This document shows, piece by piece, positions 1 through 64,000 of a DNA stretch of 64,000 nt. The translations under genes and the position numbers were made by a program. Each line of letters opens with the position of its first letter. Positions within the stretch are counted from its first letter, which is position 1. This DNA comes from Actinomycetales bacterium. GTDB taxonomy: Bacteria; Actinomycetota; Actinomycetes; Actinomycetales; Microbacteriaceae. Under the pieces are notes generated by a model. It made no database searches and was not told where the DNA came from. It worked only from the letters and a program-made list of their open reading frames with translations. The DNA lies in NCBI GenBank assembly GCA_015655445.1, contig JAATFA010000033.1:1-64000 (forward strand), in the 5' to 3' direction.

Positions 1-254
1 ACCTTGAACGGGTCGTTGATGAGCTGCTGGTGCAGCTTGTTCGGGAAGTACTCCTCGAGCGTGCGGCCGTTGACGGTGAACGTGCCCGTGCCGGGCACGA
101 GGCGCACGCGCGCGATGGCCTGCTTGCGCCGGCCGACGGCCGCGCCGGGCACGCTCAGCACGGCACGGGGTGCGCGCGGGGCGGCCTCGGGCGTGCTCTC
201 GGTGCTGTAGTTCGTGAGGACCTCGTCGGAGAGGGAGTCTGCGATCTTCGCCAC
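1..254 (-). CDS. rpsI: 30S ribosomal protein S9 (partial, C-terminus beyond window edge)
   Basis: Reverse-strand translation from GTG at 254: [83 protein letters not shown]; located just downstream of rplM. Confidence 0.93.
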
Positions 255-286
255 GGTTGGATGTCCTTGAGTCTGAGAGCGGGCGC

Positions 287-733
287 CTACTGGGCGACCT
301 GGTCGAGGGTGTACGTCTTCGGCTGCTGCGCCGCGTGCGGGTGCTCGGGGCCGGCGTAGACCTTGAGCTTGCGGAACTGGGCGCGACCGAGCGAGTTCTT
401 CGGGAGCATGCCGCGCACGGCCTTCTCGACAGCGCGCGTCGGGTGCTTCTCGAGCAGGTCGGAGTAGCTCGTCGTCGTGAGACCGCCCGGGTAGCCGGAG
501 TGACGGTACGCCTTCTTCTTCTCGAGCTTGGCGCCCGTGAGGGCGACCTTGTCGGCGTTGACGATGATGACGAAGTCGCCCATGTCCAGGTGGGGGGCGA
601 ACGTCGGCTTGTGCTTGCCGCGCAGGAGGGCGGCGGTGTGGCTCGCGAGCCGTCCGAGGACGACGTCGGTCGCGTCGATGACGACCCAGTCGCGCTGGAT
701 GTCAGCGGGCTTGGGCGAGAACGTGCGCGTCAC
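287..733 (-). CDS. rplM: 50S ribosomal protein L13
   Basis: [73 protein letters not shown]...HSGYPGG...[18 protein letters not shown] is a typical L13. Confidence 0.97.
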
Positions 734-927
734 AGGCGTACTGCTTTCTGGTCGAGGTGGTCGTGGATCCCGCTCCGGTGGGAGTTCCGGGCCGGTGGCC
801 GGAACGCCGCGGTGGAGGGCTCAACTGCGGTCGCGCTCGCGCGGTCGGCGCGCACGCAACCTCCATAGGTTAGTCGACGCCTGCGGGAGCGGTCAAACGA
901 GCGGCGCCGCGCCGTCAGACCCGCACA

Positions 928-1279
928 ACGAAGGAGACCGCCCGCGAGAGCGGGGCTCGCACCCCCGAAAACGAAGGAACGGGTCGACGATACGAAGGAA
1001 CGGACGGCCGGAACGAAGGAACGGACGGCCAGAACGAAGGAACGGACGGCCAGAACGAAGGAACGGGGCCGCCGAGAACGAAGGAGGCGACGCCGAGAAC
1101 GAAGGACGACGTGGCACCGCAGATGTGCGGATCCGCCATCTGCGGGAAGCCGGCGGCACGCTACTGCGCTCAGCGGCCGCAGACTCCTTCGTTTTCGCTG
1201 ACCAACTCCTTCGTCTCGGCGGCCCCGTTCCTTCGTTCTCGGCCGGCCGTTCCTTCATTTTTGGCACCCGTTCCTTCGT
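928..1279. repeat. Head-to-head array of about 21-22 bp spaced ACGAAGGA repeats (8 in + orientation, 5 in - orientation) around a central palindrome
   Basis: ACGAAGGA at 928, 971, 992, 1013, 1034, 1055, 1078, 1099; inverted TCCTTCGT (one copy TCCTTCAT) at 1185, 1207, 1229, 1251, 1272. Extended unit approximately ACGAAGGAACGGACGGCCaGA. Confidence 0.92.
1117..1145. repeat. 29-bp near-perfect palindrome at the centre of the repeat array
   Basis: CCGCAGATGTGCGGATCCGCCATCTGCGG; arms differ only by one extra base around a central GGATCC. Confidence 0.85.
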
Positions 1280-1332
1280 TGTCGGGGGAACGAGCCCGCG
1301 CTGCGCGGGCGCGCTTGGACGGGAGCCGCGAC

Positions 1333-2202
1333 TCAGGCCGGCGCGGAGGGGAGCGTGCGCATGGCGCGCGTCTGCTCGGCGCGCGCGGCGAGCGCCGCCT
1401 CGTCCGGGTAGCCGACCTCGACGAGCCGCAAGCCCTTCGCGGGCGCGACGACGAAGGCGCTCGTGCGCTCGAGCCCGTCCCGCAGCTCGACGAGCCGCGC
1501 GGGCGCGAGCCGGCCCTCCCCGACCGCGATCGACGCTCCGACGAGCGCGCGCACCATGCTGTGGCAGAACGCGTCCGCGCGCACGTGCGCGACGAGCACG
1601 CCGTCCGCGTCCCGCCGCCAGGAGAACTCCTGCAGCGTGCGGATCGTCGTCGCCCCCTCCCGCGCCCTGCAGTACGCGGCCCAGTCGTGCAGGCCGAGCA
1701 GCCCCCGCGCAGCGGCGTCCATCGCGGCGACGTCGAGCGCCGTCGGGTGCCAGAGCGTGTACCGGGAGGCGAGCGGGTCGTGCGTCGCGGCGGCATCGGC
1801 CACGCGATACTCGTACCGGCGCCAGACGGCCGAGAACCGCGCGTCGAAGCCGGCGGGCGCGATCGACGCGCGCGCGACGTGCAGGTCGCCGCGCATCCCC
1901 GCGATGCCGTTGAGACGTCGCGCGAGCGCGTCCGGCCCGCGCGGCGCGAGCCACGAGCGGCCGCCGCGCAGGGGGCGGTCGAGCGACGCGAGCTGCTCCG
2001 CGGAGAGGTCGAGGTGCGCGACCTGGCCGCTCGCGTGCACGCCCGCGTCCGTGCGTCCGGCGACCGTGAGCTGCGGCGCGGGCGGCACCCGGCGGAAGAT
2101 CGTCGCGAGCGCCTCCTCGAGCTCGCCCTGCACCGTGCGCAGTCCCGGCTGGCGCGTCCATCCCGAGAATCCGGACCCGTCGTAGGCGATGTCGAGGCGC
2201 AT
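1333..2202 (-). CDS. truA: tRNA pseudouridine(38-40) synthase
   Basis: MRLDIAYDGSGFSGWTRQPGLRTVQGELEEALATIFRR...LTVAGRTDAGVHASGQVAHLDL; internal start in ORF 1333..2652. Confidence 0.95.
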   Translation of the reverse strand: MRLDIAYDGSGFSGWTRQPGLRTVQGELEEALATIFRRVPPAPQLTVAGRTDAGVHASGQVAHLDLSAEQLASLDRPLRGGRSWLAPRGPDALARRLNGIAGMRGDLHVARASIAPAGFDARFSAVWRRYEYRVADAAATHDPLASRYTLWHPTALDVAAMDAAARGLLGLHDWAAYCRAREGATTIRTLQEFSWRRDADGVLVAHVRADAFCHSMVRALVGASIAVGEGRLAPARLVELRDGLERTSAFVVAPAKGLRLVEVGYPDEAALAARAEQTRAMRTLPSAPA

Positions 2203-2260
2203 CCGCGTGGAGGTGTCACCCGTCACGCGAGCGAGTCTAGGCTGGCCTCGGACCGGATCC

Positions 2261-4195
2261 ATGAGCACGAGCACCCTCGCCCCCGACACCGGCCGCCTGC
2301 CGCAGGTCGTGCCGTCCAAGCCCCGCACACGCGACCACGTGGCGGGGCTCGACGGCTTGCGCGCGCTCGCCGTCGTCGCGGTGCTCCTGTACCACCTCTC
2401 CCCCGGCTGGCTGCCCGGCGGATACATCGGCGTCGACCTGTTCTTCGTCATCAGCGGCTTCATCATCACGACGCTCCTGCTGCGCGAGCGCGAGCGCACG
2501 AGGCGCGTGCACCTCGGCGAGTTCTGGCTCCGCCGCGCGCGGCGCCTGCTGCCCGCGGTCGTGCTCGTCGTGCTCGTGTGCGGGGCCGCGGCGTTCGCGA
2601 TCGGCGGCGACGTCGTCGTGCAGCTCGGCTGGCAGGTGCTCGGCGCCCTCACCTTCAGCTACAACTGGGTCGCCGTGGGCGCGGGGACGAGCTACTTCGC
2701 CTCGACGACGCCCGAGCTGTTCCGGAACCTGTGGTCGCTCGCGGTCGAGGAGCAGTTCTACCTCGTCTGGCCGATCGCGCTCGGCGTGCTGCTGCTCGTC
2801 CGCTCGCGCGCCGTGCGCATCGCCGTGCTCGCCGCCGTCGCGGTGCTCTCCGCGCTCGCGATGGCGCTCCTGTTCGTGCCCGGATCGGATCCGACACGCG
2901 TGTACTACGGCACCGACACGCACAGCTTCGGCCTCGCGCTCGGCGCGATGCTCGCGTTCGTCTGGCGCCTCTATCCCGAACGGCCCGCGTGGAGCCTCCG
3001 CGCGCGGTTCTGGATGTGCGCGGCCGCGCTCGCCGCGCTCGGCGGCCTCGTCGCCCTCGGGCTCTGGATGCCGGAGGACGGCACGCTCACCTACCGCGGC
3101 GGCCTCCCGCTCGCCGCGCTCCTGAGCGCGACGGTCATCGCGGGCGCCATCGTGCCCGCGGGCTGGCTCGGCCGGGCGCTCGACCTCGCGCCGCTGCGCT
3201 GGGTGGGCGTGCGCTCGTTCGGCCTCTACCTGTGGCACTGGCCCGTGTTCGTGCTCTTCTCGGCGGCCGAGCCGGACTGGACGCGCTCGCCGAGCGACCG
3301 GTGCATGCTCGGCGGCGTCTCGTTCGCGATCACGCTCGTCGCGGCGGTCCTCTCCTACCGCTTCGTCGAGACGCCGATCCGGCGCCTCGGTTTCCGCGCG
3401 TCCCTCGCCCGCTTCCGATCGTGGGCGATCGGCTCGCCGACGCGTCTCGTCGCGGGAACGACCGCGATCGTCGTCGCGCTCACGGCGACCGCGCTCACGG
3501 CAGGCGCGATCGCCGCGGACCCCGGGCAGAGCCAGGCGGAGCAGCAGATCGAGCGCGGCATCCGGGCGATCGAGCACTCGCCGAGCCCGACGCCGCGGCC
3601 CGCGGGCGCGACCGGCACGGCCGGCGCGTCGGTGCCCGCGCCCCCGCCGTCCGCTCCGCCACTGCCGGGCGGGGACGAGATCACGGCGATCGGCGACTCC
3701 GTCATGCTCGCCGTCGCGCCGTACCTGCAGCAGGCGTTCCCCGGCATCGCGATCGACGCGGCCGTCTCGCGGCAGATGAGCGCGGCGCCCACGCTCATCC
3801 AGGCGCAGCTCGACGCAGGCACGCTGCGGCCCATCGTCATCCTCGGCCTCGGGACGAACGGGCCGTTCGCGCGCTCTCTGCTCGACCGCATCGTCTCGAT
3901 GATCGTGGATCGCGAGCTCGTGCTCGTCACCAACCAGGCCCCGCGGCCGTGGACGTCCGGCAACAACGCGATGCTCATCCAGGAGGCGCAGCAGTTCCGG
4001 CAGGTCGAGCTCGCGAACTGGCAGGCCGCGGTCGCGCCGCACCTCGACGTGCTCGCGCACGACCAGATCCACGCGGGCGGCCCGCAGGGCGGCGCGATCT
4101 ATGTCGATGCCGTGACGGGCGCACTGCAGCGCCTTGCCGAGCTGCCCCCGCTGCGGAGCGTGCACGAGTACGGGCTCGCGCCTCGACCGAGCTGA
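2261..4195 (+). CDS. OafA/YrhL-type acyltransferase with C-terminal SGNH-like domain
   Basis: HVAGLDGLRALAVVAVLLYHLSPGWLPGGYIGVDLFFVISGFIITTLLLRE plus multiple TM segments and C-terminal GDSVMLAVAPYLQ...VILGLGTNGPF. Confidence 0.92.
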   Translation: MSTSTLAPDTGRLPQVVPSKPRTRDHVAGLDGLRALAVVAVLLYHLSPGWLPGGYIGVDLFFVISGFIITTLLLRERERTRRVHLGEFWLRRARRLLPAVVLVVLVCGAAAFAIGGDVVVQLGWQVLGALTFSYNWVAVGAGTSYFASTTPELFRNLWSLAVEEQFYLVWPIALGVLLLVRSRAVRIAVLAAVAVLSALAMALLFVPGSDPTRVYYGTDTHSFGLALGAMLAFVWRLYPERPAWSLRARFWMCAAALAALGGLVALGLWMPEDGTLTYRGGLPLAALLSATVIAGAIVPAGWLGRALDLAPLRWVGVRSFGLYLWHWPVFVLFSAAEPDWTRSPSDRCMLGGVSFAITLVAAVLSYRFVETPIRRLGFRASLARFRSWAIGSPTRLVAGTTAIVVALTATALTAGAIAADPGQSQAEQQIERGIRAIEHSPSPTPRPAGATGTAGASVPAPPPSAPPLPGGDEITAIGDSVMLAVAPYLQQAFPGIAIDAAVSRQMSAAPTLIQAQLDAGTLRPIVILGLGTNGPFARSLLDRIVSMIVDRELVLVTNQAPRPWTSGNNAMLIQEAQQFRQVELANWQAAVAPHLDVLAHDQIHAGGPQGGAIYVDAVTGALQRLAELPPLRSVHEYGLAPRPS

Positions 4196-4229
4196 GGCAC
4201 CGCACCCGCGCGCCCGCCTGCCGCGCTCA

Positions 4230-4309
4230 CGCCCCCCTCGTGTGCGCGAAAAGTGACACGCGCGGCCGGAGTCCGGCCGCGCGTGTCACTTTTCGCGCAC
4301 GAGGGGGGG
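4230..4309. terminator. Very long perfect inverted repeat between convergent genes (candidate bidirectional terminator or REP-like element)
   Basis: GTGCGCGAAAAGTGACACGCGCGGCCGGA-G-TCCGGCCGCGCGTGTCACTTTTCGCGCAC: 29-bp perfect arms (4242-4270/4272-4300), extended by CCCCCCTCGTG/CGAGGGGGG after a 2-nt bulge. Confidence 0.85.
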
Positions 4310-4318
4310 CAGGGTGGG

Positions 4319-5227
4319 CTACTCGGCGGGGACCACGAGCACGGGACACGGCGGCGTGAGCAGCACGCCGTGCGTGACGGAGCCGAGCACGAAGCGCGTG
4401 AACGCGTTCCTGTTGTGCCGGCCGAGCACCAGCAGGTCTGCGCCCTCGGCCGCCCCGACGAGCACGCCGACCGGCACGCCCTCGACGAGCTGCGGCGAGA
4501 CCTCGAGCTGCGGATGGCGCGAGCGCACCTCCTGCACGGCGGCCTCGAGGCGCTCGCGCTCGGCGTCCTCGACGACGGTCACCGTCTCGCCGTCGACGAA
4601 CGCCTCGCCGTAGCCGAACGAGGGGATCGTCCAGCCGTGGACGATCTCGAGACGGCGGCCCAGGCGCTCGGCCTCGTGCGCAGCGTAGGCGAGCGCGATC
4701 TCGGCCGTGTCGTCGCCCGGCACGCCCACGACGACGGGACCGCCGGTCGCCGTCCACGAGCGCGGCACGACGACCACGGGGCACGCCGCGCCGGCGGCGA
4801 GGCGGAGCGGGAGCGTGCCGAAGAGCTCGGCGCCGACGACGGACGTCTTGTTCGTGCCGATGACCGCGAGGTCGGCGTTCTCGGTCGCGCGGACGAGCTC
4901 GTGCGCGCGACGGCCCTCGAGCACGGTCGTCGCGACCGGGAGGTGCGGCGCGCGCTGCTCGACGACGATGCGCGCCTCCCGCAGGACGCGCTCGGCGGCC
5001 GGGTGGGCCTGCTCCGCGACGCCCGGCGCGACGGCGACGCCCTCGGGGACGACGGTCACGAGCTCGACCTCGGCGTGCTCGATGCCCTGCACGCGATCGA
5101 GGGCCCAATCGAGCGCGCGACCGCTCGCCTCCCCGCCGTCGACGGCGACGACGACGTGGTGGATGGGGCGAGGCGCGCGCTCGGGGCGCTCCTCGGTCGG
5201 CTGGGCGGTGGGCTGGCTGCTGGTCAT
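4319..5227 (-). CDS. Universal stress protein (tandem UspA domains)
   Basis: HHVVVAVDGGEASGRALDWALDRV...PVVVGVPGDDTAEIALAYAAHEAERLG...LLVLGRHNRNAFTRFVLGSVTHGVLLTPPCPVLVVP. Confidence 0.93.
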   Translation of the reverse strand: MTSSQPTAQPTEERPERAPRPIHHVVVAVDGGEASGRALDWALDRVQGIEHAEVELVTVVPEGVAVAPGVAEQAHPAAERVLREARIVVEQRAPHLPVATTVLEGRRAHELVRATENADLAVIGTNKTSVVGAELFGTLPLRLAAGAACPVVVVPRSWTATGGPVVVGVPGDDTAEIALAYAAHEAERLGRRLEIVHGWTIPSFGYGEAFVDGETVTVVEDAERERLEAAVQEVRSRHPQLEVSPQLVEGVPVGVLVGAAEGADLLVLGRHNRNAFTRFVLGSVTHGVLLTPPCPVLVVPAE

Positions 5228-5302
5228 GCTGAGATTCTCCTGCCGGACGGGGATGGATGGCGAGACGCGACGGACGGGCGTCCGTCGCACGCGGGCGCGC
5301 GG

Positions 5303-5932
5303 TCAGGCACGCCCGGGCGTCGCGGGCTCGGGCGTCGCGGGCTCGAGCCCGGCGGGCTCGGGCGCGGCGGCGGCGAGGGCGCGCCCCCACGTCCACGCGC
5401 GATCGAGCTCGCCGTGCTCGAGGGCGCCCTCCCGCGCGACGAGGAAGCTCTCCGGACGCGCCACGAGCGTCGCCCCCGCGCGCACGAGGGCGCGCGCGAC
5501 GCGCGGCGCGGCTCCCCCCGCGACGGGCGGCGGCACGACGAGGCTCGTCGCGAACGCGGCGGCGGGGACGGAGGGCAGTCGCACGTGCGCGAGCCATGCG
5601 CGCAGGCAGGGCGCCAGGCGCGTGCGCGGCTCGGCCGCGAGCGCGTTCCCGGCGCCGCCCGGCGACGCGCCGGCGGGCCATGCGGATCGGTCGGGGGCGC
5701 CCTCCGACCACGGCTCGCCGCCGGGCCGCTCGCGGGAGCCGGCGCTCGAGGGCAGGCGGACGTGGCTCGAGCAGCCCGCGGCGACGAGCGCGAGCGCCGA
5801 CAGGTCGTCCGCGCCCACCTCCCCGGCACGGCGCACGACGACCTCGAGCCCTTCGCGGAGGCCGTCGGCGATCGCGTGCGCTATCCCGCGGGTGGTGCCG
5901 AGCTGGGACTCGTAGACGACGAGCGCCCGCAT
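5303..5932 (-). CDS. Flavodoxin-domain protein
   Basis: MRALVVYESQLGTTRGIAHAIADGLREGLEVVVRRAGEV... has a flavodoxin-type N-terminus; DosR-like box about 60 bp upstream. Confidence 0.7.
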   Translation of the reverse strand: MRALVVYESQLGTTRGIAHAIADGLREGLEVVVRRAGEVGADDLSALALVAAGCSSHVRLPSSAGSRERPGGEPWSEGAPDRSAWPAGASPGGAGNALAAEPRTRLAPCLRAWLAHVRLPSVPAAAFATSLVVPPPVAGGAAPRVARALVRAGATLVARPESFLVAREGALEHGELDRAWTWGRALAAAAPEPAGLEPATPEPATPGRA

Positions 5933-5991
5933 GGCCTGCTCCTCTCTTCGGCGACGCCATCCATGCTCGTCCCTCCCCCGCGCGCCTTCTA

Positions 5992-6005
5992 GGGACGAAG
6001 GTCCC
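5992..6005. promoter_or_regulatory. DosR/DevR-box-like palindrome GGGACGAAGGTCCC
   Basis: GGGAC-N4-GTCCC; 60 bp upstream of the flavodoxin-domain gene. Confidence 0.7.
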
Positions 6006-6014
6006 GCCGGCGGA

Positions 6015-8543
6015 TCACCGCGGCAGGACGGCCGCGGCACGCCGGCGGAGGCGGTGCGGCACGACCGGGCGGGGCGGGCGCGGGCGGAAGAACAGCCACT
6101 TGGCGACGTCGATGACGACGACGTACGCGACGACGATGACCGCCATCGCGACGAGCAGCGCGACCGGCGGCGGCACGAAGCCGAAGAGGCGGCCGAGCGG
6201 CGAGTACGGCAGGATCCAGCCGACGGCGACCGTCGCGGCGACGGAGAGCGCGAGGAACAGGCCCGGCCGGCTGCGCAGGAAGGGGAACCGGCGGGTGCGG
6301 ATGACGAGCACGACGACCGCCTGCGTCGCGAGCGACTCGACGAACCAGCCGGTCTGGAAGGCCGCGCCCGTCGCCGAGAACGCGCCGAGCAGCACGGCGA
6401 AGGTCACGAGGTCGAAGAGCGAGCTGAGGGCGCCGAAGACGAGCATGTAGCGACGGACGAGCCCGAGGTCCCATCGCGCGGGTCGCCGCACCTGCTCGTC
6501 GTCGACCCGGTCGGTCGAGATGCTCAGCTGACCGGCGTCGTAGAGCAGGTTCGTGAGCAGCACCTGCCCGGGCAGCATCGGCAGGAACGGCAGGAACGAG
6601 GACGCGACCGCCGCGCTGAGCATGTTGCCGAAGTTGGCGGACGTGCCCATGAGCACGTACTTGATGGTGTTGCCGAACACGCGCCGGCCCTCGGCGACGC
6701 CGTCCGCCACGACGGCGAGGCTCTTGTCGAGCAGCACGATGTCAGCGGCCTCGCGAGCGACGTCGGTGCCGGAGAGCACGGAGATGCCGACGTCCGCCGC
6801 GTGCAGGGCGAGAGCGTCGTTGACGCCGTCGCCGAGGAACCCGACGTCCTCGCCCGCCGCCCGGAGGGCGCGGACGACGCGCTCCTTCTGCTCGGGCGAG
6901 ACGCGCGCGAGCACCGCGCCGTCGGCGATGCGCCGGGCGAGCTCCGCGTAGTCGACGCCGTCGAGATCGGCTCCCGTGAGCATCGTCGGGAGCGCGACCC
7001 CGAGATCGGCGAGGAGACGGCGAGCGGCGAGCGGATGGTCCCCCGTCGCGACGACGACGGCGATCCCGAGCGCGCGCAGCCGGCCGATCGCCTCCTCGGC
7101 GTCGCGCTTGGGCGGGTCCGCGAAGGCGAGCAGGCCGACGAGGTCGAGCCCGTTCTCGTCGGGGGGCGAGATGTCCTCCCTGCCGTCGAGCCGCTTGCGC
7201 GCGACGGCGAGGACTCGCCTGCCGCCCTCCGCCTCGCGGCGCACGGCCTCGGCGCCGGCCGTCGCGGCGCACCGGGCGAGCACCCGCTCCGCGGCTCCCT
7301 TGACGACGAGCCAGCGCTCGCCGCCGACGTCCACGAGCGCCGAGGACATCATCCGCTCGTGGTCGAACGGGAGGGTCGCGACGCGACGCGCGGCGAGGGG
7401 CGACGGATCCGGCGCGCGCACGAGTGCGGCGTCGAGGACGTTCGAGGGCAGCTCGCCCGGCGGCACGTCCGTCGCGAGCAGCCCCCACGAGAGCGCATCG
7501 ACCGACTCCGACCCCGACGGGTCGAGGGAGGCGGCGAGGCTCGGGGAGCCCTCCGTGAGGGTGCCGGTCTTGTCGGTGACGAGCACGGTGACGGCGCCGA
7601 GGTCCTCGATGCACACGAGTCGCTTGACGAGCACCTTGCGCTTCGCGAGCTGGCGCGCGCCGCGCGCGAGCGAGCTCGCGAGGACCGCCGGCAGCAGCTG
7701 GGGCGTGACGCCGACCGCGATCGTGAGGGCGAAGAGCACGGTGTCGAGCGGCGACCGGCGCAGCACGAGCCCCGTCACGACGATGCTCGCGACGAGCAGG
7801 ACGGCGACGATCAGGAGCAGGCGGCTGAAGCGGCGCAGCCCGACCTGGAACTCGGTCTCCGGCTGTCGGGCCGTCACGCCGCGTGCGATCGAGCCGAAGA
7901 CCGTGTCCGCTCCCGTCGCGACGACGACCGCGACCCCCTCCCCGGACCGCACGACGGATCCCGTGAAGACCATCGAGTTGAGGTCGCCGAGCGCGCGTCC
8001 CGGCGGCACCGCGGCCGCGGACTTGACGCGGGGCTCGTCCTCCCCCGTGAGCGCCGCCTCGTCGCACTCGAGCTCGTCCGCCTCGAGCAGCCGCGCGTCG
8101 GCGGGGACGAGCGCGCCGAGCGCGAGGCGGATGACGTCGCCCGGCACGAGCTCGGCCGCGTCGACTCTCTCCTCCCGTCCGTCCCGACGCACGACGACGG
8201 TGGGCCGCACGGTCTCGCTCAGGCGCGCCGCCGCGCGCTCGGCCGCATACTCGTTGGCGAAGCTCAGGCCCACGCTCGCGACGAGGATGACGGCGATGAT
8301 GACGGCCTCGCTCGCGTCGCCGACGATCGCGGCGCCGATCGCCGTCGCGATGAGCAGGAGGAGGATCGCGTTGCGGAACTGACGCGCGAGCACGACGAGG
8401 GCGGACACGCGCTGCGCCCGCGGACGCGGCGCGCGCGCCGCTCGCGCGCGGGCCTCCGCCTCGGTGAGGCCCCGGGGCGACGAGCCGACGCGAGCGAGCG
8501 CCTCGTCGGGAGCGAGACCCGCCCACGTCGCCGCATCGCTCAT
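6015..8543 (-). CDS. mgtA: MgtA-type P-type ATPase (Mg2+ transporter)
   Basis: [43 protein letters not shown]; MgtA-like C-terminal TM region; overlaps the phosphoketolase stop (ATGA). Confidence 0.88.
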
Positions 8544-10927
8544 CCGCGCGTCGACGCCCGCGCGAAGATCCCCTCGGCGTCGACGACGTCGGGCATGTCC
8601 TCGCCGTGCTCGCGCGTGTAGGCGCGGTGACGGATCCGCTCGTCGGCGAACAGCTGGTGCACCTCGGCGTACCGCTCGCGGCAGCCCGGGATGCGCTCGA
8701 TGACGTCCATCGCGAGGCGGAACCGGTCGAGGTCGTTGAGCATGACCATGTCGAAGGGCGTCGTCGTCGTCCCCTGCTCGGTGTATCCGTGCACGTGGAA
8801 GTTCTCGATGTTCGCACGGCGGTAGGCGAGCTGGTGGATGAGCGCCGGATAGCCGTGGAAGGCGAAGACGACGGGGCGGTCACGGGTGAAGACCGCCTCG
8901 AAGTCGCCGCTCTCGGCGCCGTGCGGGTGCTGGCTCGGGTCGGCGAGCCGCATGAGGTCGACGACGTTGACGAAGCGCACCGAGATGTCGGGCACGTAGC
9001 GCTCGAGCATACGCACGGCCGCGAGCGCCTCGAGCGTCGGCACGTCCCCCGCGGCGGCGACGACGGCGTCCGGCACCGTGCCGCGCTCCTCGGTGCCCGC
9101 CCAGTCCCAGATGCCGAACCCCCGCGCGCCGTGCGTGCGGGCCTCGTCGAGCGTGAGATAGGTCGGCGCCGGATGCTTGCCCGCGACGATGACGTTCACG
9201 TAGTTCCGCGACGCGAGGCAGTGCTCGGCGGTCACGAGCAGGCTGTTCGCGTCCGGCGGCAGGTAGACACGCACGACCGCGGGGCTCTTCGTGACCACGT
9301 GGCCGAGGAAGCCGGGGTCCTGGTGCGAGAAGCCGTTGTGGTCCTGGCGCCACACGTGCGAGGAGAGCAGGTACGTGAAGGAGGCGAGCGGCCGGCGCCA
9401 CGGCACCCGCGCGCTCGACTCGAGCCACTTGGCGTACTGGTTGAACATCGAGTCGACGACGTGGATGAACGCCTCGTAGGAGGTGAACATGCCGTGCCTC
9501 CCGGTCAGGAGGTAGCCCTCGAGGAGGCCCTGGGTGAGGTTCTCGCTCAGCACCTCGATCACGCGGCCCTCGCGCGCGAGGTGCTCGTCGGTCTCCGTCG
9601 TGAAGCCCTCCCACTGCTTGGCGGTGACCTCGTAGACGTCGTCGAGGCGGTTCGAGGCGACCTCGTCGGGCCCGAAGAGGCGGAAGTCGGTCGGGTTGGC
9701 CGAGATGAGGTCGCGCAGCCAGCGGCCGAGCACGCGCGTGGACTCGGTGAGCGCGCCCGTGCGCACCTCGGCGACCTCGTGGTCCTCGAGCGGCGGCAGC
9801 GCGAGGGGGCGCCGGACCCCGCCGTGCACGTGGCCGCTCGCGCTCATGCGGCGCTCGGGCCGGGGGCGCAGCGCGTCGAGCTCGGCGACGGGGGCGCCCT
9901 CCGCGGTGAAGAGCTCGCCGGGGTGGTAGCGCTCGAGCCACGCCTGCAGCTCCGCGAGGTGCTCGGGGTTGTCGCGCACGCCCGCGAGCGGCACCTGGTG
10001 GGCGCGCCACGTGCCCTCGACGGGGAGCCCGTCGACGACCGCGGGGCCCGTCCATCCCTTCGGCGTCTCGAGGATGATCATGGGCCACGCCGGCCGGCCC
10101 GTGTCGCTCCCGCTGCGTGCGCGCCGCTGGATCTCGGCGATCGCGTCGAGCGCGTCGTCGACCGCGAGCGCCATGCGGCGGTGCACGAGGAGGGGGTCCT
10201 CGCCGTCGAAGCCGCCGCGCACGACGCGCGGGTCGTATCCGTAGCCCCGGAAGAGCTCGAGCCGCTCGGACTCGGGGATGCGCGCGAGGATCGTCGGGTT
10301 GGCGATCTTGTAGCCGTTGAGGTTGAGGATCGGCAGCACCGCGCCGTCGGTGCGCGGGCTCAGGAACTTGTTCAGGTGCCAGCTCGTGGCGAGCGTGGCC
10401 GTCTCGGCCTCGCCGTCGCCGACGACGCACGCGGCGACGAGGTCCGGGTTGTCGAGCACGGCGCCATACGCGTGCACGAGGGAGTAGCCGAGCTCGCCGC
10501 CCTCGTGCATCGAGCCGGGCGTCTCTGGGGACGCGTGCGAGGGCACGCCGCCGGGGAAGGAGAACTGCCGGAACAGGCGGCGCATCCCCGTCCCGTCGAG
10601 CGCGATCTCGGGGTAGAGCTCGCTGTAGGTTCCCTCGAGCCACGCGTTCGCGAGCACTGCGGGCCCGCCGTGTCCGGGGCCGGCGATGTAGACGACATCA
10701 AGGTCGCGCGCGATGATCGCCCGATTGAGGTGCGCCCACACGAGGTTGAGCGCGGGCGAGGTGCCCCAGTGCCCGAGCAGGCGGGGCTTGATGTCCTCGC
10801 GCGTGAGCGGGCGCTGCAGCAGCTCGTCGGCGAGCAGGTAGATCTGCCCCGCCGAGAGGTAGTTGGCGGCGCGCCACCACGCGTCGAGCGCTCGCAGCTC
10901 GTGCTCGTCGATTCCGGCCTGCGTCAT
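8540..10927 (-). CDS. xfp: Phosphoketolase (xylulose-5-P/fructose-6-P)
   Basis: [56 protein letters not shown]...[17 protein letters not shown]...[29 protein letters not shown]. Confidence 0.97.
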
Positions 10928-11793
10928 CGTGTCCTCTCCAGGGTTGCGTGGTCGTGGGATGCGACGGCCTCGAGCTCGCGCACGGCGAGGGGCCGTGCGA
11001 CGAGCACCGGGGCGTTGACGTTGAGCAGCACCTCGTGCAGCACCGAGCCGATCGGGGTGCGCGCCGCGTCGCTCGAGCCCGGCCCGAGCAGGAGCAGCGC
11101 CTTGTCGCGTGCGGCGTCGAGGAGCGCGTCGGCCGCGGGGCGATGGGTGACGCGCGAGCGGATGACGAGGGCGGGGCACGCGGCCTTCGCCGCCGCGACG
11201 GCGTGCGCGAGCGCGAGCCGGTCACGGGCGACCGTCGTCCCCTCCGGCGGCACGGGCACCGACTGCAGGAGCAGGAGCTCCTGCCCGCGCGCCGTCGCCT
11301 CGCGCGCGGCGATCGCGCCGAGCGCGCCCGCCGTCTGCATCCGGTCGATGCCGGCGACGACGCCCGTGCGGAAGCGCAGGTCCGCGAGCGGCACGACGGC
11401 GACGCCGCACGGCGCGGCGGCGGCGATCTGCACGCTCCGCGAGCCGAGCACGCGGCCGTGCAGGAAGCCCGACTTGTGCGTGCCGATGACGAGCAGGTCG
11501 GAGGGCCGCACGTACCGCGCGAGTGCCCATGGGACGCTGCCCTCGAGCACGGCGACCGAGATGTCCGCGGCCGGCAGCCGGCGGCGCACGCGCGCCGCGA
11601 CCTCGGAGACGAGACGGGCGCTCTGACGCGCCTCGATGTCCTCGACCTCGCGCCCCATCGCGCCGAACTCGTCGTCGTGCACGGTCGCGAGCACGACGGG
11701 CGCGGGCTCCCGTACGGCACGCTTGATCGCCCATTCCAGGGCCGCCTCGCTCGGTGCGGACCCGTCGATCGCGACGACGTAACGCTCAACCAT
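10924..11793 (-). CDS. Universal stress protein (tandem domains)
   Basis: [26 protein letters not shown]...[37 protein letters not shown]; 4-nt overlap with phosphoketolase. Confidence 0.92.
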
Positions 11794-11853
11794 CGCTAGC
11801 TCCTTACCAGGTGTCGTGGAACTCAGCCTGAACCCTGGGACCCGCATGGGTCA

Positions 11854-11867
11854 GGGCCGAAGGTCCC
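11854..11867. promoter_or_regulatory. DosR-box-like element GGGCCGAAGGTCCC
   Basis: In the divergent USP/devS-like intergenic region; one mismatch to GGGACGAAGGTCCC. It abuts a second dyad CCCTGGGACCCGCATGGGTCAGGG (about 11833-11856). Confidence 0.65.
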
Positions 11868-11939
11868 GCCGACGCCCTCGCGGGAACGGCCGTGCGTCGC
11901 CCACTAGACTCGCGGCAGGTCGGACGGAACGGGGCCAGG

Positions 11940-13655
11940 ATGGTGAGCGAGGAGATCCTCGCGTTCCCCGACGAGCCGCGTTCGGAGCTCGAGCGCACGA
12001 TCGAGGAGCTCGTCGAGAGGGCGCAACGGGTGCTCGCCACGCAGGGCCGTCTGCGGAGCCTCCTGCGCGCGAGCCGCGCGGTCGTGCAGCAGCTCGACAT
12101 CGAGACCGTGCTCGAGCGGATCGTCGAGGCCGCCGTCGAGCTCGTGGACGCGGAGTACGGCGCGCTCGGCGTCATCGCGCCCGACGGGCACCTCGAGCGC
12201 TTCATCCACATCGGCATGCCGGAGTCCGAGGTGCGCCTCATGGCGCACCTGCCCGAGGGGCACGGCCTGCTCGGCGCGGTCGTCGAGGAGGGCCGCCCCA
12301 TCCGCCTCGACCGCATCGAGGGCGACCCCCGCTCGGCGGGGTTCCCCGCGCACCACCCGCACATGGACGGCTTCCTCGGCGTGCCCGTGCGCGTGCGCGA
12401 CCAGGTGTTCGGCAACCTCTACCTCACCAATCCGCGGCGGGGCGCCTTCACCCAGGAGGACGAGGAGCTCGTGACCTCGCTCGCCGCGACCGCGGGCATC
12501 GCGATCGAGAACGCGCGCCTGTACGACGAGTCGCGCCGGCGGCAGCGCTGGAGCGCGGCGCTCGCGGAGGTCACCGCCGCCCTGCTGTCCGAGGACGCGG
12601 AGGAGTCGGTGGACTCGCTCGGCGTCGTCGCCGATCGTGTCGCGGCCCTCGTCGACGCGAGCCTCGTGTGCCTCGTCACGCCGCTCGAGGACGGCGCCGA
12701 GCTGCTGCGCGTCGGCGTCGCGCGCGGCGAGGGCGCCGAGCAGGTGCTCGGGCGCGTCTTCGAGCCGCACGGCACGATCGTCGGGCAGGCGTGGGAGCTC
12801 GGCCGCGCCGTCGCCTCGGAGACGGGCAGCCCGGCGGACCTCGACTGGGTGCCCGCGCTCGGCCCCGTCGTCGGCGTCCCCCTCACGGGCTTCGGCCAGC
12901 GGCTCGGCGTGCTCGCGCTCGCGCGCCCCGTCGGCGCGCCGCGCTTCTCGGACGCCGACCTCGACATGGCCTCGGAGTTCGCGAGCCAGGCGAGCGTCGC
13001 GATCGAGCTCGCGCGAGCGCGCGCCGACAGCTCGCAGCTGCAGCTCGTGGAGGACCGCAGCCGCATCGCGCGCGACCTGCACGACCGCGTCATCCAGCGC
13101 CTGTTCGCGGCGGGGCTCACGCTGCAGGGCATCGCGGGCACCCTGCGCGCGCCCGCGCAGGAGCGCGTGCTCGAGCAGGTCGACGCGATCGACACCGCGA
13201 TCTCGGAGATCCGCACGGCCGTCTTCGCGCTCACGACACGTGGCCCCGCGCGCGCGTCGCTGCGCCACCGCGTGCTCGACGTCGTCTCCGAGCTCGGCGA
13301 GGCGCTGCCCTCGCCTCCGCGCGTGACGTTCAGCGGTCCCGTCGACCTCCTCGTGCGCGACGGCCTCGCAGAGGACGTCGTCGCGGTCGTGCGCGAGTCG
13401 CTCAGCAACGTCGCGCGGCACGCCCGCGCGCAGCACTGCGAGGTCGACGTGGCCGTCGACGACGCCGTCGTCGTGACGATCACCGACGACGGCGTGGGGG
13501 CGCACGGCTCGACGCGCTCGAGCGGCACGGCGAACCTCGCCGTGCGGGCACGCGAGCGCGGCGGCACGTACGAGATCGGGACGGGGGCATCCGGCCGCGG
13601 CACGCGCGTCCGGTGGAGCGCGCCGCTGCCTCCGGCGGCCGGGGGAGGGACATGA
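11940..13655 (+). CDS. devS: GAF-domain sensor histidine kinase, DevS/DosS-like
   Basis: Two GAF regions (...AEYGALGVIAPDGHLERFIHIGM...HHPHMDGFLGVPVRVRDQVFGNLYLT), HisKA_3-type IARDLHDRVIQRLFAAGLTLQGIAG, HATPase region; directly upstream of a DevR-like regulator. Confidence 0.88.
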   Translation: MVSEEILAFPDEPRSELERTIEELVERAQRVLATQGRLRSLLRASRAVVQQLDIETVLERIVEAAVELVDAEYGALGVIAPDGHLERFIHIGMPESEVRLMAHLPEGHGLLGAVVEEGRPIRLDRIEGDPRSAGFPAHHPHMDGFLGVPVRVRDQVFGNLYLTNPRRGAFTQEDEELVTSLAATAGIAIENARLYDESRRRQRWSAALAEVTAALLSEDAEESVDSLGVVADRVAALVDASLVCLVTPLEDGAELLRVGVARGEGAEQVLGRVFEPHGTIVGQAWELGRAVASETGSPADLDWVPALGPVVGVPLTGFGQRLGVLALARPVGAPRFSDADLDMASEFASQASVAIELARARADSSQLQLVEDRSRIARDLHDRVIQRLFAAGLTLQGIAGTLRAPAQERVLEQVDAIDTAISEIRTAVFALTTRGPARASLRHRVLDVVSELGEALPSPPRVTFSGPVDLLVRDGLAEDVVAVVRESLSNVARHARAQHCEVDVAVDDAVVVTITDDGVGAHGSTRSSGTANLAVRARERGGTYEIGTGASGRGTRVRWSAPLPPAAGGGT

Positions 13656-14281
13656 CTCGCGTGTTCCTCGTCGACGACCACGAGGTCGTGCGACGCGGCA
13701 TCGCCGGCATCATCGACGCGGAGCCCGACCTCGAGGTCGTCGGCGAGGCCGCGACCGTGCGGCAGACGCTTCCGCGCGTGCACGCGACGCGGCCGGACGT
13801 CGTCGTGCTCGATGTGCGCCTGCCCGACGGCAACGGCGTGGACCTGTGTCGCGCCATCCGATCCGAGCTGCCCGAGGTGCAGTGCCTCATGCTCACCGCG
13901 CACGACGACGACCAGGCGAGCTACGGCGCCGTGCTCGCGGGCGCGGCCGGATACGTGCTCAAGGACATCCGCGGCCAGTCCCTCCTCGAGAGCATCCGCC
14001 GCGTCGCACGCGGGGAGAAGCTCCTGCGGCAGGGCGTGAGCGCGCAGGTCGTCGCGGACCTGAGCGCGCCGTCGGGCGCGCCCGCGCCGGACCTCACGCT
14101 GCGCGAGCGGCAGGTGCTCGAGCTCATCGCCGAGGGGCTGACCAACCGGCAGATCGGCGAGCGGCTCGACCTCGCCGAGAAGACGGTGAAGAACTACGTG
14201 TCGGGCCTGCTCGCCAAGCTCGGCATGGAGCGGCGCACGCAAGCGGCCGTCTACGGCGCGAGCGCCGACCGGCGCCCCTGA
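13652..14281 (+). CDS. devR: NarL/LuxR-family response regulator, DevR/DosR-like
   Basis: VFLVDDHEVVRRG...PDVVVLDVRLPDGNGVDLCR...LAGAAGYVLKDI...EGLTNRQIGERLDLAEKTVKNYVSGLLAKLGMERRTQAAV; the recognition-helix region closely resembles mycobacterial DosR from memory. Confidence 0.9.
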   Translation: MTRVFLVDDHEVVRRGIAGIIDAEPDLEVVGEAATVRQTLPRVHATRPDVVVLDVRLPDGNGVDLCRAIRSELPEVQCLMLTAHDDDQASYGAVLAGAAGYVLKDIRGQSLLESIRRVARGEKLLRQGVSAQVVADLSAPSGAPAPDLTLRERQVLELIAEGLTNRQIGERLDLAEKTVKNYVSGLLAKLGMERRTQAAVYGASADRRP

Positions 14282-14302
14282 GCACCCGCCCCCGCCGCGC
14301 GT

Positions 14303-14316
14303 GGGACCAACGTCCC
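14303..14316. promoter_or_regulatory. DosR-box-like palindrome GGGACCAACGTCCC
   Basis: 36 bp upstream of the BON-domain gene start. Confidence 0.7.
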
Positions 14317-14351
14317 TACCGGGCCGGCGGCGTCGCGCCCATCCTGGGCGC

Positions 14352-15068
14352 ATGGACGCGACGACCCCTCCCGGCACCGGGGGCCGGCCCTCCGGCACGG
14401 CGGGCCCCTCCGACCTCGAGCTGCACGACGCCGTCGCCGCGGAGCTCGCATGGACGCCCGAGGTCGACGCGACGGGGATCCGCGTGCTCGCGCGCCACCA
14501 CGTCGTCACGCTCTCCGGGGAGATCGGCGGCTTCGCCGAGCGGCTCGCCGCGCTGCGCGCCGCCCGCTCGGTGCGCGGCGTCGTGGAGGTTCTCGACGAC
14601 CTGCGCGTGCGCCCCACGGGCGAGCACTGGGAGACGACGGACGCGCAGATCGCCGAGGCCGTCGAGGCCGCGCTCGCCTCGGACCCGGACGTCCCGCGCG
14701 GGCGCGTGCGCGCTCGCGTGATGTCGCACGTCGTGACGCTCGAGGGCGAGGTCGACTGGAACCACGAGCGCGTCGCCGCGCGTCACGCCGTCGAGGGCAT
14801 CCCGGGCGTGCACTTCGTGGAGAACCGCGTCGCGCTCTCCCGCCACCCCGAGGGCTCCGACACGGTCGCGCGCGTGCGCGCGGCCCTCGCCCGCAGCGGG
14901 GGGATCGACCTCGAGGCGATCGGCGTCGCCGCGCGCGACGGCGCCGTGACGCTCACGGGCCGCGTCCCGTCGTGGACGGCGCGCGCCGAGGCCGAGCGCG
15001 CGGCGTGGTCGGTGCGCGAGGTGCGCGAGGTGCGCAACCGCCTCGTCATCGCCCCCGCGCTCGCATAG
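14352..15068 (+). CDS. BON-domain protein (three BON repeats)
   Basis: Repeated motifs: TGIRVLARHHVVTLSGEIGGFAERLAA...VRARVMSHVVTLEGEVDWNHERVAA...GVAARDGAVTLTGRVPSWTARAEAERA. Confidence 0.88.
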   Translation: MDATTPPGTGGRPSGTAGPSDLELHDAVAAELAWTPEVDATGIRVLARHHVVTLSGEIGGFAERLAALRAARSVRGVVEVLDDLRVRPTGEHWETTDAQIAEAVEAALASDPDVPRGRVRARVMSHVVTLEGEVDWNHERVAARHAVEGIPGVHFVENRVALSRHPEGSDTVARVRAALARSGGIDLEAIGVAARDGAVTLTGRVPSWTARAEAERAAWSVREVREVRNRLVIAPALA

Positions 15069-15076
15069 CCCGCCGG

Positions 15077-15106
15077 CCGGGCACGGGGCCGCCGGGCACG
15101 GGGCCG
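15077..15106. repeat. Two tandem copies of CCGGGCACGGGGCCG
   Basis: 15-bp direct repeat in the convergent BON/cydDC intergenic region. Confidence 0.6.
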
Positions 15107-15172
15107 CCGGGGCGATCCCCGCTCGGGCGCGATCGGCGTGCCGCGCGTGGTCGCACGCCCGCGCTCCCGCGG

Positions 15173-18100
15173 TCACGCCGCCGCGAGCGCGCGATCCCGA
15201 TCCGCCGCGTCCGCCGGCGCGCCCGGGGAGTCCGCACGGGCCGGCGCGTCCGCGCCGCCGAGGCGCAGCACGACGTCCTCCGCGCGCACGTCCGCGTCGC
15301 GGTGGGTGACGAGCACGACGACGCGGTCGGCGAGCGCGGCGCGCAGGTCGCGCATGAGCGCGTCCGCGGTCGGCTCGTCGAGGTGCGCGGTGGGCTCGTC
15401 GAGCAGGAGCACGTCGGCGCCCGTGAGGAGCGTGCGCGCGAGCGCGAGCCGCTGCCGCTCTCCGCCGGAGAGCGCCGAGCCGCCCGGTCCGACGGGGAGG
15501 TCGAGTCCCTCGGCGGCGCCCGCGACGAGCCTGCCGAGGCCGACGCGGTCGAGCACGGCACACATCGCCGCCTCGTCCGGGCGGTCGCCCGCGGGCCGCG
15601 CGATGAGGAGGTTCGCCCGTAGGGTCGAGTCGAAGACGTGCGCCTCCTGCGGGCACCACGCGACGCGCTCCCGCAGCGCGGCGCGCGCAAGGTCCGCGGC
15701 GTCGACGCCGTCGAGCAGGTAGCGGCCGGCGGCGGGCCGCAGGGCGCCCATGAGCACCGAGAGCAGCGTCGTCTTGCCCGATCCCGAGGGCCCCTGCACG
15801 ACGAGCCAGCGCCCGCGAGCGGCGCGCGCGCACACGCCGTCGAAGACCGTGCCCTCCTGGCCGGTCCAGCGCGCGGCGAGGCCGTCGAGCGCGAGCGACC
15901 GCACTCCGGGGGCGAGGTCGCGGCCGTCCGCGTCGCTCCCGATCGCGTCGAGCGGGTCGACGATCTCGGCGACGCGCCGCGCGGCGGCGGCGAGCGCGGG
16001 CGCATGCTGGAGCGCGGCCGCGGAGGCCGTGAGCGGCTCGACGAGGGTGAGCGGCAGGAGAGCGAGCACACCGGCGACGGGCGCGGGGAGCCCGTGGGCG
16101 ACGCCGCTCGCGCCCGCGACGAGCATCGCGGCCGCTGTCGCCGTGCACGCGAGCACGACGACGAGGCCGCCGAGCCCCTCCGCGAGCGCGCGCCGGCGGG
16201 AGAGCACGCGGGCGCGCGCGTCGAGCTCGCGCAGCCCCTCGCGCGCGCGGTCGCCCGCGCCGTTGCCGCGCAGGTCGTCCGCGGCGAGCACGATGCCCGT
16301 GAAGCGCTCGGCGACCGCGCGCACGGCCGCGAGCTCGCCCGCGCTCGCGGCCCGGTCGGCCACGGTCGCGACGAGCGGCGCGAGCACGAGGGCGCACGCC
16401 GCTCCCGCCGCGAGCGCGGGCAGGGCGGGCGGCCACAGCAGGCCCGTCGCGATCGCGGCGGCGAGGCTCGTCAGCAGCCCGACGGCCGGGGGGAGCAGCA
16501 CGCGCGGCATGAGGTCGCGCACCTGGTCGGCGGTGACGACGAGGTAGTCCATGGCGGCCGCCCCGCGCAGCAGGCGCCGCGATCCCGCGCCGAGGGCCGC
16601 GATGCCGCGCCAGAGGCGATCGCGCATCCCCGTGACGAGCGCGAACACGGCGTCGTGCGTGACGAGGCGCTCGGCGTAGCCGAGCACGGATCGCGCGAGG
16701 CCGAAGAACCGCACGCCCACGATCGCGACGAGCAGGTACATGATCGGCGGGTGCTCGGCCGCGCGCACGATGAGCCAGCCCGAGGACGCCGTGAGCGCGC
16801 TCGCGCACAGGGCCGCGAGGGCGCCGAGGAGCGCGCCCGCGGCGAGGCGCGCGCGGGCGCCGTGCAGCAGGCGCGCGATCGCGCGCACGGCCGACGAGCG
16901 CACGCCCGCCGGGCGGTCCTCGGCGGCCGCGGGGGCCGCAGGGGCCGGCGCGGGCTCGCGCGCGGCCGCGACCGCTCCGGCGGGCGCCGTCGCCCCCGCG
17001 AGCTCGACGCGCGCGTCGGCGAGCGCGATCGTCGTGGGCTCGTGGCTCGCGAGCACGATCGCCGCACGGCCGCGGCCGCGCAGGATCGCGGCCTCGACGA
17101 GCGCGCGCGAGCGCGCGTCGAGGTGCGCCGTCGGCTCGTCGAGCACGAGCAGGTCGACGCCCCCGTCGACGCGCACGAGCGCACGGGCGACCGCGACGCG
17201 GCGCAGCTCCCCGGGGCTCACGCGCGCGGGGTCGGCGTCGGCGAGCGCGGAGAGGCCGAGCTCCGCGAGCACGCGGTCGACGGACGCGCGCGAGGCCTCC
17301 GGGCCGCCGTGCAGGAGGAGCTCGTCGCGCACGCTCGCGGCGAGCGGCACGGGGTGCTGGGGCGCCCACGCGACGACGTCGGCGTCGCGCACGACGGCTC
17401 CCTCGATCGCGACGCCGGCGCCCGTGTCGAGGAGCCCGGCGAGCGCGCGCAGGAGCGTCGACTTGCCGCTTCCCGTGCGCCCGACGATCACGGTGACGCC
17501 GCGCTCGGGCAGGCGCGCGGTGACGTGCTCGACCGCGGGGGTCGCCCGGTCCGCGTGCCGCACCGTGAGGTCGTCGAAGCCGAGGCCGCCGCGGCGGCGC
17601 GCGACGGGCTCGGCTTCGGGGAGCTCGAGCAGCGCACGCGCGCGGTCGAGCGCGGCGACGCCGTCCTGCGCCGCGTGGAAGGCGGCACCCACCTCGCGCA
17701 GCGCGCCGTAGCACTCGGGCGCGAGCAGGAGCACGAGCAGGCCGGTCTCGAGCGGCATGTCGCCGGCGAGCAGGCGGATGCCGATCGTGACGGCGACGAG
17801 GGCGACCGAGATCGTCGAGATGAGCTCGAGCGCGAGCGAGGAGAGGAAGACCGTGCGCAGGGTCGCGAGCGTGCGCTCCCGGTTCTCCTGCGACACGCGG
17901 TGCAGCGCGGCGGCCTGCTCGTCGGCGCGTCCGAGCCCGACGAGCACGGGCAACCCGCGCACGAGCTCGACGAGGTGCGCGGAGAGCCGCGCGAGCGAGG
18001 CCGAGGCCGCCTCGACGCGCTCGCGCGTGTGCATGCCCACCAGCGCCATGAAGAGGGGCACGAGGGGGACGGTGACGACGATGATGAGGGCGCTCAGCCA

Positions 18101-18550
18101 GTCGGCGACGAGGATGCGCGCGCCCACGACGACGGGCACGACGAGCGCGCTCGCGACCGCGGGCAGCACGCTCGTGTAGTACGCGTCGAGGCCGTCGAGC
18201 TCGTGGGCGCCGAGCACGGCGCCGCCTCCGCCGACCGCCGCGCCGGGGGCGAGCGCGCGCGCGGCGAGGTCGGCGCGCACGCGCTCCTTCGTGCCGATCG
18301 CGGCACGCGCCGCGGAGGCGCGCGAGGCCCACGCGACGAGCGCGCGCAGGGCGCCGCCGACGAGGGCGAGCGCGACCGGGAGCGCGAGCCGCGGCGACCC
18401 GCCTGCGGCGATCGCCGCGACGCCGCGCGCGAGCCCCTCGGCGAGCAGCACGAGCCCGAGCGCGCGCACCGCCGCGAGCACACCGAGCGTCCACACGACG
18501 CGCGTGCCCTGCGGCCCGAGTCCGCCCGCGAGGAGCGCGCGCGGGTTCAT
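15173..18550 (-). CDS. cydDC: Fused CydD-CydC thiol reductant ABC exporter (single polypeptide)
   Basis: Continuous frame from MNPRALLAGG... with two ABC modules (VIVGRTGSGKSTLLRALAGLL; VVQGPSGSGKTTLLSVLMGAL...LSGGERQRLALARTLLTGADVLLLDEPTAHLD) and two TM domains. Confidence 0.92.
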   Translation of the reverse strand: MNPRALLAGGLGPQGTRVVWTLGVLAAVRALGLVLLAEGLARGVAAIAAGGSPRLALPVALALVGGALRALVAWASRASAARAAIGTKERVRADLAARALAPGAAVGGGGAVLGAHELDGLDAYYTSVLPAVASALVVPVVVGARILVADWLSALIIVVTVPLVPLFMALVGMHTRERVEAASASLARLSAHLVELVRGLPVLVGLGRADEQAAALHRVSQENRERTLATLRTVFLSSLALELISTISVALVAVTIGIRLLAGDMPLETGLLVLLLAPECYGALREVGAAFHAAQDGVAALDRARALLELPEAEPVARRRGGLGFDDLTVRHADRATPAVEHVTARLPERGVTVIVGRTGSGKSTLLRALAGLLDTGAGVAIEGAVVRDADVVAWAPQHPVPLAASVRDELLLHGGPEASRASVDRVLAELGLSALADADPARVSPGELRRVAVARALVRVDGGVDLLVLDEPTAHLDARSRALVEAAILRGRGRAAIVLASHEPTTIALADARVELAGATAPAGAVAAAREPAPAPAAPAAAEDRPAGVRSSAVRAIARLLHGARARLAAGALLGALAALCASALTASSGWLIVRAAEHPPIMYLLVAIVGVRFFGLARSVLGYAERLVTHDAVFALVTGMRDRLWRGIAALGAGSRRLLRGAAAMDYLVVTADQVRDLMPRVLLPPAVGLLTSLAAAIATGLLWPPALPALAAGAACALVLAPLVATVADRAASAGELAAVRAVAERFTGIVLAADDLRGNGAGDRAREGLRELDARARVLSRRRALAEGLGGLVVVLACTATAAAMLVAGASGVAHGLPAPVAGVLALLPLTLVEPLTASAAALQHAPALAAAARRVAEIVDPLDAIGSDADGRDLAPGVRSLALDGLAARWTGQEGTVFDGVCARAARGRWLVVQGPSGSGKTTLLSVLMGALRPAAGRYLLDGVDAADLARAALRERVAWCPQEAHVFDSTLRANLLIARPAGDRPDEAAMCAVLDRVGLGRLVAGAAEGLDLPVGPGGSALSGGERQRLALARTLLTGADVLLLDEPTAHLDEPTADALMRDLRAALADRVVVLVTHRDADVRAEDVVLRLGGADAPARADSPGAPADAADRDRALAAA

Positions 18551-19620
18551 CGCGCGGGGCCCCCCGCGGCGGCGGGTCCGGCGGGGCCGGCGCCCGGTCC
18601 CGCGGCCGCCTCGGCGGGCACGTCGACGGGGATGTGCCGCTCGCCGAGGCGCTTGCGGAACACCCAGTACGTCCATCCCTGGTAGAGCAGGACGAGCGGC
18701 AGGCCGACGGCCGTGACGATGCTCATGACCGCGAGCGTGTACGAGCCGCTCGCCGCCGAGGTGATCGTGAGGTCGTAGCGCGGGTCGATCGTCGAGGGCA
18801 GCACGACGGGGTAGACGGCGGCGAAGATCGACGCGGCGCCGAGCAGCAGGAACGCCGCGATGCCGGCGAACGCGCGGCCCTCCCGTCCGGCGCGCGCGCT
18901 CAGCCACGCCCAGAGCACCGCGACGACGGCGAGCACGACGAGCCCCCACGTCACGACGTCGCCCGAGCGCAGCTGCACCGCGAGCACCCATCCGACGATC
19001 GGCAGGAGGGCGAACGGCCCGACGCGCACGACGAACGCGCGGGCGCGCACGCGCACGTCGCCCTCCGTCTTGAGCGCGAGGAACGCGGCCGCGTGCACGA
19101 GGCAGAAGCCGACGACCGCGAGGCCGCCGAGCACGGCGTACCCGTCGAGCCACGCGAACGCGCCGCCCACGCGGTTCCCCTCGGCGTCGACGGGCAGGCC
19201 CGTCGTCGTGAGCGCGAGCGCCGCGCCGACGCCGAACGCGGCGACGAAGGAGCCGAGGCCGATCGCGAGATCCCACGTGCGCGTCCACCGGGCTGTGTGG
19301 CCCTTGCCGCGGTACTCGATCGCGACCGCGCGGAAGATGAGCCCGAGCAGCACGAGCGTGAGCGGCACGTACAGCGTCGAGAACAGGGACGCGTACCACA
19401 GGGGGAACGCCGCGAAGGTCGCGGCACCGGCGACGATGAGCCACACCTCGTTGCCGTCCCACACGGGCCCGATCGTGTTGAGCATGACGCGCCGCTCCCG
19501 GTCGCTGCGGCCGCTCAGGAGCATGTGCATGCCCACGCCGAGGTCGAACCCCTCGAGCAGCAGGTAGCCGCCCCACAGCACGGCGATCGCGATGAACCAG
19601 ATCGTGGGCAGGATGTCCAT
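18547..19620 (-). CDS. cydB: Cytochrome bd ubiquinol oxidase subunit II
   Basis: MDILPTIWFIAIAVLWGGYLLLEGFDLGVGMHMLLSGRSDRERRVMLNTIGPVWDGNEVWLIVAG. Confidence 0.97.
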   Translation of the reverse strand: MDILPTIWFIAIAVLWGGYLLLEGFDLGVGMHMLLSGRSDRERRVMLNTIGPVWDGNEVWLIVAGAATFAAFPLWYASLFSTLYVPLTLVLLGLIFRAVAIEYRGKGHTARWTRTWDLAIGLGSFVAAFGVGAALALTTTGLPVDAEGNRVGGAFAWLDGYAVLGGLAVVGFCLVHAAAFLALKTEGDVRVRARAFVVRVGPFALLPIVGWVLAVQLRSGDVVTWGLVVLAVVAVLWAWLSARAGREGRAFAGIAAFLLLGAASIFAAVYPVVLPSTIDPRYDLTITSAASGSYTLAVMSIVTAVGLPLVLLYQGWTYWVFRKRLGERHIPVDVPAEAAAGPGAGPAGPAAAGGPAR

Positions 19621-19644
19621 GTCCGTTGCCTCTCGAGTCGGTGG

Positions 19645-21204
19645 TCAGTAGGCGAAGGCGAGCACGTCGTCGGGGCGCTTCTCGCCGTCCTGCGGGGGGC
19701 GCAGCTCGGGCATCGCCGAGACGACGCCGCCGCGCACGTACTTGACGAGCAGGTAGACCTCGACGACGAGCAGCACGCCGTAGACGGTGCCGAGCGCGAT
19801 GAGGGAGAAGAGCAGCTCCCCCGCGCTCACCCCCGGCGAGACGGCTGCCGCCGTGAACATGTAGACCCCGTCGACGCCGCCCGGCGTCGGGTTGGGGGCG
19901 ACGACGAACGGCTGCCGCCCCATCTCGGTGAAGACCCATCCGGCGGCGTTCGCGCCGAACGGCGCGAGGATGCCGAGCAGCGCGAGGCGCATGACCCACG
20001 GCGAGCGCGGCACGGTGCCCTTGCGCGTGAGCCAGAGGGCGACGGCTGCGGCGAAGGCGGCGAGCGCACCGAAGCCGATCATGAGGCGGAAGCCCCAGTA
20101 GGTGACCTCCATGAGCGGCACGTAGTCGATCCGCGTGCCCGCCGCCGCGCCGTAGGCGGGGTCGTCCGGCACGGTCGTTCCGTACTTCGCCTGGTACTCG
20201 GGCAGCAGGTCGTCGACGCCCGTGACGGTCGTCGAGAAGTCGCCCTTGGCGAGGAAGGAGAGCAGGCCCGGGATCTCGATGATGCCGACGACGTCGGAGC
20301 AGTCCTTCGACCCGACGTCGCCGATCGAGAGCACGGAGAAGCTCGTGCCCGTCTTGCACGCCGCCTCGGCGGCGGCCATCTTCATGGGCTGCTGCTCGAA
20401 CATGAGCTTGCCCTGCATGTCGCCCGTGACGGCGACGCCGCCGAAGCCGACGATCGCCACGATCGCGCCGATGCGCAGCGAGCGCAGCCACACGGCGTGG
20501 TCCTCGCGATCGCGTCCCGGCTCCGCGGAGGCCCCGACGACGACGCGTCCGCGCGCGTCGAGGGTGTCGACGCCGTCCTTGCGACGGCGCCACAGCTGGT
20601 ACCACGCGATGCCGAGCAGGAAGCCGCCGGCGACGCCGAGCGAGCCGCACAGCACGTGCAGGTAGGCGGTGAGCGCGGTGTTGTTGGTGAGCACCGCCCA
20701 GATGTCGACGAGCTGCGGGCGCCCGTCGTGCAGCACGACGCCCACGGGGTGCTGCATCCACGAGTTCGCGACGATGATGAAGAACGCGGAGACGATCGAG
20801 CCGGCGACGGCGATCCACAGCGCGGCGAGGTGCACGCGCTTCGGCAGCCGGTCCCACCCGAAGATCCACAGGCCGAGGAAGGTCGACTCGAAGAAGAAGG
20901 CGAGCAGGCCCTCCATCGCGAGCGGCGCGCCGAAGACGTCGCCGACGAAGCGCGAGTACTCGCTCCACGCCATGCCGAACTGGAACTCCTGCACGAGGCC
21001 GGTCGCGACGCCCATGACGAAGTTGACGAGGTAGAGCTTGCCCCAGAACTTGGTCATGCGCAGGTAGCGCTCGTTGCCCGTGCGCAGCCACAGCGTCTGC
21101 ATGATGGCGACGGTCGGCCCGAGGCCGAGCGTGAGCGGCACCATGAGGAAGTGGTAGACGGTCGTGATGCCGAACTGCCAGCGGGCGATCATCAACGGGT
21201 CCAC
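19645..21204 (-). CDS. cydA: Cytochrome bd ubiquinol oxidase subunit I
   Basis: VDPLMIARWQFGITTVYHFLMVPLTLGLGPTVAIMQTLWLRTGNERYLRMTKFWGKLYLVNF...GRQPFVV; start taken as GTG 21204 to match the usual MDPLxIARWQFG. Confidence 0.96.
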   Translation of the reverse strand: MDPLMIARWQFGITTVYHFLMVPLTLGLGPTVAIMQTLWLRTGNERYLRMTKFWGKLYLVNFVMGVATGLVQEFQFGMAWSEYSRFVGDVFGAPLAMEGLLAFFFESTFLGLWIFGWDRLPKRVHLAALWIAVAGSIVSAFFIIVANSWMQHPVGVVLHDGRPQLVDIWAVLTNNTALTAYLHVLCGSLGVAGGFLLGIAWYQLWRRRKDGVDTLDARGRVVVGASAEPGRDREDHAVWLRSLRIGAIVAIVGFGGVAVTGDMQGKLMFEQQPMKMAAAEAACKTGTSFSVLSIGDVGSKDCSDVVGIIEIPGLLSFLAKGDFSTTVTGVDDLLPEYQAKYGTTVPDDPAYGAAAGTRIDYVPLMEVTYWGFRLMIGFGALAAFAAAVALWLTRKGTVPRSPWVMRLALLGILAPFGANAAGWVFTEMGRQPFVVAPNPTPGGVDGVYMFTAAAVSPGVSAGELLFSLIALGTVYGVLLVVEVYLLVKYVRGGVVSAMPELRPPQDGEKRPDDVLAFAY

Positions 21205-21311
21205 GGCTGGTCCGCTCCTTCCCTCCGCGACGGCGGTCGCGATCCCCTCGCGGCCCGCGGGCACGGGCGCGACGCGGCTTCAGCATCCCGGCCCGCTGCC
21301 GGGCACGCCCA

Positions 21312-21325
21312 GGGACCAAGGTCCC
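21312..21325. promoter_or_regulatory. DosR-box-like palindrome GGGACCAAGGTCCC
   Basis: Perfect GGGAC-N4-GTCCC 108 bp upstream of the cydA start. Confidence 0.72.
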
Positions 21326-21343
21326 GTCGCGCTCCTCGCGATG

Positions 21344-21426
21344 CTTCTACGCTGCGTAGAAGTAACTCTACGCCGTGTAGAAGACGCTTCTCTACGCACC
21401 GTAGAAGTTTTTCGACACGAGGTAGA
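21344..21426. promoter_or_regulatory. Phased BlaI-type operator array (3 clear + 1 degenerate TCTACGC-N-GCGTAGA sites)
   Basis: TCTACGCTGCGTAGA 21346-21360 (within a 19-bp perfect palindrome), TCTACGCCGTGTAGA 21367-21381, TCTACGCACCGTAGA 21391-21405, TCGACACGAGGTAGA 21412-21426. Confidence 0.8.
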
Positions 21427-21810
21427 ATGGCGGTGGAGGTGGCGGGAGTGGCGAGTCTCGGAGAGCTCGAGCGGTCGGTCATGGACGTGCTGTGGGAGTC
21501 CGACGCGCCCCTCACCGCCTACGACGTGCAGGCGCGGCTCGAGCGCGACCGGCGCCCCCTCGCCGTCACGACGCTGCTCACCGTGCTCTCGCGCCTCGAG
21601 AAGAAGGCCTTCGTCTCCTCCGACCGCTCCGCGCGGCCGCACCGCTATCGCGCGACCGCCTCCCGCGCCGACCACGTCGCCGAGCTCATGCACGAGGTCC
21701 TCGGCGGCGCGGCCGATCGCGGGGCCGTGCTCGAGCGCTTCGTCGGCGGGGTGTCGGCCGAGGACGCCGCGATGCTGCGCCGGCTCCTCGCCGGCGGCGA
21801 GGGCGGCTGA
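21427..21810 (+). CDS. BlaI/MecI/CopY-family transcriptional repressor
   Basis: SLGELERSVMDVLWESDAPLTAYDVQARLERDRRPLAVTTLLTVLSRLEKKAFV. Confidence 0.93.
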   Translation: MAVEVAGVASLGELERSVMDVLWESDAPLTAYDVQARLERDRRPLAVTTLLTVLSRLEKKAFVSSDRSARPHRYRATASRADHVAELMHEVLGGAADRGAVLERFVGGVSAEDAAMLRRLLAGGEGG

Positions 21811-21814
21811 GCCC

Positions 21815-22612
21815 ATGCTCGCCCTCGCGTGCGCGCTCGCGATCGTCGCCGTGCTGCTCGCATGGCCGGCGCCCGTCGCGCTCGCGCGGGCCGCGTGGCC
21901 CTCGCGAGCGCCCGCACGCGCGCTGCTCGTCTGGCAGGCCATCGGGCTCGCCGGCGGCCTCTCGATGATCGGGGCGCTCGCGCTCGCGGGCCTCGCCGTC
22001 GCGCCCACCCGCCCCGCGCTCGCCGTGACGCCCGCCGCGGCACTCGCCGCGTACCTGCTCGCGCACCTCGCCGTCGTCGTCGTGCGCGTCGAGCGGCAGC
22101 GCCGCCGGCACCACGCGCTGCTCGAGCTGCTCTCGTCGCCGCACCCCACGCGCAAGCGCACGCGCGTGCTCGACGACGCCTCGCCCGTCGCGTACTGCCT
22201 GCCGCGCGGCGTGCGGTCGCTCACCGTGCTCTCGCGCGGGCTCCTCGAACGGCTCGAGCCCGACGAGCTCGCCGCCGTCGTCGCGCACGAGCGCGCCCAC
22301 GTCGAACAGCGCCACGACGTCCTGCTCGTCGCCTTCCGCGCCTGGCACGCGGCCCTGCCTCGCTTCCCCGTCGCCGGGCTCGCCGTGCGCGAGGTCGCGG
22401 GGCTCGTCGAGCTGCTCGCCGACGACTCCGCCCGCCGCAGCGTGCCGGACGCCGTGCTCGCACGCGCGATCCTCGCGGTCTCCGCGGGACGCGCAGCCGA
22501 GGCGGCCGAGGGCGCGGAGGCCCCGCGCGCACGCGACCGCGTACGGCGGCTCGGCGGCGGACGCGCGACGAGGGCCGCCGCTCGCGCGCGCGCGACGCCC
22601 GCACGAGGCTGA
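21815..22612 (+). CDS. M56-family (BlaR1-like) membrane metallopeptidase
   Basis: Hydrophobic N-terminus, YCLPRGVRSLTVLSRGLLERLEPDELAAVVAHERAHVEQRHD with HExxH-like HERAH. Confidence 0.88.
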   Translation: MLALACALAIVAVLLAWPAPVALARAAWPSRAPARALLVWQAIGLAGGLSMIGALALAGLAVAPTRPALAVTPAAALAAYLLAHLAVVVVRVERQRRRHHALLELLSSPHPTRKRTRVLDDASPVAYCLPRGVRSLTVLSRGLLERLEPDELAAVVAHERAHVEQRHDVLLVAFRAWHAALPRFPVAGLAVREVAGLVELLADDSARRSVPDAVLARAILAVSAGRAAEAAEGAEAPRARDRVRRLGGGRATRAAARARATPARG

Positions 22613-22617
22613 GCGAG

Positions 22618-24786
22618 ATGACGGGGGGCGGCGGAGCGTCGGCTCCCGGGCGGCCCGCGGCTCCCGCATCCCCTAGCGTGGGTCGCGTGGGAGCACGCAT
22701 CTACCTCACGAGCGCGGAGGGCCGCACGGGCAAGTCGACGGTCGCGGTCGGGCTGCTCGAGACGCTCAAGTCCCGCGTCGCGCGCGTAGGCGTCTTCCGC
22801 CCGATCGTGCGCGCCGAGCCCGGGCGCGACCACGTGCTCGAGCTCCTGCTCAGCGCCTCGACCGCGGGTCTCGGCTATGAGGAGAGCGCGGGCACCGACT
22901 ACGCGGCCGTGCACGACGACCTCGACGCGGCGCTCGCGACGATCGTCGACCGGTTCGCCGACGTCGAGGATCGCTGCGACGCCGTGCTCGTGCTCGGCTC
23001 GGACTACACGGACGTGGGCACGCCGACCGAGCTCGCGACCAACGGGCGCATCGCCGCCAACCTCGCCGCGCCCGTGCTGCTCGTCGTCGGCGGCCGCGAC
23101 CCCGACGGCGAGGGGCCGCGCACGAGCGCCCAGATCGCCGACGTCGCCGCGATCGCCCTCGCCGAGCTGCGCGCCGAGCACGCCGAGGTGCTCGCGGTCG
23201 TCGTCAACCGCGTCGAGCCGGGCATCGCCGGCGAGGCCGCCGACGCGGTCCGGCGCGCGACGGGGCTGCCCGCGTGGGCGATCCCCGAGGATCGCGAGCT
23301 CGTCGCGCCCCTCCTGCGCACCGTGCTCGAGTCCGCCGACGCCGAGCTCGTGATGGGCGACCCCGCCCTGCTCGAGCGCCCCGTGCTCGGGACGGTCGTC
23401 GCGGCGATGACGCTCGAGAACGTCCTCCCGCGGCTGCTGCCCGGATCCGTCGTCGTCGTGCCCGGGGATCGCTCGGACGTGCTCGTCGGCACGATCGTCG
23501 CCTCGCTCTCGCACACCTTCCCGGCGCTCGCGGGCGTCGTGCTCAACGGCGGGTTCGACATGGCGCCGGCGATCCGCACGCTGCTCGAGGGCCTCGGCGC
23601 GCGCATCCCGATCGCACGCACCGCGCTCGGCACGTACGACACGGCCGTGCGGATCACCCACGCGCGCAGTCGCCTCGCGGCCGACTCCCCGCAGAAGCAC
23701 GCGCTCGCGATCGCTCTCTTCGAGCGGAACGTCGACGCCGGGGAGCTCGTGCGCGTGCTGAGCATCCCGACCTCGGCCGTGCTCACGCCCATCCGCTTCG
23801 AGCACGCGCTCGTCGAGCGCGCTCGCGCCGACCGCAAGCGCATCGTGCTGCCCGAGGGCGACGACGACCGCGTGCTGCGCGCGGCCGGGATCGTGCTGAG
23901 GCGCGGCATCGCCGACCTCGTGATCCTCGGCGAGGAGGAGGCCGTGCGCGCACGCGCCGCCGAGATCGGCGCCGACATCTCCGCCGCCCGCGTCGTCTCC
24001 CCGCTCGACCCCGAGCTGCACGAGCGGTTCGCCGAGGAGTACGCACGGGTGCGCGCCGCCAAGGGCGTCTCGCGCGAGCTCGCCGCCGACACCGTGACCG
24101 ACGTCTCCTACTTCGGCACCATGATGGTGCACCTCGGCCTCGCCGACGGGATGGTCTCGGGCGCCGCGCACACGACCGCGTCCACGATCCGCCCGGCCTT
24201 CGAGATCGTGCGGACGGCCCCGGGCGTCTCGGTCGTCTCGAGCGTCTTCCTCATGGCGCTCGCCGATCGCGTGCTCGTCTACGGGGACTGCGCGGTGATC
24301 CCCGAGCCCACGGTCGAGCAGCTCGCGGACATCGCCGTGTCGTCGGCCGCGACGGCGCGGCGCTTCGGCATCGAGCCGCGCGTCGCGATGCTCAGCTACT
24401 CGACGGGCGCCTCCGGCAGCGGCGCCGAGGTCGAGCGCGTGCGCGCGGCGACCGAGCTCGTGCGCTCGCGCGCGCCGGAGCTGCCCGTGGACGGCCCGAT
24501 GCAGTACGACGCGGCCGCCGATCCCGTCGTCGCCGCCGCGAAGATGCCCGGATCGCCCGTCGCGGGGCGCGCGACGGTGTTCGTCTTCCCCGACCTCAAC
24601 ACGGGCAACAACACCTACAAGGCCGTGCAGCGCTCGGCCGGCGCCGTCGCGATCGGCCCCGTGCTGCAGGGGCTCGCGAAGCCCATCAACGACCTCTCGC
24701 GGGGCGCGCTCGTGCGCGACATCGTCAACACGATCGCGATCACCGCGATCCAGGCCCAGGACGGGCGATCGGAGGCCCCCGCATGA
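22618..24786 (+). CDS. pta: Phosphate acetyltransferase with N-terminal BioD-like/DRTGG domains
   Basis: IYLTSAEGRTGKSTVAVGLLETL...IRFEHALVERARADRKRIVLPEGDDDRVLRAAG...MMVHLGLADGMVSGAAHTTASTIRPAFEIV...FPDLNTGNNTYKAVQRSAGAVAIGPVLQGLAKPINDLSRG. Confidence 0.95.
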   Translation: MTGGGGASAPGRPAAPASPSVGRVGARIYLTSAEGRTGKSTVAVGLLETLKSRVARVGVFRPIVRAEPGRDHVLELLLSASTAGLGYEESAGTDYAAVHDDLDAALATIVDRFADVEDRCDAVLVLGSDYTDVGTPTELATNGRIAANLAAPVLLVVGGRDPDGEGPRTSAQIADVAAIALAELRAEHAEVLAVVVNRVEPGIAGEAADAVRRATGLPAWAIPEDRELVAPLLRTVLESADAELVMGDPALLERPVLGTVVAAMTLENVLPRLLPGSVVVVPGDRSDVLVGTIVASLSHTFPALAGVVLNGGFDMAPAIRTLLEGLGARIPIARTALGTYDTAVRITHARSRLAADSPQKHALAIALFERNVDAGELVRVLSIPTSAVLTPIRFEHALVERARADRKRIVLPEGDDDRVLRAAGIVLRRGIADLVILGEEEAVRARAAEIGADISAARVVSPLDPELHERFAEEYARVRAAKGVSRELAADTVTDVSYFGTMMVHLGLADGMVSGAAHTTASTIRPAFEIVRTAPGVSVVSSVFLMALADRVLVYGDCAVIPEPTVEQLADIAVSSAATARRFGIEPRVAMLSYSTGASGSGAEVERVRAATELVRSRAPELPVDGPMQYDAAADPVVAAAKMPGSPVAGRATVFVFPDLNTGNNTYKAVQRSAGAVAIGPVLQGLAKPINDLSRGALVRDIVNTIAITAIQAQDGRSEAPA

Positions 24787-25904
24787 CCCGCGTCTTCGTG
24801 CTCAACTCCGGCTCCTCCTCCCTCAAGTACCAGGTGATCGACGTCGAGGGCGACGACGTCGTGCGGTCGGGGGTCGTCGAGCGCATCGGCGAGCCCGGCA
24901 GGCCCGCGGACCACGGCGTCGCGATCGAGGGCGTGCTCGGCGAGGTGGAGGGGCTCGGCCTCGACGCCGTCGGCCATCGCGTCGTGCACGGCGGCTCGCG
25001 CTTCGCGACGGCCGTGCTCGTCGACGACGACGTGGAGCGCGCGATCGAGGAGCTCTCCGTGCTCGCGCCCCTGCACAACCCGGCGAACCTGCTCGGCATC
25101 CGCGCGGCGCGCGCTGCGCTGCCCGACCTGCCCCACGTCGCCGTCTTCGACACGGCGTTCCACCAGACGCTCCCGGCCGCGGCGTACACGGTCGCGATCG
25201 ACCGCGACCTCGCCCGTCGGTACGGCGTGCGGCGCTATGGCTTCCACGGCACCTCCTACAGGTTCGTGTCCGGGCGCGCCGCCGAGCTCCTCGACCGACC
25301 GCTCGAGTCGCTGCGGATGATCGTGCTGCACCTCGGCAACGGCGCGTCGGCCGCCGCGATCGACCACGGCCGCTCGATCGAGACGTCCATGGGGATGACG
25401 CCGCTGCAGGGCCTCGTCATGGGCACGCGCGCGGGCGACCTCGACCCCTCCGCGCTCTTCCACCTGCACCGCGAGGCGGGTCTCGGCTTCGAGGAGCTCG
25501 AGGACATGCTCAACCGGCGCAGCGGTCTCCTGGGCATGTCGGGCTCGACCGACATCCGCGACGTGCAGCGCGCCGAGAGCGAGGGCGACGAGGACGCGGC
25601 GCTCGCGCTCGCGGTCTACCGGCACCGCGTGCGCCACTACATCGGCGCCTACTCGGCGCAGCTCGGGGGCCTCGACGCGCTCGTGTTCACGGGAGGCGTC
25701 GGCGAGCACAACGTGCAGTTCCGCCGCCGCGTGCTCGCGGGCCTCGAGTTCCTCGGCATCGCCGTGGACAACGAGCGCAACGAGCGCGCGGGCGCCGACG
25801 CGCTCGTCATCTCGCCCGAGGGCGCGCCCGTCGCGGTGCTCGTCGTGCCCACGAACGAGGAGCTCGAGATCGCCCGGCAGACGCGGGAGCTCCTGCACGC
25901 GTGA
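24783..25904 (+). CDS. ackA: Acetate kinase
   Basis: MTRVFVLNSGSSSLKYQVID...HRVVHGGSRF...FDTAFHQTLP...YGFHGTSYRFVS...LHLGNGASAAAI. Confidence 0.97.
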   Translation: MTRVFVLNSGSSSLKYQVIDVEGDDVVRSGVVERIGEPGRPADHGVAIEGVLGEVEGLGLDAVGHRVVHGGSRFATAVLVDDDVERAIEELSVLAPLHNPANLLGIRAARAALPDLPHVAVFDTAFHQTLPAAAYTVAIDRDLARRYGVRRYGFHGTSYRFVSGRAAELLDRPLESLRMIVLHLGNGASAAAIDHGRSIETSMGMTPLQGLVMGTRAGDLDPSALFHLHREAGLGFEELEDMLNRRSGLLGMSGSTDIRDVQRAESEGDEDAALALAVYRHRVRHYIGAYSAQLGGLDALVFTGGVGEHNVQFRRRVLAGLEFLGIAVDNERNERAGADALVISPEGAPVAVLVVPTNEELEIARQTRELLHA

Positions 25905-26039
25905 CCCGCGCGCGGTGCGGGCGCGCTCTCGGCAGGCCGAGCCCGTGCGGCGGGCGATCGCGCCGGCGCGCCGGGAGTCGCGTCCGGGCGGTCGCGGGCC
26001 GGGCGGGCGCGCGTGCCCGATCACGCCGACGGGATGCGG

Positions 26040-26053
26040 GGGACCTTCGGCCC
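26040..26053. promoter_or_regulatory. DosR-box-like element GGGACCTTCGGCCC
   Basis: Exact reverse complement of the 11854 element; 37 bp upstream of the small ORF/USP operon. Confidence 0.65.
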
Positions 26054-26089
26054 TGCCCGCGCGCCGCGGGCCGGCCGAGACTGGAGGGC

Positions 26090-26278
26090 ATGACATCCGG
26101 CGCAGACCCCGCTGGAGAAGGACGGGCCCCCATGGACGAGCAGCGAGACGAGCACGGGCACGCGGGCGAGCCGCACCAGGTGCCCGACTGGCGCTGGGAC
26201 GAGCTCAAGCGGGGTACGCAGCGCCGCCTGCACGAGCGTCTCGCCCGCCCCGAGCCGGACGAGGGCGAGTCGAGATGA
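26090..26278 (+). CDS. Small hypothetical acidic protein co-transcribed with a USP
   Basis: MTSGADPAGEGRAPMDEQRDEHGHAGEPHQVPDWRWDELKRGTQRRLHERLARPEPDEGESR; 4-nt overlap with the following USP gene. Confidence 0.6.
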   Translation: MTSGADPAGEGRAPMDEQRDEHGHAGEPHQVPDWRWDELKRGTQRRLHERLARPEPDEGESR

Positions 26279-27153
26279 CGGAGGGGCGCGTCGTCGTGGG
26301 CGTGAGCGCCGACCGCGGGAGCGCCGCCGCGCTCGACTGGGCGATCGCGAACGCGAGCGCCTCGGCCGAGCTCGAGCTCGTCTCGGTCACCCCGCTCGAC
26401 CCGATGGCGTCGCCCGCCATCGCCGAGGACGTGCGCCGCAGTCACGAGGACGCGCTCGAGCGCGCCGGCCGGCGGGCGGGCGAGGCCCGCTCCGGCCTCC
26501 GCGCGCGGCAGGCGCTGCGTCACGGCGACCCGTGGCGCGAGCTCCTCGAGCGCAGCGCCCACGCCGACCTGCTCGTCGTCGGCAGCGATGCCGCCGACCT
26601 CGATCCGATCCCCGGCCGCGGCTCTCTGCCCGTGCGGCTCGCGCGCGACACGCGGTGCCCGCTCGTCGTCGTGCCCGCCGGGTGGAAGGGCCGGGACGGC
26701 CCCGTCGTCGTCGGCGCCGAGGGCGTCGACGAGCCCGAGCCAGCCCTGCTCGTCGCGGCGGCCGAGGCCGAGCGGTCCGGCCGCCCGCTGCGCATCGTGC
26801 ACGCGTGCGAGACGCCGCCCGTGCCCGCGGCGCTCGAGGGCTTCGGCGACACGCTCGGGGCGATCGCGGAAGCGCACGAGAGCATGCTAGACGCGGCCGT
26901 CGACGCCACGCGATCGCACTTCCCCGCGCTCGCCGTCGAGCGCGAGCTCGTCGACGCGCCCGCGGGCCCCGCGCTCGTGCGTCGCGCACGCGACGCCTCG
27001 CTCCTCGTCGTCGGCGCGCTCTCGCGCGCCCGCCCGCTCGGCTCGGCCGCCGCGGCGGTCGTGCTCGCGCCGCCGTGCCCCGTGGTCGTCGTGCCGGGCC
27101 CGCTCCCCGCACGCGGGGGATCGACGCAGCAGCGCGGGAGCGCCGCGCGCTGA
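26275..27153 (+). CDS. Universal stress protein (tandem domains)
   Basis: MTEGRVVVGVSADRGSAAALDWAIANAS...DLLVVGSDAADLDPIPGRGSLPVRLARDTRCPLVVVP...PCPVVVVPG. Confidence 0.9.
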   Translation: MTEGRVVVGVSADRGSAAALDWAIANASASAELELVSVTPLDPMASPAIAEDVRRSHEDALERAGRRAGEARSGLRARQALRHGDPWRELLERSAHADLLVVGSDAADLDPIPGRGSLPVRLARDTRCPLVVVPAGWKGRDGPVVVGAEGVDEPEPALLVAAAEAERSGRPLRIVHACETPPVPAALEGFGDTLGAIAEAHESMLDAAVDATRSHFPALAVERELVDAPAGPALVRRARDASLLVVGALSRARPLGSAAAAVVLAPPCPVVVVPGPLPARGGSTQQRGSAAR

Positions 27154-27195
27154 GTGCCGCGGACCGGGCGGCGCGCCGGGTCCGCGCGACGCGCG

Positions 27196-28209
27196 TCAGA
27201 CGGCGACGGCCTCCGCGACCGCCTGCTCGGCGTGGTGGCACGCGACGGCCCGCTCCGCCGAGCCGTCGGCCGGGAGCGCGCGCAGCGGCGGCGCGGCCTC
27301 GCGGCAGAGGTCGGTCGCGAGCCAGCAGCGCGGGTTGAAGCGGCATCCGCTCGGCGGGGAGACGGGGGACGGCGGCTCGCCGCTGAGCACGCGGCGGCGC
27401 GCGAGCCGCCCGCGCTCGGCGCGCGTCGCGGAGGGCGTCGCGGAGAGCAGCGCTTGCGTGTAGGGGTGCGCGGGCGCGTCGAAGATCGTCTCGGTCGGGC
27501 CCACCTCGGCGAGCCGGCCGAGGTACATGACGGCCGTGCGGTCGGCGATGTGCCGCACGACCGCGAGGTCGTGCGCGATGAAGACGATGGAGACCCCGAG
27601 CCGGCGGCGCAGGTCGTCGAGCAGGTTGACCACTTGCGCCTGCACCGAGACGTCGAGCGCGGAGACGGGCTCGTCGCACACGAGCACGTCGGGATCGAGC
27701 GCGAGGGCGCGCGCGATGCCGATCCGCTGCCGCTGGCCGCCGGAGAACTGGTGCGGATAGCGCGTGAGCATCTCCGCGCTCAGGCCCACGAGCTCGAGCA
27801 GCTCGACCGCGCGATCCCGGCGGCTCGCCGCGCTGCCCGCGCGCACGGCCGAGAGCGGCTCGGTAACGAGCTCCCGCACCGTCATGCGTGGGTCGAGCGA
27901 GGCGTACGGGTCCTGGAAGATCATCTGCACGCCCCGACGGAGCACGGCACGGGCACGCGCGCGTCCGCCGGTGACCTCGGTGCCGCGGTAGACGATGCGC
28001 CCCGCGTCGGGCCGCTCGAGGCCGACGAGCATGCGCGCGAGGGTCGACTTGCCGCAGCCGGACTCCCCCACGACGCCGAGGACCTCGCCCGGCCCGAGCT
28101 CGAGGCTCACGCCGTCGACCGCCGACACGCGCGACGGGCGCAGGGGCGAGCCGCCGCGGAAGGAGCGGACGAGGGAGTCCGCGACGAGCACGGGCTCAGC
28201 GGAGGCCAT
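27196..28209 (-). CDS. Oligo/dipeptide ABC transporter ATP-binding protein (OppF/DppF type)
   Basis: LGPGEVLGVVGESGCGKSTLARMLVGLERPDAG...YPHQFSGGQRQRIGIARALALDPDVLVCDEPVSALDVSVQAQVVNLL...HPYTQALL. Confidence 0.95.
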   Translation of the reverse strand: MASAEPVLVADSLVRSFRGGSPLRPSRVSAVDGVSLELGPGEVLGVVGESGCGKSTLARMLVGLERPDAGRIVYRGTEVTGGRARARAVLRRGVQMIFQDPYASLDPRMTVRELVTEPLSAVRAGSAASRRDRAVELLELVGLSAEMLTRYPHQFSGGQRQRIGIARALALDPDVLVCDEPVSALDVSVQAQVVNLLDDLRRRLGVSIVFIAHDLAVVRHIADRTAVMYLGRLAEVGPTETIFDAPAHPYTQALLSATPSATRAERGRLARRRVLSGEPPSPVSPPSGCRFNPRCWLATDLCREAAPPLRALPADGSAERAVACHHAEQAVAEAVAV

Positions 28210-29197
28210 CGAGCACCTCCTCGGACCGGTGGCAGGCTGCGACGCGAGCGGGCGTGACCTCGCGCAGCGGCGGCCGCGCGGTGCGGCACACGTCGATCGC
28301 GTACGCGCAGCGCGGATGGAACGAGCATCCGGGCGGCGTCGTCGCGGGGCTCGGCGGCGATCCGGGGATGCTCACGAGCCGTCCGCCGCGGGCCGCGGCC
28401 TGCGGCACGGACCGCAGCAGGGCCTCCGTGTACGGGTGCGCGGGGCGCGTGAGCACGGTGTCGGCGTCCCCGGCCTCCACGATGCGTCCCGCGTACATGA
28501 CGGCGAGCCGGTCGGCGACCTCCATGACGACCCCGAGGTCGTGCGTGATGAGCAGCACACCCATCCCCAGCCGGCGCCGCAGGTCGTCGAGCAGGTCGAG
28601 GATCTGCGCCTGCACGGTCACGTCGAGCGCCGTCGTGGGCTCGTCGGCGATGAGCAGCTCGGGCTCGAGCGCGATCGCCATGGCGATGAGGATGCGCTGC
28701 CGCATCCCGCCGGAGAACTGGTGCGGGTAGTCGTCCACGCGTCGCTGCGGGGAGGGGATGCCCACGAGCCCCAGGAGCTCGACCGCACGCTCACGCGCCT
28801 GCGCGCGCGTCGCCCCGCGGTGCACGCGGAAGAGCTCGCCGATCTGCGCGCCGACCGTGAGCACGGGGTTGAGGGCGCTCAGCGCGTCCTGCATGACGAG
28901 GCTCACGCGCTCGCCGCGCAGCCGCCGCATCTGCTCCGCGTCGAGGCCGAGCACGTCGACGTCGGAGAGCACGAGCTCGTCCGCGCTCACGCGCGTGTGC
29001 TCGTCGCCGAGCCCCATGATCGCGCGTGCCGTGACCGACTTGCCGGAGCCGGACTCGCCGAGCAGCGCGACGAGCTCCCCGCGGCGCACCTCGAGGTCGA
29101 CCTCGCGCACGGCGTGCACCTCGCGCTCGCCCGTGAACACGACGTCGAGCCCGCGCACCCGCAGGGCCGTCGTCTGGTCGCTCACCACTGTCGTCAC
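28196..29197 (-). CDS. Oligo/dipeptide ABC transporter ATP-binding protein (OppD/DppD type)
   Basis: LGESGSGKSVTARAIMGL...YPHQFSGGMRQRILIAMAIALEPELLIADEPTTALDVTVQAQIL...HPYTEALL. Confidence 0.95.
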   Translation of the reverse strand: MTTVVSDQTTALRVRGLDVVFTGEREVHAVREVDLEVRRGELVALLGESGSGKSVTARAIMGLGDEHTRVSADELVLSDVDVLGLDAEQMRRLRGERVSLVMQDALSALNPVLTVGAQIGELFRVHRGATRAQARERAVELLGLVGIPSPQRRVDDYPHQFSGGMRQRILIAMAIALEPELLIADEPTTALDVTVQAQILDLLDDLRRRLGMGVLLITHDLGVVMEVADRLAVMYAGRIVEAGDADTVLTRPAHPYTEALLRSVPQAAARGGRLVSIPGSPPSPATTPPGCSFHPRCAYAIDVCRTARPPLREVTPARVAACHRSEEVLDGLR

Positions 29198-29217
29198 TCC
29201 GCCATCCTCGCCGCCGC

Positions 29218-29294
29218 CTGTTTCCGGATTGTTTCAGGCTTGCTAAATCTGTGCCGGATCATCGCATTGAGTTTGACAGATACGCCGGAAACAG
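29218..29294. promoter_or_regulatory. 10-bp perfect inverted repeat CTGTTTCCGG...CCGGAAACAG in a divergent promoter
   Basis: Arms at 29218-29227 and 29285-29294, between dppD-like (-) and the M19 dipeptidase (+). Confidence 0.6.
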
Positions 29295-29377
29295 AAAAGG
29301 TTGTCCGACATAGCGCCGATTCGCCACGTGCGATGGGTCCGGCGCGCTCGACGCACGACGAGACAAGGAGCTGAGGC

Positions 29378-30586
29378 TTGCTGGAATCCTCTCCGAACTA
29401 CACGGGCTACACGGCCTACGACTACCTCGAGGCGGGCGTCGACTACCGTGCCTTCCCCCTCGCCCGGCAGATCGGGCGCGTGCCCGAGTACCAGGGCCTC
29501 GACCTCTCCGACGCGCAGGCCCAGCGCGCGCGCAGGCTGCTCGCCGAGGAGATCGTCATCTCGCTGCACGAGCACGTGCAGGTCTTCCCGGAGGACATGG
29601 GCAACCTCCGCGAGTACATCCGCGCGGGACGCGAGTCGACCGGGTACGCGGGGCTCGCGCGATCGGGCATGACCGCCGTCTTCGACAACGGCATGGACGG
29701 CACATGCTGCATCTCGAGCGACGCCGGCTGGAAGTACCAGGACGTGCTCTTCGACCTCGGCGTGCGCATGGCCGACCTCGCCCACCAGGACTACGTCATC
29801 AAGGCCGAGTCGGTCGCCGACATCCGGCGCGCCCACGAGGAGGGCCGGCTCGCCCACGTGTTCGCCCTCGAGGCCTCGACGATGATCGAGAACGAGGTCG
29901 ACCGCCTCGACGTGCTGTACGGCTTCGGGGTGCGGCAGATGGGGATCGCATACTCGGAGGCGAACCTCCTCGGCTCCGGGCTCAAGGAGCGCGGCGACGG
30001 CGGCCTCACCTACTTCGGCGAGCGCGCGGTCAAGCGCATGAACAAGCTCGGCATCGCCATCGACATCAGCCACTCGGGCGACCAGACGTGCCTCGACACG
30101 ATCCGCGTCTCCGACAAGCCCGTCTTCATCACGCACGCCGGCGCCCGCGGGCTCTGGCCGACCAACCGCATGAAGACCGACGAGACGATCGTCGCGTGCG
30201 CCGAGAAGGGCGGCGTCATCGGCATCGAGGCGGCGCCGCACACGACGCTCTCGCCCGACCACCCGGTGCACACCCTCGAGTCGGTCATGGACCACTTCCG
30301 GTACTGCGTCGACCTCGTCGGCATCGAGCACGTCGCGTTCGGGCCCGACACGCTCTTCGGCGACCACGTGGGACTGCACCACGCGTTCGCGAGCAACCTC
30401 TCCATCAGCCAGGCGCACGGAACCATCGACTACACGGAGGTCGCGTACGTCGACGGGATCGAGAACCCGGCCGAGAACTTCTCCAACATCATCGGCTGGC
30501 TCGTCCAGCACGACTATTCCGACGACGAGATCCGCGCCGTCGTGGGAGGGAACATCATGCGGGTCCTCGAGGAGGTATGGGTGTGA
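29378..30586 (+). CDS. M19-family membrane (renal-type) dipeptidase
   Basis: SLHEHVQVFPED...GVRQMGIAYSEANLLGSGLKERGDGGLTYFGERAVKRMNKLGIAIDISHSGDQT...VFITHAGARGLWPTNRMKTDE; probable TTG start. Confidence 0.88.
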   Translation: MLESSPNYTGYTAYDYLEAGVDYRAFPLARQIGRVPEYQGLDLSDAQAQRARRLLAEEIVISLHEHVQVFPEDMGNLREYIRAGRESTGYAGLARSGMTAVFDNGMDGTCCISSDAGWKYQDVLFDLGVRMADLAHQDYVIKAESVADIRRAHEEGRLAHVFALEASTMIENEVDRLDVLYGFGVRQMGIAYSEANLLGSGLKERGDGGLTYFGERAVKRMNKLGIAIDISHSGDQTCLDTIRVSDKPVFITHAGARGLWPTNRMKTDETIVACAEKGGVIGIEAAPHTTLSPDHPVHTLESVMDHFRYCVDLVGIEHVAFGPDTLFGDHVGLHHAFASNLSISQAHGTIDYTEVAYVDGIENPAENFSNIIGWLVQHDYSDDEIRAVVGGNIMRVLEEVWV

Positions 30587-32205
30587 TGCGCACACGAACC
30601 TCCGCTCTCATTGCCGGCGCGGCAGGTCTCCTCCTGCTGCTCGCCGGCTGCGCCCCGGAGGCGCCCCACCCAGCCGGAAGCTCCGGCTCGGCCGGCGGCG
30701 CGAGCGACGACACGCTCACGATCGCGACGACGACCGACGTCGTCAACTTCAACCCGCTCATCGGCAACAGCCGCAGCGACTACTGGATCACGAACCTCAT
30801 GTACCCGCACCTCCTGTCGATCGGCAACGACGGCAAGAAGAAGGCGGAGCTCGCGACCAAGTGGGGCTACACCGACACGACGCACGGCTACTACGACATC
30901 CGCGACGACATGACGTGGAGCGACGGCCAGCCGCTCACCGCCGAGGACGTCGCCTACACGATGAACGCGGTCAAGCAGGACGCCCCCGCGGGCACCTACT
31001 ACGGTCAGATGGCGCACTTCGCCTCGGCGAAGGCCGTGAGCAAGAAGCGCGTCGAGGTCACCCTGACCCAGCCGGACACGTCCGTCATCGACGAGATCGG
31101 GTTCTGGGGCAACGTCGTGCCCGAGCACGTCTTCCAGCCCGCGGGCTCGGTCGCGAAGTTCGCCAACGACGGATCGAGCGGCGGCTGGGTGAGCGCGGGA
31201 CCGTACGTGCTCACCTCCAAGCAGGTCGGGCAGAGCTACACGCTCGAGCGCGTCCAGCACTACCCGCTCGCGCCGGGAGGCACGCCCGGCCCTGCGAAGG
31301 TCGTCTACCGCGTGTTCCCCGACGTCAACACCGAGATCCTCGCCCTCCAGTCGGGCGAGGTCGACCTCATCGCCAACGCCCTGCCGCCCGCACAGGTCAA
31401 GCAGCTGCAGAACGCGCAGGGCATCACGGTGCAGGAGGTCACGGGTCTCGGCTACGCGCACATGACCTACAACATGGACAACCCCGACCTGGCCAAGCTC
31501 GAGGTGCGGCAGGCGCTCGCCCACGCCGTCGACTACGACGCCATCCGCAAGGTCGTGCTGCAGGGGCAGGCGGTCTCGACGGGCTCGAGCCCCCTCATGC
31601 CCGTGCTCAAGGACTACTACGACCCGTCGATCAAGGAGTACAGCTTCGACACCAAGCTCGCCCGCTCCCTCATGGAGAAGGCCGGGTACACGGCCGACGC
31701 CGACGGGAACTTCCCGGTGCGGTTCAGGCTCATCTACTCGCTGCAGGACACCGTCACGGCGTCGTGGGTGCAGCTCGTGAAGGACGACGCGGCGAAGGCC
31801 GGCATCGTCATCGACCTCGCGTGGTCGGAGCGCAACACCTACCTCGCGCAGACGAACGCGGGCGACTTCGACATCTACGCCGGCAACTTCGCGATCATGG
31901 ACGACCCGGTCACGAACTTCACGCTCGCGTACCTGCCGAAGGGCTCGATCAACTACACGCACAACGACGACCCGACGCTCAACGACCTCATCGAGCAGGC
32001 GTCGACCCAGACCGACACGGCGAAGAAGATCAGCATCATGCGCAAGGCGGCCAAGCTCGTGCACGACCAGGTCTACGACAACGTCATGTACACGCAGAAC
32101 CTGTATTTCGCGCACAGCTCGGCGTGGACCGGATTCGTGCCCGAGCCGAGCGAGCTGCTCTCGATCGTGAACCCGATCTCGGTCTCGAGCGCTCACAAGC
32201 GGTGA
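30586..32205 (+). CDS. Peptide ABC transporter substrate-binding lipoprotein
   Basis: MRTRTSALIAGAAGLLLLLAGC lipobox, family-5 SBP: TLTIATTTDVVNFNPLIGNSRSDYWITNLMYPHLL...WSDGQPLTAEDVAYTMNAV. Confidence 0.94.
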   Translation: MRTRTSALIAGAAGLLLLLAGCAPEAPHPAGSSGSAGGASDDTLTIATTTDVVNFNPLIGNSRSDYWITNLMYPHLLSIGNDGKKKAELATKWGYTDTTHGYYDIRDDMTWSDGQPLTAEDVAYTMNAVKQDAPAGTYYGQMAHFASAKAVSKKRVEVTLTQPDTSVIDEIGFWGNVVPEHVFQPAGSVAKFANDGSSGGWVSAGPYVLTSKQVGQSYTLERVQHYPLAPGGTPGPAKVVYRVFPDVNTEILALQSGEVDLIANALPPAQVKQLQNAQGITVQEVTGLGYAHMTYNMDNPDLAKLEVRQALAHAVDYDAIRKVVLQGQAVSTGSSPLMPVLKDYYDPSIKEYSFDTKLARSLMEKAGYTADADGNFPVRFRLIYSLQDTVTASWVQLVKDDAAKAGIVIDLAWSERNTYLAQTNAGDFDIYAGNFAIMDDPVTNFTLAYLPKGSINYTHNDDPTLNDLIEQASTQTDTAKKISIMRKAAKLVHDQVYDNVMYTQNLYFAHSSAWTGFVPEPSELLSIVNPISVSSAHKR

Positions 32206-32223
32206 CGGAAGGGCCGCCCGGAC

Positions 32224-33186
32224 GTGTCTCGACTGTCGTTCGTCCTCATGCGCCTCGGGCGCGGGGTGCTCACGATCTGGTTCGCCGTGACCGTGACGTT
32301 CCTGCTCCTGCGGCTGCTGCCCGGCGATCCGGCCCAAGCCGTCGCGAGCCCGACGATGACGGCGGAGACCCGGGCGGCCCTCCTCGCCCAGTACGGCCTC
32401 GACAAGCCCCTCATCGTGCAGTACGGCATCTACCTCGGCCAGCTGCTGCACGGCGACCTGGGCCTCTCGTTCACGCAGTCCATCCCCGTCACCACGGTGC
32501 TCTTCGAGCGCCTGCCGTGGACGCTCCTGCTCACGGTCACGGCCCTCGTGCTCACGGTCGTCGTCGGCATCCCGCTCGGCGTGCTCGCGGCGTCCCACCG
32601 CGGGCGCCTGCTCGACAAGGTCGTGCAGGTCGTGGGCGTCACGGGCCAGTCGATCTTCGTGCCGAGCGTCGGCGTGCTCCTGCTCTTCGCGTTCGGCCTC
32701 ATGCTGCGCTGGCTCCCCATCGGGGGTGCGTACGACGTGGGCGTGTACGGGGTCGCGTGGTACGGCTCCGTCGCCGAGCACCTCGTGCTGCCCGCGCTCT
32801 CGCTCATGCTCGTGCAGCTCGGCTCGTACGTGCTCACGATGCGCTCGACGCTCATCGACGCGCTCGGCGAGGACTACGTGACGCTCGCGCGCGCGAACGG
32901 GCTGCCGTACCGGCGCATCCTGTGGCGGCACGCGCTGCGCAACGCCCTGCTCCCCACGACGACGCTCATCGGGCTGCAGCTCGGCTTCCTCGTCGGCGGG
33001 GCGGTGCTCACGGAGACGGTGTTCGCCTACCCGGGCATCGGCCGCGGCATCTACGAGGCGGTCACGCAGCTCGACTTCCCCGTGCTGCAGGGCGCCTTCC
33101 TGTTCCTCGCCCTGACGGTCGTCGTCGCGAACATGCTGACCGACATCGTCTACGGCTTCCTCGACCCCCGGGTGAAGAGCGCATGA
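32224..33186 (+). CDS. Peptide ABC transporter permease (DppB type)
   Basis: MSRLSFVLMRLGRGVLTIWFAVTVTFLLLRLLPGDPAQ...LGEDYVTLARANGLPYRRILWRHALRNALLP. Confidence 0.95.
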   Translation: MSRLSFVLMRLGRGVLTIWFAVTVTFLLLRLLPGDPAQAVASPTMTAETRAALLAQYGLDKPLIVQYGIYLGQLLHGDLGLSFTQSIPVTTVLFERLPWTLLLTVTALVLTVVVGIPLGVLAASHRGRLLDKVVQVVGVTGQSIFVPSVGVLLLFAFGLMLRWLPIGGAYDVGVYGVAWYGSVAEHLVLPALSLMLVQLGSYVLTMRSTLIDALGEDYVTLARANGLPYRRILWRHALRNALLPTTTLIGLQLGFLVGGAVLTETVFAYPGIGRGIYEAVTQLDFPVLQGAFLFLALTVVVANMLTDIVYGFLDPRVKSA

Positions 33187-34070
33187 CCACGACCCCCCTC
33201 GTCGGCGACATCGAGCCGATCGTGCCCGCCGCGGGCGGCACGGCGCGCGCGACCTGGCGATCCTTCCGCACCGAGCCCCTCGGCCTCGTCGCCCTCGGCG
33301 TGCTGCTCGTGCTCGTGCTCGTCGCCGTGCTCGCCCCCGTGCTCACGCGGTACCCGAGCGGATACGGCGACCACGTGCTCGCACCGCCCACGGGAGCGCA
33401 CCCGTTCGGCACCGACGCGCTCGGGCGCGACGTGCTCGCCGAGGTCGTGTGGGGCACGCAGCAGAGCCTGCTCGTGGCGATCGCGTCCTCCCTCATCGCG
33501 ATCGTGTTCGGCACGCTCGTCGCGGTCGTCGGCGCATACTTCCGCCGCCTCGACGGCATCGTCGGGCTCGTCGTCGACCTCGTGCTCTCCCTCCCGGTGC
33601 TCCCGCTCATGATCCTCGTGGCGGCGCTCGTCGGGCCGAGCACGGCGACGATCATCCTCGTCGTCGCCGCCTTCTCCTGGCCCGAGGTCACACGGCTCGT
33701 GCGCTCGCAGGCGCTCACCGTCGTGCACCTGCCCTACGTCGACGCGGCGCGGCTCATGACGAGCAACCCGGCCTGGATCATCGCGCGGCACATCGTCCCC
33801 GCCGTCAAGCCCGTCATCGTCGTCTCCGTCGTCGTGACGGCCTCGCGCGCGGTCCTCTCCGCCGCGGGGCTCGCCTTCCTCGGCCTCGGGGACCCGTCCA
33901 CGTGGTCGTGGGGCCGCATCCTCTACGAGGCGCAGCAGTCGGGAGCGATGTCGAGCGCCTGGTGGCTCACGCTCTTCCCCTCGATCGCGATCCTCGCCCT
34001 CGTGCTGTCGGCGACGCTGCTCTCGATCGCCTACAACGACGCCCGCAACCCCCGCAACCGACGCAGGTGA
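33183..34070 (+). CDS. Peptide ABC transporter permease (DppC type)
   Basis: HPFGTDALGRDVLAEVVWGTQQSLLVAIASSLIAIVFGTLVAVVGAYFR. Confidence 0.95.
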   Translation: MTTTPLVGDIEPIVPAAGGTARATWRSFRTEPLGLVALGVLLVLVLVAVLAPVLTRYPSGYGDHVLAPPTGAHPFGTDALGRDVLAEVVWGTQQSLLVAIASSLIAIVFGTLVAVVGAYFRRLDGIVGLVVDLVLSLPVLPLMILVAALVGPSTATIILVVAAFSWPEVTRLVRSQALTVVHLPYVDAARLMTSNPAWIIARHIVPAVKPVIVVSVVVTASRAVLSAAGLAFLGLGDPSTWSWGRILYEAQQSGAMSSAWWLTLFPSIAILALVLSATLLSIAYNDARNPRNRRR

Positions 34071-34076
34071 CCCCCA

Positions 34077-35269
34077 TGACGACGACCGCACGATTCCCCA
34101 CGAGGCTGAGCGCCGAGGTGCTCGGCAGGGCTCAGTCGAGGCTGCGCGGCTCCGTCGCCGCGGCCGGGCTCGACGGGCTCGTCACCGACGACCCCGAGGA
34201 CGTCGCCTACCTCACGGGCTTCTTCCACCATCCGGGCGAGCGACCCGTCGCCGTGTGGATCGGAGCGGACGGGGGCAGCGCCCTGCTCACCCCCGAGCTC
34301 GAGCGCGAGAACGCCGAGCGGCAGCACGCACTCGCCCACGCCCACGTCTCGTATGCCGAGTTCCCGGGCGTCGAGTCCCCATGGGCGCCGCTCGCGCGCG
34401 CCGTCGGGGCGGGGCGCGCGCGCATCGGCGTGACCCAGCGGATGACGCAGGAGCGCTTCGCCGGCCTCGCCGCGCAGCTGCCGCGCGCCGAGCTCGTCGT
34501 GACCGACCTCGTCACGAGGACGCGCTACGTCAAGGCGCCCGAGGAGATCGCGCTGCACCGCGAGGCGGCGCGCATCACCGACCTCATGCTCGAGGCGGGC
34601 GTACGGCTCGTGCGCGACGCGATCGCGGCAGGCGGGGAGCTGCCGAGCGAGTCGGAGCTCGCGGCGCATGTGGGCGCGGTCGGCGTGCGCACGATGTACG
34701 CAGAGCACGACGACGTCGTCGTCGTCTCGCCGCTCGCCGGCGGCCTCGTGTACAGCGGGGCGAACTCCGCATACCCGCACGGGCTGCCCTCAGGCACGCG
34801 GCTGGGGCCGGGCGACGCCTTCATGCTCTCCCTCGGGTGCGCGGTGGGCGGCCGGTTCGTCGAGGGCGAGCGCACGTTCGTGCTCGGCGAGCCGAGCGCC
34901 GAGCAGCGCCGCTATCACGACGTCGTCCGCGCGGCGCAGGCTACGGGGAGCGCGACGATCGCGCCGGGCGTCGAGTGCCGCGCGGCGAACGCGGCGTGCC
35001 TGCAGGTCATCCGCGACGCGGGCCTGGGCCAGTACCTCCGCCACCGCGAGGGCCACGGCATCGGACTCGGCATGCACGAGCCGCCGTACCTCGAGGACGG
35101 GGATGCGGCGGTGCTCGAGACGGGCATGGTCGTCTCCAACGAGCCGGGCATCTACATCCGAGGGCACGCCGGCTACCGCATCAGCGACTCGATGCTCGTG
35201 ACGGAGCACGGCGCCGAGCCGCTCACCGCCTTCCCCCGCGGTCTCGACGACTGCACCATCCCCCTCTGA
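34077..35269 (+). CDS. M24-family Xaa-Pro aminopeptidase-like protein
   Basis: GLDGLVTDDPEDVAYLTGFFHHPGERP...RYVKAPEEIALHREAARITD...HREGHGIGLGMHEPPYLEDGDAAVLETGMVVSNEPGIYIRGHAGYRISDSMLVTEHG. Confidence 0.92.
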
Positions 35270-35284
35270 CCCGAAAGGATCGTC

Positions 35285-36160
35285 ATGACCGCCACCACCG
35301 GCGCACAACGCGTCGAGATCAACGGCAACGAGCTCGTCGTCGAGGTGCTGGGGCCCGAGGACGCCCCCGTGCTGCTCACCCACCACGGAGCGCCCGGGCT
35401 CGGCTCCCGCGCGGAGCCGCGCGCGAGCTTCGGCCGCCTCGCCGACGAGTTCCGCGTCGTCGTGTTCGACGCGCGCGGCTCCGGCGAGAGCGAGGGCAAG
35501 GGGGAGCTCACGCACGAGCAGTGGGCCGCCGACCTCGACGCCCTGCGGGAGTGGGCCGGCGCGGATCGCGTCGTGATCGGCGGCGGCTCGTACGGCGGGT
35601 TCATGGCGATGGAGTACGCGACGCGCTACCCCGAGCGGGTGAGCGCGATGGTGCTGCGCGACACCTCGCCGGACCACTCGAACGCGCACCTCGCGCGCGA
35701 GAACGCGCAGAGGTCGACGCGCGTGCACATCGACATGGAGATCTTCGACCGCATCGACCAGGGTCGCGTGCGCGACAACGCCGACCTCGAGCTGTGCTGG
35801 CGCCACATCCTCCCGCTCTACGACTACACCTACGACCCGGAGGCGACCGAGCGCAAGGCCGCGGCGACCCCCTACCGCTACGAGGCGCACAACTACGCGT
35901 TCTCCACGAACCTGCCCGCCTACGACCTCAAGCCGAAGCTGCCCTCCGTGACCGCTCCCACGCTCATCACGGTCGGGCGCGCGGACTGGATCACGCCGGT
36001 ATCCTGCAGCGAGACGATCCACGAGCTCATCCCGAACTCCGAGCTCGTCGTCTTCGAGAAGTCGGGCCACTCACCGCAGATCGAGGAGGCGGAGCTATGG
36101 GAGGCGACGGTGAGGGACTTCCTGCACCGGGCCCTTCGGCTCGATCGATCCCGGCTGTGA
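35285..36160 (+). CDS. Alpha/beta hydrolase (prolyl-aminopeptidase-like)
   Basis: VLLTHHGAPGLGSRAEPRASFGRLADEFRVVVFDARGSGESEG...VVIGGGSYGGFMAMEYATRYPERVSAMVLRDT. Confidence 0.9.
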   Translation: MTATTGAQRVEINGNELVVEVLGPEDAPVLLTHHGAPGLGSRAEPRASFGRLADEFRVVVFDARGSGESEGKGELTHEQWAADLDALREWAGADRVVIGGGSYGGFMAMEYATRYPERVSAMVLRDTSPDHSNAHLARENAQRSTRVHIDMEIFDRIDQGRVRDNADLELCWRHILPLYDYTYDPEATERKAAATPYRYEAHNYAFSTNLPAYDLKPKLPSVTAPTLITVGRADWITPVSCSETIHELIPNSELVVFEKSGHSPQIEEAELWEATVRDFLHRALRLDRSRL

Positions 36161-37179
36161 TCCAGGACGGCTACGCGACCCTCGACGAGCTCGACCGACG
36201 CATCGTCGTCGCCCTGCAGCACGACGGGCGGGCGACGTGGCGCGCGATCGCGCACGCCGTCGGCGCCTCCACGGCGACCGTCGCGCGGCGCGGGCAGGCG
36301 CTCCTCTCGTCCGGTCTCGTCAAGATCGCCGTCACGCCCGCGCTCGGCAGCCGCGGACCCGTCGACCCGTTCCTCGTGCGCATCAACTGCCGCCCAGGCA
36401 GCCAGATCGACGTCGCGGCCGCGCTCGCCGAGCATCCCGACGTGCGGTTCGTGACCCTCGTCACGGGGCGCTACGACATCGTCGCCGAGCTCGTCGTGCC
36501 CGGCGGGGCGGCGCGCTATCCTCAGCTCATCGCCGACCTCCAGTCGATCGAGGGCGTCGAGCGCTGGCGCAGCGACCTCATCCTGCACGTGCACAAGCTC
36601 GCGTTCGACTGGGGCCGTCAGCTCTTCGAGCAGCAGATGGACCAGCCGCCCGCGCCGCGCGACGACACGCCGCCCGCGGTCGACCCGACGGCGTTCGACG
36701 CCGCGGACTGGCGCATCATCGACCACCTCGAGCACGACGGACGCGAGACCTTCCAGGGTGTCGCCGACCATCTGGGGATGAACGAGTCGAGCGTGCGGCG
36801 GCGCTTCGAGCGTCTACGGGCGAGCGGCGCGATCAACATCCTCACGCTCGTGCCCGCGCCCGCGCTCGGCATGGGCGCGGAGACGCTCCTCACGATCAGC
36901 ATCGAGCCGCGTCACATCGCGGAGGTCGCGCGCGAGCTCGCGCAGCATCCCGCGGTGCGCTACCTCGCCTCGATCCTCGATCAGAGCGCCCTGTTCTGCG
37001 AGGTCATCCTGCCCTCGACGGACCACCTCTACCGATTCATCGGGGAGAGCCTGTCGAACATGCGCGGCGTGACCGGCTGGGAGGCCTCGATGGAGCTGCT
37101 CTACCTCAAGCGGGGCTTCGTGCAGACCCCGTGGTGGCGCCGCCAGGCGGTGCGCGTCCCCGCCGCGCGGGAGGCCTGA
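36157..37179 (+). CDS. Lrp/AsnC-family regulator with two tandem HTH-RAM modules
   Basis: DELDRRIVVALQHDGRATWRAIAHAVGASTATVARRGQALLSSGLVK and a second DAADWRIIDHLEHDGRETFQGVADHLGMNESSVRRRFERLRASGAI; GTG start overlaps the hydrolase stop. Confidence 0.88.
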   Translation: MIQDGYATLDELDRRIVVALQHDGRATWRAIAHAVGASTATVARRGQALLSSGLVKIAVTPALGSRGPVDPFLVRINCRPGSQIDVAAALAEHPDVRFVTLVTGRYDIVAELVVPGGAARYPQLIADLQSIEGVERWRSDLILHVHKLAFDWGRQLFEQQMDQPPAPRDDTPPAVDPTAFDAADWRIIDHLEHDGRETFQGVADHLGMNESSVRRRFERLRASGAINILTLVPAPALGMGAETLLTISIEPRHIAEVARELAQHPAVRYLASILDQSALFCEVILPSTDHLYRFIGESLSNMRGVTGWEASMELLYLKRGFVQTPWWRRQAVRVPAAREA

Positions 37180-37242
37180 CCCGCGGCGGGCGCGCCCCAG
37201 CCTCGGCTCGGGGCCGTGCGCCCGCACACGGCCGGCGGCCGG

Positions 37243-37256
37243 GGGACCTTCGTCCC
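37243..37256. promoter_or_regulatory. DosR-box-like palindrome GGGACCTTCGTCCC
   Basis: Exact reverse complement of the 5992 element; 76 bp upstream of the SDR gene. Confidence 0.65.
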
Positions 37257-37331
37257 TGGCCCGTCGCTCCTCGGTCGCGTGGAATGTCCTCATCGACATC
37301 CGCTCCGAGAGGAGCCACCGAAGGGAGCGCC

Positions 37332-38087
37332 ATGACCGGCATCATCGAGGACCGCTTCGCCGGCCGCACCGTCATCGTCACGGGGGCGGGAGCCGGCATC
37401 GGCCGGGCGACCGCCGTGCGGCTCGCGCACGAGGGCGCGCGCGTGATCGCGACGGACGTCGTCGAGGAGCGCCTCGCCGACCTGCGCGCCGAGCTCGGCG
37501 ACACGGTCACGACGATCGCGGGCGACGTCGCCGCGGAGGAGACCGTGCGCTCGCTCCTCGACGCGGCGCACGGCCGCGTCGACGGCCTCGCGAACGTCGC
37601 GGGCATCATGGACGGCTTCCTGCCGACCGCGGAGCTCGACGACGCGACGTGGGAGCGCGTGCTCTCGGTCAACCTCACCGCCCTCATGCGGCTCACGCGC
37701 GCCGTGCTCCCCGGCATGATCGAGGCGGGCGCGGGCAGCATCGTCAACGTCTCCTCCGAGGCGGGGCTGCGCGGATCGGCGGCCGGCACCGCCTACACGA
37801 CCTCCAAGCACGCCGTCATCGGCCTCACGCGCAGCACGGCGTTCTTCTACACGCCGAAGGGCGTCCGCTGCAACGCCGTCGCTCCGGGCGGCGTCGCGAC
37901 GAGCATCGAGGCGGGATTCCGCTCCGCCTACGCCGCCGAGCGCCTCGGGCCGCTCCTGCAGGCGAACGTGCCGCCGGCCGCGACGGCCGAACAGCTCGCG
38001 GCGGCGATCACGTGGCTCCTGAGCGACGACTCCGCCAACGTCTCGGGGGCGGTGCTCGCCGACGACGGCGGCTGGGCCGCGATCTGA
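37332..38087 (+). CDS. Short-chain dehydrogenase/reductase
   Basis: GRTVIVTGAGAGIGRATAVRLAHEG...NVAGIMDGF...YTTSKHAVIGLTRSTAFFYTPKGVRCNAVAPGGVAT. Confidence 0.94.
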   Translation: MTGIIEDRFAGRTVIVTGAGAGIGRATAVRLAHEGARVIATDVVEERLADLRAELGDTVTTIAGDVAAEETVRSLLDAAHGRVDGLANVAGIMDGFLPTAELDDATWERVLSVNLTALMRLTRAVLPGMIEAGAGSIVNVSSEAGLRGSAAGTAYTTSKHAVIGLTRSTAFFYTPKGVRCNAVAPGGVATSIEAGFRSAYAAERLGPLLQANVPPAATAEQLAAAITWLLSDDSANVSGAVLADDGGWAAI

Positions 38088-38156
38088 GCCTGGGCGATCA
38101 CGGAGGAGCCGGAGCCGCGCGGCCGAGCGCCGCCGGCCCGCCGTAGACTTCCGGCG

Positions 38157-39305
38157 ATGCGCCGCTCCGCTGCCCTCGTGACGGCCGCTGCCGTCGCGGC
38201 TGCGCTCTGGCTCCTCAGCGGCCTCGCGTTCTCGGCCGTCGCGTTCTCGTCGAGCAGCTGGAGCTCCCTGGTCGCCCTCGTCGTGCCGCCGACCGTGCCC
38301 GCGACCGCGTGGCAGCTGCCGCAGCCGTGGAACTGGCTGCTCCCCCTGTGCAGCGCCGTCCTGTTCGGCGCGCTGCTCGCGCTCGCGCTGAGCCTGCTCG
38401 CCGGCTGGTCGCAGTGGCGGCGAGCCTCGCCCGGCCTCCGGTTCCTTGCGGCGTGGCTCGCCGCGATCGGAGCCGCGTTCGTCACCGCCGCCGTCTGGGC
38501 CGTCGGCAGCACGATCGCGTCGGCCACGCCCACGGGGACGGCGTGGGCGTTCCGCTCGGCGCAGCCGGACCTGCTCGCGAGCGGCTACGGGGGCGTCGTG
38601 TGGGGCTGGCTGTCGGCGCTCGTCGTCGCCCTCCTCACCCGCGCCGCCGCTCCGACCGCGGCGGCGCCCCCGAGACGTGGTCCCGTCGCGCTCCTCGCCG
38701 CGGCCGCCGTCGTCGCGCTCGCGGCCGGCGCCGGCGTCGTCGCCGCGCAGCCCGCCGCCACCCGCGCCGCCCGCATCGCCGCCGGCGGCGCGCCCAACGG
38801 CCTGCCGATCGCGACGCCTTCCCCGTCGACGGCTCCGCCCGTTCCGCCGCCGCGCGTCGCCGGCAGCACGCCCGCCGCGCCCGTGCCCGGCTCGTGCTCC
38901 CCCGACGACGTCGTCCTCTCGGCCACGGGCGGCGAGGGGGCCCTCGGTCACCGCGCGCTCACGCTCGTGCTCGTCAACCGGTCCGCCGGATCGTGCGTCG
39001 TCGACGGATATCCGGACGTCGCCTTCGCGGACGCCGACGGTCACGACCTCGGCGTCACGGTGCGACCCGGCGCCTCCTACCTCGCCGCCGACCCGGGACC
39101 GCGGCCGGTGTCCCTCGCCCCGGGCGCGGCGGCGGAGGCGCACCTCGCGTGGGACGCGACGGGCGCGCGGGCGGGAACGGCGGCGAGCGCCTGGGTCGCG
39201 CCCTACGCGGGCGCGTCCCGGACGCCGCTTCCCGTCGCCTCCGACATCACGGGCGCGTCCGCGGTGACCGTCACGGCGTGGGCGACGACGACCGTGAGCG
39301 GATGA
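38157..39305 (+). CDS. Membrane protein with C-terminal DUF4232-like domain
   Basis: N-terminal TM segments; C-terminal GALGHRALTLVLVNRSAGSCVVDGYPDVAFADADGHDLGVTVRPG. Confidence 0.75.
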   Translation: MRRSAALVTAAAVAAALWLLSGLAFSAVAFSSSSWSSLVALVVPPTVPATAWQLPQPWNWLLPLCSAVLFGALLALALSLLAGWSQWRRASPGLRFLAAWLAAIGAAFVTAAVWAVGSTIASATPTGTAWAFRSAQPDLLASGYGGVVWGWLSALVVALLTRAAAPTAAAPPRRGPVALLAAAAVVALAAGAGVVAAQPAATRAARIAAGGAPNGLPIATPSPSTAPPVPPPRVAGSTPAAPVPGSCSPDDVVLSATGGEGALGHRALTLVLVNRSAGSCVVDGYPDVAFADADGHDLGVTVRPGASYLAADPGPRPVSLAPGAAAEAHLAWDATGARAGTAASAWVAPYAGASRTPLPVASDITGASAVTVTAWATTTVSG

Positions 39306-39600
39306 TGGGTTCTTCTGCAGGGCGCGGTAGGGGGTCCGGCCAGGGCCGCCTCCATGCGCATCGCAGGCATCGGTCCGCTGGCCTCCCCGTCGACGACGTT
39401 CCGTCACACGAAATGTCGTCAACCTGCCGTTGGGCGCCCGCGGCCAGCGCGGCACAGGTTCTCTTCGCGGCCCCCTCCGTCCACAATAGGTCGAGCGGCG
39501 TCCCGCGCCCGCGAGGGCGTCGCAGGCGGAGCGGACGGCACGATGCGACGGGCACGGCGGAGGAGGAGGGGACAGTGGCGGACGCGGCAGAGCCGAGACG

Positions 39601-40146
39601 TGGATCGTCCTTCTGCGGAGCGTCAACCTCGGGAACCGGAACAAGGTCTCCATGCCCGCGCTGCGGGACCGCTTGCGCGATCGCGGCCTCCCCGGCTGCG
39701 AGACCTATCTGCAGAGCGGCAACCTCGTCGTGCGCAGCGCGCGTCACCGCGACGCGATCGCGCTCCTCGTCGAGACCGCGCTCCGCGAGGACCTCGGCGT
39801 CGAGACGACGGCGATCGTGCGATCGGAGCACGAGTGGCGCGCGGTGCTCGCGGCGAACCCATTCGCCGGCTCGTCGACGCTCGTGCAGGTCGTGCTGCTG
39901 AGCGCGGTGCCCGACGCCGCGCGCGTCGAGGCCCTCGAGTCGGAGGACTGGGGCGACGATCGCGTCGCGGTCGTCGGCGACGCCGTCTACGTCGAGTACG
40001 CGGGCGGACGCGTGCACGCGAGCCGCGCCCAGCACGCGACGATCCTGCGCCGCCTCCGGGTCTCCGGCACGGCACGCACATGGGCGACCGTCGTCGGCGT
40101 GGCAAGGCTCGCCGGCCTCGACACGGCAGCCCCGGGCACGGCGTGA
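39601..40146 (+). pseudogene. DUF1697 protein with disrupted 5' frame (or truncated CDS from ATG 39652)
   Basis: In-frame WIVLLRSVNLGNRNKVSMPALRDRLRDRGLPGCETYLQSGNLVVRSA begins at 39601, but no ATG/GTG/TTG lies between the upstream in-frame TAG (39487) and the conserved start region; a GTG-ADAAEPR start lies in a different frame. Confidence 0.6.
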
Positions 40147-40183
40147 CGCGGCGCAGCGCGGCGGCGAGGGCGCCGCGCTCCGG

Positions 40184-40888
40184 CTAGCTGACGAGCGCCT
40201 CGAGCTCGGCGAGGATGAGGCGGGTCGACCGCAGCGGATCGGTCAGCGCGCTGCCCATGACGACCGCGCTCGCGCCCTCCGCGAGCGCCTGCGCGACCTG
40301 GGCCGCCGTGCGATAGCGTCCCTCGGCGACGACGGGGACAGCGACCTCGCGCGCGAGGTCCGCCACGAGCGCGAGGTCCGGCCCGAAGGCTCCGCTCGCC
40401 CGCATCGTCCCGCGCGTCGCATCCGTGTAGCCGGAGAGCGTAGACGCGACCGCGTCCGCTCCCGCCCGATCCGCGCGCCGCCCCGCCTCCGCCGTGTCGA
40501 CGTCGGCGAGCACGGCCACGCCGATCTCGTCCCGGATCCTCGCGATGAGGTCCTCCAGGCTCTCCGGATACGGCCGGGGACGCATCGTCGCGTCGATCGC
40601 GATCGCGTCCGCTCCCGCGTCGGCGAGCGCGCGAGCGAGCGACGACGCGGGCGTGATCCACTGCGCGCCCGTGTCGTCGAGCACCTTGTAGAGCCCGATC
40701 ACGGGAACGGCGACGCGCGCCTTGATCGCCGCGACGTCGGCGGGACCGTTCGCGCGGATCGCGCACGCGCCCCCGTGCACGGCCGCGTCGGCGATCGCCG
40801 CCATGATGCCGGGGTCTCGCAGGGGCGACCCCTCGGCCGCCTGGCACGAGACGATCAGCGGGCCGCCGAGGGTCGAGAAGTGGAACAT
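40184..40888 (-). CDS. nanE: N-acylglucosamine/N-acetylmannosamine-6-phosphate 2-epimerase
   Basis: GGPLIVSCQAAEGSPLRDPGIMAAIADAAVHGGACAIRANG...VIGLYK...IAIDATMRPRP...LADVDTAEAG...STLSGYTD...VVAEGRY. Confidence 0.92.
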   Translation of the reverse strand: MFHFSTLGGPLIVSCQAAEGSPLRDPGIMAAIADAAVHGGACAIRANGPADVAAIKARVAVPVIGLYKVLDDTGAQWITPASSLARALADAGADAIAIDATMRPRPYPESLEDLIARIRDEIGVAVLADVDTAEAGRRADRAGADAVASTLSGYTDATRGTMRASGAFGPDLALVADLAREVAVPVVAEGRYRTAAQVAQALAEGASAVVMGSALTDPLRSTRLILAELEALVS

Positions 40889-40891
40889 GGA

Positions 40892-41623
40892 TCACACCTG
40901 CCGTGAGTCTCGCTGTCGGTGGGATCCGTCGAGGTCCACCTGGAACTGATATCGATCGCCGCGATAGAGGCTGCGCACCGCCTCCACTCGGCGCCCGTCC
41001 TGCATCCACGTCACGCGCTCGACGAGGATCGCCGGGCTCAACGGCGCGACGGCGAGCAGCGCGGCCTCCTCGTCGTCGAGCACGGTCGCCTCCATCGTCT
41101 GCGAGCCAGAGGCGATCTCGATCCCGTAGCGGCGCGAGAGCGTCGTATAGAGCGAGTCGTTGCCGAGGAGCTCGGGATCGAATCCGGGGATGAGCGCCTC
41201 CGGGATCGTGACGTCCTCGAGCGCCATGGGCTCGCCGTCCGCGAGCCGCAGCCGTCGCATCGTCAGGACCGGGTCACCGGGGCTGATCTGCAGGCGCGCG
41301 CCCATGCGTGCGCCGGCCGCACGCGAGCGATGGGAGATGAGCCGCGACGAGCTCGACATGCGTCGCGCCCGCATGTCCTCCGAGAACGACTGCACGCGGA
41401 AGGTCTGCGTGAGCTTGGGACGCGCGACGAACGTCCCGCTGCCCTGCCGCCGTACGAGCAGGCCGTCGTCGGCGAGATCGTCGAGGGCTCGCCGCAGTGT
41501 CTCACGTGCCACGCCGAACCGCTCACCGAGCACGCGCTCCGAGGGGAGCTGCTCGCCCTGCGGCAGCTCCTCGATGAGGGCGAGCAGGCGCTGCCGCACG
41601 AGGTCGCCCTTCGAGGTCGTCAT
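40892..41623 (-). CDS. GntR-family (HutC/UTRA) transcriptional regulator, DasR/NagR-like
   Basis: GEQLPSERVLGERFGVARETLRRALDDLADDGLLVRRQGSGTFVARPK plus UTRA domain; dre-like sites in its upstream region. Confidence 0.9.
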   Translation of the reverse strand: MTTSKGDLVRQRLLALIEELPQGEQLPSERVLGERFGVARETLRRALDDLADDGLLVRRQGSGTFVARPKLTQTFRVQSFSEDMRARRMSSSSRLISHRSRAAGARMGARLQISPGDPVLTMRRLRLADGEPMALEDVTIPEALIPGFDPELLGNDSLYTTLSRRYGIEIASGSQTMEATVLDDEEAALLAVAPLSPAILVERVTWMQDGRRVEAVRSLYRGDRYQFQVDLDGSHRQRDSRQV

Positions 41624-41689
41624 CCGTCTGCCCTCCACCACCGTGCCGACACCACGCCGACCTACATTTCCTACCGCACTATATCCCGG

Positions 41690-41701
41690 TGGTCTAGTCC
41701 A
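41690..41701. promoter_or_regulatory. dre-like (DasR/NagR) operator TGGTCTAGTCCA
   Basis: One mismatch to palindromic TGGTCTAGACCA; related half-sites TGGTCTA at 41741 and CTAGACCACT at 41795-41804. Confidence 0.65.
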
Positions 41702-41884
41702 AATCTCATTGCCGTCGACTTGCTCGATCGCGCTGCCGCGTGGTCTATTGACAGGGGTGCTGTCGCCGTGTTGGCTATTCCGACATCGGCAGGGCTAGAC
41801 CACTATGAGCCCCAACAGAAGCTCCATGACTAGACGAGTCGCCCTGCACCATCGAGCAACGCATCACCGACACGAGAGAAGAGC

Positions 41885-43234
41885 ATGATGAGGAAACGCA
41901 GGATCGCCGCCGCGGCGCTCGCCATGGGCACCGTCGCCGCTCTGCTCGCCGGGTGCGCCTCCGGCGGCTCGGGGTCCTCCGGCGGGGTCACGACCGTCAA
42001 CATGGTCCTGTGGCCCGGCCCGGAGGGCGACGCGATGCAGAAGGTCGTCGACGCCTGGAACGCGGACCAGGGCGTCAAGGACAAGGTCAAGGTCAAGATG
42101 GTCCTGCTCAGCCGCGACGACACGTTCTCGCGCGAGACCACGGAGATCAGCGCGCGCTCGTCGAGCGAGGACATCTACTTCGTCGCGAGCTACAACGTGA
42201 ACTACTACCAGGCCGGTCTCGACCCCATCGACGATGTCGGCATCACAGACAGCGACTACTTCACGCCGGTCGTCGAGGGGCTCAAGATCGGCGGCAAGCA
42301 ATACGCGCTGCCGCTGGACGTGAGCAATCACTTCCTCTACTACCGCAAGGACCTCATCGACCGGCTCCTCTCCGACGACGCCCAGAGAGCCGCCTACCGG
42401 CAGGTGAGCCAGAAGGTGCTCGGCGAGGCCCGCGATCCGAAGGACCCCGCGGACTGGGACGTCGACGACTACCTCGCGATGGCGGCGTACTTCTCCAAGT
42501 CCGCCAACCCCGGCTCTCCGACGACCTACGGCACGGCCCTCCAGCTGAAGACCTCCGTCTTCAACATCACCCTGTGGGACGACCTGCTGTGGGGCCTCGG
42601 CGGCGGATGGACGACGAAGAGCGGGAAGGCCGACCTCACGTCGCCGCAGGCGAAGAAGGCCATGGACGTCTACCGCACGATCTACGAGAACAAGTGGACC
42701 TCGCCGGACGCCGCGCAGGCCGAGTACGCGGAGACGAACTCCGCGCTCGAATCCGGCGACGTCGCCTTCGCGATGCAATGGTCGTCCGCGTACTCCGAGC
42801 TCACCGATCCCACGAAGGCACCCAAGGTCGCGCACACGATCGCCGTCGCGCCCGAGCCGGGCGACCCGCACTCGACGCACGTACACGCGCTCGCCGTCGC
42901 GCTCAACAAGTACTCGAAGAACAAGGACGCGGCGAAGACCTGGCTGAAGTACCTCGCCACGCCCGAGGCGATGACCGCATACGCCAAGGCCGGCGGCATC
43001 CCCTCGATGCCGAAGGTGCTCGCGGACAACGTCGACGTCAACGCGGCGTTCACGCCCATCGCGGACCAGGTGGGCAAGTACGGCTACACGCCGCCGCTCT
43101 TCACGGGCACGTTCGACGCCATGACCCAGCTCACCGAGGCGCTCAACCCCGGCTGGGTCGGGATCTCCCCCGTCGACGAGGTGCTCGGCGACGCGAACAC
43201 GAAGCTGCAATCCCAGCTCGACAAGCGGAAGTAG
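41885..43234 (+). CDS. Carbohydrate ABC transporter substrate-binding lipoprotein
   Basis: RIAAAALAMGTVAALLAGCASGG lipobox; family-1 SBP: VNMVLWPGPEGDAMQKVVDAWNAD...ALPLDVSNHFLYYRKDLIDRL. Confidence 0.93.
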   Translation: MMRKRRIAAAALAMGTVAALLAGCASGGSGSSGGVTTVNMVLWPGPEGDAMQKVVDAWNADQGVKDKVKVKMVLLSRDDTFSRETTEISARSSSEDIYFVASYNVNYYQAGLDPIDDVGITDSDYFTPVVEGLKIGGKQYALPLDVSNHFLYYRKDLIDRLLSDDAQRAAYRQVSQKVLGEARDPKDPADWDVDDYLAMAAYFSKSANPGSPTTYGTALQLKTSVFNITLWDDLLWGLGGGWTTKSGKADLTSPQAKKAMDVYRTIYENKWTSPDAAQAEYAETNSALESGDVAFAMQWSSAYSELTDPTKAPKVAHTIAVAPEPGDPHSTHVHALAVALNKYSKNKDAAKTWLKYLATPEAMTAYAKAGGIPSMPKVLADNVDVNAAFTPIADQVGKYGYTPPLFTGTFDAMTQLTEALNPGWVGISPVDEVLGDANTKLQSQLDKRK

Positions 43235-43245
43235 CGCGTCGCCCC

Positions 43246-44178
43246 ATGATCTCGAGCACGATCGGCGCCGCGGCGCCGCGGTCCCGCCGCCCCGCGGGGA
43301 CGCGGCGGCGCGGCGCCCCCCGGGGGGCCGCCCGCTGGGCGCTCTCGGCGCCACTGCTGATCTTCCTCGCGCTCTTCGCCGTCATCCCCACCGGATACGG
43401 CGTGTGGGTCGCGCTCACCGACCAGACCGTGCTGAGCACCGACGTGCGCTTCGTCGGCCTGGAGAACTTCGCCGCCGTCCTCGCGGACAAGGCGTTCTGG
43501 TCCTCCCTGTGGTTCACCGCCTGGTACACCGTGCTCACCACCGCGATCACGCTCGCGACGGGGCTGGGAGTGGCGCTGCTCGTCAACCGGCGCTTCCCGG
43601 GCAAGCGCGCGCTCTTCACGATCGTCCTGCTGCCGATCATGATCGCGCCCGCTCTCATGGGACTCATGTTCCGGCTCGCCCTCAACGGGGACACGGGCGT
43701 CATTCCCGCCGTGCTCCGCTCCCTCGGCATGCAGGTGAGCCTGTTCGATCCGCACGCGGTCGCCGCGCTCCTCGTGGTGCTCGAGGTCGTCCAATGGACC
43801 CCGTTCACCTTCCTCATCATCTACTCGGGGCTCCAGGCGCTCCCCGCCGAGCTCTACGAGGCCGCCGCGCTCGACGGCGCAAGCCGGTGGCAGGCGTTCG
43901 TCGACGTGACGCTGCCCCTCCTGCGGCCCGTCCTGTTCGCGGCAGGCTTCCTGCGCGGCGTCGACGCGCTGCGCACCTTCGACGTCATCTACGTGCTGAC
44001 GGGGGGTGGACCGGGGACGGTGACGACGACGCTCAGCATCTACGTCTACAAGCAGGCCTTCGTGTCGGGCTCGTTCGGCCTCGCCGCGGCGGCCGCGGTC
44101 CTCGTCATGATCATCATCGTGCCGCTCGTGCCGCTTCTCATCAGTCGCGTCGTCGTCCAGCCGGGAGACGCCGCGTGA
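43246..44178 (+). CDS. Carbohydrate ABC transporter permease (MalF type)
   Basis: SAPLLIFLALFAVIPTGYGVWVALTDQTVL...LPAELYEAAALDGASRWQAFVDVTLPLLRPVL. Confidence 0.95.
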   Translation: MISSTIGAAAPRSRRPAGTRRRGAPRGAARWALSAPLLIFLALFAVIPTGYGVWVALTDQTVLSTDVRFVGLENFAAVLADKAFWSSLWFTAWYTVLTTAITLATGLGVALLVNRRFPGKRALFTIVLLPIMIAPALMGLMFRLALNGDTGVIPAVLRSLGMQVSLFDPHAVAALLVVLEVVQWTPFTFLIIYSGLQALPAELYEAAALDGASRWQAFVDVTLPLLRPVLFAAGFLRGVDALRTFDVIYVLTGGGPGTVTTTLSIYVYKQAFVSGSFGLAAAAAVLVMIIIVPLVPLLISRVVVQPGDAA

Positions 44179-45035
44179 CGGCCGCGACGACGCGCCGCCG
44201 CCGCTCCCGTGGTCGCGGCCTGCCCGCTCGCGTCGGCACGACCGTGCTCGTGTCACTCATCGCGCTCGTCGTGAACATCCCCTTCATCACCGCGATCCTC
44301 ACGAGCTTCAAGACGACCGCGGGGATCAGCGAGCCGCTCACGCCGCCCATCGGCGGAGCCGCGACCCTCGAGCACTATCGGAACGCGCTTTACGCGGCCG
44401 GGTACGACTTCGGCTCCTACTTCCTCAACAGCACGATCATCGCCGTGTGCGCCGTCGTCCTCGTGCTCGCGATCGCGATCCCCGCCGCATACGCGATCGT
44501 GCGGCTCGGGCTCGCCGGTCGCTGGCTCCTCAACGGCGTCGCGGGGCTGCGCCTGCTCCCCGCGATCTTCTTCGTGCTCCCGCTGTTCCTCATGTTCCAG
44601 AACCTCGGGCTCATCGACACGCTGTGGGCGATGATCATCGTCGACACGTTCCTCAACCTGCCGATCGTCATGGTGCTCGTGAGCCGCGCGATCGCAGAGC
44701 TGCCGATCGAGATCGAGGAGGCCGCGCAGCTCGACGGCGCCTCCTCCTTCCGCACGCTCGTCGCGCTCGTGACGCCGCTGCTCGCCCCGACCCTCGTCGC
44801 CGCGGGGACCATCACATTCCTCTTCACGTGGAACTACTACCTCTTCGCCGTCGTCATGACCACGACGCAGGCGCGCACGATCGTCGCGGGCGCGACGAAC
44901 TTCATCACGAGCTTCGGCGTGCTCTGGGGCGACATCTCAGCCGTCACCGTGCTGTCGGTCGCCGTGCCCGTCGTGCTCTCGGTCTTCGCCCAGCGCTACC
45001 TCGTGCAGGGGCTCGCGGCGGGAGCCACCAAGTGA
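44175..45035 (+). CDS. Carbohydrate ABC transporter permease (MalG type)
   Basis: NIPFITAILTSFKTTAGI...LPIEIEEAAQLDGASSFRTLVALVTPLLAPTLVAAGTITFLFTWNYYLFAVV. Confidence 0.95.
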   Translation: MTAATTRRRRSRGRGLPARVGTTVLVSLIALVVNIPFITAILTSFKTTAGISEPLTPPIGGAATLEHYRNALYAAGYDFGSYFLNSTIIAVCAVVLVLAIAIPAAYAIVRLGLAGRWLLNGVAGLRLLPAIFFVLPLFLMFQNLGLIDTLWAMIIVDTFLNLPIVMVLVSRAIAELPIEIEEAAQLDGASSFRTLVALVTPLLAPTLVAAGTITFLFTWNYYLFAVVMTTTQARTIVAGATNFITSFGVLWGDISAVTVLSVAVPVVLSVFAQRYLVQGLAAGATK

Positions 45036-45060
45036 ACGGCACGAGCCGGAGGAGGAGCCG

Positions 45061-45861
45061 ATGACCGAGGAACGGCTGCAGGGACGCGTGGCGATCGTCA
45101 CGGGTGGCGGAAGCGGCATCGGCCGCGCCATAGCGCTCGAGCTCGCTCGAGCGGGGGCGCGCGTCGCGATCGCCGGACGCCGGGCCGACGCGCTCGAGCA
45201 GACGGTCGCGCTCGCGGGAGACGCCGAGCTGCTCGCCGTGCCGGCCGACGTCCGCGACCCCGACGCGCGGGAGAGACTCATCGCCACGACCGTCGACCGC
45301 CTCGGCTCACTCGACGTGCTCGTGAACAACGCCGGAGTCACGGCGATCTCGCCGCTGCTCGACTACACCGTCGAGGAATGGCGCGCCGTGCACGAGACCC
45401 ACTCGGAGGCGACGTTCTTCCTGACCCAGGCCGCCGTGCCCGCGCTGCGCTCCTCCGACCAGGCGCGCGTCGTGAACATCGGGTCCGTCTACGGCTCGCT
45501 CGGCATCAACAACGACCACTACGGCGACGCGCTGCCGTGGGATGCGCCGGGCGGACGCGGACCCGTGCGCGAGTTCGCATACGCGGCGACCAAGGGGGCC
45601 GTGCTGCAGCTCACGCGCGAGCTCGCGACCGCGCTCGGACGATGGGGCATCACCGTGAACGCGGTCACGCCCGGCATGATCCCCGTCGACGCGATCCCCA
45701 TGGCGGACGTGACGCGTGCGCGCCTCTCCGCCGCGACACCGCTCGGTCGCGTGGGACGTCCCGAAGAGATCGCCGATGTCGTGCGGTTCGTGGCGAGCGC
45801 ACGATCCGCGTTCATGACGGGTGCGGAGATCAGGGTCGACGGCGGATGGTCGATCTGGTGA
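45061..45861 (+). CDS. SDR-family oxidoreductase
   Basis: GRVAIVTGGGSGIGRAIALELARAGARVAIAGRR...NNAGVTAISPLLDYT...YAATKGAVLQLTRELATALGRWGITVNAVTPGMI. Confidence 0.95.
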   Translation: MTEERLQGRVAIVTGGGSGIGRAIALELARAGARVAIAGRRADALEQTVALAGDAELLAVPADVRDPDARERLIATTVDRLGSLDVLVNNAGVTAISPLLDYTVEEWRAVHETHSEATFFLTQAAVPALRSSDQARVVNIGSVYGSLGINNDHYGDALPWDAPGGRGPVREFAYAATKGAVLQLTRELATALGRWGITVNAVTPGMIPVDAIPMADVTRARLSAATPLGRVGRPEEIADVVRFVASARSAFMTGAEIRVDGGWSIW

Positions 45862-45890
45862 CCGGCACGGTCGAAAGCGGAGGAACGGGC

Positions 45891-46907
45891 ATGGGCGCGA
45901 CGAGCGTCGGCATCGCAGTCGTCGGGCTCGGTGCGATCGGGCAGGAGCACCTCGCGGTCTACCGTGCGCTTCCCGGCGTGCGCGTGGCGGCGGTCGCCGA
46001 CTTCGACGGCGACCGCGCTCGGACGCACGGCGACGCCCTCGGCGTACCCGCCTACCGCGACGTCGCCGAAGTGCTCGCGGCCCGCGACGTCGACGCCGTG
46101 AGCCTGTGCACGCCCGACCAGCTCCACTTCGAGGACGCGCGCGCCGTGCTCGGCGCCGGCCGGCACCTCCTGCTCGAGAAGCCCATCGCGACGACCGTCG
46201 AGGAGGCGGACGAGCTCGTGCGCGTCGCCGAGGCCGCCGCCCTCGTCGCGCTGCCCGGCCACGTGCTCCACTTCGACGGGCGGTACGTGACCGCACGCGA
46301 CCATGTCGCCTCGGGCGCGCTCGGCGACGTCGTCCACGGCTACGTGCGCAGGGACAACAAGACGAGCGTCGCCGAGCGCGTGCGCGGGCGCACGTCCGTG
46401 ACGTACTTCCTCGGCGTACACGACATCGAGATCGTCACGTGGATCACGGGACGGCGCGTCGTCGAGGTGCAGGCGATGCAGACCGGCCACCGCACGCCCG
46501 ACGGCGCGCAGGCGGTCGCCACGCTCGCCGCCCTGCGGCTCGACAACGGCGCGGTCGTGCAGCTCGAGGCGGCCTGGGGGCTGCCGGAGACGCATCCGTC
46601 CGATCTCGACGCGCGCTTGCGCCTCGTCGGGACCCGCGGCGAGCTCGCGATCGACATCCTCGAGCAGGGCGTGCGCGTCGTGGGTGATCGCGTGGGGTTC
46701 CCCTTCCCCTCCGCCGCCCCGATCGAGGGGTCGCCACAGGGCGCCCTCGCGGAGGAGCTCCGCGCGTTCGTGCGCTGCATCCGCGAGGGGCTGCCCTCGC
46801 CCGTGCCCATGCGCGCGGCAGCCGACGCCGTGCGCGTCGCGGCGGCCATCGACGCGTCGGTCGCGCAGGACGCACCCGTGCGCGTCGAGTACCCTCCCGC
46901 GCCGTGA
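45891..46907 (+). CDS. Gfo/Idh/MocA-family oxidoreductase
   Basis: GIAVVGLGAIGQEHLAVYRALPGVRVAAVADFD...LCTPDQLHFEDARAVLGAGRHLLLEKPIATTVEEADEL. Confidence 0.95.
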   Translation: MGATSVGIAVVGLGAIGQEHLAVYRALPGVRVAAVADFDGDRARTHGDALGVPAYRDVAEVLAARDVDAVSLCTPDQLHFEDARAVLGAGRHLLLEKPIATTVEEADELVRVAEAAALVALPGHVLHFDGRYVTARDHVASGALGDVVHGYVRRDNKTSVAERVRGRTSVTYFLGVHDIEIVTWITGRRVVEVQAMQTGHRTPDGAQAVATLAALRLDNGAVVQLEAAWGLPETHPSDLDARLRLVGTRGELAIDILEQGVRVVGDRVGFPFPSAAPIEGSPQGALAEELRAFVRCIREGLPSPVPMRAAADAVRVAAAIDASVAQDAPVRVEYPPAP

Positions 46908-47827
46908 CGACGCTCGTCTTCGACCAGGGCCAGACCTCCACGCGCGTCGTCGTCGAGCACGGCGAGGTCATCGAGTTGCCCGGTCGCTCGCCCGAGCTCC
47001 CCGTGGACGCGAACGTCGTGCGCCTCGTGCGCGAGGCGGCCGCGGCGTGGGGGTTCGCCGACGTCGCGCGCGTCGTCGGCGGCGCGACCGGCATGTTCGG
47101 GCGGCGCTGGGACCTCACGGCCGCCCTGCGCGAGCTCGCCGACCTCGGCACGCACGAGCTCGTCGTCGCCGACGACGGCGTCACCGGCTACCTGGGCGCG
47201 CTCGGTGACGCCGAGGGCGTCGTGCTCGCAGCGGGGACCGGCGTCGTCGCCGTCGGCTCCGGCCCGGCGGGGGTCGCGCGCGTCGACGGCTACGGCGCGA
47301 TGCTCGGGGACGAGGGCTCAGGCTGGTGGGTCGGCCGTCGCGGCCTCATCGCAGCGCTCAGCGCGCGCGACGGACGAGCGGGCGGGTCGGAGGCCCTCGC
47401 GGCGGTGGCGGAGGCCCGCTGGGGGGACCTCGGCGCGCTTCCCTCCCTCGTGGCCGCCGCCGCCCGCCCGGCAGGCTTGGTCGCCTCGTTCGCCGAGCAG
47501 GTCGCCGACGTCGCACGACTCGGCGATCCTGTCGCGGCCGGGATCTGGCGGCTCGCGGGCGCGGCCCTCGGCGACGCCATTGCGGCCGCCGCCCGACGCG
47601 CGGGGCTGCGCGCAGACGTCCCCGTCGTCGTCACGGGCCGTCTCGGCGGTGCGCTCGACCTCTTCGGGGACGCTCTCCTCGACCGGCTCGCGAGCGCGGG
47701 GCTCGCGCTGCCTGTGACGGTCGCGGCGGCCTCCCCGCTCGACGGGGCACGCCGCCTCGCCGCCGACCCGGCCGCTCGGCAGCGGTGGCTCCCGCTCCTC
47801 TCGATCGCGTCTACCGCGGACCCGTAG
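46904..47827 (+). CDS. BadF/BadG-family N-acetylglucosamine/N-acetylmannosamine kinase
   Basis: VFDQGQTSTRVVV...VVADDGVTGYLGALGDAEGVVLAAGTGVVAVG...GYGAMLGDEGSGWWVGRRGLIAAL. Confidence 0.82.
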   Translation: MTTLVFDQGQTSTRVVVEHGEVIELPGRSPELPVDANVVRLVREAAAAWGFADVARVVGGATGMFGRRWDLTAALRELADLGTHELVVADDGVTGYLGALGDAEGVVLAAGTGVVAVGSGPAGVARVDGYGAMLGDEGSGWWVGRRGLIAALSARDGRAGGSEALAAVAEARWGDLGALPSLVAAAARPAGLVASFAEQVADVARLGDPVAAGIWRLAGAALGDAIAAAARRAGLRADVPVVVTGRLGGALDLFGDALLDRLASAGLALPVTVAAASPLDGARRLAADPAARQRWLPLLSIASTADP

Positions 47828-47931
47828 CGGGTACGACCTCGCGGGGCCGGGCATCAGCGCTCCCCGTCGGCAGGCGCGGCGCCGCGGCGATGTGCCCGCG
47901 CGACGTGCTCGTGCGCGCGCCCGGCGGCGAG

Positions 47932-49131
47932 CTACTCGAGCGGCGGTGCGAGCCGCGGCGACCGCTCGAGCACCCCGCGACGCCAGGTCGCGATCGTGAG
48001 CGGCACCCCCGGGCGATAGGGGATGTGCGCGACCGAGGGCGCGTCGAGCAGCTGGAGGTCGGCGGGGCCGCCGACGCGCAGCGTGCCGACGGCGTCGGGG
48101 CCGCGGTCGAGACCGAGCGCCCTCGCACCGCCCGTCGTCGCGGCGGCGAGGGCCTCCTCGAGGCTCAAGCGATGCTGCAGCACGGCCGTCGCGACGCAGA
48201 ACTGCATGGACGTCGTGTACGAGGTGCCGGGGTTGCAGTTGGACGCGATCGCGAGCGCGACGCCCGCGTCGGCGAGCAGCCGCGCGGGGGCGAGCGCCTC
48301 GCGTGTCGACAGGTCGGCGCCGGGCAGGATCGTCGCGACCGTCCCGGAGCCGGCGAGGGCGTCGACGTCGGCGGCCGAGAGATGGTTGACGTGGTCGACG
48401 CTCGCGGCGCCGAGCTCGACGGCGAGACGCACGCCGCCGGACTCGCCGAGCTGGTTGCCGTGCACCGTGAGCGCGAGCCCCGCCGCGCGTCCGGCGAGGA
48501 GCACCTCGCGGGACTCGTCGACGTCGAAGGCGCCCGCCTCGCAGAACACGTCGACGAAGTGCACGTGCGGGGCGACCGCGGCGAGCATGGGGCCGGTGAC
48601 GAGGTCGAGGTACTCCCGGCGGTCGAGGCCCGGGGGCACGAGGTGCGCGCCGAGGAAGGTCACGACATCGGCGACCTCCGCGCCCACGCGCGCGAGCCGC
48701 GCCTCGGTCTCCACGTCGAGGCCGTAGCCCGTCTTCGCCTCGATCGTCGTCGTGCCGCCCGCCGCCGCCTCCGCGCGCAGGCGCCGGGCGCCCGCGCGCA
48801 GCTCGGCCTCGCTCGCGGCTCGCGTGGCGGCGACCGTCGTCATGATGCCGCCCGCGGCATACGGACGACCCGCCATGCGCTCCGCGAACTCCGCCGAGCG
48901 ATCGCCCGCGAACACGAGGTGGGTGTGCGAGTCGACCCACCCCGGCAGCACAGCGCGTCCGTGCACGTCGAGGGAGGCGTCCGCGGCGGGAGCGGAGGAC
49001 GCCGGTCCGATCCACGCGATGCGATCGCCCTCGATCACGAGCGCGGCCGCGTGCGACGTGCCGAGCTCCGGATCCTGAGTGGTCAGCTCGCCGATGCCCG
49101 TGATGAGCCGGCTCGGAGCCGTGTCGTCCAT
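47932..49131 (-). CDS. hutI: Imidazolonepropionase
   Basis: LPGWVDSHTHLVFAGDRSAEFAERMAGRPYAAGGIMTTVAATRAAS...TTTIEAKTGYGLD...FVDVFCEAGAF...SNCNPGTSYTTSMQF. Confidence 0.97.
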   Translation of the reverse strand: MDDTAPSRLITGIGELTTQDPELGTSHAAALVIEGDRIAWIGPASSAPAADASLDVHGRAVLPGWVDSHTHLVFAGDRSAEFAERMAGRPYAAGGIMTTVAATRAASEAELRAGARRLRAEAAAGGTTTIEAKTGYGLDVETEARLARVGAEVADVVTFLGAHLVPPGLDRREYLDLVTGPMLAAVAPHVHFVDVFCEAGAFDVDESREVLLAGRAAGLALTVHGNQLGESGGVRLAVELGAASVDHVNHLSAADVDALAGSGTVATILPGADLSTREALAPARLLADAGVALAIASNCNPGTSYTTSMQFCVATAVLQHRLSLEEALAAATTGGARALGLDRGPDAVGTLRVGGPADLQLLDAPSVAHIPYRPGVPLTIATWRRGVLERSPRLAPPLE

Positions 49132-49135
49132 GGGA

Positions 49136-50455
49136 TCACATCCTCGCGCGCAGGGCGCCGAGGGACGAGACGAGCAACGCCGCGGGCGAGCGGCCGTCGG
49201 CGAGGCGCCCGCCCTCGGCCACGAGCCGGCCCCCCACGAGCACGCGCGTGACGTCCGCGGCCGTCGCGACGAGGGGCAGCTGCGCGAGCTCCGCGCCGGC
49301 CGTGCGCGCCGACCCGGCGTCGACCTCGATGAGGTCCGCGGGCGCGCCCACGACGAGCCCGCCCGGCGAGCCGAGCGCGCGATAGCCGCCCGCCGAGCGC
49401 GCCGCGTCGAGCTCGGCGGGCGTGAGGCGCCCCCGGCTGCGGCTGCGCAGGCGCTCCCCCGCCTCGAGGCCGCGCACCTCGAGGAAGGGGTCGACGACGG
49501 CGTTCTGATCGCTCCCGAGGGCGAGGGCCGCCCCCGCGTCGGCCAGCTCCCGAGCGGGCCCGATGCCGTCGCCGAGGTCCGCCTCCGTGCTCGGGCACAG
49601 CACCGCGGTCACGTGCGCCGCACCGAGCAGGGCGAGGTCCTGCTCCGTCAGGTGCGTCGCGTGCACGACCGACAGGCGCGGCGAGAGCGCGCCCGCGTCG
49701 GCGAGCAGACGCGTCGGCGTGGCCCCGTAGCGGGCGAGGGCCTGCTCGTTCTCGGCGGGCTGCTCCGAGAGGTGGACGTGCAGCGGCACGTGCTCGGGCA
49801 GGGCTGCCGCGATGACCCCGATCGCCTCGGGGGGCACGGCTCGCACCGAGTGCACGGCCGCGCCGATCGTGACGGTCTCGTCGGCGAGCGCGGCGAGCGC
49901 GTGCCAGCGCTCGAGCCAGCGCTCGACCGTCCCGTCGCCGAAGCGCAGCTGGGCGGGCGCGAGCGGCTCGCCGGGAGCGCCCTCGAGGTAGCACGCGTCG
50001 AGCAGGGTCAGGCGGATGCCCGCCGAGCGCGCCGCGGCGGCGAGCGCGGCTCCGACGGCGTTCGGGTCCGCGTAGGGCACCCCGCCGGGCGCGTGGTGCA
50101 CGTAGTGGAACTCGGCGACGCCCGTCCAGCCCGCTGCGACCATCTCTGCGAACACGGCCTCCGCGAGCGCGAAGTACGACTCGGGGTCGAGCACGCCGGC
50201 GACCCGGTACATCTCCTCGCGCCACGTCCAGAAGTCGCCTCCCCGGTCGTGCGTGCGGCCGCGCAGCGCGCGATGGAACGCGTGCGAGTGGGCGTTGCCG
50301 CCGCCGGCGAGCACGGTGCCGAGGCGCACGGCGTCCGGCGGCGCGTCGGCGCCCGCCGCGAGCGCGGCGATGCGCCCCCCGTCGTCGACCTCGACGAGCA
50401 CCCGCGCGCGCTCCTCGCCCGCCACGAGCGCGCGCTGCGCGAACAGCGCCCTCAC
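49136..50455 (-). CDS. hutF: Formimidoylglutamate deiminase
   Basis: GGGNAHSHAFHRALRGRTHDRGGDFWTWREEMYRVAG...EFHYVHHAPGGVPYADPNAVG...HVHLSEQPAENEQALARYGATPTRLL...VVHATHL. Confidence 0.95.
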   Translation of the reverse strand: MRALFAQRALVAGEERARVLVEVDDGGRIAALAAGADAPPDAVRLGTVLAGGGNAHSHAFHRALRGRTHDRGGDFWTWREEMYRVAGVLDPESYFALAEAVFAEMVAAGWTGVAEFHYVHHAPGGVPYADPNAVGAALAAAARSAGIRLTLLDACYLEGAPGEPLAPAQLRFGDGTVERWLERWHALAALADETVTIGAAVHSVRAVPPEAIGVIAAALPEHVPLHVHLSEQPAENEQALARYGATPTRLLADAGALSPRLSVVHATHLTEQDLALLGAAHVTAVLCPSTEADLGDGIGPARELADAGAALALGSDQNAVVDPFLEVRGLEAGERLRSRSRGRLTPAELDAARSAGGYRALGSPGGLVVGAPADLIEVDAGSARTAGAELAQLPLVATAADVTRVLVGGRLVAEGGRLADGRSPAALLVSSLGALRARM

Positions 50456-51675
50456 GCGGCGCCCCGCAGCCGGGAGCGCAGCACCGCCTCGAGCGCGTCG
50501 ACGCCCGCCGCGCAGTCCTCCGCGCTCGCGAACTCCTCGGGGGCGTGCGAGACGCCCGTGGGGTTGCGCACGAAGAGCATGGCCGTCGGCACGAGCGGGG
50601 CGAGCACGCCCGCGTCGTGGCCCGCGCCCGTCGCGAGCACGGGCGGCCCGCCGAGCGCGGCCGCGAGCTCGGCGCGCGGCGACGGCGCGAACTCGACCCT
50701 GTCGGCCCAGGACTCCTCGACGAGCTCGACCGTGCAGCCCCGCTCCGCTGCGGCCGCGGCCGCGCAGTCGGCGATCTCGGCGACGAGGGCGCGCGTCGTC
50801 GCGTCGTCCTCGGCGCGCGCGTCGAGCATGACGTCGACGCGGCTCGCGATGACGTTCGTGCCGCCGGGGACGGCGGTGACGCGGCCGACGGTCGCCCGGG
50901 ACCCCGGGTGCGCCGCTGCGAGCTCCGGGACACGGGCGATGAGGGCGCCCGCGACGACCATGGGATCGCGCCGGTCGCCCATGGGCGTCGCGCCGGCGTG
51001 GTTGCCCTGCCCGCGCACGATGAGGCGCCAGCGGCCGTGCGCGAGGATGCCCGCCGCGAGCCCGATCGGCGCGCCGAGGTCGACGAGCCCGCGGCCCTGC
51101 TCGACGTGCAGCTCGACGAAGAGGCCGATGCGGCCGAGGGCCTGCTCGTCGCGGCCGACATGGGCGGGATCGACGCCCGCGCCCGCGAGAACCTCAGCGA
51201 GGTCGTGGCCCTCGGCGTCGACGAGCCGCAGCGCGCGCTCCGGCGCGATGCCGCCCGTAAGCAGGCGCGAGCCGAGGCACGCGACGCCGAAGCGCGACCC
51301 CTCCTCCTCCGCGAACACGACGACGGCGACCGGTCGGCCGGGCGACGCCCCGGACGCGATGAGCCGCTCGAGCGCGTCGAGCGCGCTCACGACCCCGAGC
51401 GGGCCGTCGAACGCCCCGCCGCCGGGCACCGAGTCGAGATGACTGCCCGTGACGAGCGCGTCGGGGCCGGGAGCGCCCCACCACGCCCACAGGTTGCCGT
51501 TCCGGTCGCGCTCCACGTCGAGCCCGATCCGGCTCGCGCGCTCGACGAACCACTCGCGCAGCGTGCGGTCGGCGTCGTCGAAGAGGTGCCGCGAATAGCC
51601 CCCGCGCACGGCGTCGCGCCCGACGTCGGCGAGCGTCGCGAGGCCCGGGAGACTCGTCGCGCCGGAGTCGCTCAC
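50452..51675 (-). CDS. M20-family amidohydrolase (allantoate amidohydrolase/carbamoylase-like) inside the hut operon
   Basis: [32 protein letters not shown]...[23 protein letters not shown]...[23 protein letters not shown]...[12 protein letters not shown]; overlaps hutU and hutF by 4 nt on each side. Confidence 0.92.
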
Positions 51676-53348
51676 GCTCCCCCCTCGAGCATGGGCACGC
51701 GCAGGCCGCGCTCCCGCGCGACCTCCGCCGCGTGCTCGTAGCCCGCGTCGACGTGGCGCATGACGCCCGTGCCGGGGTCGTTCGTGAGCACGCGCTCGAG
51801 CTTGCGGGCGGCGAGCTCCGTGCCGTCCGCGACGATGACCTGCCCCGCATGCAGCGACCGGCCGATGCCGACGCCGCCGCCGTGGTGGATCGACACCCAC
51901 GTCGCGCCCGAGGCCGTGTTGAGCAGCGCGTTGAGCAGGGGCCAGTCGGCGATCGCGTCCGATCCGTCCCTCATCGACTCCGTCTCGCGGTACGGGGAGG
52001 CGACCGAGCCCGAGTCCAGATGGTCGCGCCCGATGACGATGGGCGCCTTGACCCTCCCGGTGGCGACGAGCTCGTTGAACCGCAGGCCCGCGAGGTGGCG
52101 CTCCTGGTAGCCGAGCCAGCAGATGCGCGCCGGGAGCCCCTCGAAGCGCACCTTCTCGCTCGCCTTGGTGATCCAGCGCCGCAGCGACTCGTCGTGTGGG
52201 AAGAGCTCGAGGATCGCGCGGTCGGTCTCGCGGATGTCGTCGGGGTCGCCCGAGAGCGCGGCCCAGCGGAACGGGCCCTTGCCCTCCTCGAACAGGGGGC
52301 GGATGGAGGCCGGCACGAACCCCGGGAACGCGAACGCGTTCTCGAACCCGCCCAGCAGGGCGCCCTGGCGCAGCGAGTTGCCGTAGTCGAAGACCTCGGC
52401 GCCCCGCTCCTGGAAGCCCACCATGGCCTCGACGTGCTTGGCCATCGAGCGCTGCGCACGCTCCGTGAACCCCGCGGGGTCGGCCGCCGCGGCCGCCTTC
52501 CACTCCGCCACGGAGACGTCCTCGGGCAGGTAGGCGAGCGGGTCGTGGGCGCTCGTCTGGTCGGTCACGATGTCGATGCGCACGTCGTCGCGCTGCAGGA
52601 ACTCGGGCACGAGCACGGCGCAGTTGCCGACGAGGCCGATCGAGAGCGGCCGGCCCTCCGCCTGGGCGGCCGTCGCGCGCGCGATCGCGTCGTCGATGCC
52701 GCTCGCGAGCTCGTCGAGATAGCCGTGGGCGATGCGGCGCTCGAGGCGCGTCACGTCCACGTCCACGACGATCACGACTCCGTCGTTGAGGGTGACCGCA
52801 AGCGGCTGCGCGCCCCCCATGCCGCCCGCGCCGCCCGTGAGGGTGATCGTGCCGCGCAGCGACCCGCCGAACCTCTTCCGCGCGATCGCGGCGAAGCACT
52901 CGTAGGTGCCCTGCAGGATGCCCTGCGTGCCGATGTAGATCCACGAGCCCGCCGTCATCTGGCCGTACATCGTGAGCCCGAGCGCCTCGAGGCGCCGGAA
53001 CTCGGGCCACGTCGCCCAGTCGCCGACGAGGTTGGAGTTGGCGATGAGCACGCGCGGCGCCCACTCGTGGGTGCGGAAGACGCCGACGGGCTTGCCGGAC
53101 TGCACGAGCAGGGTCTCGTCCGGCTCGAGGTCGCGCAGGGTGCGCACGATCGCGTCGAACGCCTCCCAGCTGCGCGCGGCGCGGCCCGACCCGCCGTAGA
53201 CGACGAGGTCCTCCGGGCGCTCGGCGACCTCGGGGTCGAGGTTGTTCATGAGCATGCGCAGCGGCGCCTCGGTCTGCCAGCTCTTGGCGCTCAGCTCGGT
53301 GCCACGTGGGGCGCGCACGGCTCGACGGGGGAGATCGGTTGTGCTCAT
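51672..53348 (-). CDS. hutU: Urocanate hydratase
   Basis: [45 protein letters not shown]...[30 protein letters not shown]...[19 protein letters not shown]. Confidence 0.98.
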
Positions 53349-53402
53349 GCCTCCATCTCAGCGATCCGCCCGTCGTCGCGGGGGGCCGGGACAGGGGCGT
53401 CC

Positions 53403-53418
53403 GTCTCGCATATGGGAC
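53403..53418. promoter_or_regulatory. Candidate HutR (IclR-type) operator GTCTCGCATATGGGAC
   Basis: Imperfect dyad in the hutU/IclR intergenic region; reverse complement GTCCCATATGCGAGAC resembles GTCCGGCATGTCAGAC at 55990. Confidence 0.45.
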
Positions 53419-53452
53419 AATTAACGCACTCGCAATCGTCTGGGCGTACTCC

Positions 53453-54232
53453 TTGCAGAACGACTCGCCACCCGCGGCACACCACGCGCTGCGCATCCTG
53501 AGCTACCTCGCGGCGCAGCGCGGACCCGTGCCGGCCGCGACCGTCGCATCCGCGCTGGGGCTGCCGCGCTCGTCCGCCTACCGCGTGCTGTCCGCGCTCG
53601 TCGAGCACGGCTACGCGCTGCACTACCCCGAGGCGCGCCGGTACGGGCTCGGGTACGCGGCGTTCGAGCTGAGCTCGGGCTTCTCGCGCCAGGAGCCGCT
53701 CACGCGGCTCGGCCGGCCGATCCTCGCCGCGCTCGTCGAACGCGTGGGCGAGACCGCGCACCTCACCGTGCTGCTGGGCACCGATGTCGTCTACCTCGTC
53801 GAGGAGCAGGCGCGCCACCGCCCGCCGCTCGTGACGGGCGTCGGCGTGCGCCTGCCGAGCTACGCGACGGCAAGCGGTCGCGCGCTGCTCGCGTCGCTGC
53901 CGCAGACGCAGCTGCACGCGCTCTTCTCGGCGCCCGACGCCTTCGCGGCGGCCGCCGCACCCGGCTACTCGTTCTCGCGCCTGCGCCGCGAGCTGCGGCA
54001 GGTACGGCAGGACGGCTACGCCGCCGAGGACGGCGAGGTCACCCCCGGCTTCGCCTCGGTCTCGGTCGCGATCCGCGATCGCGCCGGATGGCCCGCCGCG
54101 GGCATCACGGTCACCTACCGTCGGGAGGACGTCGGCGACGCCGCCCGCGCCGCGATCATCGAGGCCCTGCAGCGCCACGCCGTCGAGCTCTCGCACCGCA
54201 TCCGCGGCTCGATGGCCGAGCCGGGCCGCTGA
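53453..54232 (+). CDS. IclR-family regulator of histidine utilisation
   Basis: ALRILSYLAAQRGPVPAATVASALGLPRSSAYRVLSALVEHGYALHY...YATASGRALLASLP; probable TTG start; divergent from hutU. Confidence 0.88.
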   Translation: MQNDSPPAAHHALRILSYLAAQRGPVPAATVASALGLPRSSAYRVLSALVEHGYALHYPEARRYGLGYAAFELSSGFSRQEPLTRLGRPILAALVERVGETAHLTVLLGTDVVYLVEEQARHRPPLVTGVGVRLPSYATASGRALLASLPQTQLHALFSAPDAFAAAAAPGYSFSRLRRELRQVRQDGYAAEDGEVTPGFASVSVAIRDRAGWPAAGITVTYRREDVGDAARAAIIEALQRHAVELSHRIRGSMAEPGR

Positions 54233-54292
54233 CGCCGCGAGCGTCGCGCCCCCGGGGCGACGCCGGCGGTGCGGCCTGTGGCAGCGACGACC

Positions 54293-55852
54293 TCACACGA
54301 GCTCGGCGGCCCCGCGCGCGACCTCGAGCAGCCGGCCGCTCTGGACGAGCGCGACGGCGGCGGCGATGTCGTGCGCGAGGAAGCGGTCCGGCGCCGCACC
54401 CGGCACGACCGCGCGCAGCTCGTCGACGACGGCCTGTGCGAGCGGCCCGGGCCGCTCGGGCGTGCGCAGCTCGATCGCGCGCGCGGCGGTGAGGATCTCG
54501 ATCGCGACGACCCGCTGGGCGCCGTCGATCGCGCGGCGCAGCTTGCGCGCGGCCGCCCATCCCATCGAGACGTGGTCCTCCTGCATCGCGGAGGTGGGGA
54601 TCGAGTCGACGGAGGCGGGCACGGCGAGCCGCTTGAGCTCGGAGACGATCCCCGCCTGCGTGTACTGCGCGATCATGTGCCCGGAGTCGACGCCCGGATC
54701 GTGGGCGAGAAAGGGCGGCAGCCCGTGGCTGCGGGCGACGTCGAGCATCCGGTCGCTGCGGCGCTCGGAGATGGAGGCGAGGTCGGCGACGGCGATCGCC
54801 GCGAAGTCCAGCACATAGCCGACGGGGGCGCCGTGGAAGTTCCCGTTCGACTCGACGCGGCCGTCGGGCGTCACGACCGGGTTGTCGACGGCGGAGGCGA
54901 GCTCGCGCCCCGCGACGAGCGCGGCATGCGCGAGGGTGTCGCGCACGGCGCCGTGCACCTGCGGCGCGCAGCGCAACGAGTAGGCGTCCTGCACGCGCGT
55001 GAAGCCCGCGCCGTGGTGGGCCGCGACGATGCCGCTGCCGGCGAGCGCCGACCGCATGTTCGCGGCCGAGGCCGCCTGCCCCGGATGCGGCCGCAGTGCC
55101 TGCAGGTCCGCGGCGAAGACGGCGTCCGTGCCCTGCAGCGCCTCGATCGACATGGCCGCGGCGACGTCGGCGACCGTCACGAGCGCGGTCAGGTCGTGCA
55201 GCGCGAGCACGAGCATCCCGAGCATGCCGTCGGTGCCGTTGATGAGCGCGAGCCCCTCCTTCTCCTTGAGCCGCAGCGGCGCGATGCCCGCGGCGGCGAG
55301 CGCGGCGCCGCCGTCGACGAGCACGCCCTCCGCGTCGCGCACGGTCCCCTCGCCCATCGCCGCGAGCGCGCAGTGCGCGAGGGGGGCGAGGTCGCCCGAG
55401 CAGCCGAGCGAGCCGTACTCCCCGACGACGGGCGTGATGCCCGCGTTGAGCACGGCCGCGTACGTCTGCGCGACCTCGGGCCGCACGCCCGTGCGGCCGG
55501 TCGCAAGCGTGGAGAGCCGCAGCAGCATGAGCGCGCGCACGACCTCGCGCTCGACCTCGGCGCCGCTCGAGGCCGCGTGGCTGCGCACGAGCGAGGCCTG
55601 CAGCTGCTCACGGCTCTCGACGGGGATCGAGGTCGTCGCGAGCGCGCCGAACCCGGTCGAGACGCCGTAGTGGGGCCTGCTGTCGCTCGCGAGCCTCTCG
55701 ATGACGGCGCGCGAGCGGCCCATCTCGGCGAGGGCGTCGGGGCTCACGGTGACGTGCGCGCCGTGTCGCGCGACGGCGACGACCTCGTCGAAGCGGAGGG
55801 CGCCGGTGCCGACGGTGACGGTGGCGGGGGTGGCGAGCGTGTCGGACGGCAT
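54293..55852 (-). CDS. hutH: Histidine ammonia-lyase
   Basis: HYGVSTGFGALATTSIPVESREQLQASLVRSHAA...VGEYGSLGCSGDLAPLAHCALAAMGEG...KEKEGLALINGTDGMLG. Confidence 0.96.
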   Translation of the reverse strand: MPSDTLATPATVTVGTGALRFDEVVAVARHGAHVTVSPDALAEMGRSRAVIERLASDSRPHYGVSTGFGALATTSIPVESREQLQASLVRSHAASSGAEVEREVVRALMLLRLSTLATGRTGVRPEVAQTYAAVLNAGITPVVGEYGSLGCSGDLAPLAHCALAAMGEGTVRDAEGVLVDGGAALAAAGIAPLRLKEKEGLALINGTDGMLGMLVLALHDLTALVTVADVAAAMSIEALQGTDAVFAADLQALRPHPGQAASAANMRSALAGSGIVAAHHGAGFTRVQDAYSLRCAPQVHGAVRDTLAHAALVAGRELASAVDNPVVTPDGRVESNGNFHGAPVGYVLDFAAIAVADLASISERRSDRMLDVARSHGLPPFLAHDPGVDSGHMIAQYTQAGIVSELKRLAVPASVDSIPTSAMQEDHVSMGWAAARKLRRAIDGAQRVVAIEILTAARAIELRTPERPGPLAQAVVDELRAVVPGAAPDRFLAHDIAAAVALVQSGRLLEVARGAAELV

Positions 55853-55989
55853 GTGCGCTCCTCGGTGCTGGATGGCCGGTCGGTCGTGCGGCGGGCGGGC
55901 GATGACGGACGATGCGTCCGCGCCTCGCGCACGTCCCCTTCATCGTGCAGCGCGGCATCGGCGCGCCCATGGCAGCCGTGCTCGCTCCT

Positions 55990-56005
55990 GTCCGGCATGT
56001 CAGAC
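55990..56005. promoter_or_regulatory. Candidate HutR operator GTCCGGCATGTCAGAC
   Basis: CATG-centred dyad in the divergent hutH / 56126-gene intergenic region. Confidence 0.45.
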
Positions 56006-56125
56006 ACTCGGATGACGTCCGCCCCCTCGAGCATAGGCGCACCACGTGAAAACGTGATTTTACCCAGCGGTAACAATTGCTCCGTATTCTGGACGAGCAC
56101 GGCCATCGACCCGAAGGAACGACAC

Positions 56126-57091
56126 ATGCCCGAGACCCCCGCAGAGCTCGTCGACGAGATGCGCGAGGCCGCGCGAGCGGCCCGGACGCACCGACCCGAG
56201 GAGGTCGCGCGGCTGTTCGCCGGGCAGGTCCCCGGTCGCCCCGGCGCGGGCGGCCAGTACTTCACGACGTTCGACACGGCGGCGGGCATGCTGCGCGACT
56301 ACGCCGGCTACACGATCTACCCCGCGCTCGCCGCGCTCGCCGCGGGCCGCTGGGACCCCGCCACGACGTGGCAGGTGCTCGACGGGCTCGGCTCGCCGCA
56401 CGCGAGCTTCCTCGGCTACTGCGGCTTCGACGCGGTCCGGGACTTCCACGCGCGACTGCTCGCCCTCGGCCCCGACGGCCTCGCCCCCGCGGACGCGGTC
56501 GAGGCCCTCTCCGCCTACAGCGCCTACGTCAACCGCGTGAACGCGTGGGTGCACCACGAGTTCCCGTGGAGCATCGGCGAGGGCTTCCGCTATCCCGACG
56601 ACGGATGGACGCCCGAGCCCGTCGCCGAGCTCCGCGAGCCCGTGGCCGTCTCCGGCCCGCGCGTCACGCTCACGTGGCAGCCGCTTGACGTGACCGTGCA
56701 CGCGACGCTCGCCCGCGATCAGAACCCGGCCCTCGTCGACGCGGTGCTCGCATCACTGCCGTTCACGGTGCTGCAGGACCACTCGGCCGTGTCGGGCGAG
56801 TCGGTGTTCGCCTGGACGCCGCTCGTCACGACCGTCGCCGCGCCCGTGCGCGAGCGCGTGTGCGACGCGCCGGTCGGCCGCCTGCGGTTCCAGCAGGCCA
56901 CGGGACAGAAGCTCGTCGTCGCGTACGGCCGCACGACCGAGACGGGGCTCGCGCCCGTGCTCGGCCAGGTCGACGAGGCCGACCTCGGCGTGCTGCCCGC
57001 GGTCGGGGAGGCCGTCTTCGCGAGCACGTTCCGCACCAAGGACCCCATCTGGCTCACGGTCGAGCTCGAGAACCAGGTTCCCGCCGAATAG
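56126..57091 (+). CDS. Cyclophilin-like-domain protein, possibly cucumopine-synthase-related
   Basis: N-terminal helical region; C-terminal VTVHATLARDQNPALVDAVLASLPFTVLQDHSAVSGESVFAWTPLVTT...RERVCDAPVGRLRFQQATGQKLVVAYGRTTETGLAPVLGQV resembles cyclophilin-like/cucumopine-synthase-type folds from memory. Confidence 0.5.
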   Translation: MPETPAELVDEMREAARAARTHRPEEVARLFAGQVPGRPGAGGQYFTTFDTAAGMLRDYAGYTIYPALAALAAGRWDPATTWQVLDGLGSPHASFLGYCGFDAVRDFHARLLALGPDGLAPADAVEALSAYSAYVNRVNAWVHHEFPWSIGEGFRYPDDGWTPEPVAELREPVAVSGPRVTLTWQPLDVTVHATLARDQNPALVDAVLASLPFTVLQDHSAVSGESVFAWTPLVTTVAAPVRERVCDAPVGRLRFQQATGQKLVVAYGRTTETGLAPVLGQVDEADLGVLPAVGEAVFASTFRTKDPIWLTVELENQVPAE

Positions 57092-57147
57092 CAATTGAGT
57101 ACCACCCTGCAACAACATTCCTGTCACCCCGTCTGAAAGGGCATCCC

Positions 57148-58086
57148 ATGTCAGCCTCCTCGATCGCACGGCGGCTCCCCGTCGCCGTCGCCGCGGTGGC
57201 CGCGCTCTGCGCGGCGCTCACCGCATGCTCCGGCACCGCCTCGTCGTCGACGTCGCCGGGCGCGAGCCCGTCGGTCGACCCCGAGTGGGCGAAGATCCGC
57301 GCCGAGCTGCCCGCGAGCGTCCGCTCCCAGGGCGAGCTCACCGTCGGCACGTCGGCTGCCTACCCGCCGTTCGACTACTACGCGTCCGACAACAAGACGG
57401 TCATCGGCATCGACCCCGACCTCGCCTCCGCCGTCGGCGAGGTGCTCGGCATCAAGCTCACCTTCGTGGCCGCCGACTTCTCCTCCCTCATCCCCGGCAT
57501 GGCCGCCGGGCGCTACGACCTCGTGTGGGCGGACGCGGGCGACAACCCCGCGCGGCAGCAGCAGGTCGACATCATCGACTACAACCGCAACACGAGCCTC
57601 TTCCTCACCTCCTCCGACACGAAGAAGGTGACCAAGAAGACGGACGTGTGCGGCAAGACGGTCGCGGTCGAGCAGGGCACGACCGAGGTCCAGTACATGC
57701 AGCAGCAGAGCACGGACTGCCAGGCCGCCGGCCTCGCCCCGGTGACGGTCAACCAATACCCCGGCCTGAACGACGCCGTGCTCGCGGTCAAGAGCGGGCG
57801 GGCCTATGCGACGATCGCGAACAACGCGACGATCGGCTACACCGCCAAGCAGTCCGGCGGCCAGCTCGTCGCGAGCGGTCCCACGTACTTCTCGACGCTC
57901 TGCGGCGTGCTGACGCCGAAGGGATCCCCGCTCACGAAGCCGCTGCAGAAGGCCCTGCAGCAGATCGTCGACGACGGGCGATACGCGAAGATCCTGAAGA
58001 AGTACGGTGCCGAGGCGGCGGCGATCGACACGATCACCGTCAACGGAACCCCCGCGACCCCGTCACCGACCACGACGGCGGGCTGA
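57148..58086 (+). CDS. Amino-acid ABC transporter substrate-binding lipoprotein (family 3)
   Basis: VAAVAALCAALTACSG lipobox; GELTVGTSAAYPPFDYYASDNKTVIGIDPDLASAVGEVLGIKLTFVAADFSSLIPGMAAGRYDLV. Confidence 0.95.
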   Translation: MSASSIARRLPVAVAAVAALCAALTACSGTASSSTSPGASPSVDPEWAKIRAELPASVRSQGELTVGTSAAYPPFDYYASDNKTVIGIDPDLASAVGEVLGIKLTFVAADFSSLIPGMAAGRYDLVWADAGDNPARQQQVDIIDYNRNTSLFLTSSDTKKVTKKTDVCGKTVAVEQGTTEVQYMQQQSTDCQAAGLAPVTVNQYPGLNDAVLAVKSGRAYATIANNATIGYTAKQSGGQLVASGPTYFSTLCGVLTPKGSPLTKPLQKALQQIVDDGRYAKILKKYGAEAAAIDTITVNGTPATPSPTTTAG

Positions 58087-58109
58087 GTCCCGCAACGAGG
58101 AGTCTCGTC

Positions 58110-58991
58110 ATGAGCAGCAGCCGCCCGACGACCCCCCTGCCCGTCGTCCGGAGGCGGCGTCTCGGCCGCGTGCCGGCGATGATCGTCGTGGTCCTCGTCG
58201 CCACGCTCATCGTCGCCGCGCTCGCGAGCAACCCGCGCTTCGAGTGGGGCGTCGTGGGCGAGTACCTGTTCTCGCCCTCGATCGTCCAGGGCGCGGGCGT
58301 GACCGTGGGCCTCACGGTCGTCGCGATGGCGATCGGCATCCTGCTCGGGATCGTCCTCGCCGTGATGCGACAGTCCGGGGGCGTGATCCTCTCCGCCGCC
58401 GCCGGGCTGTACATCTGGTTCTTCCGGGGCACCCCGCAGCTCGTGCAGCTCATCTTCTGGTACAACATCGGCGCGCTCTACCCGAAGCTCAGCCTCGGCG
58501 TCCCGTTCGGCCCGCAGTGGTTCTCGGTCGACGCGAACGACGTCGTGACGCCCCTCGCGACGGCGATCTTCGGTCTCGGCCTCAACGAGGCCGCGTACAT
58601 GGCCGAGATCGTGCGCGCGGGCCTCACCGCGGTCGGGCCCGGCCAGCGGGAGGCCGCGGCCGCGCTCGGGCTCTCGCGCTGGCACTCGCTCACGCGCATC
58701 GTCCTGCCCCAGGCGATGCGCGTGATCGTGCCGCCGACGGGCAACCAGGTGATCAGCATGCTCAAGTCCACGTCCCTCGTCTCGGTGATCGCGCTCGCCG
58801 AGCTCCTCTACTCCGCGCAGAGCATCTACACGCGCACCTTCCAGACCATCCCGCTCCTCATCGTCGTGAGCCTGTGGTACCTCGCGATGACGACGGTGCT
58901 CACGCTCGGCCAACGGCAGCTCGAGCGGCGTCTCAACTCCGGAGCCCGCGGGCTCCGCCCGGCGGCGGCAGCGCCGCGACCCCATGAATGA
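58110..58991 (+). CDS. Amino-acid ABC transporter permease
   Basis: YIWFFRGTPQLVQLIFWYNI...NEAAYMAEIVRAGLTAVGPGQREAAAALGLSRWHSLTRIVLPQAMRVIVPPTGNQVISMLKSTSLVSVI. Confidence 0.96.
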   Translation: MSSSRPTTPLPVVRRRRLGRVPAMIVVVLVATLIVAALASNPRFEWGVVGEYLFSPSIVQGAGVTVGLTVVAMAIGILLGIVLAVMRQSGGVILSAAAGLYIWFFRGTPQLVQLIFWYNIGALYPKLSLGVPFGPQWFSVDANDVVTPLATAIFGLGLNEAAYMAEIVRAGLTAVGPGQREAAAALGLSRWHSLTRIVLPQAMRVIVPPTGNQVISMLKSTSLVSVIALAELLYSAQSIYTRTFQTIPLLIVVSLWYLAMTTVLTLGQRQLERRLNSGARGLRPAAAAPRPHE

Positions 58992-60002
58992 AAGGCTGGC
59001 AATGTTCATCGTCGACGGCGCGTACAACGGTCTCACCGACATCCCCCTCTACCCCGACGCGGAGGGCCGGGAGGTCGTCGACCAGCTGCGCGATGCGGGA
59101 GTGCGGCTCCTCCACCAGTCGGTCGTCATCGACTACCACCCGACCGCGTTCCGCGCCGCCATCAAGCGCATGCTCGACCACGAGGCCCTCATCGAGACGA
59201 TGCCGGACCGGCTCATGCGCGTGGACACCCCGGAGGACGCGCGACGCGCGATCGCGGAGGACAAGCTCGGGCTCGTGTACACCTTCCAGGGCGCGGACGC
59301 GATCGAGGACGACCTCGACAACCTCATCGTGCTGCACCGCCTCGGGCTGCGCGTGCTGCAGATCACGTACAACTCGCAGAACCGTCTCGGCTACGGCGGC
59401 TACGAGCCCGTCGACCGCGGTCTGACCTACTTCGGCACGATCACCGTCAAGGCGTGCAACTCGCTCGGCATCACCGTCGACCTCTCGCACGTCGGCGAGC
59501 GCACGGCCCTCGACGCGTGCGAGGCGAGCACAAGGCCGGTCATCGTCTCGCACTCCAACGCCGACGCGCTGTGCCACCACACGCGCAACGTGAGCGACAC
59601 CCTCATCCGCGCGGTGGGCGAGACGGGCGGGCTCGTCGGCATCACCCCGCACTCGGTCTTCACCCAGCCCAAGTCGCAGGGATGGCCGACCGTGGAGGTC
59701 CTCCTGCGCCACCTCGACCACATGGTCGAGCTCGTCGGCGTCGACCACGTGGGCCTCTCGACCGATCGCTTCGCCTCGCCGAACGTGTACGCCGCGATGA
59801 CCCGCAAGCGCGAGGACATCATGTTCGGCGACTTCTGGGGCGGCTACGACGTCTCGCAGAAGAACGTGCAGGGCTTCTCCGACTACGGCGACTGGCCCAG
59901 GATCCTCGAGGCCCTCTCCGCGCGCGGCTACTCGGACGAGGACGTCGCGAAGATCGCGGGAGAGAACTACCTGCGCATCTACGACAGCACCTGGGGCCGG
60001 CC

Positions 60003-60006
<4 letters not shown>
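58984..60006 (+). CDS. M19-family dipeptidase (second paralog)
   Basis: [17 protein letters not shown]...[85 protein letters not shown]. Confidence 0.88.
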
Positions 60007-60766
<760 letters not shown>

Positions 60767-60770
<4 letters not shown>

Positions 60771-61462
60771 GCGGGGCCGAGCCGTCGGCCGCCGGCCGCA
60801 CGGTCGAGCGCGCCCTCTCGCTTCTCGCGCTCGTGTGCGAGCGGGGTCAGGCGTCCCTCGTCGAGGCCGCGCGAGCACTCGACCTCTCGCCCTCGACGAC
60901 GCTGCGCCTCCTGCGCACCCTCGAGACCCAGGAGTACGTGCGCCGCGACGAGAGCGGCGGCTACCGGCCGGGCGCGAAGACGATCCGGGTGGGCGCGCAG
61001 GCGCTCGGCCACGAGCGCGTCGTGGCCGCCGGCCGCGCCGAGCTCGACCGCATCGCGCTCGAGACCGGCGAGTCGGCCTACCTGAGCGTGCTCGGCCACG
61101 CGAGCACGGCCCTGTACGTCGCCATCGCCGAGGGGTCCCAGATGGTGCGCTACGTCAGCTGGGTGGGCCTCACGATCCCGGTCGAGGGCACGGCGGCCGG
61201 GCGCGCGCTCACGGGAGGGGTCCCGGCGGGCGGCTTCGCTGCCGTGCGAGGCGATCTGGACGCGCACGCCGTCGAGATCGCGGTGCCCGTGCTCGGCGCG
61301 GACGACTCGATCGAGGCCGCGCTCTCGGTCGTCATCCCGGTCAACCGCGTACGCGAGAGCACGGAGGGCGACGTCGGCGCCCTCCTCGTCGGCGCGGCGC
61401 AGCGCATCACGGAGCAGCTGCGGGCGCTCGAGCCCGCACGCGTCGGCGGGGCGAGCGAATGA
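60767..61462 (+). CDS. IclR-family transcriptional regulator
   Basis: [70 protein letters not shown]. Confidence 0.93.
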
Positions 61463-62166
61463 CCGGCGAGACGGAGCAGCCCTCGACGGGCCGCACGCGC
61501 ACGGTGGATCGTGCGCTCGACGTGCTCGCGGTCGTGTGCGAGCGCGGCAGCGCGACGCTCAGCGAGATCGCACGGGAGACGGGGCTCTCGCCGAGCACGT
61601 GCGCCCGGCTGCTCAAGGTGCTCGACGCGCAGGAGTTCGTGCGACGTCACGAGGGCGTGTACCGCCCCGGCGCGCACATCATCCGCGTGGGCGCTCTCGC
61701 CCTCAGCAGCGCGAACATCGTCGCTGTCGGACAGGTCGAGCTCGACCGGATCGCCGCCGAGACGGGCGAGTCGGCCTACCTCAGCCTTCCCTCCCCGGGA
61801 CGTCAGGCGATCCTCGCCGCGCTCGCCCACGGCACGCACCCCGTGCGGCACGTGAGCTGGGTCGGTCGCGCGGTGAGCCTCGACGGCACCGCGGTCGGCG
61901 CGGCGCTCCTGGGCGGGATAGGACGCCGCGGCTTCGCGAACCTCGTGCGCATCACCTCGCCCGACACGACCTCGATCGCCTCCCCCGTCCACTCGCACAC
62001 GCGCGTCGTGGCGGCCCTCTCGGTCGTCGTGCCCGAGTTCCGCGCGACCCCCGACTACCTCGAGCGCGTCGGCACGATCGTCGCGGAGGCGGCCGACCGT
62101 CTCGCCGTGCGGCTCGGCGTCGAGCCCCTGCCGCAGCCGCGCGACGCTCTCGGGCCGGCGCGCTGA
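61459..62166 (+). CDS. IclR-family transcriptional regulator (tandem paralog)
   Basis: RTVDRALDVLAVVCERGSATLSEIARETGLSPSTCARLLKVLDAQEFVRRHEGVYRPGAHIIRVGALAL; 4-nt overlap with the previous IclR. Confidence 0.93.
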   Translation: MTGETEQPSTGRTRTVDRALDVLAVVCERGSATLSEIARETGLSPSTCARLLKVLDAQEFVRRHEGVYRPGAHIIRVGALALSSANIVAVGQVELDRIAAETGESAYLSLPSPGRQAILAALAHGTHPVRHVSWVGRAVSLDGTAVGAALLGGIGRRGFANLVRITSPDTTSIASPVHSHTRVVAALSVVVPEFRATPDYLERVGTIVAEAADRLAVRLGVEPLPQPRDALGPAR

Positions 62167-62223
62167 GGGCGCCCAGCCGGGAGCGCGCCGGCGCGTGCCG
62201 CGCGCGCGTCCGCGACGCCGGGC

Positions 62224-62694
62224 TCAGCCGGCGGGCGTGCCCGCGTTCGCCCGCTCGAGCCGGGACCTCAGCGCCGCGAGCGTCGTCGCGAGCTGCTCCC
62301 GTCGCGACGCGCTGACCGCCGTTCCCACGAGCTCCTCGAGGACCTCGTCGAACGTGCGCTCGGCGTCGGAGACGACGGCGGCCCCCGCCGCGGTGAGCTC
62401 GAGCAGGGACGAGCGACGATCCTCGGGGTTCGGCACGCGCCGCACGAGGCCCCGCGCCTCGAGCCGGTCGATCCCCTTGCTCGTGGCGCCGACGCCGACC
62501 GCGAAGCGGGTGGCGAGGTCGCCGACGCGGGAGCGCGGATGGTCACGAAGGTGGTGAAGGAACTCGAACTGGGACGCGAAGAGCCCGTGACGCGCCCTCA
62601 GCCGCTCGTTGACCGCGTTGTAGAGGCGCGTCTCGACGCGCACGAGGTCGTCGAAGACCCCCGCGAGGCTCACATCATGTTCCTGCATCCACAT
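62224..62694 (-). CDS. MarR-family transcriptional regulator
   Basis: HGLFASQFEFLHHLRDHPRSRVGDLATRFAVGVGATSKGIDRLEARGLVRRVPNPEDRRSSLLELTAAG. Confidence 0.93.
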   Translation of the reverse strand: MWMQEHDVSLAGVFDDLVRVETRLYNAVNERLRARHGLFASQFEFLHHLRDHPRSRVGDLATRFAVGVGATSKGIDRLEARGLVRRVPNPEDRRSSLLELTAAGAAVVSDAERTFDEVLEELVGTAVSASRREQLATTLAALRSRLERANAGTPAG

Positions 62695-62713
62695 TCCTAG
62701 GCATATATAATGG

Positions 62714-62725
62714 ATTCCGCGGAAT
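62714..62725. promoter_or_regulatory. 12-bp perfect palindrome ATTCCGCGGAAT (candidate MarR operator)
   Basis: Lies in the MarR/esterase divergent intergenic region. Confidence 0.55.
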
Positions 62726-62752
62726 GTATCCTAACGAGCGAAGGGCATACGC

Positions 62753-63667
62753 GTGAGCAGGGAACAACGCACGGCGGTCGACGAGCTCCTCCGGCGGCGA
62801 CCGGACGGCCCTCCGCCGCGCTCCGTGGCCGAGATGCGGGACGGCTTCGCCGCATTCATGGCACTGTTCCCGATCCAGAGCGTGCGCACGACGGACATCG
62901 AGATCGGAGGCCGACCCGCGGTGCGCGTCGAGCCGCAGGGCGCGGGCAGGCCGGGGACGATCCTCTACTTCCACGGCGGGTCGTTCGTGCTCGGATCGCC
63001 GCGGACCGCGATGGGCCTCACGGCGAGCCTCGTCACGCGAACCGGATGCTCGGCGATCTCCCTCGACTACCGCCTCGCACCGGAGCACCCGTTCCCCGCG
63101 GCCATCGAGGACTGCGTCGCCGCCTACCGGGAGCTGCTCGAGAGCGGCGTCGCACCGGAGTCCGTCGTCTTCGCCGGCGACTCGGCCGGAGCCGGCCTCA
63201 CCGTGACGGCGACGCTCGCCGCACGCTCCGCGGGCCTTCCGCTGCCGGCGGCGATCCTCGCCCTCTCCCCCGGTCTCGACCACACGCGCTCCGGCACGAC
63301 CATGACGACGAAGGCGGGCGTCGATCCGCTCTTCACGCGCGCGGCGATGCAGCGCACGGGCGACATGTACCTCGCGGGGCAGGATCCGCGTCAGGAGCTC
63401 GCCGCGCCCGCGGTGCTCGCCGACCTCACGGGCTTCCCGCCGATCCTGCTGCAGGTCGGCACGAACGAGCTGCTGCTCGACGACTCGGTGCGCCTCGCCG
63501 AGCGCGCGCGCGACGCGGACGTGGACGTCATCCTCGACGTCACCGCGGGCGTCCCGCACGTCTTCCAATCCTTCGCCGGACAGCTCGAGGAGGCCGACCA
63601 GGCCCTCGATCGCGCCGCCCTCTTCCTCGCTCAGCACCTGCGGGATGCCGGCGGCGACGCGCGGTGA
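62753..63667 (+). CDS. Alpha/beta hydrolase, HSL-type esterase
   Basis: ILYFHGGSFVLGSPRTAMGLTASLVTRTGCSAISLDYRLAPEHPFPAAIEDCVAAYRELL...VVFAGDSAGAGLTVTATLAAR; GTG start. Confidence 0.94.
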   Translation: MSREQRTAVDELLRRRPDGPPPRSVAEMRDGFAAFMALFPIQSVRTTDIEIGGRPAVRVEPQGAGRPGTILYFHGGSFVLGSPRTAMGLTASLVTRTGCSAISLDYRLAPEHPFPAAIEDCVAAYRELLESGVAPESVVFAGDSAGAGLTVTATLAARSAGLPLPAAILALSPGLDHTRSGTTMTTKAGVDPLFTRAAMQRTGDMYLAGQDPRQELAAPAVLADLTGFPPILLQVGTNELLLDDSVRLAERARDADVDVILDVTAGVPHVFQSFAGQLEEADQALDRAALFLAQHLRDAGGDAR

Positions 63668-63737
63668 CACCCGAGCGGCGTCCACGGCGCGCTCAGCGAC
63701 CCAGCGCAGGGTCACGCTCAGCCGGCCGCGCGCTCAG

Positions 63738-63812
63738 CGGCTGAACGGCTGGGACGCGACGCCGTTGATGGTCGTGCCCGCCTGCTGCCAGTTCAGATCG
63801 AGGCCGTGCCGC
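63738..63812 (-). pseudogene. C-terminal fragment of an unidentified protein
   Basis: Minus-strand frame ...RHGLDLNWQQAGTTINGVASQPFSR-stop; no upstream portion recognisable past about 63812. Confidence 0.35.
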
Positions 63813-64000
63813 TCACCCGAGGACCTGCCGGCCTACGCGGGCGCCGTCGACGACTACCTCGCCGCGAACCCCGGATACGCGCGCCTCACGATGTGGCGAC
63901 GCCTCGAGCGCGAGGACGCATCCCCCGACGACGTCGAGGCCTACCAGTCCAAGCTCGACCAGCTCGAGGACGTCGTCGGCGTCGACACCGCCCGGTGGGG
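63813..64000 (+). pseudogene. TetR-like C-terminal domain fragment lacking the HTH (continues beyond window)
   Basis: SPEDLPAYAGAVDDYLAANPGYARLTMWRRLEREDASPDDVEAYQSKLDQLEDVVGVDTARW with no HTH or start codon region upstream. Confidence 0.5.

Follow-up and report, generated by a model that had tools for sequence, protein, structure and literature searches.

The window, the whole 64-kb stretch of DNA that was analysed, carries on its minus strand rplM (ribosomal protein L13; 287..733) and truA (tRNA pseudouridine synthase; 1333..2274, start codon uncertain), and the gap between these neighbours holds an array of inverted, helically phased boxes around a palindrome (914..1294). The array lies between the truA stop codon (1333) and a promoter-like site of rplM, TTGACC-N18-TAACCT (867..896, minus strand; a consensus reading, with a similar layout in relatives).

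Eight plus-strand ACGAAGGA boxes form the left half: box 1 (CAACGAAGGAG) at 928..935, followed by boxes at 971..978, 992..999, 1013..1020, 1034..1041, 1055..1062, 1078..1085, and, innermost, 1099..1106, with step sizes of 43, 21, 21, 21, 21, 23, and 21 bp. The right half comprises five inverted boxes, the innermost at 1185..1192 and the others at 1207..1214, 1229..1236, 1251..1258, and 1272..1279 (minus strand; step sizes of 22, 22, 22, and 21 bp). The first-pass annotation had described eight and five boxes at these spacings, and this was borne out, with one inverted copy, that at 1251, reading ATGAAGGA with one mismatch. Exact ACGAAGGA occurs 14 times in the window, 12 of them inside the array, compared with a shuffling expectation of 0.93 (sd 0.90); 14 copies were reached in 0 of 100 shuffles. 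In the genome-wide family described below, the box extends beyond ACGAAGGA to CCGAAAACGAAGGAG.

The near-perfect 29-bp palindrome CCGCAGATGTGCGGATCCGCCATCTGCGG, which had been placed at the point where the two halves converge, was confirmed at 1117..1145 as a single occurrence in the window, and its centre lies ~15 bp away from the array dyad. It belongs to an enlarged core, the innermost pair of boxes being 88 bp apart (10-mer starts) compared with 65–66 bp in simple units. The two halves are complementary in register, as had been suspected of the arms, with 1052..1077 pairing perfectly with 1214..1239 over 26 nt, and the RNA fold of 914..1294 gave z = -13. With 13 boxes and the enlarged core, this array is the largest such site seen in the source genome.

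A structured leader of the L13-S9 operon had been proposed as one identity of the array. We rejected an rplM (L13) leader RNA, since the promoter-like site (by consensus reading) separates the array from rplM, placing it upstream of the likely rplM transcript and outside the leader; other genomes of the bacterial family keep a short rplM leader of similar layout without any array. That leader (734..858, minus strand, upstream of rplM) is conserved and probably structured. It consists of GAGCCCTCCACC, a variable GTTCC...GGAAC hairpin, and GGAGCGGGATTCACGAAC, a layout common to 24 aligned genomes, and a comparison of the window with Rfam returned nothing for it even at E <= 1. Two Rfam miRNA models matched the array only on account of its long inverted repeat, with scores well short of the gathering thresholds, and the loci of relatives returned one tRNA only.

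The truA-rplM gap of G001, a genome of the same genus, and of the other readable relatives (24/26) is ~140–290 bp long and has no array. Because of this absence, the array at truA-rplM is read as a local expansion in the source lineage. The truA of Homoserinibacter G411 (G411:C1:1537429-1538295) was matched as four overlapping pieces, which suggests frameshifts or sequencing errors.

A dispersed family of extragenic elements

The boxes also occur outside this locus, contrary to what a chance duplication or assembly artefact would predict: with up to one mismatch, GAAAACGAAGGA gave 84 matches in the source assembly (G000; 2.96 Mb, 86% complete) and one match for the reversed control. The basic unit is CCGAAAACGAAGGAG, ~53 bp, and CTCCTTCGTTTTCGG, that is, two inverted boxes. 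The source genome contains 31 simple units, with 10-mer starts 65 bp apart in 12 and 66 bp apart in 19, and six arrays, located on contigs C100, C109, C135, C169, and C178 and at truA-rplM (C119). The extra boxes of the arrays mostly step outwards by 21–23 bp, and steps of 32, 43–44, and 53 bp also occur.

Box positions are nearly invariant among the source-genome units, whereas the identity of unit pairs does not exceed background (median 0.52). This contrast favours selection on the boxes over recent copying; a few locally related copies were found (C129, C128, and C57). We rejected a recent MITE, whose copies would be alike over their full length, and the suggestion of a recent non-autonomous mobile element is likewise disfavoured by unrelated spacers between near-invariant arms. 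A CRISPR array was also rejected, as in the first-pass annotation, since the boxes are 8–15 bp long, stand in two opposing orientations, and are dispersed over many loci.

The elements are nearly always extragenic, many of them lying 15–60 bp past a stop codon. Among 87 elements of other genomes with both neighbours called, 28 were flanked by gene ends on both sides, 41 by an end on one side and a start on the other, and 18 by starts on both sides; these are raw counts from rough gene calls. Placement at gene ends is thus a tendency and not a rule, with 18/87 between two gene starts.

Dialects and genomic distribution

A covariance model (R1) detected elements in 61 of 400 sampled genomes, all of the same bacterial family; 11 candidates were scored per genome, so that per-genome counts are lower bounds. 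A degenerate pattern run over 85,488 species matched 71 stretches, and every genus-level name was in the Microbacteriaceae (Galbitalea, Rhodoglobus, Lacisediminihabitans, Glaciihabitans, Salinibacterium, Marisediminicola, Homoserinibacter, and Frigoribacterium), with some records carrying only higher-rank names.

Relatives spell the box differently (CGAAGGAG, CGCAGGAG, CGACGGAG, TGCAGGAG, and TCGAAGGGG), with both arms altered together; changes between genomes were two-sided in 9 of 15 paired columns. Each dialect is uniform within a genome, as in Galbitalea (CGA in 32/32) and Rhodoglobus RYN_70 (CGC in 17/18), and no genome mixed CGA and CGC within what the search pattern could show. When 400-kb samples of two genomes were searched for inverted repeats without a preset motif, the family was recovered in the local dialect. 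At G158 L217, behind a GlxA-type gene, a further dialect, GAGTTCAGGAGC, was observed with unchanged spacing. This suggests that the present models, whose E-values are rough, fail to capture more distant dialects and underestimate the size of the family.

Copy number ranges from 0 to >70 per genome, and the same-genus G001 has only a few weak matches, which indicates that the element system is not essential. The densest genome seen was G342, where all 150 scored candidates on C1 matched, corresponding to >70 elements.

Elements of different dialects occupy the same orthologous place. The site directly 3' of the GlxA-type gene was occupied in 10 of 21 genomes, with at least five dialects represented there; this site was selected because two genomes had an element there, and two of the ten were scored by eye. 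Other shared places include ppa-tilS and lpdA-deoD. For the elements of the source genome, neighbours were shared with other genera at 3 of 27 entries, two of them beside one gene, and a LytR-type gene was added by eye, so the positional conservation of these elements is weak. Since elements adjoin the gene of the GlxA-type AraC regulator in several genera, we considered this regulator as the cognate protein and rejected it: orthologues occur in the element-free G007 and in G003 and G008 (no element by R1), none was found in the element-bearing G170, G022, and G114, and the DNA-binding helices do not track the dialect.

Strong clustering of elements was observed in one syntenic region of two genera (G305:C1:1706487-1924149 and G029:C49:68631-122480), whose genes include DUF58, GlxA, manA, purE/purK, lpdA, and deoD. 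Clustering was seen in Galbitalea contig 7 and in G305, and elements were spread in G342 and G411. In G099, which starts at dnaA, the listed elements lie at ~0.64–0.66 and 2.29–3.04 Mb, with none listed from 0.66 to 2.28 Mb. The pattern in G099 is suggestive, but given the spread in G342 and G411 and ambiguous skew data, we do not claim confinement to one part of the chromosome.

Spacing and helical phase

The arm-to-arm spacing is 63–65 bp (11-mer starts), usually with one preferred value per genome, and was 64 bp in 41 of 43 units from Galbitalea contig 7 and G305. The helical phasing noticed in the truA-rplM array was significant over 41 same-strand spacings from nine loci, with a phase R of 0.755 at 10.7 bp that was equalled by 0 of 20,000 random sets. 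The core variants also remain in register, at 76 bp (C178) and 88 bp (C119) compared with 65–66 bp.

The spacers have no conserved sequence, and their A/T content oscillates with a 10.5-bp period, showing maxima at approximately positions 11–12, 21–23, and 31–33 from each arm and values of ~0.1 between them. Compared with within-spacer shuffles, and with the four bases beside each arm dropped, the 10.5-bp power gave z = 17.1 in Galbitalea, 11.6 in G305, 18.0 and 8.9 in the CGCAGGAG genomes, and 7.8 and 9.6 in the source genome. The test is not circular because these six sets were selected by their arms only. Outside the arms, the A/T profile is flat.

No covariation between left and right spacer halves was detected in Galbitalea or G305. 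The source genome showed mild left/right covariation in the six bases inside the arms, possibly owing to copies that are related to one another.

Possible function and comparison with known systems

The truA-rplM array is the largest member of a dispersed family of extragenic DNA elements, and we propose that these elements are probably docking sites for a putative sequence-specific protein that bends or wraps ~75 bp. A DNA-binding nucleoprotein site, already among the hypotheses of the first-pass annotation, is the best reading of the phasing, spacing, and dialect data. The near-fixed spacing, phased A/T content, expansions that stay in register, and dialects that change in concert point to a protein complex holding both boxes. 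Such a DNA-binding protein would grip one box at each end, probably as a symmetric dimer or a higher oligomer, and the ~75 bp between the boxes would bend or wrap around this protein or around a helper, for example actinobacterial IHF or HU, with the minor grooves of the A/T steps turned inwards. Arrays would be bigger particles with boxes added on the same face; their spacings show extra boxes added outwards in helical register.

The role of these particles is less certain. Our best guess, weakly supported, is that they may be fixed nucleoprotein nodes at gene ends, acting in insulation, supercoil constraint, or chromosome folding; such a role is preferred to a promoter switch, given how many units lie past stop codons. 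The dialects imply that the specificity of the protein would shift, with the dispersed sites following in concert. We only tentatively extend this to a sequence-encoded, nucleosome-like bacterial particle, in which a dedicated putative protein might wrap ~75 bp between species-specific boxes at tens of fixed extragenic places, its shifting specificity dragging all sites along and so producing the dialects.

Among the observations that run counter to the protein reading are the variable copy number, the source-genome covariation inside the arms, and the complementarity of the array halves beyond the boxes; a hairpin would explain the last two as well. Transcribed units could fold, as RNA or single strands, into long stem-loops with a role in transcript termination, in mRNA protection, or as substrates in dsRNA form, and this would fit the strong predicted folding (z = -2.9 to -9.9 for eight simple units, besides the value for the array), the covariation of arms between genomes, and the many units past stop codons. 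However, a symmetric protein predicts the same arm covariation, the favourable folding energies stem largely from arm complementarity, ~53-nt loops are unusual for terminators, and a fixed length with a 10.5-bp A/T period would be meaningless for a loop. Because the left and right spacer halves do not covary in two genomes and do so only weakly in the source genome, we consider a hairpin unlikely as the selected form.

Patchy occurrence, variable copy number, inverted ends, and the few locally related copies would suit miniature mobile elements, either non-autonomous transposons or REPIN-like elements with an arm-reading transposase, whose nested insertions would give the arrays. We regard this as very unlikely, since the spacers are unrelated and yet phased, differing dialects stand at one place, viral contigs gave no match to the elements, and a Y1 (RAYT) transposase (PF01797) was found in 0 of 9 genomes, including G000 (86% complete), compared with 5 of 14 control genomes. 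The least probable of the three alternatives is that the elements are strong DNA gyrase sites like BIME-2, with A/T-phased DNA wrapped by GyrA behind genes and the boxes read by a partner. In its favour, the GC content of the E. coli gyrase motif varies with a 10.75-bp period, which is attributed to wrapping with the minor grooves of A/T facing in, and gyrase sites include some BIME-2 elements (PMC6379681); placement at gene ends would also fit the removal of positive supercoils. However, that motif is 130 bp long and periodic on either side of a 36-bp centre that is aperiodic, whereas our elements are periodic over ~75 bp and flat outside, and a universal enzyme would leave the dialects and patchy occurrence unexplained.

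If the docking-site reading is true, a group of Microbacteriaceae has nucleoprotein sites of exact architecture distributed over the chromosome, in which DNA bending is encoded by phase and geometry, not by sequence. The species dialects would then be a natural experiment in which a protein and dozens of dispersed sites shift specificity jointly, a change usually studied in restriction systems, uptake sequences, or recombination hotspots. The elements were not found in Rfam, the arm sequences retrieved nothing relevant from full-text literature, and we found no publication on them in the open literature (subscription papers lay outside the search); a family of ~80-bp elements in one bacterial family is thus provisionally regarded as undescribed so far.

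Among dispersed chromosome-organising sites, matS/MatP, Noc sites, and parS are single short palindromes. They share with the present elements tens of motif copies per genome, but the latter pair two boxes at a distance of about six turns on phased DNA. The enterobacterial BIME/RIP elements (REP pairs, of which some include an IHF site; in part from PMC2817692 and PMC6379681) are likewise extragenic, with tens of copies and inverted boxes, and are protein-binding (putatively so for the present elements) and often behind genes. By the definition of BIME/RIP, our elements qualify in being extragenic with boxes in opposing orientation, but these boxes are not palindromic REPs, their spacing is nearly fixed, the spacer is phased and not conserved, and the spelling is genome-specific. 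REPINs with RAYT transposases (PMC3116915) also combine inverted pairs of short repeats, species-specific spelling, and extragenic location. In contrast to them, the present elements lack the REP hairpin, CCGAAAACGAAGGAG having no internal dyad where REPIN/REP sequences form an imperfect palindrome, and their spacers are unrelated between copies. The E. coli gyrase motif (PMC6379681) shares the 10.5–10.75 bp alternation of A/T and G/C that is read as wrapping, but the present elements cover ~75 bp instead of 130 bp, have no aperiodic centre, and carry conserved boxes at their borders.
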